This document shows positions 1 to 56,949 of a stretch of 56,949 bases of DNA, piece after piece. Every line of letters begins with the position of its first letter. The stretch's first letter is position 1. Made by a program: the position numbers and the translations under genes. The notes beneath the pieces are model-generated. The model searched no databases, was not told where the DNA came from, and was given only the letters and a program-made list of their open reading frames with translations. The DNA comes from Thiomargarita sp. (lineage in GTDB: Bacteria > Pseudomonadota > Gammaproteobacteria > Beggiatoales > Beggiatoaceae), in NCBI GenBank assembly GCA_020726335.1, contig DYSU01000006.1:3183-60131 (forward strand). Direction: 5' to 3'.

Positions 1-83
1 TTGTTCAGCTTCATATCGCTTTTGTTCAGCTTCATATCGCTTTCGTTCAGCTTCATATCGCTTTCGTTCAGCTTCACGTTGCT
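1..83. repeat. 21-bp tandem repeat, about four copies
   Basis: The unit TTCAGCTTCATATCGCT recurs with a 21-base period at about 1-20, 21-41, 42-62 and, with changes, 63-83. It encodes on the minus strand the heptapeptide EA-E-(R/Q)-KRY in the coiled coil of the edge glycosyltransferase. Because the unit is a multiple of three, copy-number change would lengthen or shorten the coil without breaking the frame. The array may continue beyond the window. Confidence 0.85.
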
Positions 84-1143
84 TTTGTACTTCGGCCATG
101 GCTTCTTGCCATTGTTGGTTATGCTGTTGCCTATCAGCCAGATTGTTTTGCAAGGCAATGATGTGTTTTTCGCGCTCATTAATTTGTTGTTTTAAATCAA
201 AATGTTGTTTTTCCAGTGCATCCAAACGGCTTTGTTGCTCTAAATACTGTTGTTGCCAGCGTGCGCTGTCGTGTTTGAGACTCACCGCTTCTTGTTGCAG
301 ACTTTGCACCGAGCCACGCCGTTCTTGGCTGACCACCCAATAACGCGCTAAAAGCTCTGTTTGTTTTTCGCCTTTGAGCGGTTGAATGTGTTTGGCGATG
401 AATTGTTGATAGGCGTGTTGCCAATGTTGTGTCGATTGGCTTTGGGTGATTTGCCCCGCGCCCCACACGGCATATTCAGCGGTGATCCGGCTGACATGGT
501 AAAACGGCGTGCGCTGCGACAGGCGCAACAGCAAATCCCAATCTTCAAACATGTTAAATTCAGGGTCAAAACCTTGGCAACGGTTCCATAAATCGCGGTT
601 AATCAATAAGCTGTTGAGTGGAATATAATTTTCATAGCGCAACCTGTGGGCATCGAAGGGATCATTGAACACGCCGAGATCGTATTCAATCACCGCTTCA
701 GGTTTATCCGCCGCTTGCAATTGGCGTTGCACCAGCCGACAACCCGCATAAGCGACTTTGGCATCAAATTGTTGCATCGCTTGGCTGAGATAATACAGAT
801 GGTCAGGCAAAAAGCGGTCATCGTCGTCTAAAAAAGCAATCGCTTGCGCTTTGCTGGCTTCAACCCCTTGATTACCCGCTGGCGCACGGCCCAGAGACTG
901 TGGATTTTCAATCAAATGAATTTTTAACCGACTGAATTGACTGAGCAATTGATATAAAGCTTCACCGCCATCATTGACCACCACCACTTCATCGGGTTGT
1001 CGCCGTTGTGCCAGCAAACTTTGCAAACAGCGTTTGAGCATTTGCGGGCGGTTTTGGGTGCGAATAATCACGGCGACCGTCAAAACGCTTGCCGTGCTTG
1101 GATTGGGCTGAGAGGGGATTGCATGGGACATGGTTGTTTTCAT
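1..1143 (-). CDS. Glycosyltransferase family 2 protein with C-terminal coiled coil (partial, runs off left edge)
   Basis: The reading frame stays open from an ATG at 1143 to the window edge, giving 381 codons with no stop. After a short leader, residues about 20-120 show a GT-A fold signature: VAVIIRTQNR at the start, VVVNDGG, and the metal-binding acidic cluster FLDDDD, followed by a FEDWDLLLRL segment typical of GT2 enzymes. It therefore probably transfers a sugar from a nucleotide sugar to a surface glycan or protein. After about residue 270 the protein becomes a Glu/Gln/Arg/Lys-rich helix that ends in heptad copies of the EAERKRY type. A second in-frame ATG at 1131 is possible. It lies 32 bases downstream of hemA on the same strand. 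The acceptor is unknown and the C-terminus is missing. Confidence 0.8.
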   Translation of the reverse strand, partial: MKTTMSHAIPSQPNPSTASVLTVAVIIRTQNRPQMLKRCLQSLLAQRRQPDEVVVVNDGGEALYQLLSQFSRLKIHLIENPQSLGRAPAGNQGVEASKAQAIAFLDDDDRFLPDHLYYLSQAMQQFDAKVAYAGCRLVQRQLQAADKPEAVIEYDLGVFNDPFDAHRLRYENYIPLNSLLINRDLWNRCQGFDPEFNMFEDWDLLLRLSQRTPFYHVSRITAEYAVWGAGQITQSQSTQHWQHAYQQFIAKHIQPLKGEKQTELLARYWVVSQERRGSVQSLQQEAVSLKHDSARWQQQYLEQQSRLDALEKQHFDLKQQINEREKHIIALQNNLADRQQHNQQWQEAMAEVQKQREAERKRYEAERKRYEAEQKRYEAEQ

Positions 1144-1175
1144 CGGGTTAGCAGAGGCGATTACATAAGTTGTTG

Positions 1176-2459
1176 TTAAGAAAGCTCATTGGGTTCAGTC
1201 AATTGATACAACTGTTTGGCCATTTCAACCACCTCATAATGGCCGTTATAGCCTGCTTGGCGCAGTTGCGCGCAAGGCGTGTGCAATAAAGCATTGGTCA
1301 GACTATAAGCCAAGTGTTCTAAGGCTTGTTCCGCTGTTTTTCCTTTACATAACATGGATTTGGCTTTATTAAGTAAGCGCGCACGGTGTTGTTCAGCTTG
1401 GTTGCGAATATCGCAAATTGCATTGACAGCGTATAACGATTGCAACCAACCATGAAAATGACTCACTTGGGTGTCGATGATTTCTTCCGCTTGACGTGCC
1501 GCTTCTTCGCGTGAACGCAGGTTGTCACTGATGACTTCGTTTAAATCATCGACGCTGTATAAAAAAACATCTTCTAAATCAGCCACATCAGGCGCAATAT
1601 CGCGTGGCACGGCAATATCCACCATGAACATCACTTTGTGTTTGCGTTTTTTGATCGCCGCTTTGACCTCATCTTGGTGCAGAATCGGCGTGGGGCTGGC
1701 CGTGGAGGACAACACAATGTCGGCTTCGGCCAAATGGGCGGGCATTTCGGGCAATGTGATGGCATAGGCGTTGAATTCGGTCGCCAATTGACGCGCCCGC
1801 TCTAAAGTGCGGTTGGCAATGATCATCCGTTTTAAACCGTTTTGATGCAAGTGACGGGCGGCCAGTTCGATGGTTTCGCCCGCGCCGATGAGCAAGGCGG
1901 TGTATTGGTTGAGTTCGCCAAAAATCTGTTGTGCCAAACGCACGGCGGCAAACGCCACGGAAACAGGGCTGGAGCCAATCGCGGTGTCGGTGCGCACTTG
2001 TTTGGCCACGGCAAAACTGTGTTGCAATAATTTGTCTAACAATGAACCGATGCTGTGCTGTCTTTGGGCGTTTTGATAGGCCAATTTGAGTTGACCTAAA
2101 ATTTGTGGCTCGCCCAATACCATGGAATCAAGTCCGCAAGCCACCCGCAACAGATGGCGCACCGCATCCAATTGAAAATAAACATAAATAGAGCGATTGA
2201 GTTCCTGTTTATTGACTCCATGATACTGGGTCAGCCAATCGCTTAATAAATTTTGTTGTTGTGCGGTTGTGATTTGTTCATCAATCACACAATATAATTC
2301 CGTGCGGTTGCAGGTGGATAAAATGAAGGCTTCATTGATATGGGGTTGTTTTTTTAATAAAATCAATGCCTCGGCCAATTTGTCTAGGGAAAAACTGACC
2401 CGCTCACGCACTTCGATGGAAGCGGTTTTGTGATTGATACCTAGGGCAATTAATTGCAT
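1176..2459 (-). CDS. hemA: Glutamyl-tRNA reductase
   Basis: It reduces glutamyl-tRNA(Glu) to glutamate-1-semialdehyde with NADPH, the first step of the C5 route to tetrapyrroles. The 427 residues match the usual length. The catalytic Cys is at residue 50 in the STCNRTE motif, followed by the family signature GLDSMVLGEPQILGQ, a Rossmann NADPH domain with GAGE, and a C-terminal helical dimerisation domain. The start is ATG at 2459. It is divergent from the TPR lipoprotein gene, an arrangement seen in Pseudomonas-type genomes. The usual downstream prfA and prmC are not present; a glycosyltransferase follows instead. Confidence 0.97.
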   Translation of the reverse strand: MQLIALGINHKTASIEVRERVSFSLDKLAEALILLKKQPHINEAFILSTCNRTELYCVIDEQITTAQQQNLLSDWLTQYHGVNKQELNRSIYVYFQLDAVRHLLRVACGLDSMVLGEPQILGQLKLAYQNAQRQHSIGSLLDKLLQHSFAVAKQVRTDTAIGSSPVSVAFAAVRLAQQIFGELNQYTALLIGAGETIELAARHLHQNGLKRMIIANRTLERARQLATEFNAYAITLPEMPAHLAEADIVLSSTASPTPILHQDEVKAAIKKRKHKVMFMVDIAVPRDIAPDVADLEDVFLYSVDDLNEVISDNLRSREEAARQAEEIIDTQVSHFHGWLQSLYAVNAICDIRNQAEQHRARLLNKAKSMLCKGKTAEQALEHLAYSLTNALLHTPCAQLRQAGYNGHYEVVEMAKQLYQLTEPNELS

Positions 2460-2550
2460 AACAAAATCGTCTGGGTTATGAAAACAAATGCAAAAGCAGG
2501 TACAATACGGATTTGCACCTGCATAAACAAGAACAGGAACGTGACATTAT

Positions 2551-4308
2551 ATGCGATTACAGCACTTATTTCGTATTTCTTTGATGAGTTGGGCGTGTAT
2601 TCTATCAGCTTGCAGTACGCAACTTCTTTCTTCTGAAAAAAATAATGTTGTCATCAATTCTGCTGTGGCACAAAGTTTGGCGACGCAAGCCGGCCCGTTT
2701 ATTTCTGTTGACCAAGAGCATATGTATAAAATCATGGTGGCCGAAATCGCCAACGCCAACGAAGACCCTGCGCAGGCTGTCCCGTATTTGTATGAAGTGG
2801 CACAAGCGCGCCAAGATGCCACATTGGCTAAACGCGCAACTGAAACGGCTTTATTGGCCGAAGATTTTCCGTTTATAGAGAAAACCGCTCAGCTTTGGTT
2901 GCAATTGTCGCCTGACAATGTCGATGCCCATCAAGCGTTGGTGATTGCCGCTTTAAAACAAGAACAACCTGAGCGTGCATTGCAACATTTGAACGCGATG
3001 ACCGCGCATTTGAATCAATTGGATGAAGGCCGTTTGCAACAAATGTTGTTGTTGTTGCAACAAGCCAAAGACGATGCCCAAGGTTTGGATATTATGCAAA
3101 AGTTGTTGGCCAAACAACCTAAGAACCCCAATTTGTTGATGTTATCCAGCCAGTTGTTGACAAAATTAAAACGTTATCCGCAAGCGATTGAAGAATTAGA
3201 AAAATTACTGGCTCTCACGCCTGATCAACCTGAAGTGGTTGATTTATATGTTAAATTGTTGATTCATGAAAAAAAGTTGGCCAAAGCGTCCGCTAAACTA
3301 TCGAAATTACTGGCTATTTATCCGCAACAAAACGAATGGCGGTTGTTATACAGCCACATTTTGATTATTGAAAAAAAATACAACGCCGCCAAAGCCCAGC
3401 TCAAAAAAATCTTAAACCAAGACCCTGATAACCAAGAGGCGCGCTTTACCTTGGCTTCTTTGTTGTTGGAAAACGAAAACTACGCCGCCAGCAAACCTTA
3501 TTTATTGGATTTTATTCAACATGCCAAAAACCACAACCAGCGTCAAGCGGGCTATTTTTTCATCGCTCAGGCGGCAGATCAAAGCGAACAGTGGGATGAA
3601 GCCTTGCTGTGGTATCAAAAAATTCACACCGACTATACCGACTATTTAAAAAGCCAAGCGCGGATTGTCAGTATTTATATGGAAGAACAACGCTGGGATG
3701 AAGCTTTGGCTTATTTAGAGAAAGTGCAAACCCAAGATAAAAGCGAAGCTTTGGAAATTTTAAGCTGGAAAGCGGCGATTTTGATTAAAGCCCAACGCGA
3801 ACAAGAAGCGTTGACAGTCTATGACCAAAACTTGTTGGCTGAACCCGACAACCCAGACGTTTTGTATTTGCGCGCCTTGTTGGCCGATGAATTAAACCAC
3901 ATGGATTTGATGGAGCGCGATTTAAAACACCTGTTAAACCTCAACCCTGAACATGTCGATGCACTCAACGCACTGGGTTACAGTTTATCCACTAAAACAG
4001 AGCGTTACGACGAAGCCCATGAATTGATTAAAAAAGCATTGGCACTCAAACCCGAAGCCTATTACATCATGGACAGCATGGGCTGGGTCTTGTTCAAAAT
4101 GAATAAACTGGACGGAGCCAAAAACTACCTGCAACAAGCCTTGAAAAGCAAACAAGACCCCGAAATTGCCAGCCATTTGGGTGAAGTGCTGTGGGCCTTG
4201 GGCGACAAACAAGCGGCACGCCACGTTTGGCAAACTGCACTAAAAAACGCACCCGAAGATGCACGGCTGTTGGACGTGATGCAACGTTTGGATAAAACAG
4301 CCCAATGA
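2551..4308 (+). CDS. TPR-repeat lipoprotein
   Basis: The 585-residue protein begins with a lipoprotein signal peptide ending in the lipobox LSAC, with the modified Cys at residue 21, so it is probably anchored in the outer membrane facing the periplasm. The rest is a helical solenoid of tetratricopeptide repeats, with typical pairs such as NPNLLMLSSQLLTKLKRYPQA and a well-formed unit near residues 475-515. It resembles the TPR protein that sits next to hemA and lolB in pseudomonads; no lolB is present here. Such proteins act as protein-interaction scaffolds, but the partner cannot be read from the sequence. Its stop overlaps the next start (ATGA at 4305-4308), which suggests translational coupling to the amidase gene. 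Confidence 0.85.
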   Translation: MRLQHLFRISLMSWACILSACSTQLLSSEKNNVVINSAVAQSLATQAGPFISVDQEHMYKIMVAEIANANEDPAQAVPYLYEVAQARQDATLAKRATETALLAEDFPFIEKTAQLWLQLSPDNVDAHQALVIAALKQEQPERALQHLNAMTAHLNQLDEGRLQQMLLLLQQAKDDAQGLDIMQKLLAKQPKNPNLLMLSSQLLTKLKRYPQAIEELEKLLALTPDQPEVVDLYVKLLIHEKKLAKASAKLSKLLAIYPQQNEWRLLYSHILIIEKKYNAAKAQLKKILNQDPDNQEARFTLASLLLENENYAASKPYLLDFIQHAKNHNQRQAGYFFIAQAADQSEQWDEALLWYQKIHTDYTDYLKSQARIVSIYMEEQRWDEALAYLEKVQTQDKSEALEILSWKAAILIKAQREQEALTVYDQNLLAEPDNPDVLYLRALLADELNHMDLMERDLKHLLNLNPEHVDALNALGYSLSTKTERYDEAHELIKKALALKPEAYYIMDSMGWVLFKMNKLDGAKNYLQQALKSKQDPEIASHLGEVLWALGDKQAARHVWQTALKNAPEDARLLDVMQRLDKTAQ

Positions 4309-5687
4309 CAGCGCGTTTATTCATCGCCGCCGCCCATAAATCATCGGGCAAAACCACATTGAGCTTGGGTTTATGCGCCGCGTTGCGTCAGCAAGGTTAT
4401 CGGGTGCAACCCTTTAAAAAAGGCCCTGATTACATTGATCCCTTGTGGTTGAGCCAAGCCGCTGGCCGTTTGTGTTTCAATTTAGATTTTTATACCATGC
4501 AACATCAGGAAATTATTGATAAATTTCTCCATCACAGCAGGGATGCCGACATCACGTTGATTGAAGGCAACAAAGGTTTGTACGATGGCCTTGATTTACA
4601 CGGCAACAACAGCAATGCGGCATTGGCGCGTTTGCTCCAAACCCCCGTGATTTTAGTCATTGATTGTCGTGGCATCACCCGTGGCGTGGTGCCATTGTTA
4701 TTGGGGTATCAACAATTTGAACCTGAAACACCGATTGCAGGCGTGATTTTAAACCAAGTTGGCGGTGCGCGCCATGCCAGCAAACTACAACAAGCGATTG
4801 ATTATTATACTGATTTGCCTGTGGTTGGCAGGGTAGAAAAAAACCCCGCCTTGCTGTTGAGCGAACGCCATCTGGGCTTGATGCCCTGCAATGAAAGCCC
4901 AGCGGCGGCGCAACAAATTCAAGCCATTGCCGCTGTCGTCGCCGAACAAGTGGATTTGGCCGCCTGCCATCGATTGGCGCAACAAGCCCCCGCATTCAAT
5001 ACCGTGCAAAAACAAGCGGTTGTGGTCAAAACCGATGTCCGCATCGGCATTGTACAAGATGCGGCGTTTGGCTTTTATTATCCCGATGATTTGCAAGCCT
5101 TAACCCGTAACGGTGCAAAACTGATTACAATCAATGCGTTGCAAGATGCGCATTTGCCTGAAATTGATGGCTTGTTCATAGGCGGCGGTTTTCCTGAAAC
5201 TCAAATGCCCACGTTGGCCGCCAATAAAAACTTGCGTTTGGCCATCAAGCAAGCGGTGGAAAACGGTTTGCCCGTATATGCCGAATGCGGTGGTTTGATG
5301 TATTTGGGGCGGCAAATTTGCTGGCACGGGCATTGTTATCCCATGACGGGTGCGTTGGCTTTTGATACGGTGATGGCCGAAAAACCGCAAGGACGCGGTT
5401 ATGTGCAACTGAAGGAAACAGGCGCGGGGCTTTGGCCGTTGCGCGATGCACAAGGTCAATTGGGGCATTTTCCTGCCCATGAATTTCATTATTCGCGCAT
5501 TGAAAATTTGTCACCCGCTTTGAACCATTTTGCCTATCAAGTCGAACGCGGTTATGGCATCACAGGTCAGCACGATGGTTTGGTGTATAAAAACACGCTG
5601 GCTTGTTATGCCCATTTGCGCGATGTGGCAAACAATCCTTGGACTCAACGGTTTGTCGCTTTTGTTCGTCAACACCGTCTTAGCTAA
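4305..5687 (+). CDS. Cobyrinate a,c-diamide synthase family amidase (CobB/CbiA or DsrN-like)
   Basis: The family uses ATP and glutamine to amidate carboxylate side chains of tetrapyrroles. The 460 residues show a P-loop (HKSSGKTT, about 11-18), the conserved KKGPDYIDP segment, and a C-terminal class I glutamine amidotransferase domain with GGGFPE and catalytic Cys328 in the AECGG motif. CobB/CbiA acts on cobyrinate in B12 synthesis, but in sulfur oxidisers the homologue DsrN amidates sirohaem for dissimilatory sulfite reductase. No other cobalamin gene is present in the window, and cysZ follows 13 bases downstream, so a sirohaem substrate is possible. The family call is secure; the substrate is not. 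Confidence 0.85.
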   Translation: MTARLFIAAAHKSSGKTTLSLGLCAALRQQGYRVQPFKKGPDYIDPLWLSQAAGRLCFNLDFYTMQHQEIIDKFLHHSRDADITLIEGNKGLYDGLDLHGNNSNAALARLLQTPVILVIDCRGITRGVVPLLLGYQQFEPETPIAGVILNQVGGARHASKLQQAIDYYTDLPVVGRVEKNPALLLSERHLGLMPCNESPAAAQQIQAIAAVVAEQVDLAACHRLAQQAPAFNTVQKQAVVVKTDVRIGIVQDAAFGFYYPDDLQALTRNGAKLITINALQDAHLPEIDGLFIGGGFPETQMPTLAANKNLRLAIKQAVENGLPVYAECGGLMYLGRQICWHGHCYPMTGALAFDTVMAEKPQGRGYVQLKETGAGLWPLRDAQGQLGHFPAHEFHYSRIENLSPALNHFAYQVERGYGITGQHDGLVYKNTLACYAHLRDVANNPWTQRFVAFVRQHRLS

Positions 5688-5700
5688 CATGATGTAAAAT

Positions 5701-6456
5701 ATGACTTTATTAAATTCTCCGCTGATGGGTATGCGCTGTATGCTCAAAGGTTTTACTTTGATTTTCCAGCCTCAAGTGCGCGCTTATGTCATCATGCCGT
5801 TGTTGATCAACATCGTGCTGTTTGTGGGCTTGTTTATCGCCTTGTGGCAGGGTTTGGATCAATTGAATCTGTGGCTGGCCAGCTTATTGCCCTCGTGGCT
5901 TGATTGGTTGCAATGGCTGGTTAAACCCTTGTTTTTCATGTTGGCAATGGTCAGTGTGTTTTTTAGTTTTGCATGGCTGGGCAATTTAATTGCGGGCTAT
6001 TTCAATGGCTTGCTGTCATCGGCTGTAGAGCGGCATTTGACAGGTACCCTACAAACCACAGCCGATGCCCCGTGGTATATGTTTTTTCCACAAATTGGGG
6101 TGGAAATCGGCCAAGCCTTGTTTAAGATTCGCCATACTTTGGGTTGGTTGGTGTTTTTGGTGATTTTGACTTTGATACCCGTGGTCAATGTCATTGCGCC
6201 TGTGTTGTGGTTTTTGTATGGCGCGTGGTTTTTGGCGTTTGAATATTTGGAAAATCCCATGGGCAATCACGGGTTGAATTTTAACCAAAGTCAACAAGCG
6301 ATTGGCAAACAACGGTTGATTGTTTTTAGCTTTGGCAGCACCGCGATGTTGTGCAATTTAATTCCTGTGGTCAATTTTTTCACTTTGCCTGCGGGTGTGG
6401 CGGGCGCAACCTACCTGTGGTTAAAGCATTTTGACCGCAATGCCAAAATAGATTGA
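5701..6456 (+). CDS. cysZ: CysZ/EI24-family sulfate transport membrane protein
   Basis: This 251-residue integral membrane protein has hydrophobic segments at about 28-50, 63-90, 145-180 and 200-235, and the EI24/CysZ pattern: GFTLIFQP near the N-terminus, FAWLGNLIAGYFNGLL in the middle, and LENPMGNHG before the last helices. CysZ proteins mediate high-affinity sulfate uptake for cysteine synthesis. The gene lies 13 bases after the CobB/DsrN-like gene on the same strand, so the two are probably co-transcribed, linking sulfate supply with a possible sirohaem-modifying enzyme. Confidence 0.85.
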   Translation: MTLLNSPLMGMRCMLKGFTLIFQPQVRAYVIMPLLINIVLFVGLFIALWQGLDQLNLWLASLLPSWLDWLQWLVKPLFFMLAMVSVFFSFAWLGNLIAGYFNGLLSSAVERHLTGTLQTTADAPWYMFFPQIGVEIGQALFKIRHTLGWLVFLVILTLIPVVNVIAPVLWFLYGAWFLAFEYLENPMGNHGLNFNQSQQAIGKQRLIVFSFGSTAMLCNLIPVVNFFTLPAGVAGATYLWLKHFDRNAKID

Positions 6457-6533
6457 TTCGGGTATCGACGGCATGAATAACCATTGATTTCAGCTTCATG
6501 CTATCATGCCGCTCTTTTAGCCCTGCGGAGAAA

Positions 6534-6926
6534 ATGATGCCGTTGACCCCAAACCAAACTTTAGAAACCTTTGCCAACCCCCAACCGCAACGCGATTACA
6601 CCATTCGCATTGAAATGCCTGAATTCACCTGTTTATGCCCCAAAACAGGCCAGCCCGATTTTGCCACCTTGTCATTGGAATATGTCGCTGACCAAGAATG
6701 TTTGGAATTAAAATCAATAAAATCATATCTTTGGTCTTATCGCAACCAAGGCGCGTTTCATGAAGCGGTGAGCAATCAAATATTGGATGATTTTGTTGCC
6801 GCTTGCCAGCCGCGTTTTATGCGCTTGACGGCTGAATTTAATGTGCGTGGCGGCATTTATACCACGGTGGTGGCCGAACACCAAAGCGACAACTGGCACA
6901 ACCTGCCTGTGGTGCATCTGCCTTAA
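6534..6926 (+). CDS. queF: NADPH-dependent 7-cyano-7-deazaguanine reductase (short type I)
   Basis: It reduces the nitrile preQ0 to the amine preQ1 in queuosine tRNA modification, in the cytoplasm. The compact 130-residue form has the catalytic Cys in the [12 protein letters not shown] motif (second Cys, residue 35) and the QueF signature [20 protein letters not shown]. An upstream in-frame ATG at 6498 was not used, because GGAG at 6527-6530 sits just ahead of the ATGs at 6534 and 6537. No preQ1 riboswitch was recognised in the 77 bases upstream. ubiA follows 6 bases later. Confidence 0.93.
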
Positions 6927-6932
6927 CGCTTT

Positions 6933-7793
6933 ATGCAACGCTTTTGGCCCTACATTTTATTGACCCGCCTCAACCGCCCCATCGGCATTTTTTTATTGCT
7001 GTGGCCGACGTTGTGGGCGTTGTGGTTGGCCAGCAATGGCCAGCCTGAAGTGAAAATGGTGGCGATTTTTATCGCAGGCGTGGTGTTGATGCGCTCGGCA
7101 GGGTGCGTTATCAACGATTATGCTGACCGCCATTTGGATTTGTATGTGCAACGCACCCAAAACCGCCCGTTGACCTGTGGCCAAATAAAACCACAAAACG
7201 CCTTGATTTTATTCATGTTTTTGGTTTTTTTTGCGGCTTTGTTGGTCTGGCAACTGAACACTTTGACCCAAATTTTGTCGCTGGGCGCGTTGGTTTTGGT
7301 CATGCTGTATCCGTTCATGAAACGCTTTACCCATTGGCCGCAACTGTTTTTGGGGATGGCTTTTGCCTGTGCGGTGCCGATGGCGTTCAGCGCGCAAACG
7401 GGTCAAATTCCGTGGCTGGCGGGCTTGTTGTTTTTGATCACGGTGTTGTGGACCGTCGCTTATGACACCATGTATGCGATGACCGACCGCGCCGATGATG
7501 TCAAAATCGGCATTAAGTCCACCGCCATTTTATTTGGCGATAAGGATAAATTCATCATCGCCTTGTTGCAAAGTTCTGTGTTGGCCTTGCTGTTGTATTT
7601 GGGTAACTTATTGAATTTAAACATAAGTTATTACCTTGGCCTCACAGGGGCCGCAGGTTTTGCGCTGTATCAAATGGTGTTGATTTGGCACCGTCAACCA
7701 CAAGCCTGTTTGCAGGCCTTTTTGAACAACAATTGGTTTGGTTTCAGTGTTTTTGTCGGCATTGTCTGCAACTATTTGTGTGCTTCTGCTTGA
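6933..7793 (+). CDS. ubiA: 4-hydroxybenzoate polyprenyltransferase
   Basis: It attaches the polyprenyl tail to 4-hydroxybenzoate at the inner membrane in ubiquinone synthesis. The 286-residue polytopic protein has both Mg-diphosphate-binding Asp motifs: NDYADRHLD near residues 62-70 and YDTMYAMTDRADD near 174-186, with the adjacent GIKSTAILFG. It begins 6 bases after queF. The stop codon lies inside the proposed -35 box of rpoH. Confidence 0.96.
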   Translation: MQRFWPYILLTRLNRPIGIFLLLWPTLWALWLASNGQPEVKMVAIFIAGVVLMRSAGCVINDYADRHLDLYVQRTQNRPLTCGQIKPQNALILFMFLVFFAALLVWQLNTLTQILSLGALVLVMLYPFMKRFTHWPQLFLGMAFACAVPMAFSAQTGQIPWLAGLLFLITVLWTVAYDTMYAMTDRADDVKIGIKSTAILFGDKDKFIIALLQSSVLALLLYLGNLLNLNISYYLGLTGAAGFALYQMVLIWHRQPQACLQAFLNNNWFGFSVFVGIVCNYLCASA

Positions 7794-7817
7794 AATCACA
7801 ATAAAATCCCTTATAAT
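7790..7817 (+). promoter_or_regulatory. Probable sigma-70 promoter of rpoH
   Basis: TTGAAA at 7790-7795 and a perfect TATAAT at 7812-7817 are separated by 16 bases, about 40 bases ahead of the rpoH start. It overlaps the end of ubiA. This gives rpoH a promoter of its own. Confidence 0.6.
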
Positions 7818-7858
7818 TTCTGCAAACCTTTTTTGATTAAAACCGGAGGAAATGTTGA

Positions 7859-8719
7859 ATGTCGCAAGCTTTAGCTTTAAGCATCAATCGCACATTGACT
7901 GTTTGTGAAAACAGTTTGGACAGTTATATTCAAAAGGTCAAAAACATCCCTATTTTAAGCGCGGAACAAGAGCAACAAATTGCCGAACATTTGCAAGAAC
8001 ACAACGACATGGAATCGGCCCGCCAATTGGTGATGTCGCATCTGCGCTTTGTGATGTATATTGCCAAAGGGTATCGCGGTTATGGCTTGCCCCAAGCCGA
8101 TTTAATCCAAGAAGGCAATATCGGCCTGATGAAAGCGGTTAAACGTTTTGACCCCACCATGGGCGTGCGTTTGGTGTCGTTTGCGGTGCATTGGATTCGC
8201 GCCGAAATTCATGAATACATTTTGCGCAATTGGCGCATTGTCAAAATCGTCACCACCAAAGCACAACGCAAATTGTTTTTTAACTTACGCAGTTCAAAAA
8301 AACGCTTGGGTTGGTTTTCGCACGAAGAAATCAAAACCGTGGCAGATGATTTGGGCGTGAGCTATCAAGACGTGTTAGAAATGGAAAAACGCCTGAGTAT
8401 GCAAGACATGACGTTTGATGCGCCAGAATCTGGCGAAGACGACGACAATTTTTCGCCTGCCGCCTATTTGGAAGACAACCGTTTTGACCCTGCCTTGTTG
8501 GTCGAACAAGACAATTTGCAACAATACCAATTAAATTTGCTCTATCAAGGCTTGTCGGTTTTGGATGAACGCAGCCGCGACATTTTGCAACACCGCTGGT
8601 TGAATGAGCAAAAAGCGACTTTGCAGGCGTTGGCAGAAAAATATGCGGTGTCTGCTGAGCGCATTCGGCAAATCGAAAAAGATGCTTTACAGAAATTACG
8701 CACGGGCTTTGCGAGTTAG
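7859..8719 (+). CDS. rpoH: RNA polymerase heat-shock sigma factor (sigma-32)
   Basis: It directs RNA polymerase to heat-shock promoters. The 286 residues show region 2 ([40 protein letters not shown]), the RpoH-specific stretch after region 2.4 ([11 protein letters not shown]), and region 4 with a helix-turn-helix ending in [15 protein letters not shown] strong ribosome binding site, GGAGGA at 7845-7850, precedes the ATG by 8 bases. Its end overlaps the start of the next small gene by 38 bases. RpoH is usually controlled by translation and stability; no specific thermosensor was traced here. Confidence 0.96.
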
Positions 8720-9104
8720 CCTGTTTTTTGGACTTTTTTATTTAAGTTTCAATAGCTTGGCGCAAGAACCCCACCCCGATGATCTGGGGCGTTTGTTTTT
8801 CACGCCCGAACAACGCGTTTGGCTGGAGCAACAACAGGCACAGACCCAACAGCCTGCAAAAGCTGACGTTGTGGCCAAACCCGTCGTCAAACCCCCTTCA
8901 TTGCCTGACAGTATACAATTCAACGGCGTGTTTTTATCCGCCCACCCGCCGATTGTTTGGCTTAACCAACAAACTGCACCGTGGCCACCTGCAATCAAAA
9001 CAGTGCGCTACCACGCTACCAGCCAAATGGTTGATATTGTTGGACAAGACGGCACAAAAATCCAGCTCAGAATCGGCGAAACATGGCAAAAATCCGTTGA
9101 TTAA
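8682..9104 (+). CDS. Small secreted or periplasmic protein of unknown function
   Basis: From the ATG at 8682 it encodes 140 residues: an N-terminal signal peptide ending near FNSLAQ, a Pro/Gln-rich linker, and a C-terminal part with the pattern [19 protein letters not shown], followed by a short beta-rich tail. This resembles small exported proteins annotated near pilus or secretion genes (MshK-like), but the match is too weak for a name. The start lies inside rpoH, so translation may be coupled. Its end meets the convergent slt gene (4-base overlap at 9101-9104). Confidence 0.6.
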
Positions 9105-11062
9105 TCACTGCAATGGTTGATTTTCATCGCCGCTAAACGCAAATCAGGATTTTTTTCATTCAGGCGTAAATTAAAAATATTGCTGTACATCAAGACGTTA
9201 CGCACATAATTGCGGGTTTCCTTGAATGGAATCAATTCCACCCAGACATCGGTGGGCAAACAAGGGCGTTGTTGCAACCAGCGTTTAACCCGCCCTGGCC
9301 CTGCGTTGTAGGCGGCACTGGCCAACAGGGGGTTGTCGTCAAATTGGTCTAACATCTGGCGCAAATACGCGGTGCCTAAGCGCAAATTATTGTCAATTTG
9401 ATAAATAGCTTCTGGGTTGTCCAATTCCAAACCAATCTGCTCGGCCACCGCTTGGCCTGTGGCAGGCATCAATTGCATCAAGCCCATTGCGCCGACGTGT
9501 GAAGCAATCACGGTGGAAAACGCGCTTTCTTGGCGGATAATGCCATAAACCCACGAGGGGGAAAGGGCTTGGTCATTGGCGTTGGCACTGATTTTTTGAT
9601 AAAACGGCATCGGAAAGCGGATGTTTAAATCATCGTAAACGTTGGCTTTGTGCGCGGCGTAAATGCCGTAGTTGTACCATTCCCATTGGCGCGCTTGCAC
9701 CGCTGCCAAAGCGCGCTCTCGGCTGGATAATTTTTCCATCAACGCCCACCATTCGCGTTTGGCCAAATCACCCAAACCCACTGCATGAAACTCTTTGACA
9801 TAAAAAAATTCGGGGTGGTCGGTCAGCAGTTTTTGCAAGTCTTGTTTTTGATAAGCCACGGGTTTTTCAGCCAATTTATACTCAACTGACAAGTGATCAG
9901 CCGCCAAAAAACCATAATAATCACGCTGTTTGGCCAAAGATTTGAATAGATTTTGTGCTTGTGCCGTTTGCGAGGTGTGGTTCAAAGCCCGTGCTTGCCA
10001 ATACTGCCAACGCAGTTGGTCTTTTTCCTCTGGCGGCAAAGCTTGGATGGCATCCAACAGCATTGACCAATCTTGGTGTTTAAAAGCCCATTGGGTTTGC
10101 ATTTGTGCCAATGCAAGGGAACGGCTTTGATTTTTAATTGCGTCCTGCCATTGTTTGGTATTGGGCAAATCTTGTTGCAAGGCAGACAAGGCAAAATTTT
10201 GTTGAATTTGCTGATTTTCTGTTGGGCTGAAGCCATAACGGTTGGCCCATTGCAACCACGTTTGATAAGCGGTGTTGATGTCGCTTTTGCTTTGTTGTTT
10301 GAGGCCGTCAATCATAATTTGGCGCATTTTGGGTGTGTCATCAGCGATGAGGGTTAATAAACTGTTGGGATTATCATGCACCGCCAACCACAGTTGTGCT
10401 AAATTTTGCAATTGTGGGTCGCTAAAATTGGGCAACAACGCTTTGGCCAGTTGCGGCGTTTTGCTGTCCATCACCAAAGCAATCCGTTGCCATAATAAAT
10501 CATCGTTGATATGATGTCTGGCATATAAATAGTTGAATAACGGGTCACAATGATTGGGTTGTGATTTGCCCACTTTCCATAATTTAATCGCTTCGTTCAG
10601 TGTTGTATTGTCTGCGCCGTGGGTTTGAATTTGGGCATATTGGGCTAAACATTGTAAACCAACATGGGGTTGTGGCACATAATCGGTTAAAAATTGTTGC
10701 CATTGGTTTTGCTCTGCCAGATAAAACAGCCAATCACGGCGCAAATCTTGGGCAAAACTGCTGTAACGATGTTGTTGTAAAAATTGGCTGATTTCATGGG
10801 ATGGCACTTCGGTCATTTGCGCTTTTAATTGTAAATAGCGTAAATAATAGGCCAAAGGATAGGTTTTTAAGCTGTCAAATAAAATTTGAAACAGTGCAAA
10901 ATCACCTGCGGCCAGTGCGTTTTTGGCGGCAAAAAAGCTGTCGTGATGCACCGCTTGGGTGGGTTCTTGCCATGGTTGATCAGCATTGGCAACAGCGGTG
11001 GTCAACAGCAATGATAAAAAAATAAAGCGATAATGACAGCCAGTGGTAAAAATAGTTTCCAT
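9101..11062 (-). CDS. slt: Soluble lytic murein transglycosylase
   Basis: It cleaves the glycan strands of peptidoglycan in the periplasm, forming 1,6-anhydromuramic ends. The 653 residues begin with a signal peptide (cleavage near VANA-DQ). A long alpha-helical superhelix follows, then the Slt70 linker region, and a C-terminal GH23 catalytic domain with Glu512 in RQESAFS, GAMGLMQLMPATG, and AAYNAGPGRV. Length and order match the Slt70 family. It is divergent from the goose-type lysozyme gene, so two GH23-fold enzymes lie back to back. Confidence 0.95.
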   Translation of the reverse strand: METIFTTGCHYRFIFLSLLLTTAVANADQPWQEPTQAVHHDSFFAAKNALAAGDFALFQILFDSLKTYPLAYYLRYLQLKAQMTEVPSHEISQFLQQHRYSSFAQDLRRDWLFYLAEQNQWQQFLTDYVPQPHVGLQCLAQYAQIQTHGADNTTLNEAIKLWKVGKSQPNHCDPLFNYLYARHHINDDLLWQRIALVMDSKTPQLAKALLPNFSDPQLQNLAQLWLAVHDNPNSLLTLIADDTPKMRQIMIDGLKQQSKSDINTAYQTWLQWANRYGFSPTENQQIQQNFALSALQQDLPNTKQWQDAIKNQSRSLALAQMQTQWAFKHQDWSMLLDAIQALPPEEKDQLRWQYWQARALNHTSQTAQAQNLFKSLAKQRDYYGFLAADHLSVEYKLAEKPVAYQKQDLQKLLTDHPEFFYVKEFHAVGLGDLAKREWWALMEKLSSRERALAAVQARQWEWYNYGIYAAHKANVYDDLNIRFPMPFYQKISANANDQALSPSWVYGIIRQESAFSTVIASHVGAMGLMQLMPATGQAVAEQIGLELDNPEAIYQIDNNLRLGTAYLRQMLDQFDDNPLLASAAYNAGPGRVKRWLQQRPCLPTDVWVELIPFKETRNYVRNVLMYSNIFNLRLNEKNPDLRLAAMKINHCSD

Positions 11063-11130
11063 TTGATGTGTACCCGTTATCCTTAAATAGGTAAAATAGC
11101 AATTTCTTGAAACTTTGTGGGGTAAAGTTT

Positions 11131-11844
11131 ATGGCATTTTTTAGTTTTTTTCGCCGAATACTCGGCTCTGCTGGCCCATATGCTGAAACCGGCGGTTCAA
11201 TCAGCGCGGGTACAACTTCAAATACCAGCACTTTGCCGACCAGCACCAAAATCACAGGCGGTATTACCAACGAACGTTATCCCACAGATTTGGACATCAA
11301 CAACCCCACCATGTTAGAACAATTGCACGAAGCACGCAAATACCGTTCTGAAATCGAACAAGCGGCTCGCCGTTGTTTATTGCCTTCTGGCATCATCTGT
11401 GGCATTGGTTCACGCGAATCGCATTGGGGTTTGGCCTTGACCCCACCCAATCCGGGGGGGCGCGGAGATTTTTCCAAACGCAAACCCCGTGGCGACAGAC
11501 GCGGTGAAATTCCCAACGATGGCCCAGGTTATGGCCGTGGTTTAATGCAAATTGACTATGATTGGCATGAATTTGCCCGCACGGGCAATTGGCAAAATCC
11601 CCGTGCCAATTTATTGAAAGCAGCTGATGTATTGAATGATGCGCGCCGTTTTCTTCAAGAACGCATTCATTTAAGCGAAAAAGACTTAACCCAAGCCATC
11701 ATCGCCGCTTACAATGCGGGCGCGACGGCCACACTCAATTGTTTGCAAGACCATAATGATGTCGATTGCGCCACCACGGGTCTTGATTATTCAAAAGATG
11801 TGTTAAATCGTTCAGGCTGGTTTCAATTGCATGGTTGGCAATAA
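11131..11844 (+). CDS. Goose-type (g-type) lysozyme-like protein
   Basis: The C-terminal part of this 237-residue protein has the g-type lysozyme core: catalytic Glu96 in GIGSRESHWG, GYGRGLMQID, a Trp-His helix, and AAYNAGATATLNCL. These enzymes hydrolyse peptidoglycan. The first 50 residues are Gly/Ser/Thr-rich with no convincing signal peptide, so the protein may be cytoplasmic or exported by a non-Sec route. An upstream TTG at 11107 was rejected in favour of the ATG. Its role could be attack on competitors or wall remodelling. No immunity or inhibitor gene was recognised beside it. Confidence 0.8.
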   Translation: MAFFSFFRRILGSAGPYAETGGSISAGTTSNTSTLPTSTKITGGITNERYPTDLDINNPTMLEQLHEARKYRSEIEQAARRCLLPSGIICGIGSRESHWGLALTPPNPGGRGDFSKRKPRGDRRGEIPNDGPGYGRGLMQIDYDWHEFARTGNWQNPRANLLKAADVLNDARRFLQERIHLSEKDLTQAIIAAYNAGATATLNCLQDHNDVDCATTGLDYSKDVLNRSGWFQLHGWQ

Positions 11845-11861
11845 TTTTTTGCAAAAAAAAC

Positions 11862-11889
11862 TTGCATTATTTTAAAAACCTGTTACAAT
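11862..11889 (+). promoter_or_regulatory. Probable promoter of the initiator tRNA gene
   Basis: TTGCAT at 11862-11867 and TACAAT at 11884-11889 are 16 bases apart, about 42 bases ahead of the tRNA. Confidence 0.55.
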
Positions 11890-11931
11890 GCCTCGCTTTC
11901 CTGTATGACTTTTCCTAAGTCTACACATCGT

Positions 11932-12008
<77 letters not shown>

Positions 12009-12105
12009 ATTTGATTTTCTTGCATTTTTCTTCTCTATCAGCCAATATTGCGTCAAACCGAACTGGTTATTTGGTTTATAAAAAACCCGTTGGAAATGGT
12101 CGGTG

Positions 12106-13095
12106 ATGAATGATAAAGCGTTGTCATGGCAACACAGTCTGCGTGACGCGATTCGTGACCCCGCTATTTTAGCCCAACAACTGCATTTACCCCCTGATTC
12201 ATGGCCAGCGATCTTGGCCAAGAATTGTACGCCACACTTTGGTTTGCTGGTACCACAGCCCTATGTCGCCCGAATGCAACGGGGCAATTTGGCTGACCCA
12301 TTGTTATTGCAAGTATTTCCACAACAAGCTGAAGCACAAATGCAGGCGGGGTTTAGCACCAATCCTGTCGGCGATCTTGAAAAGCAAATCAACCCCATGT
12401 TATTGCACAAATATGCACATCGGGTGTTGTTGTTGTTGCATCCGCGTTGCGCAGTGCATTGTCGCTATTGTTTTCGCCAGCACTACCCCTATCAAAATGT
12501 AAAGTCTGGATTGATGGCTGAAAGTTTAACCTATATTCAACAACACAGCGAAATCAATGAAGTGATATTCAGCGGTGGCGATCCTTTGATGTTGGCCGAT
12601 GAACGGCTGGCCAGTTGGCTGGCGGCGATTGAGGCCATCGGTCATGTGAAGCGGTTGCGCCTTCACAGCCGTTTGCCTGTGGTGATTCCTGCGCGGGTCA
12701 CACCGCAGTTGTTGCAATTATGCCAGCAATCACGGTTGCAGATCATCATGGTGTTGCATTTTAATCACGCCAATGAAATTGATGCAGCGGTGGCGGACAG
12801 TTTGCGCCAATTGCGCCAAGCGGGGGTTTGGCTGTTAAATCAAACGGTGTTGTTGCACAAGGTCAATGATGATGTGCCGGCTTTGGTGCGCTTAAGTGAA
12901 GTTTTGGCAGAAAATCAAGTATTACCGTATTATTTACACGCGCTGGATGCGGTACAAGGTGCGTCGCATTTTGCGGTGGCCGATGGCACAGCACAGCAGA
13001 TTATGCACGGTTTGCGCAGCCAGTTGCCCGGTTATCTGGTGCCAAAGTGGGTGCGCGAAATGGCAGGCATGGCGTACAAACAACCGTTAATCTGA
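12106..13095 (+). CDS. epmB: Elongation factor P beta-lysylation enzyme (radical SAM lysine 2,3-aminomutase family)
   Basis: EpmB converts L-alpha-lysine to R-beta-lysine, which EpmA attaches to elongation factor P to help ribosomes through polyproline. The 329 residues have the radical-SAM cluster CxxxCxxC at Cys115, Cys119 and Cys122, followed by FSGGDPLM and the HSRLPVVIP segment typical of this family. The protein is shorter than catabolic lysine aminomutases, in line with EpmB. The ATG at 12106 follows an in-frame GTG at 12103. Neither epmA nor efp is in the window. The 3' end overlaps the convergent DUF2799 gene by 9 bases. Confidence 0.93.
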   Translation: MNDKALSWQHSLRDAIRDPAILAQQLHLPPDSWPAILAKNCTPHFGLLVPQPYVARMQRGNLADPLLLQVFPQQAEAQMQAGFSTNPVGDLEKQINPMLLHKYAHRVLLLLHPRCAVHCRYCFRQHYPYQNVKSGLMAESLTYIQQHSEINEVIFSGGDPLMLADERLASWLAAIEAIGHVKRLRLHSRLPVVIPARVTPQLLQLCQQSRLQIIMVLHFNHANEIDAAVADSLRQLRQAGVWLLNQTVLLHKVNDDVPALVRLSEVLAENQVLPYYLHALDAVQGASHFAVADGTAQQIMHGLRSQLPGYLVPKWVREMAGMAYKQPLI

Positions 13096-13632
13096 TGCGT
13101 ATTTTTGTTTTAAATGGCGGATGGTTTGCCCCCGTTCATATAAATTTTCCACTTCATCACGCATTTGTTTGAGTTGATTGGTCAAACTGTCATCGGCCTT
13201 GCCTTTTAAATGGCTGATTTCTAAGGTTTTAAAAACCAAATCTTGGCTTTTGCGAAAACTTTCCCATTCTACGTCGGCCATGGCTTGGTCTAAACCCCGC
13301 AAATAGCCTTTGATAAATTCTTGCCGCTGTGGTTCGGGGCAAACCTCGTCAAACTCAATCGCACTGGCACCTACACTGTAACCACGCGATTCGGTGCAAT
13401 AGTTGAGCAAACCTCTGTTTCTACCGCGTTCATAAGCCATCGCATCAGGGCTGATGCGATATTCGCTACAGGCTTGGCGGTGTTGGTCGAGATAATTCAA
13501 AGGCCTGCCATTGGCACCGTCGTTTTGGCCGATGATTTCCCAGTTGCTTTGCAGGCATTCTTGTTTAGACAAGGTGGCGCAGCCGCTGAGCAACAATATC
13601 AACCATGGCATGTGTTTTGTATGGTTTAACAT
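13087..13632 (-). CDS. DUF2799 lipoprotein
   Basis: The 181 residues begin with a short lipoprotein signal peptide and lipobox LSGC (Cys18). The mature part has the DUF2799 pattern: EC, W-x2-IG-x2-DG, AC-x8-DA-x2-YERGRNRGL, and NYC-x4-GYSVGA, with conserved Cys residues probably forming disulfides in the periplasm. The C-terminus is a charged coiled coil. The function of the family is unknown. The gene is convergent with, and overlaps, epmB. Confidence 0.8.
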   Translation of the reverse strand: MLNHTKHMPWLILLLSGCATLSKQECLQSNWEIIGQNDGANGRPLNYLDQHRQACSEYRISPDAMAYERGRNRGLLNYCTESRGYSVGASAIEFDEVCPEPQRQEFIKGYLRGLDQAMADVEWESFRKSQDLVFKTLEISHLKGKADDSLTNQLKQMRDEVENLYERGQTIRHLKQKYASD

Positions 13633-13668
13633 AAAGGATTTAAATCATTGATATTAAGGAGTAATTAT

Positions 13669-13881
13669 ATGAAAACCAAAACCCACATTCAAAGATTGGT
13701 CAAATTGGCTTTCGACGAAACGGCCAGCGTAACCCATAAACGCTACGACCCTTTTGGGATACGACGTGAAGGATATTGGCTGATTTTTAATCACACCATG
13801 CGTTATATCGGCTATAGCAAACAAACCGCCGTGGATTATTTGCAACAATTGATTGAGGTTCAAACCAAATGCAGATGTTGA
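13669..13881 (+). CDS. Small hypothetical protein
   Basis: A good ribosome binding site (AAGGAG) precedes the ATG at 13669, giving a 70-residue basic protein. It contains RREGYWLIFNHTMRYIGYSK, which suggests a small single-domain protein. No family was recognised. Its 3' end overlaps the convergent thioredoxin-like gene by 22 bases, so one of the two could be overcalled, and this one is the weaker. The ribosome binding site is the main support. Confidence 0.5.
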   Translation: MKTKTHIQRLVKLAFDETASVTHKRYDPFGIRREGYWLIFNHTMRYIGYSKQTAVDYLQQLIEVQTKCRC

Positions 13882-14222
13882 GCCAAAAAATCACGAATCG
13901 CATGTGCAGGTTTGGCACCGCTGAAACGCGCTGTCACTTCACCTTGGTCAAACAATAATACGGTAGGAAAACCGCGCAGTTTGTAATGCCCCGCCAAACG
14001 CATGTTATCATCAACTTCCACTTTTGCCAACAACCATTGCCCTTTGTGTTCCTCAACCAAATGTTCCAACACGGGGGTGAGCATTTGGCAAGGCGCGCAC
14101 CAATCTGCCCAAAAATCAACTAAAATCGGCTGTTGATACGAACTCATAACCACTTGTTGTTTAAAATGTTGTTCATCGGTGTCAAAAGTAAATTGAGAAG
14201 GGTGGGATAAATGATTAAACAT
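13860..14222 (-). CDS. Thioredoxin-like protein (CAPC active site)
   Basis: The 120 residues form one thioredoxin domain with active site WCAPC (Cys42, Cys45), preceded by VDFWADWCAPCQML and followed by the cis-Pro loop LRGFPTVLLF. There is no signal peptide, so it is cytoplasmic. The CAPC pair differs from the CGPC of classical thioredoxin and is found in thioredoxin-like proteins and co-chaperones. It is the last gene of the minus-strand array, 10 bases after the cupin. It is probably a disulfide reductase with an unknown partner. Confidence 0.88.
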   Translation of the reverse strand: MFNHLSHPSQFTFDTDEQHFKQQVVMSSYQQPILVDFWADWCAPCQMLTPVLEHLVEEHKGQWLLAKVEVDDNMRLAGHYKLRGFPTVLLFDQGEVTARFSGAKPAHAIRDFLAQHLHLV

Positions 14223-14232
14223 GGCGCACTCG

Positions 14233-14523
14233 TCATTGGGAAAAACGGTAATGTTTTTTAATTGCTTGGCTGATTTGCCATTGGCAAGACAACCCTTTGG
14301 AAAAATGGACTAAATCGCCTTTTTGAATTAAAAATTGTTCTCCACTGTCGCAAGTCACCGTCACTTCACCCGCCAAAATATAACAGGCTTCATCTTGCTC
14401 ATATGTCCATGGAAAAGTAGAGATTTCCTTTTGCCAAATAGGCCAATACTCTACGCCCAAAACGTCTAATTTAGCGTCAGAAGGGTTATGTTCAACGGTG
14501 ACTTGTGCCATGGGAAAACTCAT
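14233..14523 (-). CDS. Small cupin-domain protein (DUF861/Cupin_3-like)
   Basis: A single cupin barrel of 96 residues has the motifs EYWPIWQ, YEQDEACYILAGEVTVT and IQKGDLVHFSKGLSCQW. The second matches the first cupin box, and the pattern is that of the DUF861 group. The start is ambiguous: ATG at 14523 or, in frame, 14511. The longer version overlaps the end of the LivK-like gene (stop at 14492), which suggests coupled translation. The substrate is unknown. A longer upstream reading in this frame is a shadow of the LivK-like gene. Confidence 0.72.
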   Translation of the reverse strand: MSFPMAQVTVEHNPSDAKLDVLGVEYWPIWQKEISTFPWTYEQDEACYILAGEVTVTCDSGEQFLIQKGDLVHFSKGLSCQWQISQAIKKHYRFSQ

Positions 14524-15622
14524 ATTTGGGTTGATAATAATCGTATTGGCCTTTTGACCACTGATAAAACACATAACCGGGCGCACTGACATCCCCTTTG
14601 GCATTAAATTGAATCGCGCCCAAGACGGTGTTAAATGTGCCTTGGTGCAACGCATGGGCGACTTTATCAACATCTGTTGATTTGGCTTGCACCACCGCTT
14701 GCGCCCACGCTTGCAGTGCGCCATAAGCGTATAACACATAGCCTTCAGGTTCAATTTTTTCTGCGCGAAATTTTTCCACCACAGGCGCGGCTTCAGGGTT
14801 TTTGCGCGGGTCAGGGCTGAAGGACATCAGTGTGCCTTCACCTGCATCGCCTGTGATGCCCCAAAATTCATTGGTGACCAACGCATCGCCTGAAATCAAA
14901 CGGGCGTTCATGTTTTGAGCGCGCATTTGCCGCACAATCAAGCCCGCTTCGGTGTGATAACCGCCCAAATAAACAATATCAATTTGTTGTTGTTTTAGCT
15001 TAGAAACCAATGACGTATAGTCTTTTTCACCCGCGCTGATGGCTTCATATAAATCAGCTTGTTTGCCGCGTTTTTCCATCGCTTTTTGGGTTTCATCCAC
15101 CAAGCCTTTGCCATAAGCGGTTTTGTCGTGAACCAAGGCCACTTTGGCCTTTTTAAATTGGCGGGCAATCAATTCGCCCGCGACATCGCCTTGTTGGTCA
15201 TCGCGCCCACAAACCCGAAAAACACTGTCTGCGCCTTCATCGGTTAAGCGCGGGTTGGTTGAACCGGGGGAAATTTGAACCACGCCTTCTTCGGCATAAA
15301 CTTTGGACGCGGGAATGGATGAACCAGAGCAAAAATGACCTGCGACCAACACCACGCCTTTGTTGACCATTTGGTTGGCCACAGCCACCGCTTGTTTGGG
15401 GTCGCAAGCATCGTCGGCGATTTCTAATTTCAATGGCTCGCCCAAAACGCCGCCTGCGGCGTTGAGGTCAGCCACCGCCATTTTTGCCCCTTCGTACATT
15501 TGTTTGCCAAAAGAGGCATATTGACCTGTCATCGGTCCTGCCACGGCGATGTTGATGTCGGCAACAACGGTCAAAGGTTGGGTGAAAAAACCGCATAACA
15601 ATACGGGAACCATGTTCTTCAT
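14492..15622 (-). CDS. Branched-chain amino acid ABC transporter substrate-binding protein (LivK-like)
   Basis: The start is ATG at 15622, which overlaps the stop of the upstream membrane protein (ATGA); a longer frame upstream is not coding. The 376 residues begin with a Sec signal peptide (cleavage near VVA-DI). The mature protein is a two-lobe type I periplasmic binding protein with GPMTGQYASFG, GAKMAVADLNAAGGV, and the ligand-loop segment GHFCSGSSIPAS, near-typical of LivK/BraC. It likely captures leucine-like amino acids or amides. No permease or ATPase is adjacent; a livH lies 22 kb away. Confidence 0.9.
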   Translation of the reverse strand: MKNMVPVLLCGFFTQPLTVVADINIAVAGPMTGQYASFGKQMYEGAKMAVADLNAAGGVLGEPLKLEIADDACDPKQAVAVANQMVNKGVVLVAGHFCSGSSIPASKVYAEEGVVQISPGSTNPRLTDEGADSVFRVCGRDDQQGDVAGELIARQFKKAKVALVHDKTAYGKGLVDETQKAMEKRGKQADLYEAISAGEKDYTSLVSKLKQQQIDIVYLGGYHTEAGLIVRQMRAQNMNARLISGDALVTNEFWGITGDAGEGTLMSFSPDPRKNPEAAPVVEKFRAEKIEPEGYVLYAYGALQAWAQAVVQAKSTDVDKVAHALHQGTFNTVLGAIQFNAKGDVSAPGYVFYQWSKGQYDYYQPKYEFSHGTSHR

Positions 15623-15990
15623 TGGGTAAATTTCTTCCAGTAGGGTAAAACAATCAAGGCAATGATGGTCGGGACAAAAATGATACCCAACACCCATTCT
15701 TTGTGTGGAATTGAATCCAAAACCGCTTTGTTGGGCGGGATGAGATAAAAAGCCGTGGTGTAAATCAGAAAAATGAAAAAATAAAGATAAACGCCCCAAC
15801 GTTTGAAGCGAAGCAAACCAATGGCGGCAATGACAAAGCTGAATTTAATGCAAAAATACCAGATATGGCGACCCAGCGAAAATTCTTGATAATGAAAGGG
15901 AATTTGAAAAATTTGAAAAATCCCAAATAACAACAAAGCCCACGCCAAAATCAACACAGCCAGAGGCTTTTTATCATCATCAGTGTTCAT
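15619..15990 (-). CDS. Small integral membrane protein of unknown function
   Basis: The 123 residues contain about four hydrophobic segments (roughly 10-28, 44-62, 68-83 and 98-115) with a charged N-terminus (MNTDDDKK) that probably stays in the cytoplasm. No family was recognised. It lies 18 bases after lepB and overlaps the LivK-like start by four bases, so it belongs to the same transcript. It could be a small accessory membrane protein; no function is claimed. Confidence 0.65.
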   Translation of the reverse strand: MNTDDDKKPLAVLILAWALLLFGIFQIFQIPFHYQEFSLGRHIWYFCIKFSFVIAAIGLLRFKRWGVYLYFFIFLIYTTAFYLIPPNKAVLDSIPHKEWVLGIIFVPTIIALIVLPYWKKFTQ

Positions 15991-16008
15991 GATTGATACC
16001 CTTCGTGT

Positions 16009-16815
16009 TTATTGGATGGTTCGCCCTATACGGCCAAGATCAATGCCGCCATTTGACCAATCCCAATACATCCAAATAAAAAAGGCTTTACCCACTAAAT
16101 TTTCTTCAGGCACAAAACCCCAATAACGGCTGTCGCGGCTGTTGTCGCGGTTATCCCCGAAAACAAAATAATGTCCTTGTGGCACCGTCACCCGTTCATA
16201 AGGGCCTGGGTCTAAGCGGTTGGGCCAAACCAATATATCATGTTTGACTTCGCCCAAACTTTCATTAAATTGTCTCGCCCCTGTCATGCTGCTGCCCGCA
16301 CCCAAACCTTGATAAACCCCCAAATCGGTTTTGCTCACCGCTTCACCGTTGATAAACAAGGTTTTTGTCATGTTATTATAAACCAGTTCATCGCCGGGTA
16401 AACCCACCACCCGTTTGATAAATGGAATCGCAGGATCAACGGGATAACGAAAAACCACCACATCGCCGCGTTCAGGTTGGCCTAAATCCAGCACTTTGGT
16501 GTTTAATACGGGTAGACGCAAACCATAGCTGAATTTATTGACCAAAATAAAGTCACCAATCAACAAAGTGGGCATCATCGAACCCGATGGAATGCGAAAA
16601 GGCTCAACCACAAACGAGCGCAACACCAACACCAATAAAAAAATGGGAAACAGCGAACGGGGCAAATCAATCCACGCAGGCACCAATTCTTGTTCAGTTT
16701 TACCCGTTTGCTCACTTTGCGCTTGGCGTTTTTTCAGCAAAAACACGCGGTCATACACCCAAATCGCCCCTGTGACGACAACCAAAATCACCAATACCGC
16801 CGCTAAATCCATCAT
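16009..16815 (-). CDS. lepB: Signal peptidase I
   Basis: It cleaves Sec and Tat signal peptides on the periplasmic face of the inner membrane. The 268 residues have two N-terminal membrane segments (about 3-24 and 54-72), the catalytic Ser79 in PSGSMMPTL, the general-base Lys134 in [11 protein letters not shown], and the C-terminal boxes [14 protein letters not shown]. The start codon overlaps the stop of lepA (ATGA at 16812-16815), the conserved lepA-lepB pair. Confidence 0.97.
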
Positions 16816-18614
16816 TGTTGTTTTTTATTCCCAACATTAAGTACCGCTAAAAAGGCATCTTGTGGAATGGCCACTGAACCCACTTGTTTCATCCGCTTTT
16901 TGCCCGCTTTTTGTTTTTCCAACAGCTTGCGTTTGCGCGTCACATCGCCACCATAACATTTGGCGGTCACATTTTTACGCAAGGCTTTCACCGTTTGCCG
17001 TGCGATGATATGGCTGCCAATCGCCGATTGAATTGCAATATCAAACATTTGCCGTGGAATCACTTCCTTCATTTTTTCCACCAATTCCCGACCACGATAA
17101 ACGCTTTGCTCTTTATGCACAATACTGGACAAAGCGTCCACTTTATCACCATTGACCAGAATATCCAACTTTACCAAATCCGCAGGTTGAAAGCGCAAAA
17201 ATTGATAATCCATCGACGCATAACCACGGCTAACCGATTTTAAACGGTCAAAAAAATCCAGCACCATTTCATTCATCGGCAGTTCATAAGTCAACGACAC
17301 CTGCGAACCCAAATATTGCAAATGGGTCTGCACGCCCCGTTTTTCGACACATAAATTAATCACACTGCCCAAATATTCGTGTGGCATCAACATGTTAGCG
17401 GCAATAATCGGTTCACGGGTTTCTGCAATTTCATTCGGTGGCGGCAACAGCGCAGGGTTATCAATCATCAACACCGAGCCATCTTTTTTCACCACTTCAT
17501 AAATCACCGTGGGCGCGGTGGTGATTAAATCCAAATCATATTCGCGTTCCAGCCGCTCTTGCACGATCTCCATGTGCAACATGCCCAAAAAACCACAGCG
17601 AAAGCCAAAACCCAAAGCTTGCGAGGTTTCAGGCTCATAATGCAAGGCGGCATCGTTCAAGCGCAATTTGGCCAATGCGTCACGAAACGCGGCATAATCC
17701 GCCGAATCAATCGGAAACATGCCCGCAAACACCCGAGGTTGCATCGGTTGAAATCCGGGCAAAGCTTTGCTGGCAGGTTTATCGGCGGCGGTAAAAGTAT
17801 CGCCCACAGGCGCGCCGTCAATTTCTTTGACCCCCGCCACCACAAAACCGACTTCCCCCGTTTTTAAACCCTCGGTATCGGTCATTTTTGGGGTGAAAAT
17901 ACCGATTCTATCGACTTGCACTTTGCGCCCCGTGGACATCACTGCAATTTTTTGCAATTTGGCCATTGAACCATTGACCACCCGCACCAACGACACCACG
18001 CCCAAATAATTGTCAAACCATGAATCTATAATCAAGGCTTGCAAGGGCGCGTTGGGGTCGCCTTTGGGCGGCGGGATTTGATGCACCAAGGCGGCCAACA
18101 ATTCTTTGACCCCAAAGCCCGTTTTCGCGCTGATTTGTGCCGCCTGTTGTGCGTCGATGCCGATGATTTCTTCAATTTCTTTTTTGACTTTATCGACATC
18201 AGCCGAAGGCAAATCGACTTTATTCAACACAGGCACGACTTCCAAACCTTGGTCAAGGGCGGTATAACACACCGCCACGCTTTGCGCTTCGACACCTTGG
18301 GCGGCATCCACCACCAACAACGCACCTTCACAGGCGGCCAATGAGCGCGACACCTCATAAGAAAAATCGACATGGCCGGGGGTATCAATAAAATTCAATT
18401 GATAGACTTGCCCATCATCGGCTTTGTATTTTAAAGTCACACTTTGCGCTTTAATGGTGATGCCACGCTCGCGCTCAATATCCATAGAATCAAGCACTTG
18501 CTCTGCCATTTCGCGTTGGGTCAGCCCTTCACACAACTGGATGAATCGGTCAGCCAACGTGGATTTGCCGTGGTCGATATGGGCGATAATAGAAAAATTA
18601 CGAATGTGTTGCAT
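16812..18614 (-). CDS. lepA: Elongation factor 4 (ribosomal back-translocase LepA)
   Basis: A GTPase of the translation-factor family that binds stalled ribosomes and can reverse translocation. The 600 residues show the G1 motif [14 protein letters not shown]3 DTPGH, G4 NKVDLP and the characteristic LepA C-terminal domain ending in a Lys-rich tail with [11 protein letters not shown]. The length is typical. It is co-transcribed with lepB downstream; 143 bases separate it from the upstream protease gene, so a separate promoter is possible. Confidence 0.98.
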
Positions 18615-18757
18615 TTAGGTCGACTGGGTTAATGTGGATAACAAAGTCACTACAATATTCTTCATTCCTCACCAGAAATCAACAAGCTGGCAAGGAAGCA
18701 GAAAAGCACGCTTTTTTACGAAAAAAGTGACAGGTTTTGGATCTGTTTTGACACGGG

Positions 18758-20218
18758 TTATTTTTGCTCCTCGGGTACGCGAATGGCTAAAAACATCGGT
18801 GAACGGCCACGGTGGAGCAACAGAGCGACCACTTGACCCGCTTTGAGGCTTTCGCTTTGTTTTTTGAACTCATCTAAGTTGATGATTTTTTTGGTGTTTA
18901 GACTCAAAATCACATCATCGACTTGAATCCCCGCCAAGGCGGCGGCAGTGCCTTTTTTCACCCCTTTGACCAACACCCCATTTTCTTTGATTTTCAAAGC
19001 CTCACGGGTTTTTTTGTCCAGGTTTTCCAGCTCCAACCCCAAACGTTTGTCTTTGAAGGTTGAACTTCCATCGCCATCCAGCGCATTGTCCATGTCGTCT
19101 GATTCGGGCAATTGCTCCAACAGCACATCTAAAGTCATTGGTTTGCCATCGCGGATAATCAAGGCTTTGGCGGTTGAACCCACCGCAGTTGCGCCCACAA
19201 TCGGCGGTAAATCGGAGGAATGGTTGATGGTTTCGTCATTGAATTTAATCACAATATCGCCTGTTTTGAACTGGGCTTTTTCCGCAGGGCTGTTGGGCAG
19301 CACTTTGGCCACCAACGCACCTTGGGGTTTGTCCATGCCAAAGGATTCGGCCAATTCACGGTCAACATCTTGAATCAACACGCCCAGCCAACCGCGCACC
19401 ACTTTGCCTGTGGTTTTCAATTGATTGACCACGTCTTTGACCACATCAATGGGAATGGTGAATGACAAGCCCATAAAACCACCCGTGCGGCTGTAAATTT
19501 GTGCATTCACGCCCACCACTTTGCCTTGTAAATTGAACAATGGGCCGCCTGAATTGCCGGGGTTGATGGCCACGTCGGTTTGAATGAAAGGAATGTAATT
19601 GCTGTCACCATTGGGCAAACTGCGGCCTTTGGCACTGACAATCCCCGCTGTGACAGAATGGTCGAAGCCAAACGGTGAGCCAATCGCCAACACCCAAGAG
19701 CCGACTTTCAAGTTTTCTGATGAACCCAATTCGACCGTTGGAAAATCATTGCCTTCGATTTTTAACAAAGCCAAATCACTGTGTTCATCACTGCCGATGA
19801 GTTTGCCCGCCAATTCGCGGCGGTCATTGAGGCGCACGATGATTTCAGCAGCATCTTCAATCACATGGTGATTGGTGACCACATAGCCGTCCTTGGAAAT
19901 GATAAAACCTGAACCCAAAGACGTGGATTCGTATTTATCCGCTTGATTTTCAGGTTGTTGCCTTTGTTCATCGAAAAAATGGCGGAAAAAATCTTGCAAA
20001 ATTTTATCTTCAGGGGTGTTGCGCTTCCATGTTTGTTTGTCTTCGCTGTCGGCTTCTTCAGCCGCCACTTTGGTGCGGGTGCTGATGTTGACCACCGCCG
20101 CCGCGTTGGCTTCAACCAAGCCCGTAAAATCGGGCAAACCTTCGGCACGGGCGGTTACGCCCCCCGCTAAAACAAATAAAATCAGAAACTTAATCCAAAG
20201 TGTGGCCTGTTTTTTCAT
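18758..20218 (-). CDS. Periplasmic Do/DegP-family serine protease (MucD/DegQ-like)
   Basis: It degrades or refolds misfolded envelope proteins. The 486 residues have a Sec signal peptide (cleavage near ARA-EG), a trypsin-like domain with the triad His in TNHHVIED, Asp in SDLALLKI and Ser in GNSGGPLF, then two PDZ domains (about 265-360 and 395-480). The ATG overlaps the stop of gatB (ATGA), an unusual partner for an envelope protease. Whether it is closer to DegP, DegQ or MucD cannot be fixed from sequence alone. Confidence 0.93.
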
Positions 20219-21657
20219 TGATTTTCCTTGAGGGTTAATTTATTTTTTAACAATTCATTGACTTGATTGGGATTGGCTTTGCCTTTGGATAATTTCATTA
20301 TTTGGCCGACAAAAAAACCAAATAACTTGTCTTTGCCACTGCGGTATTGTGCCACCGCTTCAGGGTTGTTGGCCATCACATCAGCAATCAACGCCCCAAT
20401 GGCACGGTTGTCCGTCACTTGTATCAAGCCTTGTTGGGCAATGATGTCATCGACTGAACCTTCGTTTGCCCACAGGTGTTCAAACACTTGTTTGGCCATT
20501 TTACCCGAAAGGGTGTTGTCAGCAATGCGTTGCACCAACAACGCCAGTTGTGACGCGCTGACGGGCGATTGCTGGATGTCCAACCCATTTTTATTCAACT
20601 GCGCGGCCAAATCACCCGTCACCCAATTGGCGCATAATTTGGCGTTGCCCACTTGGGTCACCATGGCTTCAAAATAATCGGCCATCGCTTTAGAGCCGCT
20701 CAAAACACCCGCGTCATAAAGGGAAAGACCATAATCACGGGTAAATCGCTCGCGTTTGGCATCTGGCAATTCGGGCAAGGTGGCGGCCACGGCTTGCAAA
20801 AAATCATCATCCAAGATCACGGGCAATAAATCAGGGTCGGGAAAATAACGGTAATCGTTGGCTTCTTCTTTGGAGCGCATCGGGCGGGTGGTGTTGTTGT
20901 CGGCATCATACAAGCGCGTTTCTTGCTTCACAGTGCCGCCGCTTTCAATCAAATCAATTTGCCGCTCAATTTCATAATTGATGGCACGCTCAACAAAACG
21001 GAAGGAATTTAAATTTTTCAACTCAGCACGTGTGCCAAATTTTGCTTGACCTTTGGGACGCACCGACACATTGGCATCGCAACGAAATGAACCTTCTTGC
21101 ATGTTGCCATCGCAAATATCCAAATAGCGCACCAGTTCGTGAATTTTTTTCATATAGGCCACCGCTTCTTTGGCGGAACGGATGTCAGGCTCGGACACGA
21201 TTTCCAGCAATGGCGTGCCTGCGCGGTTTAAATCAATGCCCGACAGGCCATGAAAATCCTCATGCAAGGATTTGCCCGCATCTTCTTCTAAATGGGCGCG
21301 GGTGATGCCGATGATTTTTTGTTCGCCATCGACTTCAATGCTGATTTCGCCTGTTTGCACAATCGGCAATTCATATTGAGAAATTTGATAACCTTTGGGT
21401 AAATCAGGGTAAAAATAGTTTTTGCGCGCAAACACCGAGCGTTTGGCCACTGTCGCACCAATCGCCAAACCAAATTTAGCCGCCATGCGCACCGCTTCTT
21501 TGTTCAACACAGGCAACACCCCGGGCATGGCCAAATCGACCAAACAAGCTTGGGTGTTGGGTGATGCACCATAGGCAGTGGCAGCAGATGAAAAAATTTT
21601 GGTTTGTGTGGCAAGTTGGGCGTGAATTTCTAAACCAATCACTGTTTCCCATTCCAT
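20215..21657 (-). CDS. gatB: Aspartyl/glutamyl-tRNA amidotransferase subunit B
   Basis: GatB activates misacylated Glu-tRNA(Gln) or Asp-tRNA(Asn) with ATP and transfers ammonia from GatA. The ATG at 21657 gives 480 residues with [12 protein letters not shown] at the start, the motif [19 protein letters not shown], and a C-terminal YqeY-like tail domain ending [13 protein letters not shown] longer frame upstream is out of family and was rejected. gatA and gatC are not in the window and do not directly precede it, so the usual gatCAB operon is split here. Confidence 0.96.
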
Positions 21658-21775
21658 GACGTATTCCTTTATGGCAAAAACGGGCTTTATTATAAACGAT
21701 TCAACAGCGGATTGTTGGGCAAAGTAGCCACGCATCCCCCACGCCAAACGGCATTGGCTGAGGGATAAACGCGGT

Positions 21776-23578
21776 TTAGTCCAAGAAACTGCGCAGTTGT
21801 TCCGAACGGCTGGGATGGCGCAATTTGCGCAACGCTTTGGCTTCAATTTGGCGAATGCGTTCACGGGTGACATCAAAGCGTTTGCCCACTTCTTCCAAGG
21901 TGTGGTCGGTGGACATGTCAATGCCAAAACGCATACGCAACACTTTGGCTTCGCGTGTAGTCAAACCGTGTAACATCGCTTGGGTTGCGCGGCGCAAGCC
22001 TTCAAACGTGGCCGATTCAATCGGTGATTGAATGTTCATGTCTTCAATGAAATCACCCAAATGCGAATCTTCATCATCGCCAATCGGGGTTTCCATCGAA
22101 ATCGGTTCTTTGGCGATTTTCAATACTTTGCGAATTTTGTCTTCAGGCATTTCCATCCGCTCTGCCAATTCTTCAGGGGTCGCTTCGCGGCCTTGTTCCT
22201 GTAAAATTTGCCGTGACACCCGATTAAGTTTGTTAATGGTTTCAATCATATGCACGGGAATGCGAATGGTGCGCGCTTGGTCAGCGATGGAGCGGGTGAT
22301 CGCTTGGCGAATCCACCATGTGGCATAGGTTGAAAATTTATAGCCGCGACGGTATTCAAATTTATCCACCGCTTTCATCAAACCGATGTTGCCTTCTTGA
22401 ATTAAATCAAGAAATTGCAAGCCTCGGTTGGTGTATTTTTTGGCAATGGAAATCACCAAACGCAAATTGGCTTCAATCATTTCTTTTTTGGCAAACCGCG
22501 CTTTGGCTTCGCCCAACGACATTTGGCGGTTGATTTCTTTGATTTCCTTTAAACTGACTTGACAACTTCTTTCTAAATCAATCAGTTGCATTTGGTGATC
22601 TTTCAGATTGCCCTTATGGGGGGTCAGGCGTTCGCGCTCGCTGGGGGTTAAATTGGCGATTAAATTGTCCAACCAATCGAGGTTGGTTTCATTGTCTCGA
22701 AAAATGCGTAAAAACAAACGTTTATCCATGCGCACTTTGCGCAAACATATGTCGCGTATCGCTTTTTCATGTTGGCGAATCACGTCCACCGATTGGCGTA
22801 ATTTGGCGGTTAATTGGTCAATAACCCTGTATAAAACTTTAAATTGCAAAAAGCAATCGACCAAAGCTTGTTGTTTTTCCAAGGCTTTTTGATGATCATG
22901 GCCGTATTTTTCTTTGGATTTTTGGCAAGATTGATACAGTTTGTTCAATTCGCCAAAGCGTTTTTCCACTTCTTCAGGGCTTAAGTCATCGTCTACATCG
23001 TCATCATCGCCTGATGACGCTTTGGGTTTGGGAATATAATCTTTGGCCGTTTCTTCTTCGGTCAATTCTTGATGAAAACCGTTGATTAAATCGGTCAGTT
23101 TGAATTCATCTTGTTGCACTTTTTCATACAAGCGCAAAAAGGCGGCAATCATGTCGGGATGGGTGGCCAACGCTTCCATCACTTGGCGGTTGCCTTCTTC
23201 GATGCGTTTGGCAATTTGAATTTCGCCTTCACGGGTGAGCAAATCCACCGTTCCCATTTCACGCATATACATGCGCACAGGGTCAGTGGTGCGGCCAAAC
23301 TCGCTGTCAACGCTGGTCAACGCTGCCACCGCCGCTTCTGCGGTGTCGTCATCGGTGTTGACACGGGCATCTGACATCAGCAAAGAATCTTCATCGGGCG
23401 CGTATTCATCCACCGTTATGCCCATGTCATTGATCATGCTGATGATGGTTTCAATTTGGTCAGAATCAATGATTTCTTCAGGCAAATGGTCGTTGACTTC
23501 GTGATAGGTCAAATAGCCTTGTTCTTTACCTTTGGCGATTAATAATTTTAATTGCGATTCTTGTTGTTCGTAATCCAT
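21776..23578 (-). CDS. rpoD: RNA polymerase primary sigma factor (sigma-70)
   Basis: The housekeeping sigma factor. The 600 residues contain region 1.1, an acidic linker ([13 protein letters not shown]), the non-conserved region, region 2 ([44 protein letters not shown]), region 3 and region 4 with [23 protein letters not shown]. It begins 7 bases after dnaG at the end of the macromolecular-synthesis operon. A longer downstream gap (118 bases) separates it from gatB. Confidence 0.99.
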
Positions 23579-23585
23579 TTTGCTC

Positions 23586-25301
23586 TTACCTGCGAGGTTG
23601 CCGTAACTCTTCTTTATCTTCGGCGGTTAAATTCATCAGATGTTGACTGCTTAAGTACGCAATGCGTTGTTTTTGATAAGCAGTGGTTAATCCATTGATT
23701 GCGCCTAAGAATTCTGCTTTGATGTCGGTATTTTCCAATACGGTTTGTCTTGCTAAAATCGCCAATGGCTTTTCATACGGCGTATTACGCCAGTGTTCCA
23801 AAATTGAACCTGTGGTCAGTGTAGGGTTTTTTTGGGCAAACTCAAGCAATTTGACCAATAAATCTATGCCCTTACGTTCCAAACGGGCAAAATCAGCCAA
23901 CGATGCAACCGATTGTGCCAATTTGGGTTGTTGCAACAACAATACGATGGCGGTGCGCACCAAAGAAGGTTGGACACTGTGATTAACCTGCGCTTGCTTG
24001 GGTGTTTGTGCTTGTATTGGCGCGCTTTGAGTCAATTGCGCCACTTTAGGCAAATTCAACTGGGTCAATTCTGCCAGCCGTTTTTGCAATAAAGTCAAAT
24101 AGGCACCCGCAGGAATTTGTTGTAGCAAAGGTTTGGCCAACGCCAACAATTGCGCTTGGCCCTCTAAACTGTGGACGTTGGTTTGTCGCAACCAATGTTC
24201 AAACAAAAATTGCGACAATGGCAAAGCGGCATCCAATTGCTTTTGCAATGCGATTGTGCCGTGTTGTTGCACCACGCTGTCAGGGTCTTCACCGTGGGGC
24301 AAAAAGGCAAATTTAACTTGACGCGCACCCGTTAAAAATGGCAAGCAAATTTCCAACGCCCGCCACGCCGCTTTTTTGCCCGCTTCGTCACCGTCAAAAC
24401 AAAACAACACGTCATTGACCAGACGAAAAATCTGTTGCACATGTTCGTTGTGGGTGGCTGTGCCTAAGGTTGCCACCGCATTGACAAAACCCGCTTGGTG
24501 CAAGGCCAGCACGTCCATATAGCCTTCCACCACCATGATTTGGGTGACGCTGGGACGCTGTTGGCGCACTTGATAGAGGCCGTAAAGTTCCGCACTTTTA
24601 TGAAATACCGCCGTTTCGGGTGAATTTAAATATTTGGGTTTGCCATCGTCCAACACCCGCCCGCCAAAACCGACGATGCGCCCGCGTTTATCGTGAATGG
24701 GAAACATCAGGCGATGGCGAAAACGGTCATAAAAACGGTTTTTGTTTTCGCTGATTAAACCTGTGGGGTTAAGTTGGGCTGGGCTTTGCTTGAGCGTTTG
24801 GCTGACAAAATGCCACGCATCGGGCGCGTAGCCCAAGCCAAATTGGGTCACTGTCGCCGCTTGTAAACCGCGCTGTTGCAAATAACGGCGGACAAGGTGT
24901 TGTGCTGGGGCTTGATTTAATTGCTGTTGATAAGCTTGCGCCATCTGCATTAATTGCAGGTAAACAACTGAATTATTATCATTTTCTTGAGATTGCCCTT
25001 GTTCGTAAACCACGGGCAAATCCACACGGTCAGCCAGCTCTTGCACTGCATCAATAAACGCTAAGTGCAGGTAATCCATCAAAAAACTGATGGCATTGCC
25101 GCTGGCATCGCAACCAAAACAGTGATAAAACTGCTTGGCCTGATTGACCGAAAAAGAAGGGGTTTTTTCGTTGTGAAACGGGCAACAAGCCATGTAATTT
25201 TTACCTGACTTGCGCAAAGGGACGTAAGTATTGATTAAATCAACAATATCAGTGCGCGCCAACACCTCATCAATAAATGGGCGGGCGATATACCCTGACA
25301 T
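23586..25301 (-). CDS. dnaG: DNA primase
   Basis: It makes RNA primers for DNA replication. The 571 residues have the N-terminal zinc finger (Cys40, His43, Cys61, Cys64), the catalytic core with the TOPRIM motifs EGYMDVLAL and [11 protein letters not shown], and a C-terminal helicase-binding domain. It begins one base after the stop of yqeY, so translation is probably coupled. Confidence 0.98.
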
Positions 25302-25302
25302 G

Positions 25303-25746
25303 TTAGCTTAAGCGTTGTTTTACCAAACCACTGACTTGTGCCATATCGGCACGGCCTTGCAATTGCGGTTTTAATATGGCCATGAGTTTGCCCATGTCAC
25401 GCATTGAAGTTGCGCCTGTGTAGGTCATGGCTTGTTCCAACAAAGCCAAAATTTCGTTTTCAGTCAAGGCTTTGGGCAAATAAGCTTGAATCACTTCAAT
25501 TTCAAATGCTTCAACTTCAGCCAAATCGTTGCGTTGGGCGGCGGTATATTGTCTAATTGAATCATGGCGTTGCTTAACCATTTTATCTAAAATGGCTAAA
25601 ATTTGGCTGTCGTCTAACGTCACGCGCTCATCAACTTCACGTTGTTTAATCGCCGCCAACATGAGACGAATCACCCCAAGACGGGACTTGTCACCGCTTT
25701 TCATCGCGGTTTTCATATCATCAGTAATGCGCTGTTTTAAAGACAT
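25303..25746 (-). CDS. yqeY: GatB/YqeY-domain protein
   Basis: From the ATG at 25746 it encodes 147 residues of the YqeY family, which shares the GatB tail domain. Typical segments are SLKQRITDDMKTAMKSGDK, RLGVIRLMLAAIKQREVD and a C-terminal GKLMAILKPQLQGRADM. An upstream ATG at 25785 was not used, because it lies inside the rpsU end. The protein may act in RNA or tRNA transactions, but its role is unclear. It sits in its usual place between rpsU and dnaG. Confidence 0.92.
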   Translation of the reverse strand: MSLKQRITDDMKTAMKSGDKSRLGVIRLMLAAIKQREVDERVTLDDSQILAILDKMVKQRHDSIRQYTAAQRNDLAEVEAFEIEVIQAYLPKALTENEILALLEQAMTYTGATSMRDMGKLMAILKPQLQGRADMAQVSGLVKQRLS

Positions 25747-25781
25747 GGTGGTCAAAGCCAAGTTAAGGGGTGGAAACCCTA

Positions 25782-25997
25782 TCAATACAAACGTTCGCGT
25801 CGAGTGACATCACGGGACATTTTTTTGGCATGTCGTTTTACCGCAGCGGCGGCTTTGCGTTTGCGCTCAGAAGTTGGTTTTTCATAAAATTCTTTTTTAT
25901 GCACATCGGCTAAAATGCCTGCTTTTTCACAAGCGCGTTTAAACCGACGAATGGCCACTTCAAAAGGTTCATTTTCTTTGACACGAACGGTAGGCAT
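25782..25997 (-). CDS. rpsU: 30S ribosomal protein S21
   Basis: A 71-residue very basic protein starting [21 protein letters not shown] with the Lys/Arg-rich C-terminus of S21. It sits near the anti-Shine-Dalgarno end of 16S RNA and helps initiation. The ATG at 25997 has GAGG about 10 bases ahead; a longer frame upstream is not coding. It leads the macromolecular-synthesis operon. Confidence 0.97.
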
Positions 25998-26124
25998 GTA
26001 TTCATTTACCTCAAAATAGTCTCTGTTGAAAAACTGTGCATGATAGCATTGTTGACGCAAAAAGAGCAAGTATGCCATGCTACAATAACCGATTGATTTT
26101 TAGCACCACTCCCAAGGTTTTCAG

Positions 26125-26925
26125 ATGAACAATACAATCCACCATCACAGCGAAAAATTGCAAAAAGTATTGGCCGCCACGGGGCTTGGCTCACGTCGAG
26201 AGATGGAACAGCGCATTGCTGAAGGACGGGTGAAAGTCAATCGTCAAGTTGCAAAATTGGGTGACAGGGTGAGTGCCAGCGATGAGATTTGGCTGGATGG
26301 GCGGCGGGTGGTGATTAAAGCCCAAAGCCAACAAATCAAACAAATCTTGTGTTATAACAAGCCGATAGGCTATATTTGCAGTCGCAACGACCCCACGGGT
26401 TTGCCCAGCGTGTTTGACCACCTGCCACCTGCGCGTTATGGGCGTTGGGTGGGTGTTGGGCGGTTGGATGTCAACACCAGCGGCTTGTTGTTCTTCACCA
26501 ACGATGGTGAGCTGGCGCACCGTTTAATGCACCCTTCAAGTGAAATTGAACGCGAATATGCGGTGCGGGTGTTGGGGCAGGTGGACACGGACATGCTCAA
26601 ACGCTTGCATGACGGTGTGCAGTTGGACGATGGCATGGCGCATTTTGACCGCATTGCCGATGCAGGCGGTGAAGGCTCAAACCATTGGTATCATGTGACG
26701 CTCAAAGAAGGCCGCCGTCGTGAAGTGCGGCGGTTGTGGGAATCGCAAGGGGTACAAGTCAGCCGTTTGATTCGCATTCGTTTTGGTTCATTGTTGTTGC
26801 CCAGTTATTTAAAAATGGGGCGGTGGCAACTGTTAAATACCTATGATTTCAAACTGTTATATCAACAAGCGCATTTGCCTGTGCCTGAGCATTTTAAAAC
26901 GGAAAATCTTGCGAAACGCCGCTAA
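26125..26925 (+). CDS. rluB: Ribosomal large subunit pseudouridine synthase B family
   Basis: It isomerises a uridine of 23S rRNA (position 2605 in E. coli). The 266 residues have an N-terminal S4 RNA-binding domain (about 8-65), the RluB-type entry CYNKPIGYICSRNDPTGLPSVFDHLP and the catalytic Asp115 in VGRLDVNTSGLL. The extended basic C-terminal tail of many RluB proteins is short here. It is divergent from rpsU. Confidence 0.92.
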   Translation: MNNTIHHHSEKLQKVLAATGLGSRREMEQRIAEGRVKVNRQVAKLGDRVSASDEIWLDGRRVVIKAQSQQIKQILCYNKPIGYICSRNDPTGLPSVFDHLPPARYGRWVGVGRLDVNTSGLLFFTNDGELAHRLMHPSSEIEREYAVRVLGQVDTDMLKRLHDGVQLDDGMAHFDRIADAGGEGSNHWYHVTLKEGRRREVRRLWESQGVQVSRLIRIRFGSLLLPSYLKMGRWQLLNTYDFKLLYQQAHLPVPEHFKTENLAKRR

Positions 26926-26986
26926 GTCAGGCTTAAGCTTTATCGCCTAACATGGTGTTTTATCTTACAAAAAAACGGATGCCGTC

Positions 26987-28813
26987 ATGAGAATTTTTTC
27001 ATTAAAACTTTGTTTAATATGGATTTTATTGTTTTTCAGTCATTACAGTTTTGCAGGCTTGGGCTTAGAAGAGGAGCCGGTTTTGACGGTTGATGAAGCA
27101 TTTCAATTCAATGCGGAAATCAAAGCAGGCGATCAACTGCAAGCGGTGTGGATTATTGCCAATGGCCATTATCTCTACAACAATCAATTCAAATTTGAGC
27201 TAAAACCCGCCCATGTTGCGCAATTGGGGCAATATCAAATTCCCAAAGGCGAAATCAAACAAGATGAATATTTTGGCGCAATGGAAATTTCTCGGCAACA
27301 AGTGGTGGTCGATTTGCCTTTGATTCGCCCAAACGCCCAAGCGGGTACGGTGGAATTGACAGTGGAATACCAAGGCTGCGCTGAACGCGGCATTTGTTAT
27401 CCGCCCACCCGTAAAACCATCCGCTTGGCTTTGCCCGCTGTCGATGCTGTGCCACCGCCGCCCACCGCCGCGCCTGTTGCAGAACCCAGCGCGCCTGTGG
27501 TCTTGTCTGAACAAGATGAAATCGCACAAACTTTGGCGCACAGCAGTTGGAGCTGGATTGTGTTGTTGTTTTTTGGCTTTGGTTTGGCCTTGGCTTTGAC
27601 CCCCTGCGTGTTTCCGATGATTCCGATTTTATCGGGCATCATCGTTGGCCAAGGGGAATTATCGACCCGCAAAGCCTTTGTGTTGTCGCTGGTCTATGTG
27701 CTGGCCATGGCGGTGACTTACAGCATCGCAGGCGTGTTGGCGGGTTTGTTTGGCGCAAATTTACAAGCGGCATTGCAAAACGTTTGGGTGATTGGCGCAT
27801 TCAGTTTAATTTTTGTGTTGTTGTCGCTGTCGATGTTTGGTTTTTATGAGTTGCAAATGCCCAACAGTGTTCAAAGCAAATTGACCCAGTGGTCTAATCA
27901 GCAACAAGGCGGCACGTTGCTGGGTGTGGCGATCATGGGCTTTTTGTCCGCGCTGATTGTAGGGCCTTGTGTGGCCGCGCCGTTGGCGGGTGCGTTGATT
28001 TATATCGGGCAAACAGGTGACGCATTGTTGGGTTTTGTGTCGTTGTTTGCCATGAGTTTGGGCATGGGCGTGCCGTTGTTGATTATCGGCACCAGTGCGG
28101 GGAAATGGTTGCCGCGTGCAGGTCAATGGATGGATGCCACCAAAGCGGTGTTTGGCGTTTCGTTGTTGGCGGTGGCGGTTTGGATGCTGGAGCGGGTGTT
28201 GCCTGCGTCGGTGATTTTGCTGTTGTGGGCGGCTTTGTTGATTGTGTCGGCGGTTTATTTGCACGCTTTAGACCCTCTGCCTGAAGGTGTTTCAGGTTGG
28301 CGCAAATTTTGGAAAGGCATCGGCGTGTTGCTGTTGTTGTATGGCGTGTTGCTGGTGGTGAGCGCAAGCGCAGGTGGGCAACATGTTTGGCAACCGCTGG
28401 CCAGCTTGAATCAGTTCGGCGCGCAAAATGCCCGAACAGCCACTTTTCATTTCACCAAAGTCAAAACTGTGGCCGAAGTTGAAGCGCAAATTGCGACAGC
28501 ACAACAACAAGGCAAAACCGTGGTGTTGGATTTTTATGCCGATTGGTGTATATCCTGTAAAGAAATAGAAAAGTTAACGTTCAGCGAAGCGAAAGTACAA
28601 CAAGTGTTGGCGCAGATGGTGACATTGCAGGCCGATGTCACTGCCAATGATGCTGAAGACAAGGCTTTGTTGGCGCATTTTGGTTTGATAGGCCCGCCCA
28701 GCTTGTTGTTTTTTAACAAAAAAGGTGAGCAAGACAAAAGTTATCAGTTGGTTGGGTTTAAGCCCGCTGATGAATTTGCCTTGCATGTACAACGCTTTTT
28801 GGCGGCACAATAA
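26987..28813 (+). CDS. dsbD: Thiol:disulfide interchange protein DsbD
   Basis: DsbD carries electrons from cytoplasmic thioredoxin across the inner membrane to periplasmic reductases. The 608 residues follow the family order: signal peptide, alpha domain with the Cys pair in GCAERGICYP, an eight-helix membrane domain with Cys in LTPCVFPMIPILSG and GPCVAAPLAG, and a thioredoxin-like gamma domain with DWCISCKE near residue 525. All six redox Cys are present. Confidence 0.97.
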   Translation: MRIFSLKLCLIWILLFFSHYSFAGLGLEEEPVLTVDEAFQFNAEIKAGDQLQAVWIIANGHYLYNNQFKFELKPAHVAQLGQYQIPKGEIKQDEYFGAMEISRQQVVVDLPLIRPNAQAGTVELTVEYQGCAERGICYPPTRKTIRLALPAVDAVPPPPTAAPVAEPSAPVVLSEQDEIAQTLAHSSWSWIVLLFFGFGLALALTPCVFPMIPILSGIIVGQGELSTRKAFVLSLVYVLAMAVTYSIAGVLAGLFGANLQAALQNVWVIGAFSLIFVLLSLSMFGFYELQMPNSVQSKLTQWSNQQQGGTLLGVAIMGFLSALIVGPCVAAPLAGALIYIGQTGDALLGFVSLFAMSLGMGVPLLIIGTSAGKWLPRAGQWMDATKAVFGVSLLAVAVWMLERVLPASVILLLWAALLIVSAVYLHALDPLPEGVSGWRKFWKGIGVLLLLYGVLLVVSASAGGQHVWQPLASLNQFGAQNARTATFHFTKVKTVAEVEAQIATAQQQGKTVVLDFYADWCISCKEIEKLTFSEAKVQQVLAQMVTLQADVTANDAEDKALLAHFGLIGPPSLLFFNKKGEQDKSYQLVGFKPADEFALHVQRFLAAQ

Positions 28814-28923
28814 CGGCCAGGGCGGATTTGCGTCTCAGCGGTTTTTGTGGTATATGTCCTGCCCCAAATCGTCTTGGTGTATTTTTTGCCTCGAAAAAAG
28901 GTTTTTTCCGTACCCGTGGGTGC

Positions 28924-28951
28924 TTGATTTTTGGCACAAACTCACTATAAA
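28924..28951 (+). promoter_or_regulatory. Probable sigma-70 promoter of dksA
   Basis: TTGATT at 28924-28929 and TATAAA at 28946-28951 are 16 bases apart, about 53 bases ahead of the dksA start. The rest of the 191-base gap after dsbD contains a 16-base A/T palindrome near 28892-28907 (GAAAAAAGG and TTTTTTC), possibly a weak terminator. Confidence 0.45.
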
Positions 28952-29004
28952 ACACCGATAACGGTTCAATAATAACCCTAGCACGCGACTTAAGGAATAG
29001 CATC

Positions 29005-29433
29005 ATGCCTGTGACCACTGAGATTGAAAACAACTTTATCCCTTATGCCTTGCATAAGGGGGAAGCCTATATGAATGCCGCTCAATTGGTACATTTTCGT
29101 GAAATTTTATTGGGCTGGAAAAGGCAGTTGATGGAAAAAGTCGACAGCACTGTACATCATATGCAAGATGACGCGGCCAATTTCCCTGATCCCAATGACC
29201 GCGCTTCTCAAGAAGAAGAATTCACCATGGAATTGCGTACCCGTGACCGTGAACGTAAATTGATCAAAAAGATTAATGAATCGTTGTTGTTAATTGACCA
29301 TGAAGAATACGGCTATTGCGAATCGTGCGGGGTGGAAATCGGCATTCGGCGGTTGGAAGTTCGCCCCACGGCAACCCAATGTATTGATTGCAAAACGTTA
29401 GACGAAATCAAAGAAAAACAAGGATTGCGTTAA
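29005..29433 (+). CDS. dksA: RNA polymerase-binding transcription factor DksA
   Basis: DksA enters the RNA polymerase secondary channel and, with ppGpp, represses rRNA promoters and activates amino acid promoters. The 142 residues have a coiled-coil N-terminal half with the functional tip pattern DPNDRASQEEE (the two Asp residues of the tip present) and a C4 zinc finger CESCG...CIDC, followed by EIKEKQ. A ribosome binding site AAGGA precedes the ATG. Confidence 0.98.
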   Translation: MPVTTEIENNFIPYALHKGEAYMNAAQLVHFREILLGWKRQLMEKVDSTVHHMQDDAANFPDPNDRASQEEEFTMELRTRDRERKLIKKINESLLLIDHEEYGYCESCGVEIGIRRLEVRPTATQCIDCKTLDEIKEKQGLR

Positions 29434-29472
29434 GCATTATGTCTACAGGCAATAGGCGTGCATTGGCGCGCC

Positions 29473-29961
29473 TTAAGACACATGGTAGTTTTGCTGTAAA
29501 TCGCGTAAACCTGTATAAATCCATGGCCACAGCAACATACTGCTGAACGCGGGATAAATAAACCGCCAATCGGATTCCACTTGACCTGTGATGCCGCGTA
29601 TCCAAATGAACCACACTTGGGCAAAAAAAATCAAACTAAAAATGCCCAACGCTTGTTGCCACAAAGGAAACAGCCGCACTTGACGGTTATAGCTGATGGC
29701 CAAAAACGCTTGTATTGCCAATGTCATCGCATGTTGCCCCAGCAAACTGTCGGTAATCACATCTTGCAAAATGCCGATATGCCAACCAACCAAAACCCCA
29801 ATACGTTTAGGCAAGGCCAACGCCCAATAAATCAACACCAATGCAATCCAATCAGGTTGCCAAAACATCGCCCACAGCGGCAGTGGCAACATTTCCAGCA
29901 TCATCGCCATGGTAAAACTGAAAACAACCACCCAAGTTTGGTTATGGGGTTGAGTTGACAT
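29473..29961 (-). CDS. mreD: Rod shape-determining protein MreD
   Basis: An inner-membrane component of the elongasome that links MreC and the wall synthases. From the ATG at 29961 it has 162 residues and about five hydrophobic segments. Family landmarks are LALPKRIGVLVGWHIGILQDVI in the middle. The start overlaps the end of mreC by 20 bases. A longer upstream reading shadows mreC. Confidence 0.94.
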   Translation of the reverse strand: MSTQPHNQTWVVVFSFTMAMMLEMLPLPLWAMFWQPDWIALVLIYWALALPKRIGVLVGWHIGILQDVITDSLLGQHAMTLAIQAFLAISYNRQVRLFPLWQQALGIFSLIFFAQVWFIWIRGITGQVESDWRFIYPAFSSMLLWPWIYTGLRDLQQNYHVS

Positions 29962-30868
29962 TGATATCCTCAGGCGTGGCAACAGGCGCGGTTGGGTCTT
30001 GCTCGCTTTGCTGGTGTTGCACCACTGCGGCAGTGGTTTGTTTAAAATAGTCTTCTGGCCAGAGCAACAGCACTTCTTTGTTTTTGTCCAAGGGCGAAGA
30101 CGGGTTGACGATGACTTCAATATAGGCCAAATCAGTGTCTTGTTTGACTGAAGCCACCGCCCCGACAGGATAACCGCGTGGAAACAAACCCCCCAAACCC
30201 GAAGTCAATAACAGGTCACCTTGTTGCACATCGGCGGTGTCGGGCAAATACAACAAACTCAATTGATCCGTTGCACCCGTGCCTTCTGCGATGGCGCGCA
30301 CGCCGTTGCGCTGAATGACCACAGGCAACACATGGGTTAAGTTGGTGATCAATTGCACTGAACTCATAAAAACGCTGGTGTGTACCACTTTGCCCACCAC
30401 GCCTTGCGCATCCAACACGGGCAAACCTTCATAAACCCCGTCAGCACTGCCTTTATTAATCAACATCTTACGAACGAAAGGGTCAATATCGACTGACACC
30501 ACTTCAGCGATCAAGGTTTTTTGTGCCGTGCGTTGTGAAATATTGAGCAAACGCCGCAAATCAGCATTTTCTTTTTCCAATGATTTAAACGTTTGTAATT
30601 TTGAGGCTAAAAGCAATTGATTTTTATGTAACCGTCTGTTTTCGTGCAACAATTGCGCTTGCGAGGTCATCGCCTCTGACAGCAGATTGGCATAACGAAT
30701 GGGCGATTCAACCAACATTTGCAACGGCGAAATCAGCACAAACAAATGACTGCGCACATTGTCCAGATAATGCAGGCGGTGATCCAACACCATGGTTATT
30801 AAAGATAAAACCACCATGACCGTCACCCGCATCGCAGGCGGTGAGTATTGAAGAAACAGCGGTTTAAT
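29942..30868 (-). CDS. mreC: Cell shape-determining protein MreC (probable AUU start)
   Basis: MreC is a bitopic periplasmic protein that organises the elongasome. It has an N-terminal membrane helix, a coiled coil (about residues 75-115), and two beta-barrel subdomains with DGVYEGLPVLDAQGVVGKV and TSGLGGLFPRGYPVG. The first ATG in frame (30832) would remove the conserved N-terminus. Upstream of it the frame reads IKPLFLQYSPPAMRV, which aligns with the start of known MreC proteins (MKPIF- or MIKPLF-like). No ATG, GTG or TTG exists between 30832 and the mreB stop at 30881-30883. ATT at 30868-30866, with AAGG 9 bases ahead, is the best start; ATG at 30832 is the fallback. Confidence 0.85.
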   Translation of the reverse strand: MKPLFLQYSPPAMRVTVMVVLSLITMVLDHRLHYLDNVRSHLFVLISPLQMLVESPIRYANLLSEAMTSQAQLLHENRRLHKNQLLLASKLQTFKSLEKENADLRRLLNISQRTAQKTLIAEVVSVDIDPFVRKMLINKGSADGVYEGLPVLDAQGVVGKVVHTSVFMSSVQLITNLTHVLPVVIQRNGVRAIAEGTGATDQLSLLYLPDTADVQQGDLLLTSGLGGLFPRGYPVGAVASVKQDTDLAYIEVIVNPSSPLDKNKEVLLLWPEDYFKQTTAAVVQHQQSEQDPTAPVATPEDINVNSTP

Positions 30869-30880
30869 AGCGGCAAGCCT

Positions 30881-31936
<1,056 letters not shown>

Positions 31937-32109
31937 TCAATCCTGTGATAAAGTGGTGTGATAAAGCCGCCAAGTTTAACATAACGCGGTTATTGACATA
32001 AATATTTTTTCATATTTTTTGTTAAAATCATTCTGGCCTGCTGTTGAAAAATTTATTTAAAAACAAAAACTTAAATTTTACCACCCCCGCTTTTGGCCCG
32101 TATTTTCCA

Positions 32110-32127
32110 CAGCGGAATTGTCCGCTG
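32110..32127. terminator. Short perfect hairpin after the glycosyltransferase gene
   Basis: CAGCGGA (32110-32116) and TCCGCTG (32121-32127) form a 7-bp stem with an ATTG loop, a few bases beyond the stop of the minus-strand glycosyltransferase at 32135. No run of U follows on either strand, so it is at best a weak or factor-dependent terminator, or an mRNA 3'-end stabiliser. Confidence 0.35.
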
Positions 32128-32134
32128 ATTGGGC

Positions 32135-33256
32135 TTAAAAATAACGCAAATAGACAGCTTCATCGCGTTCAATCCATTGTTGGCGTGAAAACAAGGTTTC
32201 CACTTTTTTTCTGGCCGCAACCCCATAAGTCAAATAGCGTTTGTCGTGGAGTATTTGGGTCATTTTTTGACACAAATCTGCGGCATTGGCCGCCGCAAAC
32301 AACAGCCCTGTTTCGCCATCGCTGACCACTTCAGGACAACCGCCGATATTGGGGGCAATCACCGCTTTGCCTGCGGCCATCGCTTCTCTGGCGGCCAACG
32401 GAAACGATTCGCGGGTGGATGACAACACAAACACATGCAACAAGGCCAAATAATCGGCGATGTTGCGTTGACTGCCGCAAAAATGCACCACCCGCGCCAA
32501 ACCCAAACTCTGGCGCAACGAGCGCAAACGGTTCAACAAAGGGCCATCGCCGATGATCAAAAGGCGTACATCACGGTCGTGGGCGTACAATTGTTCAAAC
32601 GCATACAACAAATAGTCGTGGCCTTTTTCTTCGGACAAACGGGCGACAATGCCGAAAATTTTGTGTTGATTGGGGTCAAGTTGATAGCGGTGATACAATA
32701 ATTTTTTTGCGGGCTTGGGTGAAAATTGATCCGTATCAATGCCGCTGTGAATCACTTCACTTTTTTTAGCACTTAAGCCACTGTTTAATAAACGGTTTCG
32801 TTCGTAGTGCGATTCAAAAATCACATAATCACTGCAAAGATTCAACAGCAAACCAACATAGCTGAAATGGCGGGGATTGTGGATGTTGTGAATGGTGGTG
32901 ATGATGGGCAAGGCTTTGCCTGTTTTAGCCACTTTGTAATCAAATCCCCAGCGCAAGGCAAAATAGCTGATTAAAGTGGTGCGCACTGATTGCGGTGCGA
33001 GCATATCAATTTGATATTCTTTAATAATTTTTTGTAAGGTTTTAACCGCCCGCCAAAAACTGCGCCAGCCATTAAAATGAAAAGCGACGGGAATCAAATG
33101 CGCACCTGTGGCTTGTAGCTCCGTTTGCAAACAGCCTGTTTCGGTGGCGACATGCACTTGATGACCTTTGGGAATTAAACCGCCCGACAAAGCCAGCATA
33201 TCCGATTGTACACCGCCCAAACCCAAAGGTTCAGTCATTAAATAGAGTAATTTCAT
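32135..33256 (-). CDS. Glycosyltransferase family 4/GT-B protein
   Basis: The 373 residues form a two-domain GT-B enzyme. The N-terminal domain begins LYLMTEPLGLGGVQSDMLAL, the glycine-rich acceptor loop; the C-terminal domain has GIVARLSEEKGHDYLLYAF, the EX7E motif in ESFPLAARE, and GGCPEVVSDGETGLLF, the nucleotide-sugar site. Such enzymes build surface polysaccharides. The start overlaps the deacetylase gene stop (ATGA at 33253-33256), so the pair probably makes and trims the same glycan. Confidence 0.92.
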   Translation of the reverse strand: MKLLYLMTEPLGLGGVQSDMLALSGGLIPKGHQVHVATETGCLQTELQATGAHLIPVAFHFNGWRSFWRAVKTLQKIIKEYQIDMLAPQSVRTTLISYFALRWGFDYKVAKTGKALPIITTIHNIHNPRHFSYVGLLLNLCSDYVIFESHYERNRLLNSGLSAKKSEVIHSGIDTDQFSPKPAKKLLYHRYQLDPNQHKIFGIVARLSEEKGHDYLLYAFEQLYAHDRDVRLLIIGDGPLLNRLRSLRQSLGLARVVHFCGSQRNIADYLALLHVFVLSSTRESFPLAAREAMAAGKAVIAPNIGGCPEVVSDGETGLLFAAANAADLCQKMTQILHDKRYLTYGVAARKKVETLFSRQQWIERDEAVYLRYF

Positions 33257-34077
33257 TTCATCATCCTTGTGCGTTTCCAGTGCAATAATTGGTGGATGGG
33301 GTCAAAACCACCGCTTAATTTGCGTTGAAAATCAATGGGTTCATCCTTGTCCGTGATTTCTGTGCGCTTCAATGCCCACAAGGGTGTGGCGGCGGTGTTC
33401 AAGCCGGGTGCCACGGTCACCGCCGCTTGATAACCTGCTTTTTGCACCCAATCCATTTCTCGCGCTCGCATATTCCCTGAGGGATAGCAAAAAAAAGCGG
33501 GGGCTTGTCCCAATTTTTCAGCCAAAATCTGCCGACTGTCGTTGATTTCTTGCCAGGCTTGTGCGTTGGATAATTCAGTCAAATAGGGGTGTTGGCAGGT
33601 GTGGGAACCGATGTCAAACAGCGCGTGTTTGGCCAATTGTTGCACTTCTTGCCAATTGAGATGCAAACGTTGTGCGGTTTGGCCATAGCGTGGATGTTGT
33701 TGAGTTTGTTGACAAAACTCTGTGGTGACAAAAAAAGTGGCGGGTAATTGATAGTGCAATAAAAGAGGCACTGCATACAATAAGTTATCTAAATAACCGT
33801 CATCAAACGTCAGCACCACCTGCGGTTTTTCATCGCTGGTTGTCGCCCGTTGTGCCACCATTTGCGCCAGCGAAATCACTTGATGGTTTTCGGCTAACCA
33901 CGCCATTTGGGTGGCAAAACGCGCAGGCGCAACGCTCAATTGATCATCATCTGCGCGGGCATCAACGCGGTGATACATTAAAATTCGCACCCCTTGGTGG
34001 TGACGATAATACCGCTGTTGGTAATAAAAATGACAAAGAGGTTGGCAACTGGCAGATAAAACACGGCGTATGTTCAT
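33253..34077 (-). CDS. Polysaccharide deacetylase (NodB-homology domain)
   Basis: The 274 residues contain a complete NodB domain: LTFDDGYLDN (catalytic base and metal Asp), IGSHTCQHPYL (metal His pair) and FCYPSGN. It removes N-acetyl groups from a polysaccharide, most likely the product of the coupled glycosyltransferase. The N-terminal basic stretch (LYHRV preceded by HHQGVRI) resembles family members involved in surface glycans. No clear signal peptide was seen. ftsK-like follows 53 bases upstream on the same strand. Confidence 0.9.
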   Translation of the reverse strand: MNIRRVLSASCQPLCHFYYQQRYYRHHQGVRILMYHRVDARADDDQLSVAPARFATQMAWLAENHQVISLAQMVAQRATTSDEKPQVVLTFDDGYLDNLLYAVPLLLHYQLPATFFVTTEFCQQTQQHPRYGQTAQRLHLNWQEVQQLAKHALFDIGSHTCQHPYLTELSNAQAWQEINDSRQILAEKLGQAPAFFCYPSGNMRAREMDWVQKAGYQAAVTVAPGLNTAATPLWALKRTEITDKDEPIDFQRKLSGGFDPIHQLLHWKRTRMMK

Positions 34078-34130
34078 GATAATTCACTTTATGGCAAGAC
34101 AGCCATGAAGATTGCAAAAACTATACGCAA

Positions 34131-36206
34131 TTATCCCGTGATGCTTTGATACTGTGGTTGACCTTGTTTGCGCAGTTCAGCCACGACGTTGCGGATTTCG
34201 CTCAAAGTCACTTGCGCACCGTGAGCGCGCACAAGCACACCTGTGCCGGGGGTCAAATACAGCATATCACCTTGACCCAGCAAGGTTTCCGCGCCGTTTT
34301 GTCCCAAAATATTGTGCGCGGTGTTGGGGTCTTTGACTTTGAAGGCAATGCGGGTGGAAAAATTGGTTTTCATCAAACCGCTGACCACATGAATGGTCGG
34401 TTCGCTGGTGGCGATCACCATGTGAATCCCCGCCGCACGGGCTTTTTGTGCCAGACGGCTGATGTGTTCTTCTAAATTTTTTTGCGCCTGTTCTAAGCTG
34501 TTGTTTTGTAAGGCGGCCAGTTCATGCACCACGATGATGAGGTAGGGCAAGGGTTCAGGCAGATTGGCAGTGTCGGCTGTTTTCAGAGCCTGTAGTTTTT
34601 GTTGTTGCTCCATCCTTTGATTATAGCCGCTGATGTTGCGCAAACCTTGCGCGCTCATTAAATGATAACGGCGTTCCATTTCGTTGACGCACCAGCGAAA
34701 CACGGGTTCAGCTTGGCTTAAGTCATTGATAATAGGGGTGATTAAATACGGTATGTCACGGTATTCATCCAAAACTTTGCGCGTTGAGTCAAATAAAATG
34801 AAACGGCTGGGGGTTTTTTCCGCTTTATAAAACAGGCTCAACAATAAACTGTGCAAGGCTTTGTCGATGTCGCTGGGGTCTTCGCCAGCCAATAATAGAT
34901 GCGGCATCCGCGCCAAATCCAACACCATGGGGTGGTTGTTGATGTCTTTTCCCAACGCAAAACCCAAGGTGGCATTGCCTTTTTGGAATAAATTACTGCG
35001 CAACAACGTACCCAGCAAAATGGTTTCAGGCGTGGGGTTTGGCACTTCCAAGCTGACTTGTTCGGCCAAAACAGTGCTGATGCGCACGCCTTTTTCACCC
35101 AATTCGCTCAACACCAAGCTGGCAACGCGGTTGCTTTGCGCTAAATCAACGGCGTTCAGTTGAATATCCACGCGGGTGAGAATCGGGCCTGACGGTGCAA
35201 TTTGAATATTGCCATCTAAATCAAGCTGTTGTAAAATCGTTTTAAGCTGTTGGCTTAGCTGTTGGCGATTGAGTTGTTTGCTCGGCACCACAGGGGTTTG
35301 TTTTAACGCATCCAGTTGCGATTCATCTTGAATCACGGGCGTGGGCGCAGGCGGCTTAACAGGCGCGGTTTTGACAGGCACCACAGGGACAACAGGTTTA
35401 GGCGGTTGTTTTTCCTCAATTTCCTCATCGTCATCATATTCGACATGACCAAAACGCTGGCGCAACAACCACCATTGTTCATCCAAATAGTGCCAAACCG
35501 CGATGGCCGCGACTTTCAGCCAGTGCAACGCATAAAAGAAATAGTCCCAAAACAAAGGCAATACTTTATTTTCAATAAAACTCAAAACGATGGGCAAATT
35601 TTTCAAGGTGTAATAGCCCAAGATGTCCATCAATCGCAACCACGACAAGCCCGTCAATAATGTCACGCCCGTGAAAAACAACGCCAACAAGACCAAGGTT
35701 GCCCCCAATTGGCTGAAAATGCTTTCTAAACTGCGCCCGACCAATTGCCCCAAAACACCGCCTGCGTGGCTGGGCAATAACGCGCTTTCCGCGCTGAAAT
35801 GTACAATGGCCAGACCACAACCCGCGCTCAAAGTCAATAAAAAGCCCAAACCGGGAATCACTAAAATTTTGGGTTCGGCCAATAAAATCTTGTGTTTGCC
35901 TTGATAAATCAGCCAACCCAAATGGGCCACCATGATGGCGAATAAATAAGAGAAATAGCCGAACAAATTAAAAAAAGCATCGGCAAAATAGGAACCCGCC
36001 AAGCCGCCTTTGTTGTTGACCACGGTATTTTGATCGACTACATCGGACCATGTGGGGTCTAATGGGTTGTAGGTGAGCAAAGAAATGAATAAATACAATG
36101 AAATAAAGCAAAAACCGATAAAGACGATTTCACGCAAGCCCGCACCGATGACATGGTTGTTGTTGTTATTGGTCGGTCTTTTTCGATTATAACGACGTGC
36201 TTGCAT
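34131..36206 (-). CDS. FtsK/SpoIIIE homologue with degenerate ATPase motifs
   Basis: The 691 residues follow the FtsK plan: four N-terminal membrane segments (about 25-210), a Pro-rich linker (265-310), an alpha domain (310-385), and the RecA-like motor region (385-680) with many conserved blocks such as ARMPHLLLAG, FRWCVNEMERRYHLMSA, RLAQKARAAGIHMVIAT and GAETLLGQGDMLYL. However, the Walker A slot (441-450) reads GEDPSDIDKA instead of GTTGSGKSV, and the Walker B Asp-Glu is HE (561-562). The ATQRPS motif has become ATSEPT. The C-terminal gamma DNA-recognition domain is absent. It cannot be a normal ATP-driven translocase as read. Confidence 0.9.
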   Translation of the reverse strand: MQARRYNRKRPTNNNNNHVIGAGLREIVFIGFCFISLYLFISLLTYNPLDPTWSDVVDQNTVVNNKGGLAGSYFADAFFNLFGYFSYLFAIMVAHLGWLIYQGKHKILLAEPKILVIPGLGFLLTLSAGCGLAIVHFSAESALLPSHAGGVLGQLVGRSLESIFSQLGATLVLLALFFTGVTLLTGLSWLRLMDILGYYTLKNLPIVLSFIENKVLPLFWDYFFYALHWLKVAAIAVWHYLDEQWWLLRQRFGHVEYDDDEEIEEKQPPKPVVPVVPVKTAPVKPPAPTPVIQDESQLDALKQTPVVPSKQLNRQQLSQQLKTILQQLDLDGNIQIAPSGPILTRVDIQLNAVDLAQSNRVASLVLSELGEKGVRISTVLAEQVSLEVPNPTPETILLGTLLRSNLFQKGNATLGFALGKDINNHPMVLDLARMPHLLLAGEDPSDIDKALHSLLLSLFYKAEKTPSRFILFDSTRKVLDEYRDIPYLITPIINDLSQAEPVFRWCVNEMERRYHLMSAQGLRNISGYNQRMEQQQKLQALKTADTANLPEPLPYLIIVVHELAALQNNSLEQAQKNLEEHISRLAQKARAAGIHMVIATSEPTIHVVSGLMKTNFSTRIAFKVKDPNTAHNILGQNGAETLLGQGDMLYLTPGTGVLVRAHGAQVTLSEIRNVVAELRKQGQPQYQSITG

Positions 36207-36326
36207 GAACTTAAAACCTTCATTAATGGTGAATCAACCAAGCCATTATAAATGAAATGGTCGAAATTCGGCTATTTTTTAATAACGGCTTGTTTTACTT
36301 TAATTTTTAAACAGTTCAACCTGTGG

Positions 36327-37454
36327 TTAAAGCAAAACCAAATTATTGCGGTGAATCAGTTCGGGTTCATCGACATAACCGAGTTTATCTAAAATCAAAT
36401 CGCTGGCCAAGCCGATGATTTTATTCACTTCATCACTGTTGTAATTGACCAAACCATAGGCGATTTCCTCGCCTTGGGGATTGATGCACACCACCATTTC
36501 ACCCCGTTTGAATGCGCCTTGTTGTTGGGTTACGCCCACGGGCAACAGGCTTTTGCCCGCGTGGCACAGGGCGTGGCTTGCGCCTTGATCGAGGAATAAT
36601 TTGCCGCGCATTTGCAGATGTGAGGCCAGCCATTGTTTGCGCGCCGCAATCGGTGGCTGGTTGGGCAACAGCAAACTGCCCAAGTTTTCGCCTGCAAACA
36701 CGCGGTTTAATACACCGGCTTCACGGCCTGAAACAATCACTGTGGCTGTGCCTGAACGGGCGGCCAAGCGGGCGGCGCGGATTTTGGTGGCCATGCCGCC
36801 GCGCCCCAGTTTGCCTTTGCTGTTGCCTGCCATTTGCATTAATTCTGGGTCTAAAGCGTGCGCTTCTTGCACCAGCGGGGCGTTGGGATTTAAACGTGGG
36901 TCGCTGTGATAAAGCCCTTGTTGGTCGGTGAGTATCGCTAAAATATCGGCTTCAATTAAATTGCTGACCAAACCGCCCAAGGTGTCGTTGTCGCCAAAAC
37001 GGATTTCATCTGTGGTGACAGTGTCGTTTTCGTTGATGATAGGCACCACACCCAAGCGAATCAATTCATTGAGTGTGCTGCGGGCGTTGAGATAGCGTTT
37101 GCGATTGGACAAGTCGTCATGGGTCAACAATATTTGTGCGGTGCGTAAGCCGTGTTGCTGAAAAAAAGATTCATAGGTTTGAATTAAACCCATTTGGCCG
37201 ACCGCCGCCGCCGCTTGCAGTTGATATAAAGCGGTTGGCCGTTCAGTCAAGCCCAAGCGGCTCATGCCTTCAGCCACCGAGCCTGAGGACACTAAAATCA
37301 CATCAATGTGGTGTTGGCGCAACGTGGCCATTTGGCTGACCCAAGCGGCAATGGCTTTGTGGTCTAAACCGCGCCCTTCGTTGGTGAGCAAGGCACTGCC
37401 GATTTTGATAACCCATCGTTTATATTGAGTAATGTCTGCTCTGGCTTGACTCAT
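36327..37454 (-). CDS. proB: Glutamate 5-kinase
   Basis: It phosphorylates glutamate in the first step of proline synthesis. The 375 residues have an amino-acid-kinase domain ([13 protein letters not shown] at the start, [18 protein letters not shown] for substrate, [15 protein letters not shown]) and a C-terminal PUA domain (about 280-370). It usually follows obgE, which is not in the window. An AT-rich 120-base gap separates it from ftsK. Confidence 0.98.
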
Positions 37455-37622
37455 GATGTTTGTTCATCGCTGCTGAAAAAAAAGAATTTTATCCAAGTGT
37501 GCGGGCTTTGACAATCAAGCGGCAATCTATCGAAAAATAAACCTTGCATTTGCCCAAGTCAGTGGTTAAAATGCGGGCGTTTTTATTGGCTTGAGCGGTA
37601 ATTGGTGAGTTAGAAAAAAAAC

Positions 37623-37650
37623 TTGACAAGCACCTTCAAATCGGTAAAAT
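37623..37650 (+). promoter_or_regulatory. Strong promoter of the Gly-Cys-Leu tRNA cluster
   Basis: A perfect TTGACA at 37623-37628 and TAAAAT at 37645-37650 are 16 bases apart, 18 bases ahead of the first tRNA. The strength suits a stable RNA operon. The rest of the 213-base gap after proB shows no gene. Confidence 0.8.
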
Positions 37651-37667
37651 ACGGCAGCTTTTGAAGC

Positions 37668-37743
<76 letters not shown>

Positions 37744-37764
37744 TTCTTTTAAAAACAGTGTTGC

Positions 37765-37835
37765 GGCTGAGTGGCAGAGTGGTTATGCAGCGGCCTGCAA
37801 AGCCGTGTACATCGGTTCGATTCCGTTCTCAGCCT
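37765..37835 (+). tRNA. tRNA-Cys (GCA)
   Basis: A 71-base cloverleaf with acceptor GGCTGAG/CTCAGCC, discriminator T and anticodon GCA (CCTGCAAAG). Unlike the other tRNA genes here, no CCA is encoded (TTA follows), so CCA must be added by tRNA nucleotidyltransferase. Confidence 0.93.
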
Positions 37836-37854
37836 TATCCAAAAAAAATCCAAA

Positions 37855-37941
37855 GCCCAGGTGGCGAAATAGGTAGACGCAAGGGACTTAAAATCCCTCG
37901 GTAGTAATACCGTGCCGGTTCGACTCCGGCTCTGGGCACCA
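37855..37941 (+). tRNA. tRNA-Leu (TAA)
   Basis: An 87-base class II tRNA with a long variable arm, anticodon loop CTTAAAA (anticodon TAA), acceptor GCCCAGG/TCTGGGC with one G-T pair, and encoded CCA. Confidence 0.95.
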
Positions 37942-38003
37942 TCCTAAAAACCTGATTCACTTGGGTTAAAATCAATATTTCAACTGAAATTATTGAGCCA
38001 ATA

Positions 38004-38918
38004 ATGGAATATTTCCTCCAGCAATTAATCAACGGCATCACCTTGGGCGCAATTTATGGTTTAATCGCCATCGGTTATTCCATGGTCTATGGCATCGTCG
38101 GCATGATTAATTTTGCCCACGGCGATATTTTCATGGTGGCTGCGTTCATTGCGCTCATCAGCTTTTTATTGTTCGATTTATTGGGCATTTCATGGCTGCC
38201 ACTGACCTTGTTGTTGGTGCTGGTCTTGACCATGATGCTCACTTCATTATATGGCTGGACAATCGAACGGCTGGCCTACAAACCGTTGCGCCACTCGTTT
38301 CGCTTGGCTCCGTTGATTTCAGCGATTGGCTTGTCCATTTTTTTGCAAAACTTGGTGCAAATCGCCCAAGGTGCGCGGGTTAAACCACTGCCGTTCACCA
38401 TTGAAGGCCATTTTGTTTTGCTTGACAGCGCGCATTTTTCCGTTATTCTCAGCCATTTACAAATCATCATTGTGATCAGCACCTTGCTGTTGATGCTGGT
38501 TTTTTCTTTTATTATCAATCACTCCGCAATGGGTCGGGCGCAACGCGCTTGTGAACAAGACAAAAAAATGGCCGCTTTGCTCGGGGTCAATGTTGACCGC
38601 ACCATTGCCCTCACTTTTGTCATGGGTTCCGCCTTGGCGGCGGTGGCGGCGTTGATGTTTTTATTGTATTACGGTGTGGTTGATTTCATGGTCGGTTTTT
38701 TGGTCGGCATCAAAGCGTTTACCGCTGCGGTGTTGGGCGGCATCGGTTCGCTGGCGGGTGCGATGTTCGGCGGCTTGTTGTTGGGTTTGATTGAAGTGTT
38801 TTGGGCGGCCTATTTCTCCAGTGAATACAAAGACGTGGCCGCGTTCACTGTGTTGATTTTGTTGTTAATTTTTCGCCCAAACGGTTTATTGGGCAAAGCG
38901 GAAATTGCAAAGGTATAA
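38004..38918 (+). CDS. livH: Branched-chain amino acid ABC transporter permease (LivH type)
   Basis: The 304-residue inner-membrane protein has about eight hydrophobic segments and the LivH opening QQLINGITLGAIYGLIAIGYSMVYG, the NFAHGD motif, RACEQDKKMAALLGVN (the ATPase-contact loop) and AAVLGGIGSLAGAM. LivH normally pairs with LivM and the ATPases LivG and LivF. Here none of these follows; three bases downstream a TRAP-type large permease begins. A LivK-like binding protein lies 22 kb upstream. Confidence 0.93.
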   Translation: MEYFLQQLINGITLGAIYGLIAIGYSMVYGIVGMINFAHGDIFMVAAFIALISFLLFDLLGISWLPLTLLLVLVLTMMLTSLYGWTIERLAYKPLRHSFRLAPLISAIGLSIFLQNLVQIAQGARVKPLPFTIEGHFVLLDSAHFSVILSHLQIIIVISTLLLMLVFSFIINHSAMGRAQRACEQDKKMAALLGVNVDRTIALTFVMGSALAAVAALMFLLYYGVVDFMVGFLVGIKAFTAAVLGGIGSLAGAMFGGLLLGLIEVFWAAYFSSEYKDVAAFTVLILLLIFRPNGLLGKAEIAKV

Positions 38919-38921
38919 GGG

Positions 38922-40304
38922 ATGCAAGAAGGGTTGGCCATCATCATGTTTGTTGTGGTTTGTCTGGTGATTATGGCAGGTTATCCTGTCGCGTTCACCT
39001 TGGGCGGCACCGCTTTGATTTTCGCGGGCATCGGCATGGGTTTGGATTTATTCGATGTCAGCTTTTTGCAAGTGTTGCCCAATCGTTTGTTTGGCCTGAT
39101 GGCCAATACCACTTTGATTGCCGTGCCGTTGTTCATTTTCATGGGCAATATGCTGGAACGCAGCAAAGTGGCTGAAGATTTATTGCATTCCATGGCCTTG
39201 TTGTTTGGCCGCTTGCGCGGTGGTTTGGGGTTTTCTGTGGTGTTGGTCGGCATGTTGTTGGCCGCCAGCACGGGGATTGTTGGCGCAACCGTCGTCACCA
39301 TGGGTTTGTTGTCTTTACCCCTGATGCTAAAGCGCGGCTATGACCCCGCGTTGTCAGCGGGCGTGATTTGCGCTTCAGGCACTTTGGGGCAAATCATTCC
39401 GCCTTCCATCATTTTGGTGTTGTTGGGCGATGTGTTGTCTGCAAGCTATCAACAAGCACAAATCAACATGGGCATTTTTTCGCCTGAAACCGTGTCGATG
39501 GGCGATTTGTTTGCAGGCGCGTTGTTCCCCGGTTTGCTGTTGGTTGGCTTGTATTTGCTTTATTTGGCGATTACTGCCACGGTTTGGCCCAGCAAATTGC
39601 CCGCACTCACCGCCCAGCAAATTGCAGAAAAACCACATATCAGTGAAATCATGCGCGCCTTATTGCCGCCTTTTTTATTGATAATCAGTGTGTTAGGCTC
39701 AATTTTATTGGGCGTGGCCACACCCACTGAAGCCGCTTCGGTCGGTGCAGTCGGTGCGCTGTTGCTGGCTTTGCTTAAAGGTGAACTCAACTTGGCTTGT
39801 TTACGCCAAGTGATGCGCCGCACGTTGACCATCACCAGCATGGTGTTCATGATTTTCATTGGTGCGGCCCTGTTTTCTTTGGTATTTCGCGGTTTTGCAG
39901 GTGATGAATTGATTCACCGCGCCTTAAACAACTTACCCGGTGGTGCATTTTCTGCCACGTGGGTGGTCATGGCGTTGATGTTCGTGCTGGGTTTTGTATT
40001 GGATTTTATTGAAATCATATTTGTGGTCGTTCCCATCGTCACGCCAATTTTGCTCAGCATGGGTTTAAACCCTGTTTGGTTGGGGGTGATGTTCGCCATG
40101 AATTTACAAACCTCATTTTTAACCCCACCGTTTGGTTTCGCCTTGTTTTATTTGCGCGGTGTCGCGCCCAAAGAACTGAAAACCAGCGATATTTATCGCG
40201 GCGTTGTGCCGTTTATCGTCATTCAACTCATCGCCATGGGTATTTTAGCCCTGTGGCCTGCGCTGGCCACATGGTTGCCTCATTGGCTGTATGATCAAAA
40301 TTAA
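38922..40304 (+). CDS. TRAP transporter large permease (DctM type)
   Basis: The 460 residues form a DctM protein of the ion-transporter superfamily, with about 12 hydrophobic segments, MAGYPVAFTLGG near the start, NTTLIAVPLFIFMGNML, GATVVTMG and LTPPFGFALFYLRG near the end. TRAP systems use ion gradients and need a DctP binding protein and DctQ small permease, neither adjacent. It starts 3 bases after livH and is probably on the same mRNA. The substrate is unknown. Confidence 0.92.
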   Translation: MQEGLAIIMFVVVCLVIMAGYPVAFTLGGTALIFAGIGMGLDLFDVSFLQVLPNRLFGLMANTTLIAVPLFIFMGNMLERSKVAEDLLHSMALLFGRLRGGLGFSVVLVGMLLAASTGIVGATVVTMGLLSLPLMLKRGYDPALSAGVICASGTLGQIIPPSIILVLLGDVLSASYQQAQINMGIFSPETVSMGDLFAGALFPGLLLVGLYLLYLAITATVWPSKLPALTAQQIAEKPHISEIMRALLPPFLLIISVLGSILLGVATPTEAASVGAVGALLLALLKGELNLACLRQVMRRTLTITSMVFMIFIGAALFSLVFRGFAGDELIHRALNNLPGGAFSATWVVMALMFVLGFVLDFIEIIFVVVPIVTPILLSMGLNPVWLGVMFAMNLQTSFLTPPFGFALFYLRGVAPKELKTSDIYRGVVPFIVIQLIAMGILALWPALATWLPHWLYDQN

Positions 40305-40313
40305 AATTAACTG

Positions 40314-40342
40314 TTGACACCCAAGCCCCTTATCTGTACCAT
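40314..40342 (+). promoter_or_regulatory. Probable promoter of tRNA-Asn
   Basis: TTGACA at 40314-40319 and TACCAT at 40337-40342 are 17 bases apart, 28 bases ahead of the tRNA. Confidence 0.6.
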
Positions 40343-40369
40343 GCGCGCTTCAATTCAACGCCACACCAT

Positions 40370-40445
40370 TCCCCGATAGCTCAGTCGGTAGAGCAAATGA
40401 CTGTTAATCATTGGGTCGCAAGTTCGAGTCTTGCTCGGGGAGCCA
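40370..40445 (+). tRNA. tRNA-Asn (GTT)
   Basis: A 76-base cloverleaf with acceptor TCCCCGA/TCGGGGA, anticodon loop CTGTTAA, discriminator G and encoded CCA. The 186 bases after it up to the DAHP synthase gene contain no other feature I can support. Confidence 0.97.
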
Positions 40446-40631
40446 ATAACCGCCTGTTTTATATAGAACTTACCTACTCCATTCGTTCGTCAAATTCATG
40501 GCACGCCAATAAATTTTCTCTTTTAAACTGCAGTTTGCATTAGGCCATGATCACCAACTGGAATCTTGGCTTGTTTATCTTGCCTGAATCGGCTAGAGTG
40601 CAAGGATTATTGACCCATCACCCACAGTCCT

Positions 40632-41687
40632 ATGAAATACCCAACCGATGACTTAAAAATTCGTGAAATCAAAGAATTGGCCAGCCCCGCGCAAGTACAT
40701 GCGAAATTGCCCATCACCGAACAAGCTTCAAAAACGGTGTTTGAATCACGCCAAGCGATTCAAAAAATTTTAGCGGGCGAAGATTTGCGCTTGTTGGTGA
40801 TTGTCGGCCCTTGTTCGGTGCATGACCCCAAAGCGGCCATGGATTATGCACAAAAACTCAAAGCCGTGCGTGATGAACTCAGCCATGAGCTGGAAATTGT
40901 CATGCGGGTTTATTTTGAAAAACCGCGCACCACGGTGGGCTGGAAAGGGTTGATCAATGACCCAACCTTAAACGACCAATTTGAAATCAACCAAGGTTTA
41001 CACTTGGCGCGAAAATTATTATTAGAAATCAATCAATTGGGCTTGCCTGCCGCCACAGAATATTTGGATTTAATCAGCCCTCAATACATTGCCGATTTAA
41101 TCAGTTGGGGCGCAATCGGCGCACGCACCACCGAAAGCCAATCACACCGCGAGCTGGCTTCGGGTTTGTCTTGTCCTGTCGGCTTTAAAAACAGCACCAA
41201 CGGCAGTTTGCGCGTGGCATTGGATGCGATTCAATCGGCTTCTCAGCCACACCATTTTTTATCCGTGACCAAAGAAGGCCATTCGGCGATTTTCTCCACC
41301 TGCGGCAACCCTGATTGCCATGTGATTTTACGCGGTGGCACGCGCCCCAATTATGATTCAGAAAGCATCAACATCGCGGCTGAAGAAATGGAAAAACTGG
41401 GGACAGCCCCACGGATGATGATTGATTTTAGCCACGCCAACAGCCGCAAACAATATCAACGACAATTGATTGTCGGACGCGATGTGGCCAATCAAATTTG
41501 TCGCGGTGATCAACGCATCATCGGTGTGATGCTGGAAAGCTTCATGGTTGCAGGCCGCCAAGAGGTGCGACCTGACCAACCCTTGGTTTATGGCCAAAGC
41601 ATCACCGATGCGTGTATTGCATGGCAAGACACCGTACCGCTGTTGCATGAGCTGGCAGAAGCCGTGCGTATTCGCCGAAGTCATTAA
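40632..41687 (+). CDS. 3-deoxy-7-phosphoheptulonate (DAHP) synthase, class I
   Basis: It condenses phosphoenolpyruvate and erythrose-4-phosphate at the head of the shikimate pathway. The 351 residues match the AroG/AroF/AroH family, with VIVGPCSVHDP, EKPRTTVGWKGLINDP, GARTTESQSHRELASGLSCPVGFKN and the metal ligands in a late DFSHANS. Which feedback type (Phe, Tyr or Trp) applies cannot be read with confidence. trpE and trpG lie 2 kb downstream. Confidence 0.95.
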   Translation: MKYPTDDLKIREIKELASPAQVHAKLPITEQASKTVFESRQAIQKILAGEDLRLLVIVGPCSVHDPKAAMDYAQKLKAVRDELSHELEIVMRVYFEKPRTTVGWKGLINDPTLNDQFEINQGLHLARKLLLEINQLGLPAATEYLDLISPQYIADLISWGAIGARTTESQSHRELASGLSCPVGFKNSTNGSLRVALDAIQSASQPHHFLSVTKEGHSAIFSTCGNPDCHVILRGGTRPNYDSESINIAAEEMEKLGTAPRMMIDFSHANSRKQYQRQLIVGRDVANQICRGDQRIIGVMLESFMVAGRQEVRPDQPLVYGQSITDACIAWQDTVPLLHELAEAVRIRRSH

Positions 41688-41753
41688 AGCCCGCTTGTAT
41701 TTCTTTTCTGTGGCAAAAAATAACATCATCTGCTACAGTGGCGCATTCTGCCT

Positions 41754-41827
41754 GCGGGTGTAGTTCAATGGTAGAACTTCAGCTTCCCAAGCTGATAGCG
41801 TGGGTTCGATTCCCATCACCCGCTCCA
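41754..41827 (+). tRNA. tRNA-Gly (CCC)
   Basis: A 74-base cloverleaf with acceptor GCGGGTG/CACCCGC, anticodon loop TTCCCAA (CCC), discriminator T and encoded CCA. TACAGT about 20 bases upstream may be its -10 box. Confidence 0.95.
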
Positions 41828-41944
41828 TAAGCCCATTCTTTTGTTCGGGTCAGCACACAAGCTGGCCATTTGAACCCGTTGATTTTATAAAAATTTCAGC
41901 TACAATAACCGCGCTTATCTTCTTTTTATTGCGAGTCTTCAATT

Positions 41945-43702
41945 TTGTCTTCAGCCGCCTTTGACCAACTGGGCTTGTCCCAACCCATTTTAACTGTCTT
42001 AAACGATGTCGGTTATGAAAGCCCTTCACCGATTCAAGCAGAAAGTATTCCTCCCTTATTACAAGGGCTTGACCTACTGGGTCAAGCACAAACAGGCACA
42101 GGCAAAACCGCCGCATTTGCCTTGCCGCTGTTATCGCGCCTTGATTTAACTCAAAGTTTGCCACAAGTTTTGGTGCTGACCCCCACCCGTGAACTGGCGA
42201 TTCAAGTGGCTGAAGCGTTTCAACGCTACGCCCATTATTTAAAGGGTTTTCATGTGTTGCCATTATACGGCGGCCAAGCCTATGACAACCAATTGCGCCA
42301 GCTCAAACGCGGTGTGCATGTGGTGGTGGGTACCCCGGGGCGGGTGATGGATCACATGCGCCGTGGCACTTTGGTGTTGGACAATTTAAGCACGTTGGTG
42401 CTGGATGAAGCCGATGAAATGTTGCGCATGGGCTTTATCGACGATGTGGAATGGATTTTAGAACACACGCCCGATGCGCGACAAATCGCGCTGTTTTCTG
42501 CCACCATTCCCTCTGAAATTCGCCATGTGGCCAAACGCTATTTAAAAAACCCTGTAGAAATCAAAATTGCTTCTAAAACCACCACCGCGACCAACATCAA
42601 TCAATATTATTGGCCTGTGACGGGCTTGCACAAGCTGGATGCCTTGACCCGCATTTTGGAAGTCGAAAATTTTGATGCGGTGTTGATTTTTGTGCGCACC
42701 AAAGTGGCGACTGAAGAATTGGCCGACAAACTGCTGGCGCGTGGCTATGCTTGCGAAGCGTTGAACGGTGATATTTCGCAAAAACTGCGCGAACGCACCA
42801 TTGAAAAACTCAAAGCCAAACAAATTGATATTGTGGTGGCCACCGATGTCGCCGCCCGTGGCTTGGATGTGTCGCGCATCAGCCATGTGATCAATTTTGA
42901 CATCCCCTATGATATCGAAGCCTATGTGCATCGCATTGGCCGCACAGGGCGTGCGGGGCGCAGTGGTGAGGCGATTTTGTTTGTTTCCCCGCGTGAACGG
43001 CGGTTGTTGGCGGCGATTGAAAAAAATACCCGCCAAAAAATTCAACCGTTGGTCTTGCCCTCGGTCAATGACATCAATGAAAAACGCATTTCAAAATTCA
43101 AGCAAAACATCAGCAAGGTATTGGCTGAAGCCGACTTGGATTTATTTTATCGCTTAATCACTGAATATGAACAAGAATTTGAAGCTGACCCCATGCAGAT
43201 TGCCGCCGCGCTGGCGTATATGGTGCAAGGCGATGTGCCGCTGTTGTTGAAAGACAAGCCGTTGCCTGTCCATGATTTTCGGGAACAAACCAGCGAAAAC
43301 CCTGATAAACCGCGTCCAAAACGCAACAAAGCGGGCGAAGAAATTGTGGCCAGCCGTGCGTTGCCACTGAAGCATTTGCCTGAGCTGGCCATGGTGCGTT
43401 ATCGCATTGATGCAGGCTATGCCCATGACATTAAACCCAGCCATGTGGTTGGCACCATCGCCAATGAGGGCGACATTGACAGTCAATACATTGGCCATAT
43501 TGAAATTTATGATGAATTTACCTGTGTTGATTTGCCTGCGGCCATTCCCGCACCCACTTTGTTGCGTTTGCAAAAAGCCTTCATCTGTGGCCGACGGATG
43601 AACTTGCAGCCATTGGACGACAACGAAGGCTTGGCAGGCTATAAAACCCGCCCCGTGCGCAAGTCTAAAAAACCCAATAAAGGGAAACGAAAATCTTATT
43701 GA
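41945..43702 (+). CDS. DEAD-box ATP-dependent RNA helicase (DeaD/CsdA-like)
   Basis: The 585 residues have the full DEAD-box set: Q motif with [16 protein letters not shown] (motif I), [16 protein letters not shown] (motif II), SAT (III), and [11 protein letters not shown] (VI), then a C-terminal DbpA-like RNA-binding domain (about 480-560) and a basic tail. This order matches DeaD/CsdA, which unwinds RNA in ribosome assembly and cold response. The start is TTG at 41945; no ATG or GTG lies near in frame. It is 10 bases ahead of trpE. Confidence 0.93.
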
Positions 43703-43712
43703 AGGATCGTTT

Positions 43713-45248
43713 GTGACACCTAAACAATATCAACAACTTGTCGAACAAGGCTATAACCGCATCCCGATTCAACGGGAAATTTTGGCCGATTTAGACACGC
43801 CCGTCAGCGCGTATTTGAAAGTGGCCAAAGGCGCGTATTCGTATTTATTGGAATCGGTGCAAGGCGGCGAACGTTGGGGGCGTTATTCCATCATTGGTTT
43901 ACCGGCCAAAACGGTGATTAAAATTTATCAGCGAAAAGTGCAAATTTGGCAACATAGGCACATGATTCAAACTGAAACGGTTGCCAATCCACTGGATTGG
44001 GTGGCCGCCTATCAGCAACAATTCAAAGTGCCACAACTCTATGATTTACCTAAATTTACGGGCGGTTTGGTGGGCTATTTTGGCTATGAGTGCATTCGCT
44101 ATATTGAACCGCGTTTGGGCGAGGATTGTCACGCCGACCCCTTGCAAACCCCTGATATTGTGTTGATGTTGTCCGAAGAATTGTTGGTATTCGATAATTT
44201 AAGCGGCAAATTGTATTGCATTGTCCACGCCGACAGCGCGCAAACAGATGCCTTGGCTTTGGCGCAACAACGGCTGGACAAGCTGATTCGTGATTTGGCT
44301 GAATGCGCCTTCAAGTTGGAAACCGAAAAGCGCGCCGACACCGTGGATTGTCCGCCGATTGAAGAAAACGATTTTATATCGGGTTTTACTGAAGCGGCTT
44401 TTCAACAGGCGGTGCGAAAAATCAAAGATTATATTGTCGCAGGTGATGTGATGCAAGTGGTGTTGTCGCAACGGCTGTCGATTGCCACTTCAGCACAGCC
44501 TTTGAATATATACCGTGCGTTGCGCACCTTAAATCCATCGCCCTATATGTATTATTTAGATTTAGGGGATTTTCATGTCGTGGGTTCAAGCCCTGAAGTG
44601 TTGGTGTGTGTGGAGCAAGGGCAAATCACGGTGCGCCCGATTGCAGGCACGCGGCCACGCGGGGCAACAGCGGAAGACGACAAGCGTTTAGAGCAGGATT
44701 TATTGGCCGACAGCAAAGAAATCGCAGAACATTTGATGTTGATTGATTTGGGTCGCAACGATGTTGGGCGCGTGGCGCAAACGGGTACGGTTAGGGTCAC
44801 TGAAAAAATGATTGTCGAACGCTATTCGCATGTGATGCACATCGTTTCCAATGTCACAGGCCATACAAAAGCGCATGTGAATGCGATGGATGTGTTGAAA
44901 GCGACTTTTCCCGCAGGCACCTTAAGCGGCGCGCCCAAAGTGCGGGCATTGGAAATCATCGACGAATTAGAACCTGTCAAACGCGGCGTGTATTCTGGCG
45001 CAGTGGGCTATTATGCGTGGAATGGCGATTTGAACACCGCGATTGCGATTCGCACCGCCGTGATTAAAGACCACATGTTGCACATCCAAGCGGGCGCAGG
45101 CATTGTCGCTGATTCTTTGCCACAATCAGAATGGGATGAAACCATGAATAAAGCGCGGGCGATGTTCAAAGCGGTGGCAATGGCCACCCGCCATAAAACC
45201 CTGTGGTTTATAGCCAAAGAGGACGGCAAACATGTTGTTAATGATTGA
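43713..45248 (+). CDS. trpE: Anthranilate synthase component I
   Basis: With TrpG it converts chorismate to anthranilate for tryptophan. The 511 residues have the N-terminal feedback domain (the [18 protein letters not shown] entry) and a C-terminal chorismate-binding domain with [26 protein letters not shown] and [11 protein letters not shown]. The start is GTG at 43713 with GAAGGA ahead. Its end overlaps trpG by 17 bases. No leader peptide or trp attenuator was seen in the 10 bases between the helicase gene and trpE. Confidence 0.96.
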
Positions 45249-45813
45249 TAATTATGACTCTTTTACCTACAACTTGGTGCAATATTTTGCTGAATTGGGG
45301 GCAAAAGTCGAGGTGGTGCGCAACGATTGTGTGACCGTGGCCGACATCGCGCAAATGCAACCGCAACACATTGTCATTTCGCCAGGCCCTTGCACGCCCA
45401 ATGAAGCGGGTATTTCGGTGGAAACCATCAAAACTTTTGCGGGCAAAATTCCGATTTTGGGCGTGTGTTTGGGACACCAAAGCATAGGGCAAGCGTTTGG
45501 TGGCCACATTGTCCGCGCCAAACAACTGATGCACGGCAAAACATCCATGGTCTATCATCATGGCCAAGGTGTGTTTCATGGCTTGCCCAGCCCGTATCAA
45601 GTCACGCGCTACCATTCTTTGGTGATTGAACAAGCCCGTTTGCCCGATTGTTTGACCATCACCGCATGGACTCAAAACGCAGACGGCTCTTTGGATGAAA
45701 TCATGGGCGTGCGCCACAAAACGCGGGCGGTGCAAGGGGTGCAATTTCATCCTGAATCTATTTTGACCGATCACGGCCATCAACTGTTGGACAATTTTTT
45801 ACAAGGAGCTTGA
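45232..45813 (+). CDS. trpG: Anthranilate/aminodeoxychorismate synthase glutamine amidotransferase component
   Basis: A 193-residue class I amidotransferase. The triad is Cys in LGVCLGHQ, and His and Glu in FHPES near the end. Oxyanion motif [11 protein letters not shown] and substrate contact RYHSLV are present. The overlap with trpE argues for TrpG, though the same protein can serve as PabA in folate synthesis. The usual trpD and trpC do not follow; pilB begins one base after the stop. Confidence 0.95.
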
Positions 45814-45814
45814 T

Positions 45815-47617
45815 ATGGCGGATGTTTTGCCTTTGACAGGTTTACTTAAGCCCTTGGTGGATAACAATTTATTGGCCGAAGTGGTGGCCAAAGATTTATA
45901 CGAAAAAATCAAAGGCAAGCCCCATATTTCTGTGGTCAAATTGTTGGTCGAGCAAAAAAAGGTGGCGGCTGACGAAATAGCGATGCAAGCGGCGTATCAT
46001 TACGCGCTGCCGTTGGTTGACATTGAAGCGGTTGCATTGGACAGAGATTTAATCGCCAAAATGGACGGCATCGACAAAGATAAAAAAGACAGCAAAGTGT
46101 CGGGTGAGCAGTTCATCCGCAAATACACGGCCTTACCCTTGTTTCAGCGCGGCAACATGCTCTATGTCGCGGTGGCTGACCCCGCCAATGACGATGAATT
46201 GCGCAAAAACATTGGCTTGCGTACCCAAACCAAAGTTGAATTGGTGTTGGCCAATTATGAACGTCTGCTCAAAGTGATTGACAAGGCCTTGGAAGAAGCC
46301 GACACCAAGATGTCAGATTTTTCCAGCGACGAATTTTCTGATTTGGACGATTTAGAACTCAATGAAGAAACGGGTTCAGAAACGTCAGCCGATGAAGAAT
46401 CGGGCGAAGATGCCCCTGTGGTACGCTTTGTCAATAAAATGCTCACCGATGCCATTCGCATGGGCGCGTCAGATTTACATTTTGAACCCTACGAAAAATA
46501 TTATCGCGTGCGTTTTCGCGTCGATGGTATTTTAAAAACGGCGGCCAAACCGCCGTTGTCGTTGCGGCTAAAAATTGCCGCACGGATTAAAGTGATGTCG
46601 CGCCTTGATGTGTCAGAACGGCGCGTGCCACAAGATGGGCGGATCAAACTCAAGCTGTCAAAAACAAAATCCATTGATTTTCGCGTCAGCACCTGTCCCA
46701 CCTTGTTTGGCGAAAAAACCGTGATGCGGATTTTAGATTCCGATTCGGGCGCGCTGGACATCAATAAACTGGGTTACGAAGAGGAGCAGAAAAAGCTGTA
46801 TTTAGAGGCCTTGGCCAATCCCTATGGCATGGTGTTGGTCACAGGCCCCACGGGGAGCGGTAAAACCGTTTCGTTGTATACGGGGATTAACATTCTCAAT
46901 CAAGAAGGGGTGAACATCTCCACCGCCGAAGACCCTGTGGAAATCAACTTGCCGGGGGTTAATCAAGTCCAAATTGATGAAAAAACAGGCATGACTTTTG
47001 ATAAAGCTTTAAAAGCTTTTTTGCGGCAAGACCCCGATATTATTTTGGTGGGTGAGATTCGTGACATCGTCACGGGCAGCATTGCCATTAAAGCCGCCAG
47101 CACGGGGCATTTGGTGATGGCCACGTTGCACACCAACGATGCGCCACAAACCTTAAGTCGGATGATTGATATGGGGCTGGCACCGTTTGCCATCGCCACG
47201 GCGGTCAATCTCATCATGGCACAACGCTTGTGTCGCCGTCTGTGTTCATATTGCAAAGTGGCGATGACCGTCGTCAACGATTTGGTGAAAGACCAAGAGC
47301 GTGAAGTGTTGCGGCAAAGTTTATTGGAAGAAGGCTTTACTGCAACGCAGTTGGATAACCCCACTTTTCAGTTGTACCGTGCCAGCCATGAGGGGTGCAA
47401 CAATTGTTCAGGCGGTTATAAAGGTCGGGTCGGGATTTATCAAGTGATGCCGATTTCAGATGAAATGCGTCGTTTGATTATCGGCGGTGCCAACGCGGTG
47501 CAATTGGCTGACCAAGCGCGCAAAGAAGGGATTCCTGACTTACGCCAATCAGGATTAAAAAAAGTAGCCGATGGCATCACCAGCATGTCTGAAGTCAACC
47601 GTGTGACACAGGAATAG
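45815..47617 (+). CDS. pilB: Type IV pilus assembly ATPase PilB
   Basis: PilB powers pilus extension from the cytoplasmic side. The 600 residues have an N-terminal MshE-like domain, an acidic linker (about 160-200), and a secretion ATPase core with Walker A GPTGSGKT at 344-351, the Asp box, Walker B ILVGEIRD, the His box and the tetracysteine zinc site (CRRLCSYC and CNNC). A strong AAGGAG lies 8 bases ahead of the ATG. pilC follows 4 bases later; pilA and pilD are not in the window. Confidence 0.96.
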   Translation: MADVLPLTGLLKPLVDNNLLAEVVAKDLYEKIKGKPHISVVKLLVEQKKVAADEIAMQAAYHYALPLVDIEAVALDRDLIAKMDGIDKDKKDSKVSGEQFIRKYTALPLFQRGNMLYVAVADPANDDELRKNIGLRTQTKVELVLANYERLLKVIDKALEEADTKMSDFSSDEFSDLDDLELNEETGSETSADEESGEDAPVVRFVNKMLTDAIRMGASDLHFEPYEKYYRVRFRVDGILKTAAKPPLSLRLKIAARIKVMSRLDVSERRVPQDGRIKLKLSKTKSIDFRVSTCPTLFGEKTVMRILDSDSGALDINKLGYEEEQKKLYLEALANPYGMVLVTGPTGSGKTVSLYTGINILNQEGVNISTAEDPVEINLPGVNQVQIDEKTGMTFDKALKAFLRQDPDIILVGEIRDIVTGSIAIKAASTGHLVMATLHTNDAPQTLSRMIDMGLAPFAIATAVNLIMAQRLCRRLCSYCKVAMTVVNDLVKDQEREVLRQSLLEEGFTATQLDNPTFQLYRASHEGCNNCSGGYKGRVGIYQVMPISDEMRRLIIGGANAVQLADQARKEGIPDLRQSGLKKVADGITSMSEVNRVTQE

Positions 47618-47621
47618 CAAC

Positions 47622-48863
47622 ATGGCAGAAAAGACCCTCCAACCCACAAAAAAAGAGCAGATTTTCATTTGGACGGCAGAAAACAAATCCAAACAAACCA
47701 GCAAAGGTGAAATGTCTGCGCCCACTGAAGCCGTGGTGCGGGTGCGTTTGCGTCGTCAAGGTTTGATCAACATCAAAGTCAAGAAAAAACCCAAGCCGTT
47801 GTTTGGCTCAGGCGGTGGCGGCAAAGCGATTTCCACAGCGGACATCGCCGTGTTTGCCCGTCAATTGGCGGTGATGATGTCATCGGGGGTACCGCTGGTT
47901 CAATCCTTTGATATTGTTGGCAAAGGCCATGAAAATAAGAAGATGCAAGCCTTGATTATGGATGTCAAAAACAACATTGAAGGCGGTTCGACTCTGGCTG
48001 AATCCTTGCGCCGCCATCCCTTGCATTTTGACGAATTGTTTTGCAATTTGGTGGAAGCGGGCGAACAAGCGGGGATTTTAGAATCTTTGCTAGATAAAAT
48101 AGCCACTTACAAAGAAAAAAGCGAATCCATGCGCAAAAAGGTCAAAAAAGCCTTGAGCTATCCCATTGCCGTTATCATCGTTGCGTTCATCATCACCGCA
48201 ATTTTAATGATTTTCGTTGTGCCTGTGTTCGCCGACATGTTCAAAGAGATGGGCAATGCCGAATTGCCTGCGATAACCCAAGGGGTGGTCGTCCTTTCCA
48301 ATGCGTTTGTCAATTATTGGCACCTCATTTTTGGCTCAATGGGTGCTTTCATTTATGCGTTTAAAGAGACCAAAAGGCGGTCCATCAAATTTCAACACGC
48401 GCTCCAACGGCTGTCATTAAAATTGCCGATTGTCGGCGAAATTCTGAATAAATCAGCCATTGCCCGTTTTGCGCGCACCTTGGCCACCATGTTTGCCGCA
48501 GGCACGCCGCTGGTGGAAGCGATGGATTCGGTTGCAGGCGCGACGGGCAATATCGTTTATTCGTCAGCCGTGTTGAAAATGAAAGAAGACATCGCCACGG
48601 GAACACAATTGGCCGTCAGTATGCGCGACACCGATGTGTTTCCCAACATGGTGGTGCAAATGGTGTCCATCGGCGAAGAATCAGGCTCTATTGACACCAT
48701 GTTAGGCAAAGTGGCTGATTTTTATGAAGAAGAAGTGGATAACTTGGTGGATTCACTCAGCAGTTTGATGGAACCGATGATCATGGCTTTTTTAGGCGTG
48801 GTCATCGGCGGCTTGGTGGTGGCGATGTACATGCCCATCTTCAAACTGGGTTCAGTTATTTAA
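47622..48863 (+). CDS. pilC: Type IV pilus inner-membrane platform protein PilC
   Basis: The 413 residues contain two GSPF domains (about 70-195 and 275-400), each with the LAVMMSSGVPLVQSFD or LATMFAAGTPLVEAMD type entry, and three membrane helices. PilC is the platform on which PilB turns pilin subunits into the fibre. pilD, the usual next gene, is missing. Its 3' end overlaps the convergent transglutaminase gene by 8 bases. Confidence 0.96.
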   Translation: MAEKTLQPTKKEQIFIWTAENKSKQTSKGEMSAPTEAVVRVRLRRQGLINIKVKKKPKPLFGSGGGGKAISTADIAVFARQLAVMMSSGVPLVQSFDIVGKGHENKKMQALIMDVKNNIEGGSTLAESLRRHPLHFDELFCNLVEAGEQAGILESLLDKIATYKEKSESMRKKVKKALSYPIAVIIVAFIITAILMIFVVPVFADMFKEMGNAELPAITQGVVVLSNAFVNYWHLIFGSMGAFIYAFKETKRRSIKFQHALQRLSLKLPIVGEILNKSAIARFARTLATMFAAGTPLVEAMDSVAGATGNIVYSSAVLKMKEDIATGTQLAVSMRDTDVFPNMVVQMVSIGEESGSIDTMLGKVADFYEEEVDNLVDSLSSLMEPMIMAFLGVVIGGLVVAMYMPIFKLGSVI

Positions 48864-50787
48864 CCGCTGTTGCCGCTTGCAACCACTGTTGTATTGCCTC
48901 TTGCAACGCCTGTTGTTCCTCAAGGCTCAATCCTTTTGCGTCAAAACGGTTTTGTTGATGCACGCGTAACCACGGTTGCAACAGGGGCGCATTGGGCAAG
49001 TGCGCTTGGTAGCGGCTTAAAATCTGCGGCAAGGTTTCGCCTGCGGCCATCGGCCAACCTTGTTGTTTCATCCAAGCCAATATCTCATCAAAATCATGCG
49101 CTTGTTCAGATATTGCCGCGTTTTTGCCGGCAACAGGCCGTTTTTTGCGATGGCGCAATTGCCCATACAATAACGCCAACAAGGGCAACAAACCCCACAA
49201 TAAATAAGCGTGATTTTTCTGTTGTTGCTCACGCCATTGCCAGCGATTAAATCGATAAAAAACCCATGAAAACAAGTCATTAACCGCTGTCCAATAATGT
49301 GACTGGCGTGCGCTTTCACGGTCATACCACTCAGCAGGCGTGTTGTCAATTTCTTGCCATTGGCCGTCAATGTAGGCCAGCGTCCACGCATGGGCATGGC
49401 GGCGGCGCACCAAATAGCGTGATTGCCAAAAACTGTATTCTTGCGCCACATAACCTGTGGCATAGCGGGTCGGCACCTGGGCCAAACGCAACAACAGCGT
49501 GGTGGCGGTGGCAAAATATTCGCAATGGCCTGCTTTGTCTCGGGTCAAAAACTGGCTCAACGCGGTTTTTTCTGGCGGGGTTTTTTTAAGATTCAAATCA
49601 TAACGAAACCCTTGGGCAAAAAAATCTCCAATGATTTTAACCGCTTGCTTTGGGCTGGCGGTGGCCAGTTGTAATGGCTCCGCCAGTTTTTTAAGTGGCG
49701 CGTCCTCATTGACAGGCAAGCTTAAATCTTCAGCCATGGGCGGTTGGTCTAAACTGCCTGCGCCATAATCTGCGCTGTATTGTAAAAAAGCAGGTGCATC
49801 ATGCACTTGTACCACGCCATAGGGATTTTGGCCAAGGTTTAAATCAAAGGCAAACGCCAGCGCGTGGCTGCGATTGGGCAGGGGCAACAGGGGGTTTTTG
49901 CTGGGGCTTTGCATTTCTACTGTTATTTTGAGCGCATCATCAACCGTTTGCCATGCCATGCGGTGATTTTTCAGTTCGATGGGGGTGAAGGCGCGGTTGC
50001 CACTGCTGAACCACGCGCCGTTAAAATAACGGTTATAGCTGGTTTCGCGCAATAACAACGGCTCACGCGATTGCAGACGAAACAACACGTTGTCTGATAA
50101 TTTAAGCCCGCCAATGTCGCCGATGGCGGTGGTTTGTTGATAGGGGTCATGGTTTCGCCAATAGCTTGACAGCCAGTCAACCAGCCATTGTTCCATTTGT
50201 TGGTTCAGTTGTTGTAACGCCATTTGATGGGCATAAGTCAATAACCACGCCAACAGCAATAAACCGCCCCAGTGCTTTATCGCCACAGCACGGCGATGAT
50301 GCCACAGCCCCCAACTGACAAGCCCGATGACGGCAGGCAAATAGGCACTGGCTTGTTGCGGGTTGACACTGCTGGCCACCAAACAAATCAGCACATAAAC
50401 ATAACTAAAATCAATGCGTTGTTTGACATTTGTCCGTTTACGTAACGACCAGAATAAAGCCGTCATGGGGATGCGACCCTCGCTGCTGTAATATTGGCTC
50501 AATAACAGCAGAAAAAAACCAAACGGTAAGCCTTTGATTAAAGTATATAAACTGCTGAATGATTCTTGCAAAAACCAATAACCGCTGATGGCCAGCATTA
50601 AAATAGCTGATAAATCAACCAGTTGATTAAAATCTTTGTCACTGATGTCCCAGCGACTGCGCAACCAATGCGGGCTTTCCAACGCCAAACCCAGCAACAC
50701 CGCCCACAGCAAAAAATCGCTTTGCCAACCCCAAAACAACAACAAGGTCAGCAAAAAAAAGGGGGGTAAACGGGGTTTAGCGTCCAT
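48856..50787 (-). CDS. Membrane transglutaminase-like protein (TgpA/DUF3488 family)
   Basis: The 643 residues begin with five or six hydrophobic segments (DUF3488 part, to about 190), followed by a periplasmic transglutaminase-like domain with the triad Cys422 (GHCEYFAT), His466 (HAHAW) and Asp481 (EIDNTP), another membrane helix near 525, and a DUF4129-like cytoplasmic tail. TgpA proteins have protein-crosslinking or peptidase roles in gammaproteobacteria and often sit with MoxR ATPases; neither partner is present here. Confidence 0.9.
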   Translation of the reverse strand: MDAKPRLPPFFLLTLLLFWGWQSDFLLWAVLLGLALESPHWLRSRWDISDKDFNQLVDLSAILMLAISGYWFLQESFSSLYTLIKGLPFGFFLLLLSQYYSSEGRIPMTALFWSLRKRTNVKQRIDFSYVYVLICLVASSVNPQQASAYLPAVIGLVSWGLWHHRRAVAIKHWGGLLLLAWLLTYAHQMALQQLNQQMEQWLVDWLSSYWRNHDPYQQTTAIGDIGGLKLSDNVLFRLQSREPLLLRETSYNRYFNGAWFSSGNRAFTPIELKNHRMAWQTVDDALKITVEMQSPSKNPLLPLPNRSHALAFAFDLNLGQNPYGVVQVHDAPAFLQYSADYGAGSLDQPPMAEDLSLPVNEDAPLKKLAEPLQLATASPKQAVKIIGDFFAQGFRYDLNLKKTPPEKTALSQFLTRDKAGHCEYFATATTLLLRLAQVPTRYATGYVAQEYSFWQSRYLVRRRHAHAWTLAYIDGQWQEIDNTPAEWYDRESARQSHYWTAVNDLFSWVFYRFNRWQWREQQQKNHAYLLWGLLPLLALLYGQLRHRKKRPVAGKNAAISEQAHDFDEILAWMKQQGWPMAAGETLPQILSRYQAHLPNAPLLQPWLRVHQQNRFDAKGLSLEEQQALQEAIQQWLQAATAVK

Positions 50788-50872
50788 GGGCTGTCCATAA
50801 ACAAAATAGAATTGTCATCATATTTGCATTCGATGCTAAAATTATCGGGTTTTTATTGCACGGGTTTCGCCA

Positions 50873-53605
50873 ATGTTCAAGGCACTTTCATATAACAGCT
50901 ATTATAGCCGTGTATTTTACAGTTTGATTATTATCGCATTGATTGCGGGTTTGCATTACAGTCACATTCTGGTTTTATTGGACAAATGGGCGTTCAGCGG
51001 TTTTACACAAGGGGTCGCGCCGCAAACCACGCAAGCCAAAGTGCTGATGGTTGAAGCTGACCAACAAGCACGTTTTGCAGGCGATGACGTTTGGCTGACT
51101 TTGCTCAATGAATTGCAATCCAATGGGGCAAAGCAAGTGGTGTTCAGTTTTACCCCTGAAAAGGTGTCGGCTAAATTTTATTGTGCGGCGCAAAAATGGG
51201 GGGCTGTGGTGTTTGCCCAAAGCGTGTTTTATGATGAAAACAGTGACAGCAACCGCTTGACCGCTTTACCCGAAGTCAGCCGCCCATGTTTGCCCAGTCA
51301 CGTTGGCGTGGTTGATTTACCGCCGCATGTTTACGGCAGTTATTATGACCAATACCCATATTTGACCCTCAACGGCCATCAGTATCCCAGCCTTGAGTTT
51401 GTCGCCGCCCAACAAGTGTTAAAACAAGACACGCCCCAATTAAATAAAACCTATCGCTTGGATTTTAGCCGTGATTTAAGCCGTTATCCGCGAGTGTCAG
51501 TGACGCGGGTATTAAAAGGCGGTTTGGTCGGTGCGTTTGTGCAAGATCGCAGTGTGCTGGTGGGTTTTGAACAGGTGTTGCACGCCCCCGCCTTGCACAC
51601 GCCGATGAAAACTAAAAATGACAACATGTTGTCGATGTTGGAATATCACGCCTTGGCATTGAATACCTTGCTTAATCAGAGCATGATAACCGAATGGCCC
51701 AAATGGACGCTGTGGCTGATTTTAGCGGCGCAAATCGTGCTGAGTATTTTAGCGTATAATTTCTTTCGTATTCAACAAGGTACGTTGGTTACGCTGTTAT
51801 TTTTGGCGTTTTATCTGGCCTTAACCGCTGTGGCCTACCACTATTTTTCCCTGTGGTTGCCCGTGGTGGAAATGCTGTTGTGTCAATTGCTCTTGTTTTG
51901 GATTGTGTTCAAACGCAAAATTGTGCAAGCGGACATCGCATTGCGCAAGATGTTGATGGAAACCACCTTTCAATTGGAAGAACGCTTAAGTCAAAATTTG
52001 ATTACCGAAGAAGACCATTGGTCACAAGTGATTGTCATGGTCAATCAAATGCTTGATTTAAAACGACAAATTTTTTTAGAATCCTTGCCCAATGACCATC
52101 GCGTCAAAGAAATCAAAGCATTGAATTGCTCGCTGGACGACATTGACGAACGTCGCCGTGATTATGAACGCCGTCCGTACAGCACCGCCATCAAAGAAAA
52201 CCGCGCCTTGCATTTGCACAAACCATTTTTAAAAGTCATTGCAGGTCAAGAACATACAGAAGAACAATATTTGGTGCCGCTGGTGTACGCAGGCGATGTA
52301 TTGGGGTTTTGGGCATTTGGTTTGGACACGGAAAAATACCGCAAAAATCCGATTGTTGAATCATCCATCAAAGACTTTGCCGACCAAATCGCAGAATTAT
52401 TGTATCGCCAACAACAATGGTTGTTGCGCAACCAAGCCGACGAAAACGCGCTGCAACGTTATTTGGGCATTGAAGGCGGTGATTTGGCCTATAAAGCGTT
52501 GAATAAATCCATTGTCGGTTTAGAGCGGCAAATGAACCAAATGGAAGATGTGTTGAACGGTTTGGACACCGCAACCATTTTATATGATTTATTCGGACGT
52601 GTGTTGCAAGTCAACCAACGGATGCTTGCTTTAACCCAGTCGCTGGACATCAACCCCACGAAAATGACCGCACGCGATTTTATCATGGCCGCCACCCAAG
52701 TTGATGTTGACACCGCCCGCCAATTTTTGCGTTACACCATTTTGGAACAAGGCAAAATGGTGTTGCCTGTGGTTTGTCAAAACAACAGAGAAAAACGTTC
52801 TTATGTATTGAATTTACGGCCTTTTCGCTACCGAGACCAAAAACTTTCACCCGAGCAAGAAGCGGAAAATCAAGTGGAAACCAAACTGCATCTGCAAGGG
52901 GTGTTGTGCGAAGTGGCGGACATCACGGAAATGAAAAATTTACACAACCTCAAAGAAGAAGTGGCTGAACGGCTGATTTTTCAATTGCGCAACGATTTTG
53001 AATCCATCATGGTGGCGATGTCGCTGTTGACCAACGATAAATTGACCGCTGAAAAACGCCAGCCAATTGCCAACATCGTGCAATCGAAAATCAACGATGC
53101 AGTGACCATTTTAGAACAAACCCAACAACATTTGGGTGTAAACATGGATCCGTCGGCGATTGAAAATTATCCCGTTGATGGCAAAAAACCCGTGATGAAT
53201 GCGGTGGCCATGTTGTATGACAAAGCCGAAGAACGGCGCGTTAAATTACAGCCCGAATTGCCACGGTTGATCAGCTTGGTGTTCGCCGCGCCCGCCGAAT
53301 TGGACGAAGTCATCATGGGGATTTTAACTTTATTGTTGCATGACGCATTGGAAGACAGCACGGTTCGGATTATAATGGAAGAGCGCAACCGCAAAGTCAC
53401 CTATTTATTCAAAAACACGGGTTTTGGCATTCCCAATGCCAGACTCCAGCAATATTTAGACAAAGAAACCAGCACTGGCACCGATGAATTCAGTAAAATC
53501 CGCATGGCCAGACGCTTGGTACAAAGCTGGGGTGGACAATTGGAAGCGCGCAGTGCCGTGGGCAAAGGCATTCATGTTATTTTAAGCTTAAAAAGTTTTA
53601 TTTGA
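50873..53605 (+). CDS. CHASE2-domain sensor with degenerate histidine-kinase core
   Basis: The 910 residues have a membrane helix (14-35), a periplasmic CHASE2-like region (about 50-260), three more helices (279-297, 304-324, 326-346), a coiled coil, a GAF-like region (380-510), a PAS domain (555-690) and a kinase-like core. At the H-box the sequence reads FQLRNDFESI at 703-712, aligning with HELRTPLxxI, so the phospho-acceptor His is Phe703. The N-box NLLxNA reads LLLHDA and the G1 box DTGxGI reads NTGFGI, so Mg-ATP-binding residues are altered too. The last box, MARRLVQSWGGQLEARS, is kept. It probably senses a signal without phosphorylating in the classical way. The adjacent response regulator is intact. 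Confidence 0.88.
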   Translation: MFKALSYNSYYSRVFYSLIIIALIAGLHYSHILVLLDKWAFSGFTQGVAPQTTQAKVLMVEADQQARFAGDDVWLTLLNELQSNGAKQVVFSFTPEKVSAKFYCAAQKWGAVVFAQSVFYDENSDSNRLTALPEVSRPCLPSHVGVVDLPPHVYGSYYDQYPYLTLNGHQYPSLEFVAAQQVLKQDTPQLNKTYRLDFSRDLSRYPRVSVTRVLKGGLVGAFVQDRSVLVGFEQVLHAPALHTPMKTKNDNMLSMLEYHALALNTLLNQSMITEWPKWTLWLILAAQIVLSILAYNFFRIQQGTLVTLLFLAFYLALTAVAYHYFSLWLPVVEMLLCQLLLFWIVFKRKIVQADIALRKMLMETTFQLEERLSQNLITEEDHWSQVIVMVNQMLDLKRQIFLESLPNDHRVKEIKALNCSLDDIDERRRDYERRPYSTAIKENRALHLHKPFLKVIAGQEHTEEQYLVPLVYAGDVLGFWAFGLDTEKYRKNPIVESSIKDFADQIAELLYRQQQWLLRNQADENALQRYLGIEGGDLAYKALNKSIVGLERQMNQMEDVLNGLDTATILYDLFGRVLQVNQRMLALTQSLDINPTKMTARDFIMAATQVDVDTARQFLRYTILEQGKMVLPVVCQNNREKRSYVLNLRPFRYRDQKLSPEQEAENQVETKLHLQGVLCEVADITEMKNLHNLKEEVAERLIFQLRNDFESIMVAMSLLTNDKLTAEKRQPIANIVQSKINDAVTILEQTQQHLGVNMDPSAIENYPVDGKKPVMNAVAMLYDKAEERRVKLQPELPRLISLVFAAPAELDEVIMGILTLLLHDALEDSTVRIIMEERNRKVTYLFKNTGFGIPNARLQQYLDKETSTGTDEFSKIRMARRLVQSWGGQLEARSAVGKGIHVILSLKSFI

Positions 53606-53613
53606 GGAACGCG

Positions 53614-53985
53614 ATGAACAGCCCCCAAAAAATATTATTGATCGACGATGACCCCCACATTCAACTGCTGTTTGGCATGGCATTGGAATTGGAAGGGTTT
53701 CAACCTTTATACGCCTCTGATGGCAAAACGGCGATGAATTTACTCAAAACCGAAGCCCCCGATGCGATCACGCTGGACATGATGATGCCGATTTTAGACG
53801 GCATGGGGTTTTTACGTTGGTTGCGAGAAGAAGCCAAATTAAACATCCCCGTCTTGGTTTTAACGGGGATGCATACCGTCAAAACCAAAGACGAAGTGAT
53901 GAAACTGGGTGCAACCGATGTCGCTTTTAAACCCATTCAAATTCCTGAACTTATTCAACGCATTAACACCATATTGGGCAACTGA
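53614..53985 (+). CDS. Single-domain response regulator (CheY-like)
   Basis: The 123 residues form one receiver domain with the acidic pocket Asp11-Asp12, the phospho-acceptor Asp55 in LDMMMP, Thr84 in LTGM and Lys106 in FKPI. There is no output domain, so it acts by binding a partner. The ATG at 53614 has GAGGA 6 bases ahead; a TTG at 53602 was rejected. The start lies 8 bases after the CHASE2 sensor. Confidence 0.93.
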   Translation: MNSPQKILLIDDDPHIQLLFGMALELEGFQPLYASDGKTAMNLLKTEAPDAITLDMMMPILDGMGFLRWLREEAKLNIPVLVLTGMHTVKTKDEVMKLGATDVAFKPIQIPELIQRINTILGN

Positions 53986-54024
53986 CAAGCCGTTGGCGGT
54001 CATCACTTGCGCGCTCAAAGGCGA

Positions 54025-54097
54025 ATTGCCCTGCGTGGTTGAAACAACAGCAGGTTTTCATTCACAGAGTGAACAGCCTGTTGCTACGCAAGGCAAT
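54025..54097. repeat. Nested imperfect palindrome, possible structured RNA
   Basis: The outer arms 54025-54038 and 54084-54097 pair through about 14 positions (TTGCCCTGCGT with ACGCAAGGCAA), with one mismatch and one G-T pair. Inside, CAGCAGG (54048-54054) pairs with CCTGTTG (54077-54083), and at the tip TTCAC (54061-54065) pairs with GTGAA (54069-54073). The element fills the gap between the response regulator and the deacetylase. There is no U-run, so it is not a normal terminator. It could be an mRNA-stability hairpin, a small repeat element or a regulatory RNA. Confidence 0.55.
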
Positions 54098-54138
54098 AAA
54101 ACGAGTGATCACCCTATGCAATACAACGGAGGCCTACC

Positions 54139-54927
54139 ATGCCCGATTTACCCATTTTGCTGTACCACAACTTGGAACAACAGCGCGTCCAATACCAACC
54201 CAAACCCGCCATTGAACGCCCGTATATTCTGCCGTTAGACCTTTTCAAACAACACATGGCCTGTTTGGCTCAAAACGGGTATCAAACCATTTTACCGCAA
54301 CAAATTCAACAACCTGAACAATGGCCCGCCCAGCCTGTGATGATCAGCTTTGATAATGGCCACGAAGCCCAACACCGTTTGGCCCTGCCGATATTGCAAC
54401 AATATGGTTTTAAAGCCGTTTTTTTCATCACCACCGATTATATTGAGCGTTCCGATTACATGACAGCGGACAACTTGCATACTTTGGTCGAACAAGGCAT
54501 GGCGATTGGCTCGCACGGCGTAAGCCACCAATCATTGGACGATGTGCCGCGCATTGAAATCGAACACGAATTAAGCGAATCCCAAAACCTGTTGCAAAAG
54601 CTGGTTGGCCAAACCATCGACAGCTTTGCCGCACCTTGTGGCCAACAACACCCCGACATGCCCAGCATTTGTCTGTCTGTGGGCTATCGCACCGTATTTG
54701 GTGCGCGTTTTGGTTATTACAATCCACAAAAAAGCCGCTTTGACATCCCACGCATTGCCATTAAACGCGATTGCAATTTGAAACAATTCAAACACCTGCT
54801 ACAACAACAACCACACACCCTTCAGCGTTTATACCTGCAAGACAACGTATTGTTTGCCGCCAAATTTTTATTGGGCAAAGCCGCCTATCAAAAAACCCGC
54901 GAAGCCTTGCTGGGCTGGTGGTATTGA
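54139..54927 (+). CDS. Polysaccharide deacetylase-like protein with altered metal motif
   Basis: The 262 residues belong to the NodB fold: MISFDNGHEAQHR in the place of TFDDG, SHGVSHQSL for the metal His pair, and a late FAAPCG. The second Asp of TFDDG, a metal ligand, is Asn, so activity may be reduced or lost. The first Asp (catalytic base) and the two His remain. GGAGG precedes the ATG. No signal peptide was seen. It follows the sensor and response-regulator pair, which suggests a role in surface glycans or biofilm. Confidence 0.82.
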   Translation: MPDLPILLYHNLEQQRVQYQPKPAIERPYILPLDLFKQHMACLAQNGYQTILPQQIQQPEQWPAQPVMISFDNGHEAQHRLALPILQQYGFKAVFFITTDYIERSDYMTADNLHTLVEQGMAIGSHGVSHQSLDDVPRIEIEHELSESQNLLQKLVGQTIDSFAAPCGQQHPDMPSICLSVGYRTVFGARFGYYNPQKSRFDIPRIAIKRDCNLKQFKHLLQQQPHTLQRLYLQDNVLFAAKFLLGKAAYQKTREALLGWWY

Positions 54928-55012
54928 CCGCCATCAACCCCTTTTAAATAACTTCAGCAAATCATAAGGCAATGATATACTGTGCTTCAAATAATTTTAA
55001 CTATAGTTGAGT

Positions 55013-55050
55013 TGGTATCAATTTATGATTGATAAGTTTATGGTATCAAT
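55013..55050. promoter_or_regulatory. Operator-like repeats upstream of the DUF262 gene
   Basis: TATCAAT (55016-55022) and ATTGATA (55028-55034) form a perfect inverted repeat with a 5-base spacer. TGGTATCAAT occurs directly at 55013-55022 and again at 55041-55050. Three copies of one half-site just ahead of the start suggest a repressor site, perhaps for control of a defence gene. Confidence 0.45.
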
Positions 55051-55082
55051 CAGACGGGAACAAATATGAGGCCAGAGACCCT

Positions 55083-56777
55083 ATGAAAGCAGCAGAAGAA
55101 AAGATTCAGGAAATCTTTGCCACCCGTAAATATTTTATTCCATCCTACCAACGGCCCTATAGCTGGGATGAAGATAATGCCAAAGAGCTTGTTGATGACA
55201 TTTATGAAAGTTATAAAGAGACCAGCAAAGAATATTTCATTGGGTCTTTAATTTGTATTTCTAAAGATAGCAGTACTTTTGAGGTTGTCGATGGACAGCA
55301 AAGATTGATTACAATGACTTTACTTTTCAAAGCATTAATCGAAAGTGTTCCAATTGAAGATGTAAAATATGATTTAAAAAATAAGATAATTTTAAAGGAT
55401 GTTTATAACAATAAGAACGCTGAGGTAGAACCACGCATCAGAGTGAGAAATAAAGAATTCGATGTTTATATGCATTATCTTTTGCAAGGAGACAAAAAAT
55501 TTTTACCCAAAAATCCATCCTATACTCAACAATTATTGATTAAGAATTTTGATGTTTTCCTTAAGTATTTTGAAGCAAGAAAAAATGAAGGCGTTGATTT
55601 GCGGGAGTTTACGGGTTTTATATTAAATAATGTTTATGTTGTTTTCGTCACCACTAACAGCTTTGCTTCATCATATAGATTATTTAACGTCCTTAATACC
55701 CGTGGATTATCTTTGTCACAGTCAGATTTGATAAAGAATAAAATATTTGAAATTGCAGAGGAGAATAAGATTAATCATGATGATATTGAACGCCATTGGG
55801 ATGAAATTGAGAATTTAATTGGTATTCAACATATGGATGGTTTTTTGATAGCAAATGAAATATCTCAACAGAAAACGCGTGATCAAGCTGCTGTTCCTAG
55901 AACAAAATTGGTTGAAGCAGTAACAAAAAGAATTCAAGAAAAATATAAGAGTGAAATGTTAGCGTTTACTTCAGATTTAAAAAAATCCGCTATAAACTAT
56001 AAAAAAATAAAAGATATAGATTTTGATGGTAGTCTAAGAAATATTTTATATTGCTTAAATTTCTTTGAGTCAGATGAATGGATGACTGCCTTTTTAGCTT
56101 TTTTAAATAAAACAGATGAAAATAATGGCCCTTTAAAGTTTCATGATTTTAAAAAATTTGTAGAATTCTTTGAAAAAGTATATCTGCATAAATGGTTTTC
56201 AGAAGAAGCTAAAGGTCAACGTAGGGTGGTCTGTTACGCCGCAATAGTAGAAATAAACAGCAATAAACAATTACACGGTATTATTCAATCACTTTATAAA
56301 TACAAAAATAATGAAGGTTTAGAGAATTATTTGAACAGTGATGTCTATGACAAAAATTCTTCTAGTAAACTGAGATTAATAAGATATGTATTATTTAGAA
56401 TTGATCAATATATGCAGGATGAAAGCATAACAAAAATTTACCATGGTACAATTACAATTGAACATATTTTACCTAAAACTATAAATAACGTATATTGGAA
56501 TATAAGATTTAGTGAGGAAGAACAACGGCAATGGGTGCATAAATTAGGAAATTTGACGCTTATAAGCGGTGTAAAAAATTCACAAGCGTCTAACAGTGGT
56601 TTCAATAAAAAGATGGATATTTATAAAGGAGGAGATAAGGGAGATAAGAAAGTATCTTTCGATATTGCTAAAGAAATTTTAAATTATTCTGAATGGAATT
56701 TAGATTCTTTAAGTAAACGACACGAAAAATTGATTGGCCTTTCTAAAGATATATGGTACATAACACCGCTTTCCTGA
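55083..56777 (+). CDS. DUF262/DUF1524 protein (GmrSD-type putative defence nuclease)
   Basis: The 564 residues have an N-terminal DUF262 domain with SYQRPYSW (21-28) and the nucleotide-binding signature DGQQR (70-74), a long helical middle, and a C-terminal DUF1524 domain with the HNH-like His461 in EHILPK and LGNLTLIS...NS. This fused layout is that of GmrSD-type type IV restriction enzymes, which cut modified phage DNA, and of related defence proteins. The gene is clearly more AT-rich than its neighbours, with codons such as AAA, ATA and TTA favoured, pointing to transfer. ATG 55083 is preferred over a TTG at 55029; its ribosome binding site is weak. It has no defence partners in the window. 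Confidence 0.87.
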   Translation: MKAAEEKIQEIFATRKYFIPSYQRPYSWDEDNAKELVDDIYESYKETSKEYFIGSLICISKDSSTFEVVDGQQRLITMTLLFKALIESVPIEDVKYDLKNKIILKDVYNNKNAEVEPRIRVRNKEFDVYMHYLLQGDKKFLPKNPSYTQQLLIKNFDVFLKYFEARKNEGVDLREFTGFILNNVYVVFVTTNSFASSYRLFNVLNTRGLSLSQSDLIKNKIFEIAEENKINHDDIERHWDEIENLIGIQHMDGFLIANEISQQKTRDQAAVPRTKLVEAVTKRIQEKYKSEMLAFTSDLKKSAINYKKIKDIDFDGSLRNILYCLNFFESDEWMTAFLAFLNKTDENNGPLKFHDFKKFVEFFEKVYLHKWFSEEAKGQRRVVCYAAIVEINSNKQLHGIIQSLYKYKNNEGLENYLNSDVYDKNSSSKLRLIRYVLFRIDQYMQDESITKIYHGTITIEHILPKTINNVYWNIRFSEEEQRQWVHKLGNLTLISGVKNSQASNSGFNKKMDIYKGGDKGDKKVSFDIAKEILNYSEWNLDSLSKRHEKLIGLSKDIWYITPLS

Positions 56778-56809
56778 AGCCATAGAAAACTCACAATAAA
56801 CCAATTTAA

Positions 56810-56949
56810 TCAATTTCTTACCCACAAACCACGGATTGCGGCGATGCCTTGTGCGCCGTGGGCGATAGCACAATGGAGGTCTTGACGATGCAAGCCACCC
56901 AAAGCCATACACAGGGTAATTGGCTTGCGGGACAATCAGATGATTATAT
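56810..56949 (-). pseudogene. C-terminal end of a thiamine-phosphate-synthase (ThiE/TenI)-like gene, frameshifted
   Basis: Reading the minus strand from the window edge gives IVPQANYPVY in one frame. After one extra base at about 56905-56906 the next frame continues ALGGLHRQDL...AHGAQGIAAIRGLW and stops at 56810-56812. Joined, PVYALGGL and GAQGIAAIRGLW are the familiar end of ThiE domains, including those fused to a Nudix MutT domain. The frameshift could be a real pseudogene or a sequence error. The rest of the gene is outside the window. Confidence 0.62.

Follow-up and report, generated by a model that had tools for sequence, protein, structure and literature searches.

A family-wide pseudo-translocase FtsK in the Beggiatoaceae

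Introduction

In most bacteria FtsK is usually regarded as a DNA pump at the septum, where it clears chromosomes from the site of division. A gene of Thiomargarita sp. raises the question of what an FtsK may be kept for when its motor lacks the residues that a motor needs. It lies in the window, by which we mean the whole stretch of 56,949 nucleotides analysed here (positions 3183-60131 of contig C5 in a 2.10 Mb genome of 88 contigs that is 96.8% complete). A sequence-only reading of this DNA had described an FtsK homologue with a kept membrane domain and most of the motor fold, without the P-loop, the Walker B aspartate and the gamma domain; it argued against random decay, and suggested a structural divisome protein derived from FtsK, with a true translocase elsewhere. 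We have followed the gene through its own genome and through the Beggiatoaceae, a family that includes the largest known bacteria; none of the searched genomes was recognised as that of T. namibiensis or T. magnifica. The family set consists of 42 genomes. Its name rests on 31 named loci (L062-L092), which are labelled Beggiatoa, Thioploca, Thiomargarita sp., Candidatus Marithrix, Parabeggiatoa, Halobeggiatoa, Albibeggiatoa and Venteria or bear unspecific or odd MAG labels.

Results

The window protein retains the membrane domain and predicted motor fold of FtsK without the catalytic residues

Pfam recognises both the membrane domain (PF13491, 126.4 bits, cut-off 23.1) and the motor (FtsK_SpoIIIE, PF01580, residues 401-603, E 7.1e-39, 134 bits, cut-off 24), the alpha domain (PF17854) is sub-threshold, and FtsK_gamma (PF09397) is absent from the Pfam matches of the protein (Table 1). 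Homology to the motors of the E. coli and P. aeruginosa FtsK structures ends at residues 686-687, and the stop follows four to five residues later. An AlphaFold model of residues 298-691 built from 30 rows has a mean pLDDT of 90.4 and a pTM of 0.89. Among known structures it most resembles the FtsK motors of E. coli and P. aeruginosa (2ius_A, E 6.6e-41), and against the FtsK motor 6t8b_D it gives a Z of 45.4 and an rmsd of 2.3 over 383 residues. The retention of the membrane domain and of most of the motor fold is therefore borne out.

Table 1. Parts and active-site slots of the FtsK encoded in the window (window positions)
Feature	Position	Strand	Basis
ftsK orthologue, 691 aa, non-motor (pseudo-translocase)	34131..36206	-	ORF open throughout
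FtsK_4TM membrane domain, intact, residues 24-196	35619..36137	-	Pfam, E 1.2e-36
Short charged/proline-rich linker, residues 197-298	35313..35618	-	Position between Pfam domains
FtsK_alpha, diverged, residues 299-390	35037..35312	-	20.5 bits, below cut-off 22.9
Beta (RecA-like) motor fold without catalytic residues, residues 391-687	34146..35036	-	Pfam, AlphaFold model
Walker A slot, residues 441-448, GEDPSDID replacing GTTGSGKS	34863..34886	-	Alignment
Walker B slot, residues 556-562, LIIVVHE, Asp to His, Glu kept	34521..34541	-	Alignment
Residue 602, Glu replacing the QRPS Arg	34401..34403	-	Alignment
C-terminal end and stop, at the expected place of gamma	34131..34145	-	No PF09397

The P-loop slot in its wider extent reads GEDPSDIDKA. 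The protein thus has neither the Walker A motif GxxGxGK[ST], including its lysine, nor the Walker B aspartate, which are defining features of an FtsK translocase. It scores 333.2 bits with the NCBIfam model for the DNA translocase FtsK (PRK10263), below the equivalog cut-off of 1566, which a protein of 691 residues can hardly reach in a model of 1355 positions, and 50.2 bits with the type VII secretion EssC model (TIGR03928), where the equivalog cut-off is 778.4.

Several neighbouring genes were recorded. Three tRNA genes stand in a row (Gly-GCC, Cys-GCA and Leu-TAA, 37668-37941, plus strand) beside the proB-ftsK pair. Two polysaccharide deacetylase genes are present (33253-34077, minus strand, and 54139-54927, plus strand), one of them directly downstream of ftsK and next to a glycosyltransferase. 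A GmrSD-type restriction enzyme (55029-56777, plus strand) lies where the window is richest in AT (GC 0.393, 54-56 kb). A common neighbour of ftsK in gammaproteobacteria is lolA, and none stood out when the ORFs of two further loci (L062 and L065) were inspected by eye.

A single FtsK is found in the host genome

One protein of the host genome exceeds the PF01580 cut-off, and it is the window protein. A second, weak match (19.7 bits) is taken, judging from its sequence, for a putative GspE/PilB-like ATPase. Neither XerC nor XerD was found in this genome by profile search at E<=1e-20, and there is no dif-like site within one mismatch, so the XerCD-dif partnership of an FtsK translocase seems to be lacking here, as if the whole pathway had been lost and not relocated. 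The suggestion that a true translocase is encoded elsewhere is not upheld. DnaA is present (contig C42).

The motor is degenerate in all 35 Beggiatoaceae orthologues found

A search with the window protein gave a match in 50 of 57 genomes, its own included. PF01580 occurs in 36 of the 42 family genomes, and an orthologue of the window gene in 35; the 36th (G029) has only a short match of 25.5 bits. None of the 35 orthologues carries GxxxxGK[ST] in the motor, whereas all 36 homologues from outside the family read GTTGSGKS. An intact GxxGxGK[ST] in sister strains would have pointed to a local sequence error or recent decay; both are ruled out, since the degenerate slots are common to all 35. The lack of the P-loop, the Walker B aspartate and gamma thus holds well beyond the window protein.

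The last glycine of the P-loop (window residue 446) is replaced by an acid in 35/35 orthologues, glutamate in 31 and aspartate in 4. A 30-row set made up of the window protein and 29 of the 31 named loci, which omits L076 and L086 and largely overlaps with the 35, likewise has E or D at this position in every row. The Walker A lysine is kept in 23/35, with threonine at the next position in 7/35, and the Walker B aspartate in one (L035), with the Walker B glutamate kept in 34. The QRPS arginine (residue 602) is found in none of the family orthologues and in 22/22 active homologues. In the alignment of 35, one sequence (L023, from G022) is cut by a contig end and another (L016) has one extra residue in the P-loop.

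The active homologues number 22: 19 members of the class together with Ectothiorhodospira, Algicola and a single Pseudoalteromonas, another 14 rows of the last genus having been dropped. We took the columns that 95% or more of these homologues conserve, and called a column kept if 90% or more of the family retains it and lost if 10% or less does. All 10 such columns are kept in the 4TM domain, 52 of 138 are kept and 13 lost in the beta motor, and 4 of 29 are kept and 8 lost in alpha. Among the residues kept in 0/35 are two P-loop threonines, the last P-loop glycine, the Walker A serine (threonine in 7), the proline and leucine of the DPK..LE stretch, the QRPS arginine and the aspartate at 635 (glycine in 32). 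The losses have thus hit the active site, and much of the fold is kept.

In a quick maximum-likelihood tree of 57 rows a branch with SH-aLRT 100 separates the 35 family orthologues from all other rows, and a single origin is therefore the simplest reading. The matched stretches of the orthologues are free of internal stops. Estimates of dN/dS (NG86) for the beta motor are 0.060-0.228 in 14/14 close pairs; those for 4TM are 0.026-0.113 in the 13 pairs with computable dS and lie below the motor value in 13/13. These pairs are not independent of one another, and the window protein, which has 48% identity to its nearest relative, is in none of them. Among the close pairs the motor half is under purifying selection though it is without what a motor needs.

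Gamma, XerC/XerD and dif

FtsK gamma was found in 0/42 family genomes and in 351 of 370 genomes of a class sample, which is limited to genomes at least 90% complete and includes five of the family. The 19 gamma-less genomes of the sample comprise all five family members, three genomes of 300-400 kb (f19), in which there is no PF01580 match, and 11 scattered ones. Three of the 11 have intact GTTGSGKS; FtsK is cut by the end of the sequence stretch in two of these (G086 and G254), and in the third (G219) the frame ends without a gamma match. A fourth (G242) has another FtsK-like protein with GSSGSGKS, and in the other seven there is either no match or a short, weak one of at most 25.3 bits. Leaving those seven aside, no dead FtsK was seen outside the family in the class sample.

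The XerD model matches 12/42 family genomes at E<=1e-20 and exceeds its cut-off in one (G004); the other matches are a 179-aa fragment in G026 (135.5 bits) and proteins of 90 bits or less. The XerC model matches 13/42, strongly (>220 bits) only in the case of the same G004 XerD gene (294.7 bits), followed by the G026 fragment (148 bits) and matches of 101 bits or less that may include generic integrases. In the outgroup, 18/19 genomes match the XerC model, 16 of them strongly. The G004 XerD (369.6 bits; L170) is at one end of a 6-kb contig (C61) whose GC is 0.543, compared with 0.537 for the ftsK contig, and the G026 XerC-like fragment (L171) is on a contig (C81) of GC 0.333; either of these could be a remnant or a contaminant.

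Searches for dif used the pattern CGYATAAN6TTATGTTAAAT, which we take to describe dif-like sites, with one mismatch allowed and the reversed pattern as control. Dif-like sites were found in 2/42 family genomes, with central bases unlike dif, and the control in 3/42, and they seem to be at chance level only. Outgroup genomes gave sites in 12/19 and none with the control; the pattern misses 7/19, so a diverged dif could escape it.

DnaA and strand polarity in the family

DnaA (TIGR00362) is over cut-off in 19/19 outgroup genomes, compared with 16/42 of the family. The remaining 26 family genomes have no match to the DnaA model at E<=1e-10, hence no Hda-like match either. It is missing from 15 of the 30 family genomes with a completeness of 90% or more and a contamination of 5% or less, and the DnaA-less set includes a single contig of 4.81 Mb (G002), which adjoins a Thioploca MAG (G026) on the tree. 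Nineteen of the 26 have FtsK and form one clade on the FtsK tree (SH-aLRT 99), requiring one change; the other seven are not placeable on that tree. FtsK was not found with the family profile in two genera, g13 (two genomes) and g17 (three genomes; G012, G029, G016, G031 and G062 in all), whose completeness is 52-99% and which are also without DnaA. Two further genomes in which FtsK was missed (G034 and G058) are 59-63% complete.

GC skew was sampled in 20 stretches of 20 kb with a first-harmonic fit and permutations, the controls G161 and G324 having 10 points each. The three family genomes sampled are each in one to three contigs (G028, G010 and G002; L173-L192, L253-L272 and L213-L232), and a first-harmonic skew is absent from all three (R2 0.07, 0.04 and 0.09, respectively). 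The outgroup values are 0.70 for G054 (0/5000 permutations as high), 0.76 for G161 (p 0.017) and 0.48 for G324 (p 0.11), and a two-arm sign test is not significant for the 10-point controls G161 and G324, 145 and 108 of 500 shuffles being as high. Skew in G010 is negative in 16/20 stretches, which is not two-armed, yet not patternless. Because G028 and G010 have DnaA, the loss of polarity does not track the loss of DnaA. Frequent rearrangement is an alternative way in which skew could be erased.

Counts of the KOPS motif GGGNAGGG in the 20 sampled stretches, with leading and lagging strands assigned after the best split had been chosen on the same data, are 14:13 (leading:lagging) in G028, 12:15 in G002 and 18:11 in G010; control octamers give 49:52, 63:61 and 62:31. 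In the outgroup genome G054 the ratio is 62:28 for KOPS and 229:128 for control octamers, and because the control octamers are polarised there too, KOPS adds little beyond GC skew. A polarisation of KOPS in G010 that had appeared from a partial list of places was rejected, as the samples show the motif on both strands.

Discussion

The window protein is an FtsK by descent and, judged by Walker A, Walker B, gamma and XerCD-dif, it is not an FtsK translocase; it is best called a family-wide pseudo-translocase FtsK. It shares with the FtsK of E. coli and P. aeruginosa (2IUS, 2IUT, 6T8B) the domain order 4TM-linker-alpha-beta, with alpha sub-threshold here, and 34-38% identity in the motor, and differs from them in having no P-loop, Walker B aspartate, QRPS arginine or gamma; the XerCD and dif partners of those proteins are likewise not found in the family, apart from a single XerD of uncertain origin. 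Its fold is also related to that of the EssC/EccC type VII secretion ATPases of the FtsK/SpoIIIE superfamily (4nh0_B, Z 29.6), which are, unlike the window protein, multi-module secretion proteins. Some EssC/EccC ATPase modules are degenerate and are used in regulation or substrate binding, so that non-catalytic FtsK folds are not without precedent.

Inactive domains of the FtsK type have been described before. One paper reports FtsK-type ATPase domains predicted to be inactive in biological conflict systems, with Beggiatoa among the carriers of one (PMC7159879); unlike the window protein, these are effector-type domains rather than the cell's own division FtsK. We found no published report of a family-wide motorless FtsK in a search that left most subscription literature outside, and so claim no priority. 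Literature that names the genera of this family together with FtsK, XerC or DnaA uses these in other contexts in the passages checked.

Our preferred explanation is that the ancestral FtsK-XerCD-dif system has been dismantled in the family and that FtsK is kept as a non-motor divisome scaffold, to which we give a probability of roughly three in four; we infer the scaffold role, the septal location, the oligomeric state and polyploidy as the cause. The window gene would be the vertically inherited Beggiatoaceae FtsK, changed in the family ancestor from a septal DNA pump to a non-motor divisome protein. Its 4TM domain would stay at the septum, bridging early and late division proteins, and the retained motor fold would act as an ATP-independent structural module, either an oligomeric ring or a docking surface, rather than a translocase. 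The change was probably accompanied by the loss of its partners gamma, XerC/XerD and dif, and recombinational chromosome dimers would therefore no longer be resolved by FtsK-XerCD at the septum. A divisome scaffold is the most economical reading because motor, gamma, XerCD and dif are missing while 4TM and the fold are kept. The sequence-only reading is supported where it derives the protein from FtsK, without the ATPase and KOPS-reading parts, and where it argues against random decay, and its proposed part in division is plausible. The weak conservation of alpha, and the higher dN/dS of the motor than of 4TM in every computable pair, count against a scaffold. Since FtsK is missing from the five genomes of g13 and g17, even the scaffold seems dispensable in some members.

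The likely cause would be the possession of many chromosome copies without a fixed ori-ter axis, such that clearing one particular terminus from the septum stops mattering. High polyploidy is reported for giant bacterial cells (PMC10580974), and in cyanobacteria ploidy has been linked to the loss of both DnaA dependence and a regular GC skew (PMC7198777). The likeness to those dnaA-less polyploid cyanobacteria extends to the loss of a core chromosome-cycle factor, an irregular GC skew and a proposed link to ploidy; that study concerns the replication initiator, however, and its text contains no mention of 'ftsK', whereas in the Beggiatoaceae no orthologue has kept the FtsK motor and DnaA is lost in some members. 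Ploidy cannot by itself account for a lost motor, because Deinococcus radiodurans, also described as polyploid, has an FtsK for which consensus ATP- and DNA-binding motifs are reported (PMC9764985). Buchnera also divides without an FtsK motor, but is a reduced endosymbiont without the gene (PMC10591338), whereas this family keeps a dead version.

Other functions for the protein have to be weighed. A dead ring might be a passive DNA clamp that needs no ATP and serves as a tether or checkpoint by encircling or holding DNA at the septum; this would account for the retained motor fold, for the motor columns shared with active homologues and for the purifying selection on them. However, mean lysine plus arginine in the motor falls from 31.6 in the 22 active homologues to 24.6 in the family, mean net charge shifts from -3.5 to -6.8, and the sequence reader gamma is not found, making a clamp unlikely. 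We regard as more doubtful still a decaying relic, in which only 4TM matters and the motor half is being lost. The absence of FtsK from g13 and g17, the diverged alpha domain and the dN/dS of the motor relative to 4TM would fit such decay, but the motor ratios are low in all 14 pairs, the orthologues have no stops in their matched stretches, the new acid at residue 446 is conserved throughout and the fold is modelled with high confidence.

It is very improbable that translocation has passed to another gene and left the window gene as a spare paralogue, for although further PF01580 proteins over cut-off occur in a few family genomes (G013:C105, G061:C512, G017:C402, G009:C66 and G002), there is none in the host genome, gamma, XerCD and dif are not found, and the window gene is itself the vertically inherited copy, forming one clade with its orthologues. 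An ATPase still active through an unorthodox P-loop, to which the frequent Walker A lysine, the occasional threonine beside it and the near-universal Walker B glutamate might point, is scarcely credible given the acid at the last P-loop glycine, the loss of the Walker B aspartate in 34/35 and of the QRPS arginine in all, and the missing Walker A lysine of the window protein itself.

A broader proposal, for which we consider the odds to be even, is that the Beggiatoaceae took the ori-to-ter cycle apart stepwise, the terminus side first and the origin side later, arriving at a free-living dnaA-less life outside the cyanobacteria. The common ancestor would have lost the FtsK motor and gamma, XerCD and dif, together with strand-polarised replication. 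The loss of DnaA and of its relative Hda would have followed in a subclade that contains Thioploca, Marithrix, Parabeggiatoa, Halobeggiatoa and some Thiomargarita-labelled MAGs, and two genera would have lost FtsK as well. Many chromosome copies would then be replicated from dispersed origins, with FtsK surviving only as the division scaffold. In 2020 no free-living loss of dnaA had been reported outside cyanobacteria, according to the paper on dnaA-less cyanobacteria (PMC7198777), and the loss of DnaA in this family, if true, adds such cases.

Every FtsK orthologue seen in the family is motorless, and the dimer-resolution enzymes and their site were not found, so the division role of FtsK appears to have been split from its motor role family-wide. 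This suggests that the Beggiatoaceae divide without the usual end-of-chromosome machinery, and provides a genomic handle on DNA replication and partition in a family that includes giant bacteria.
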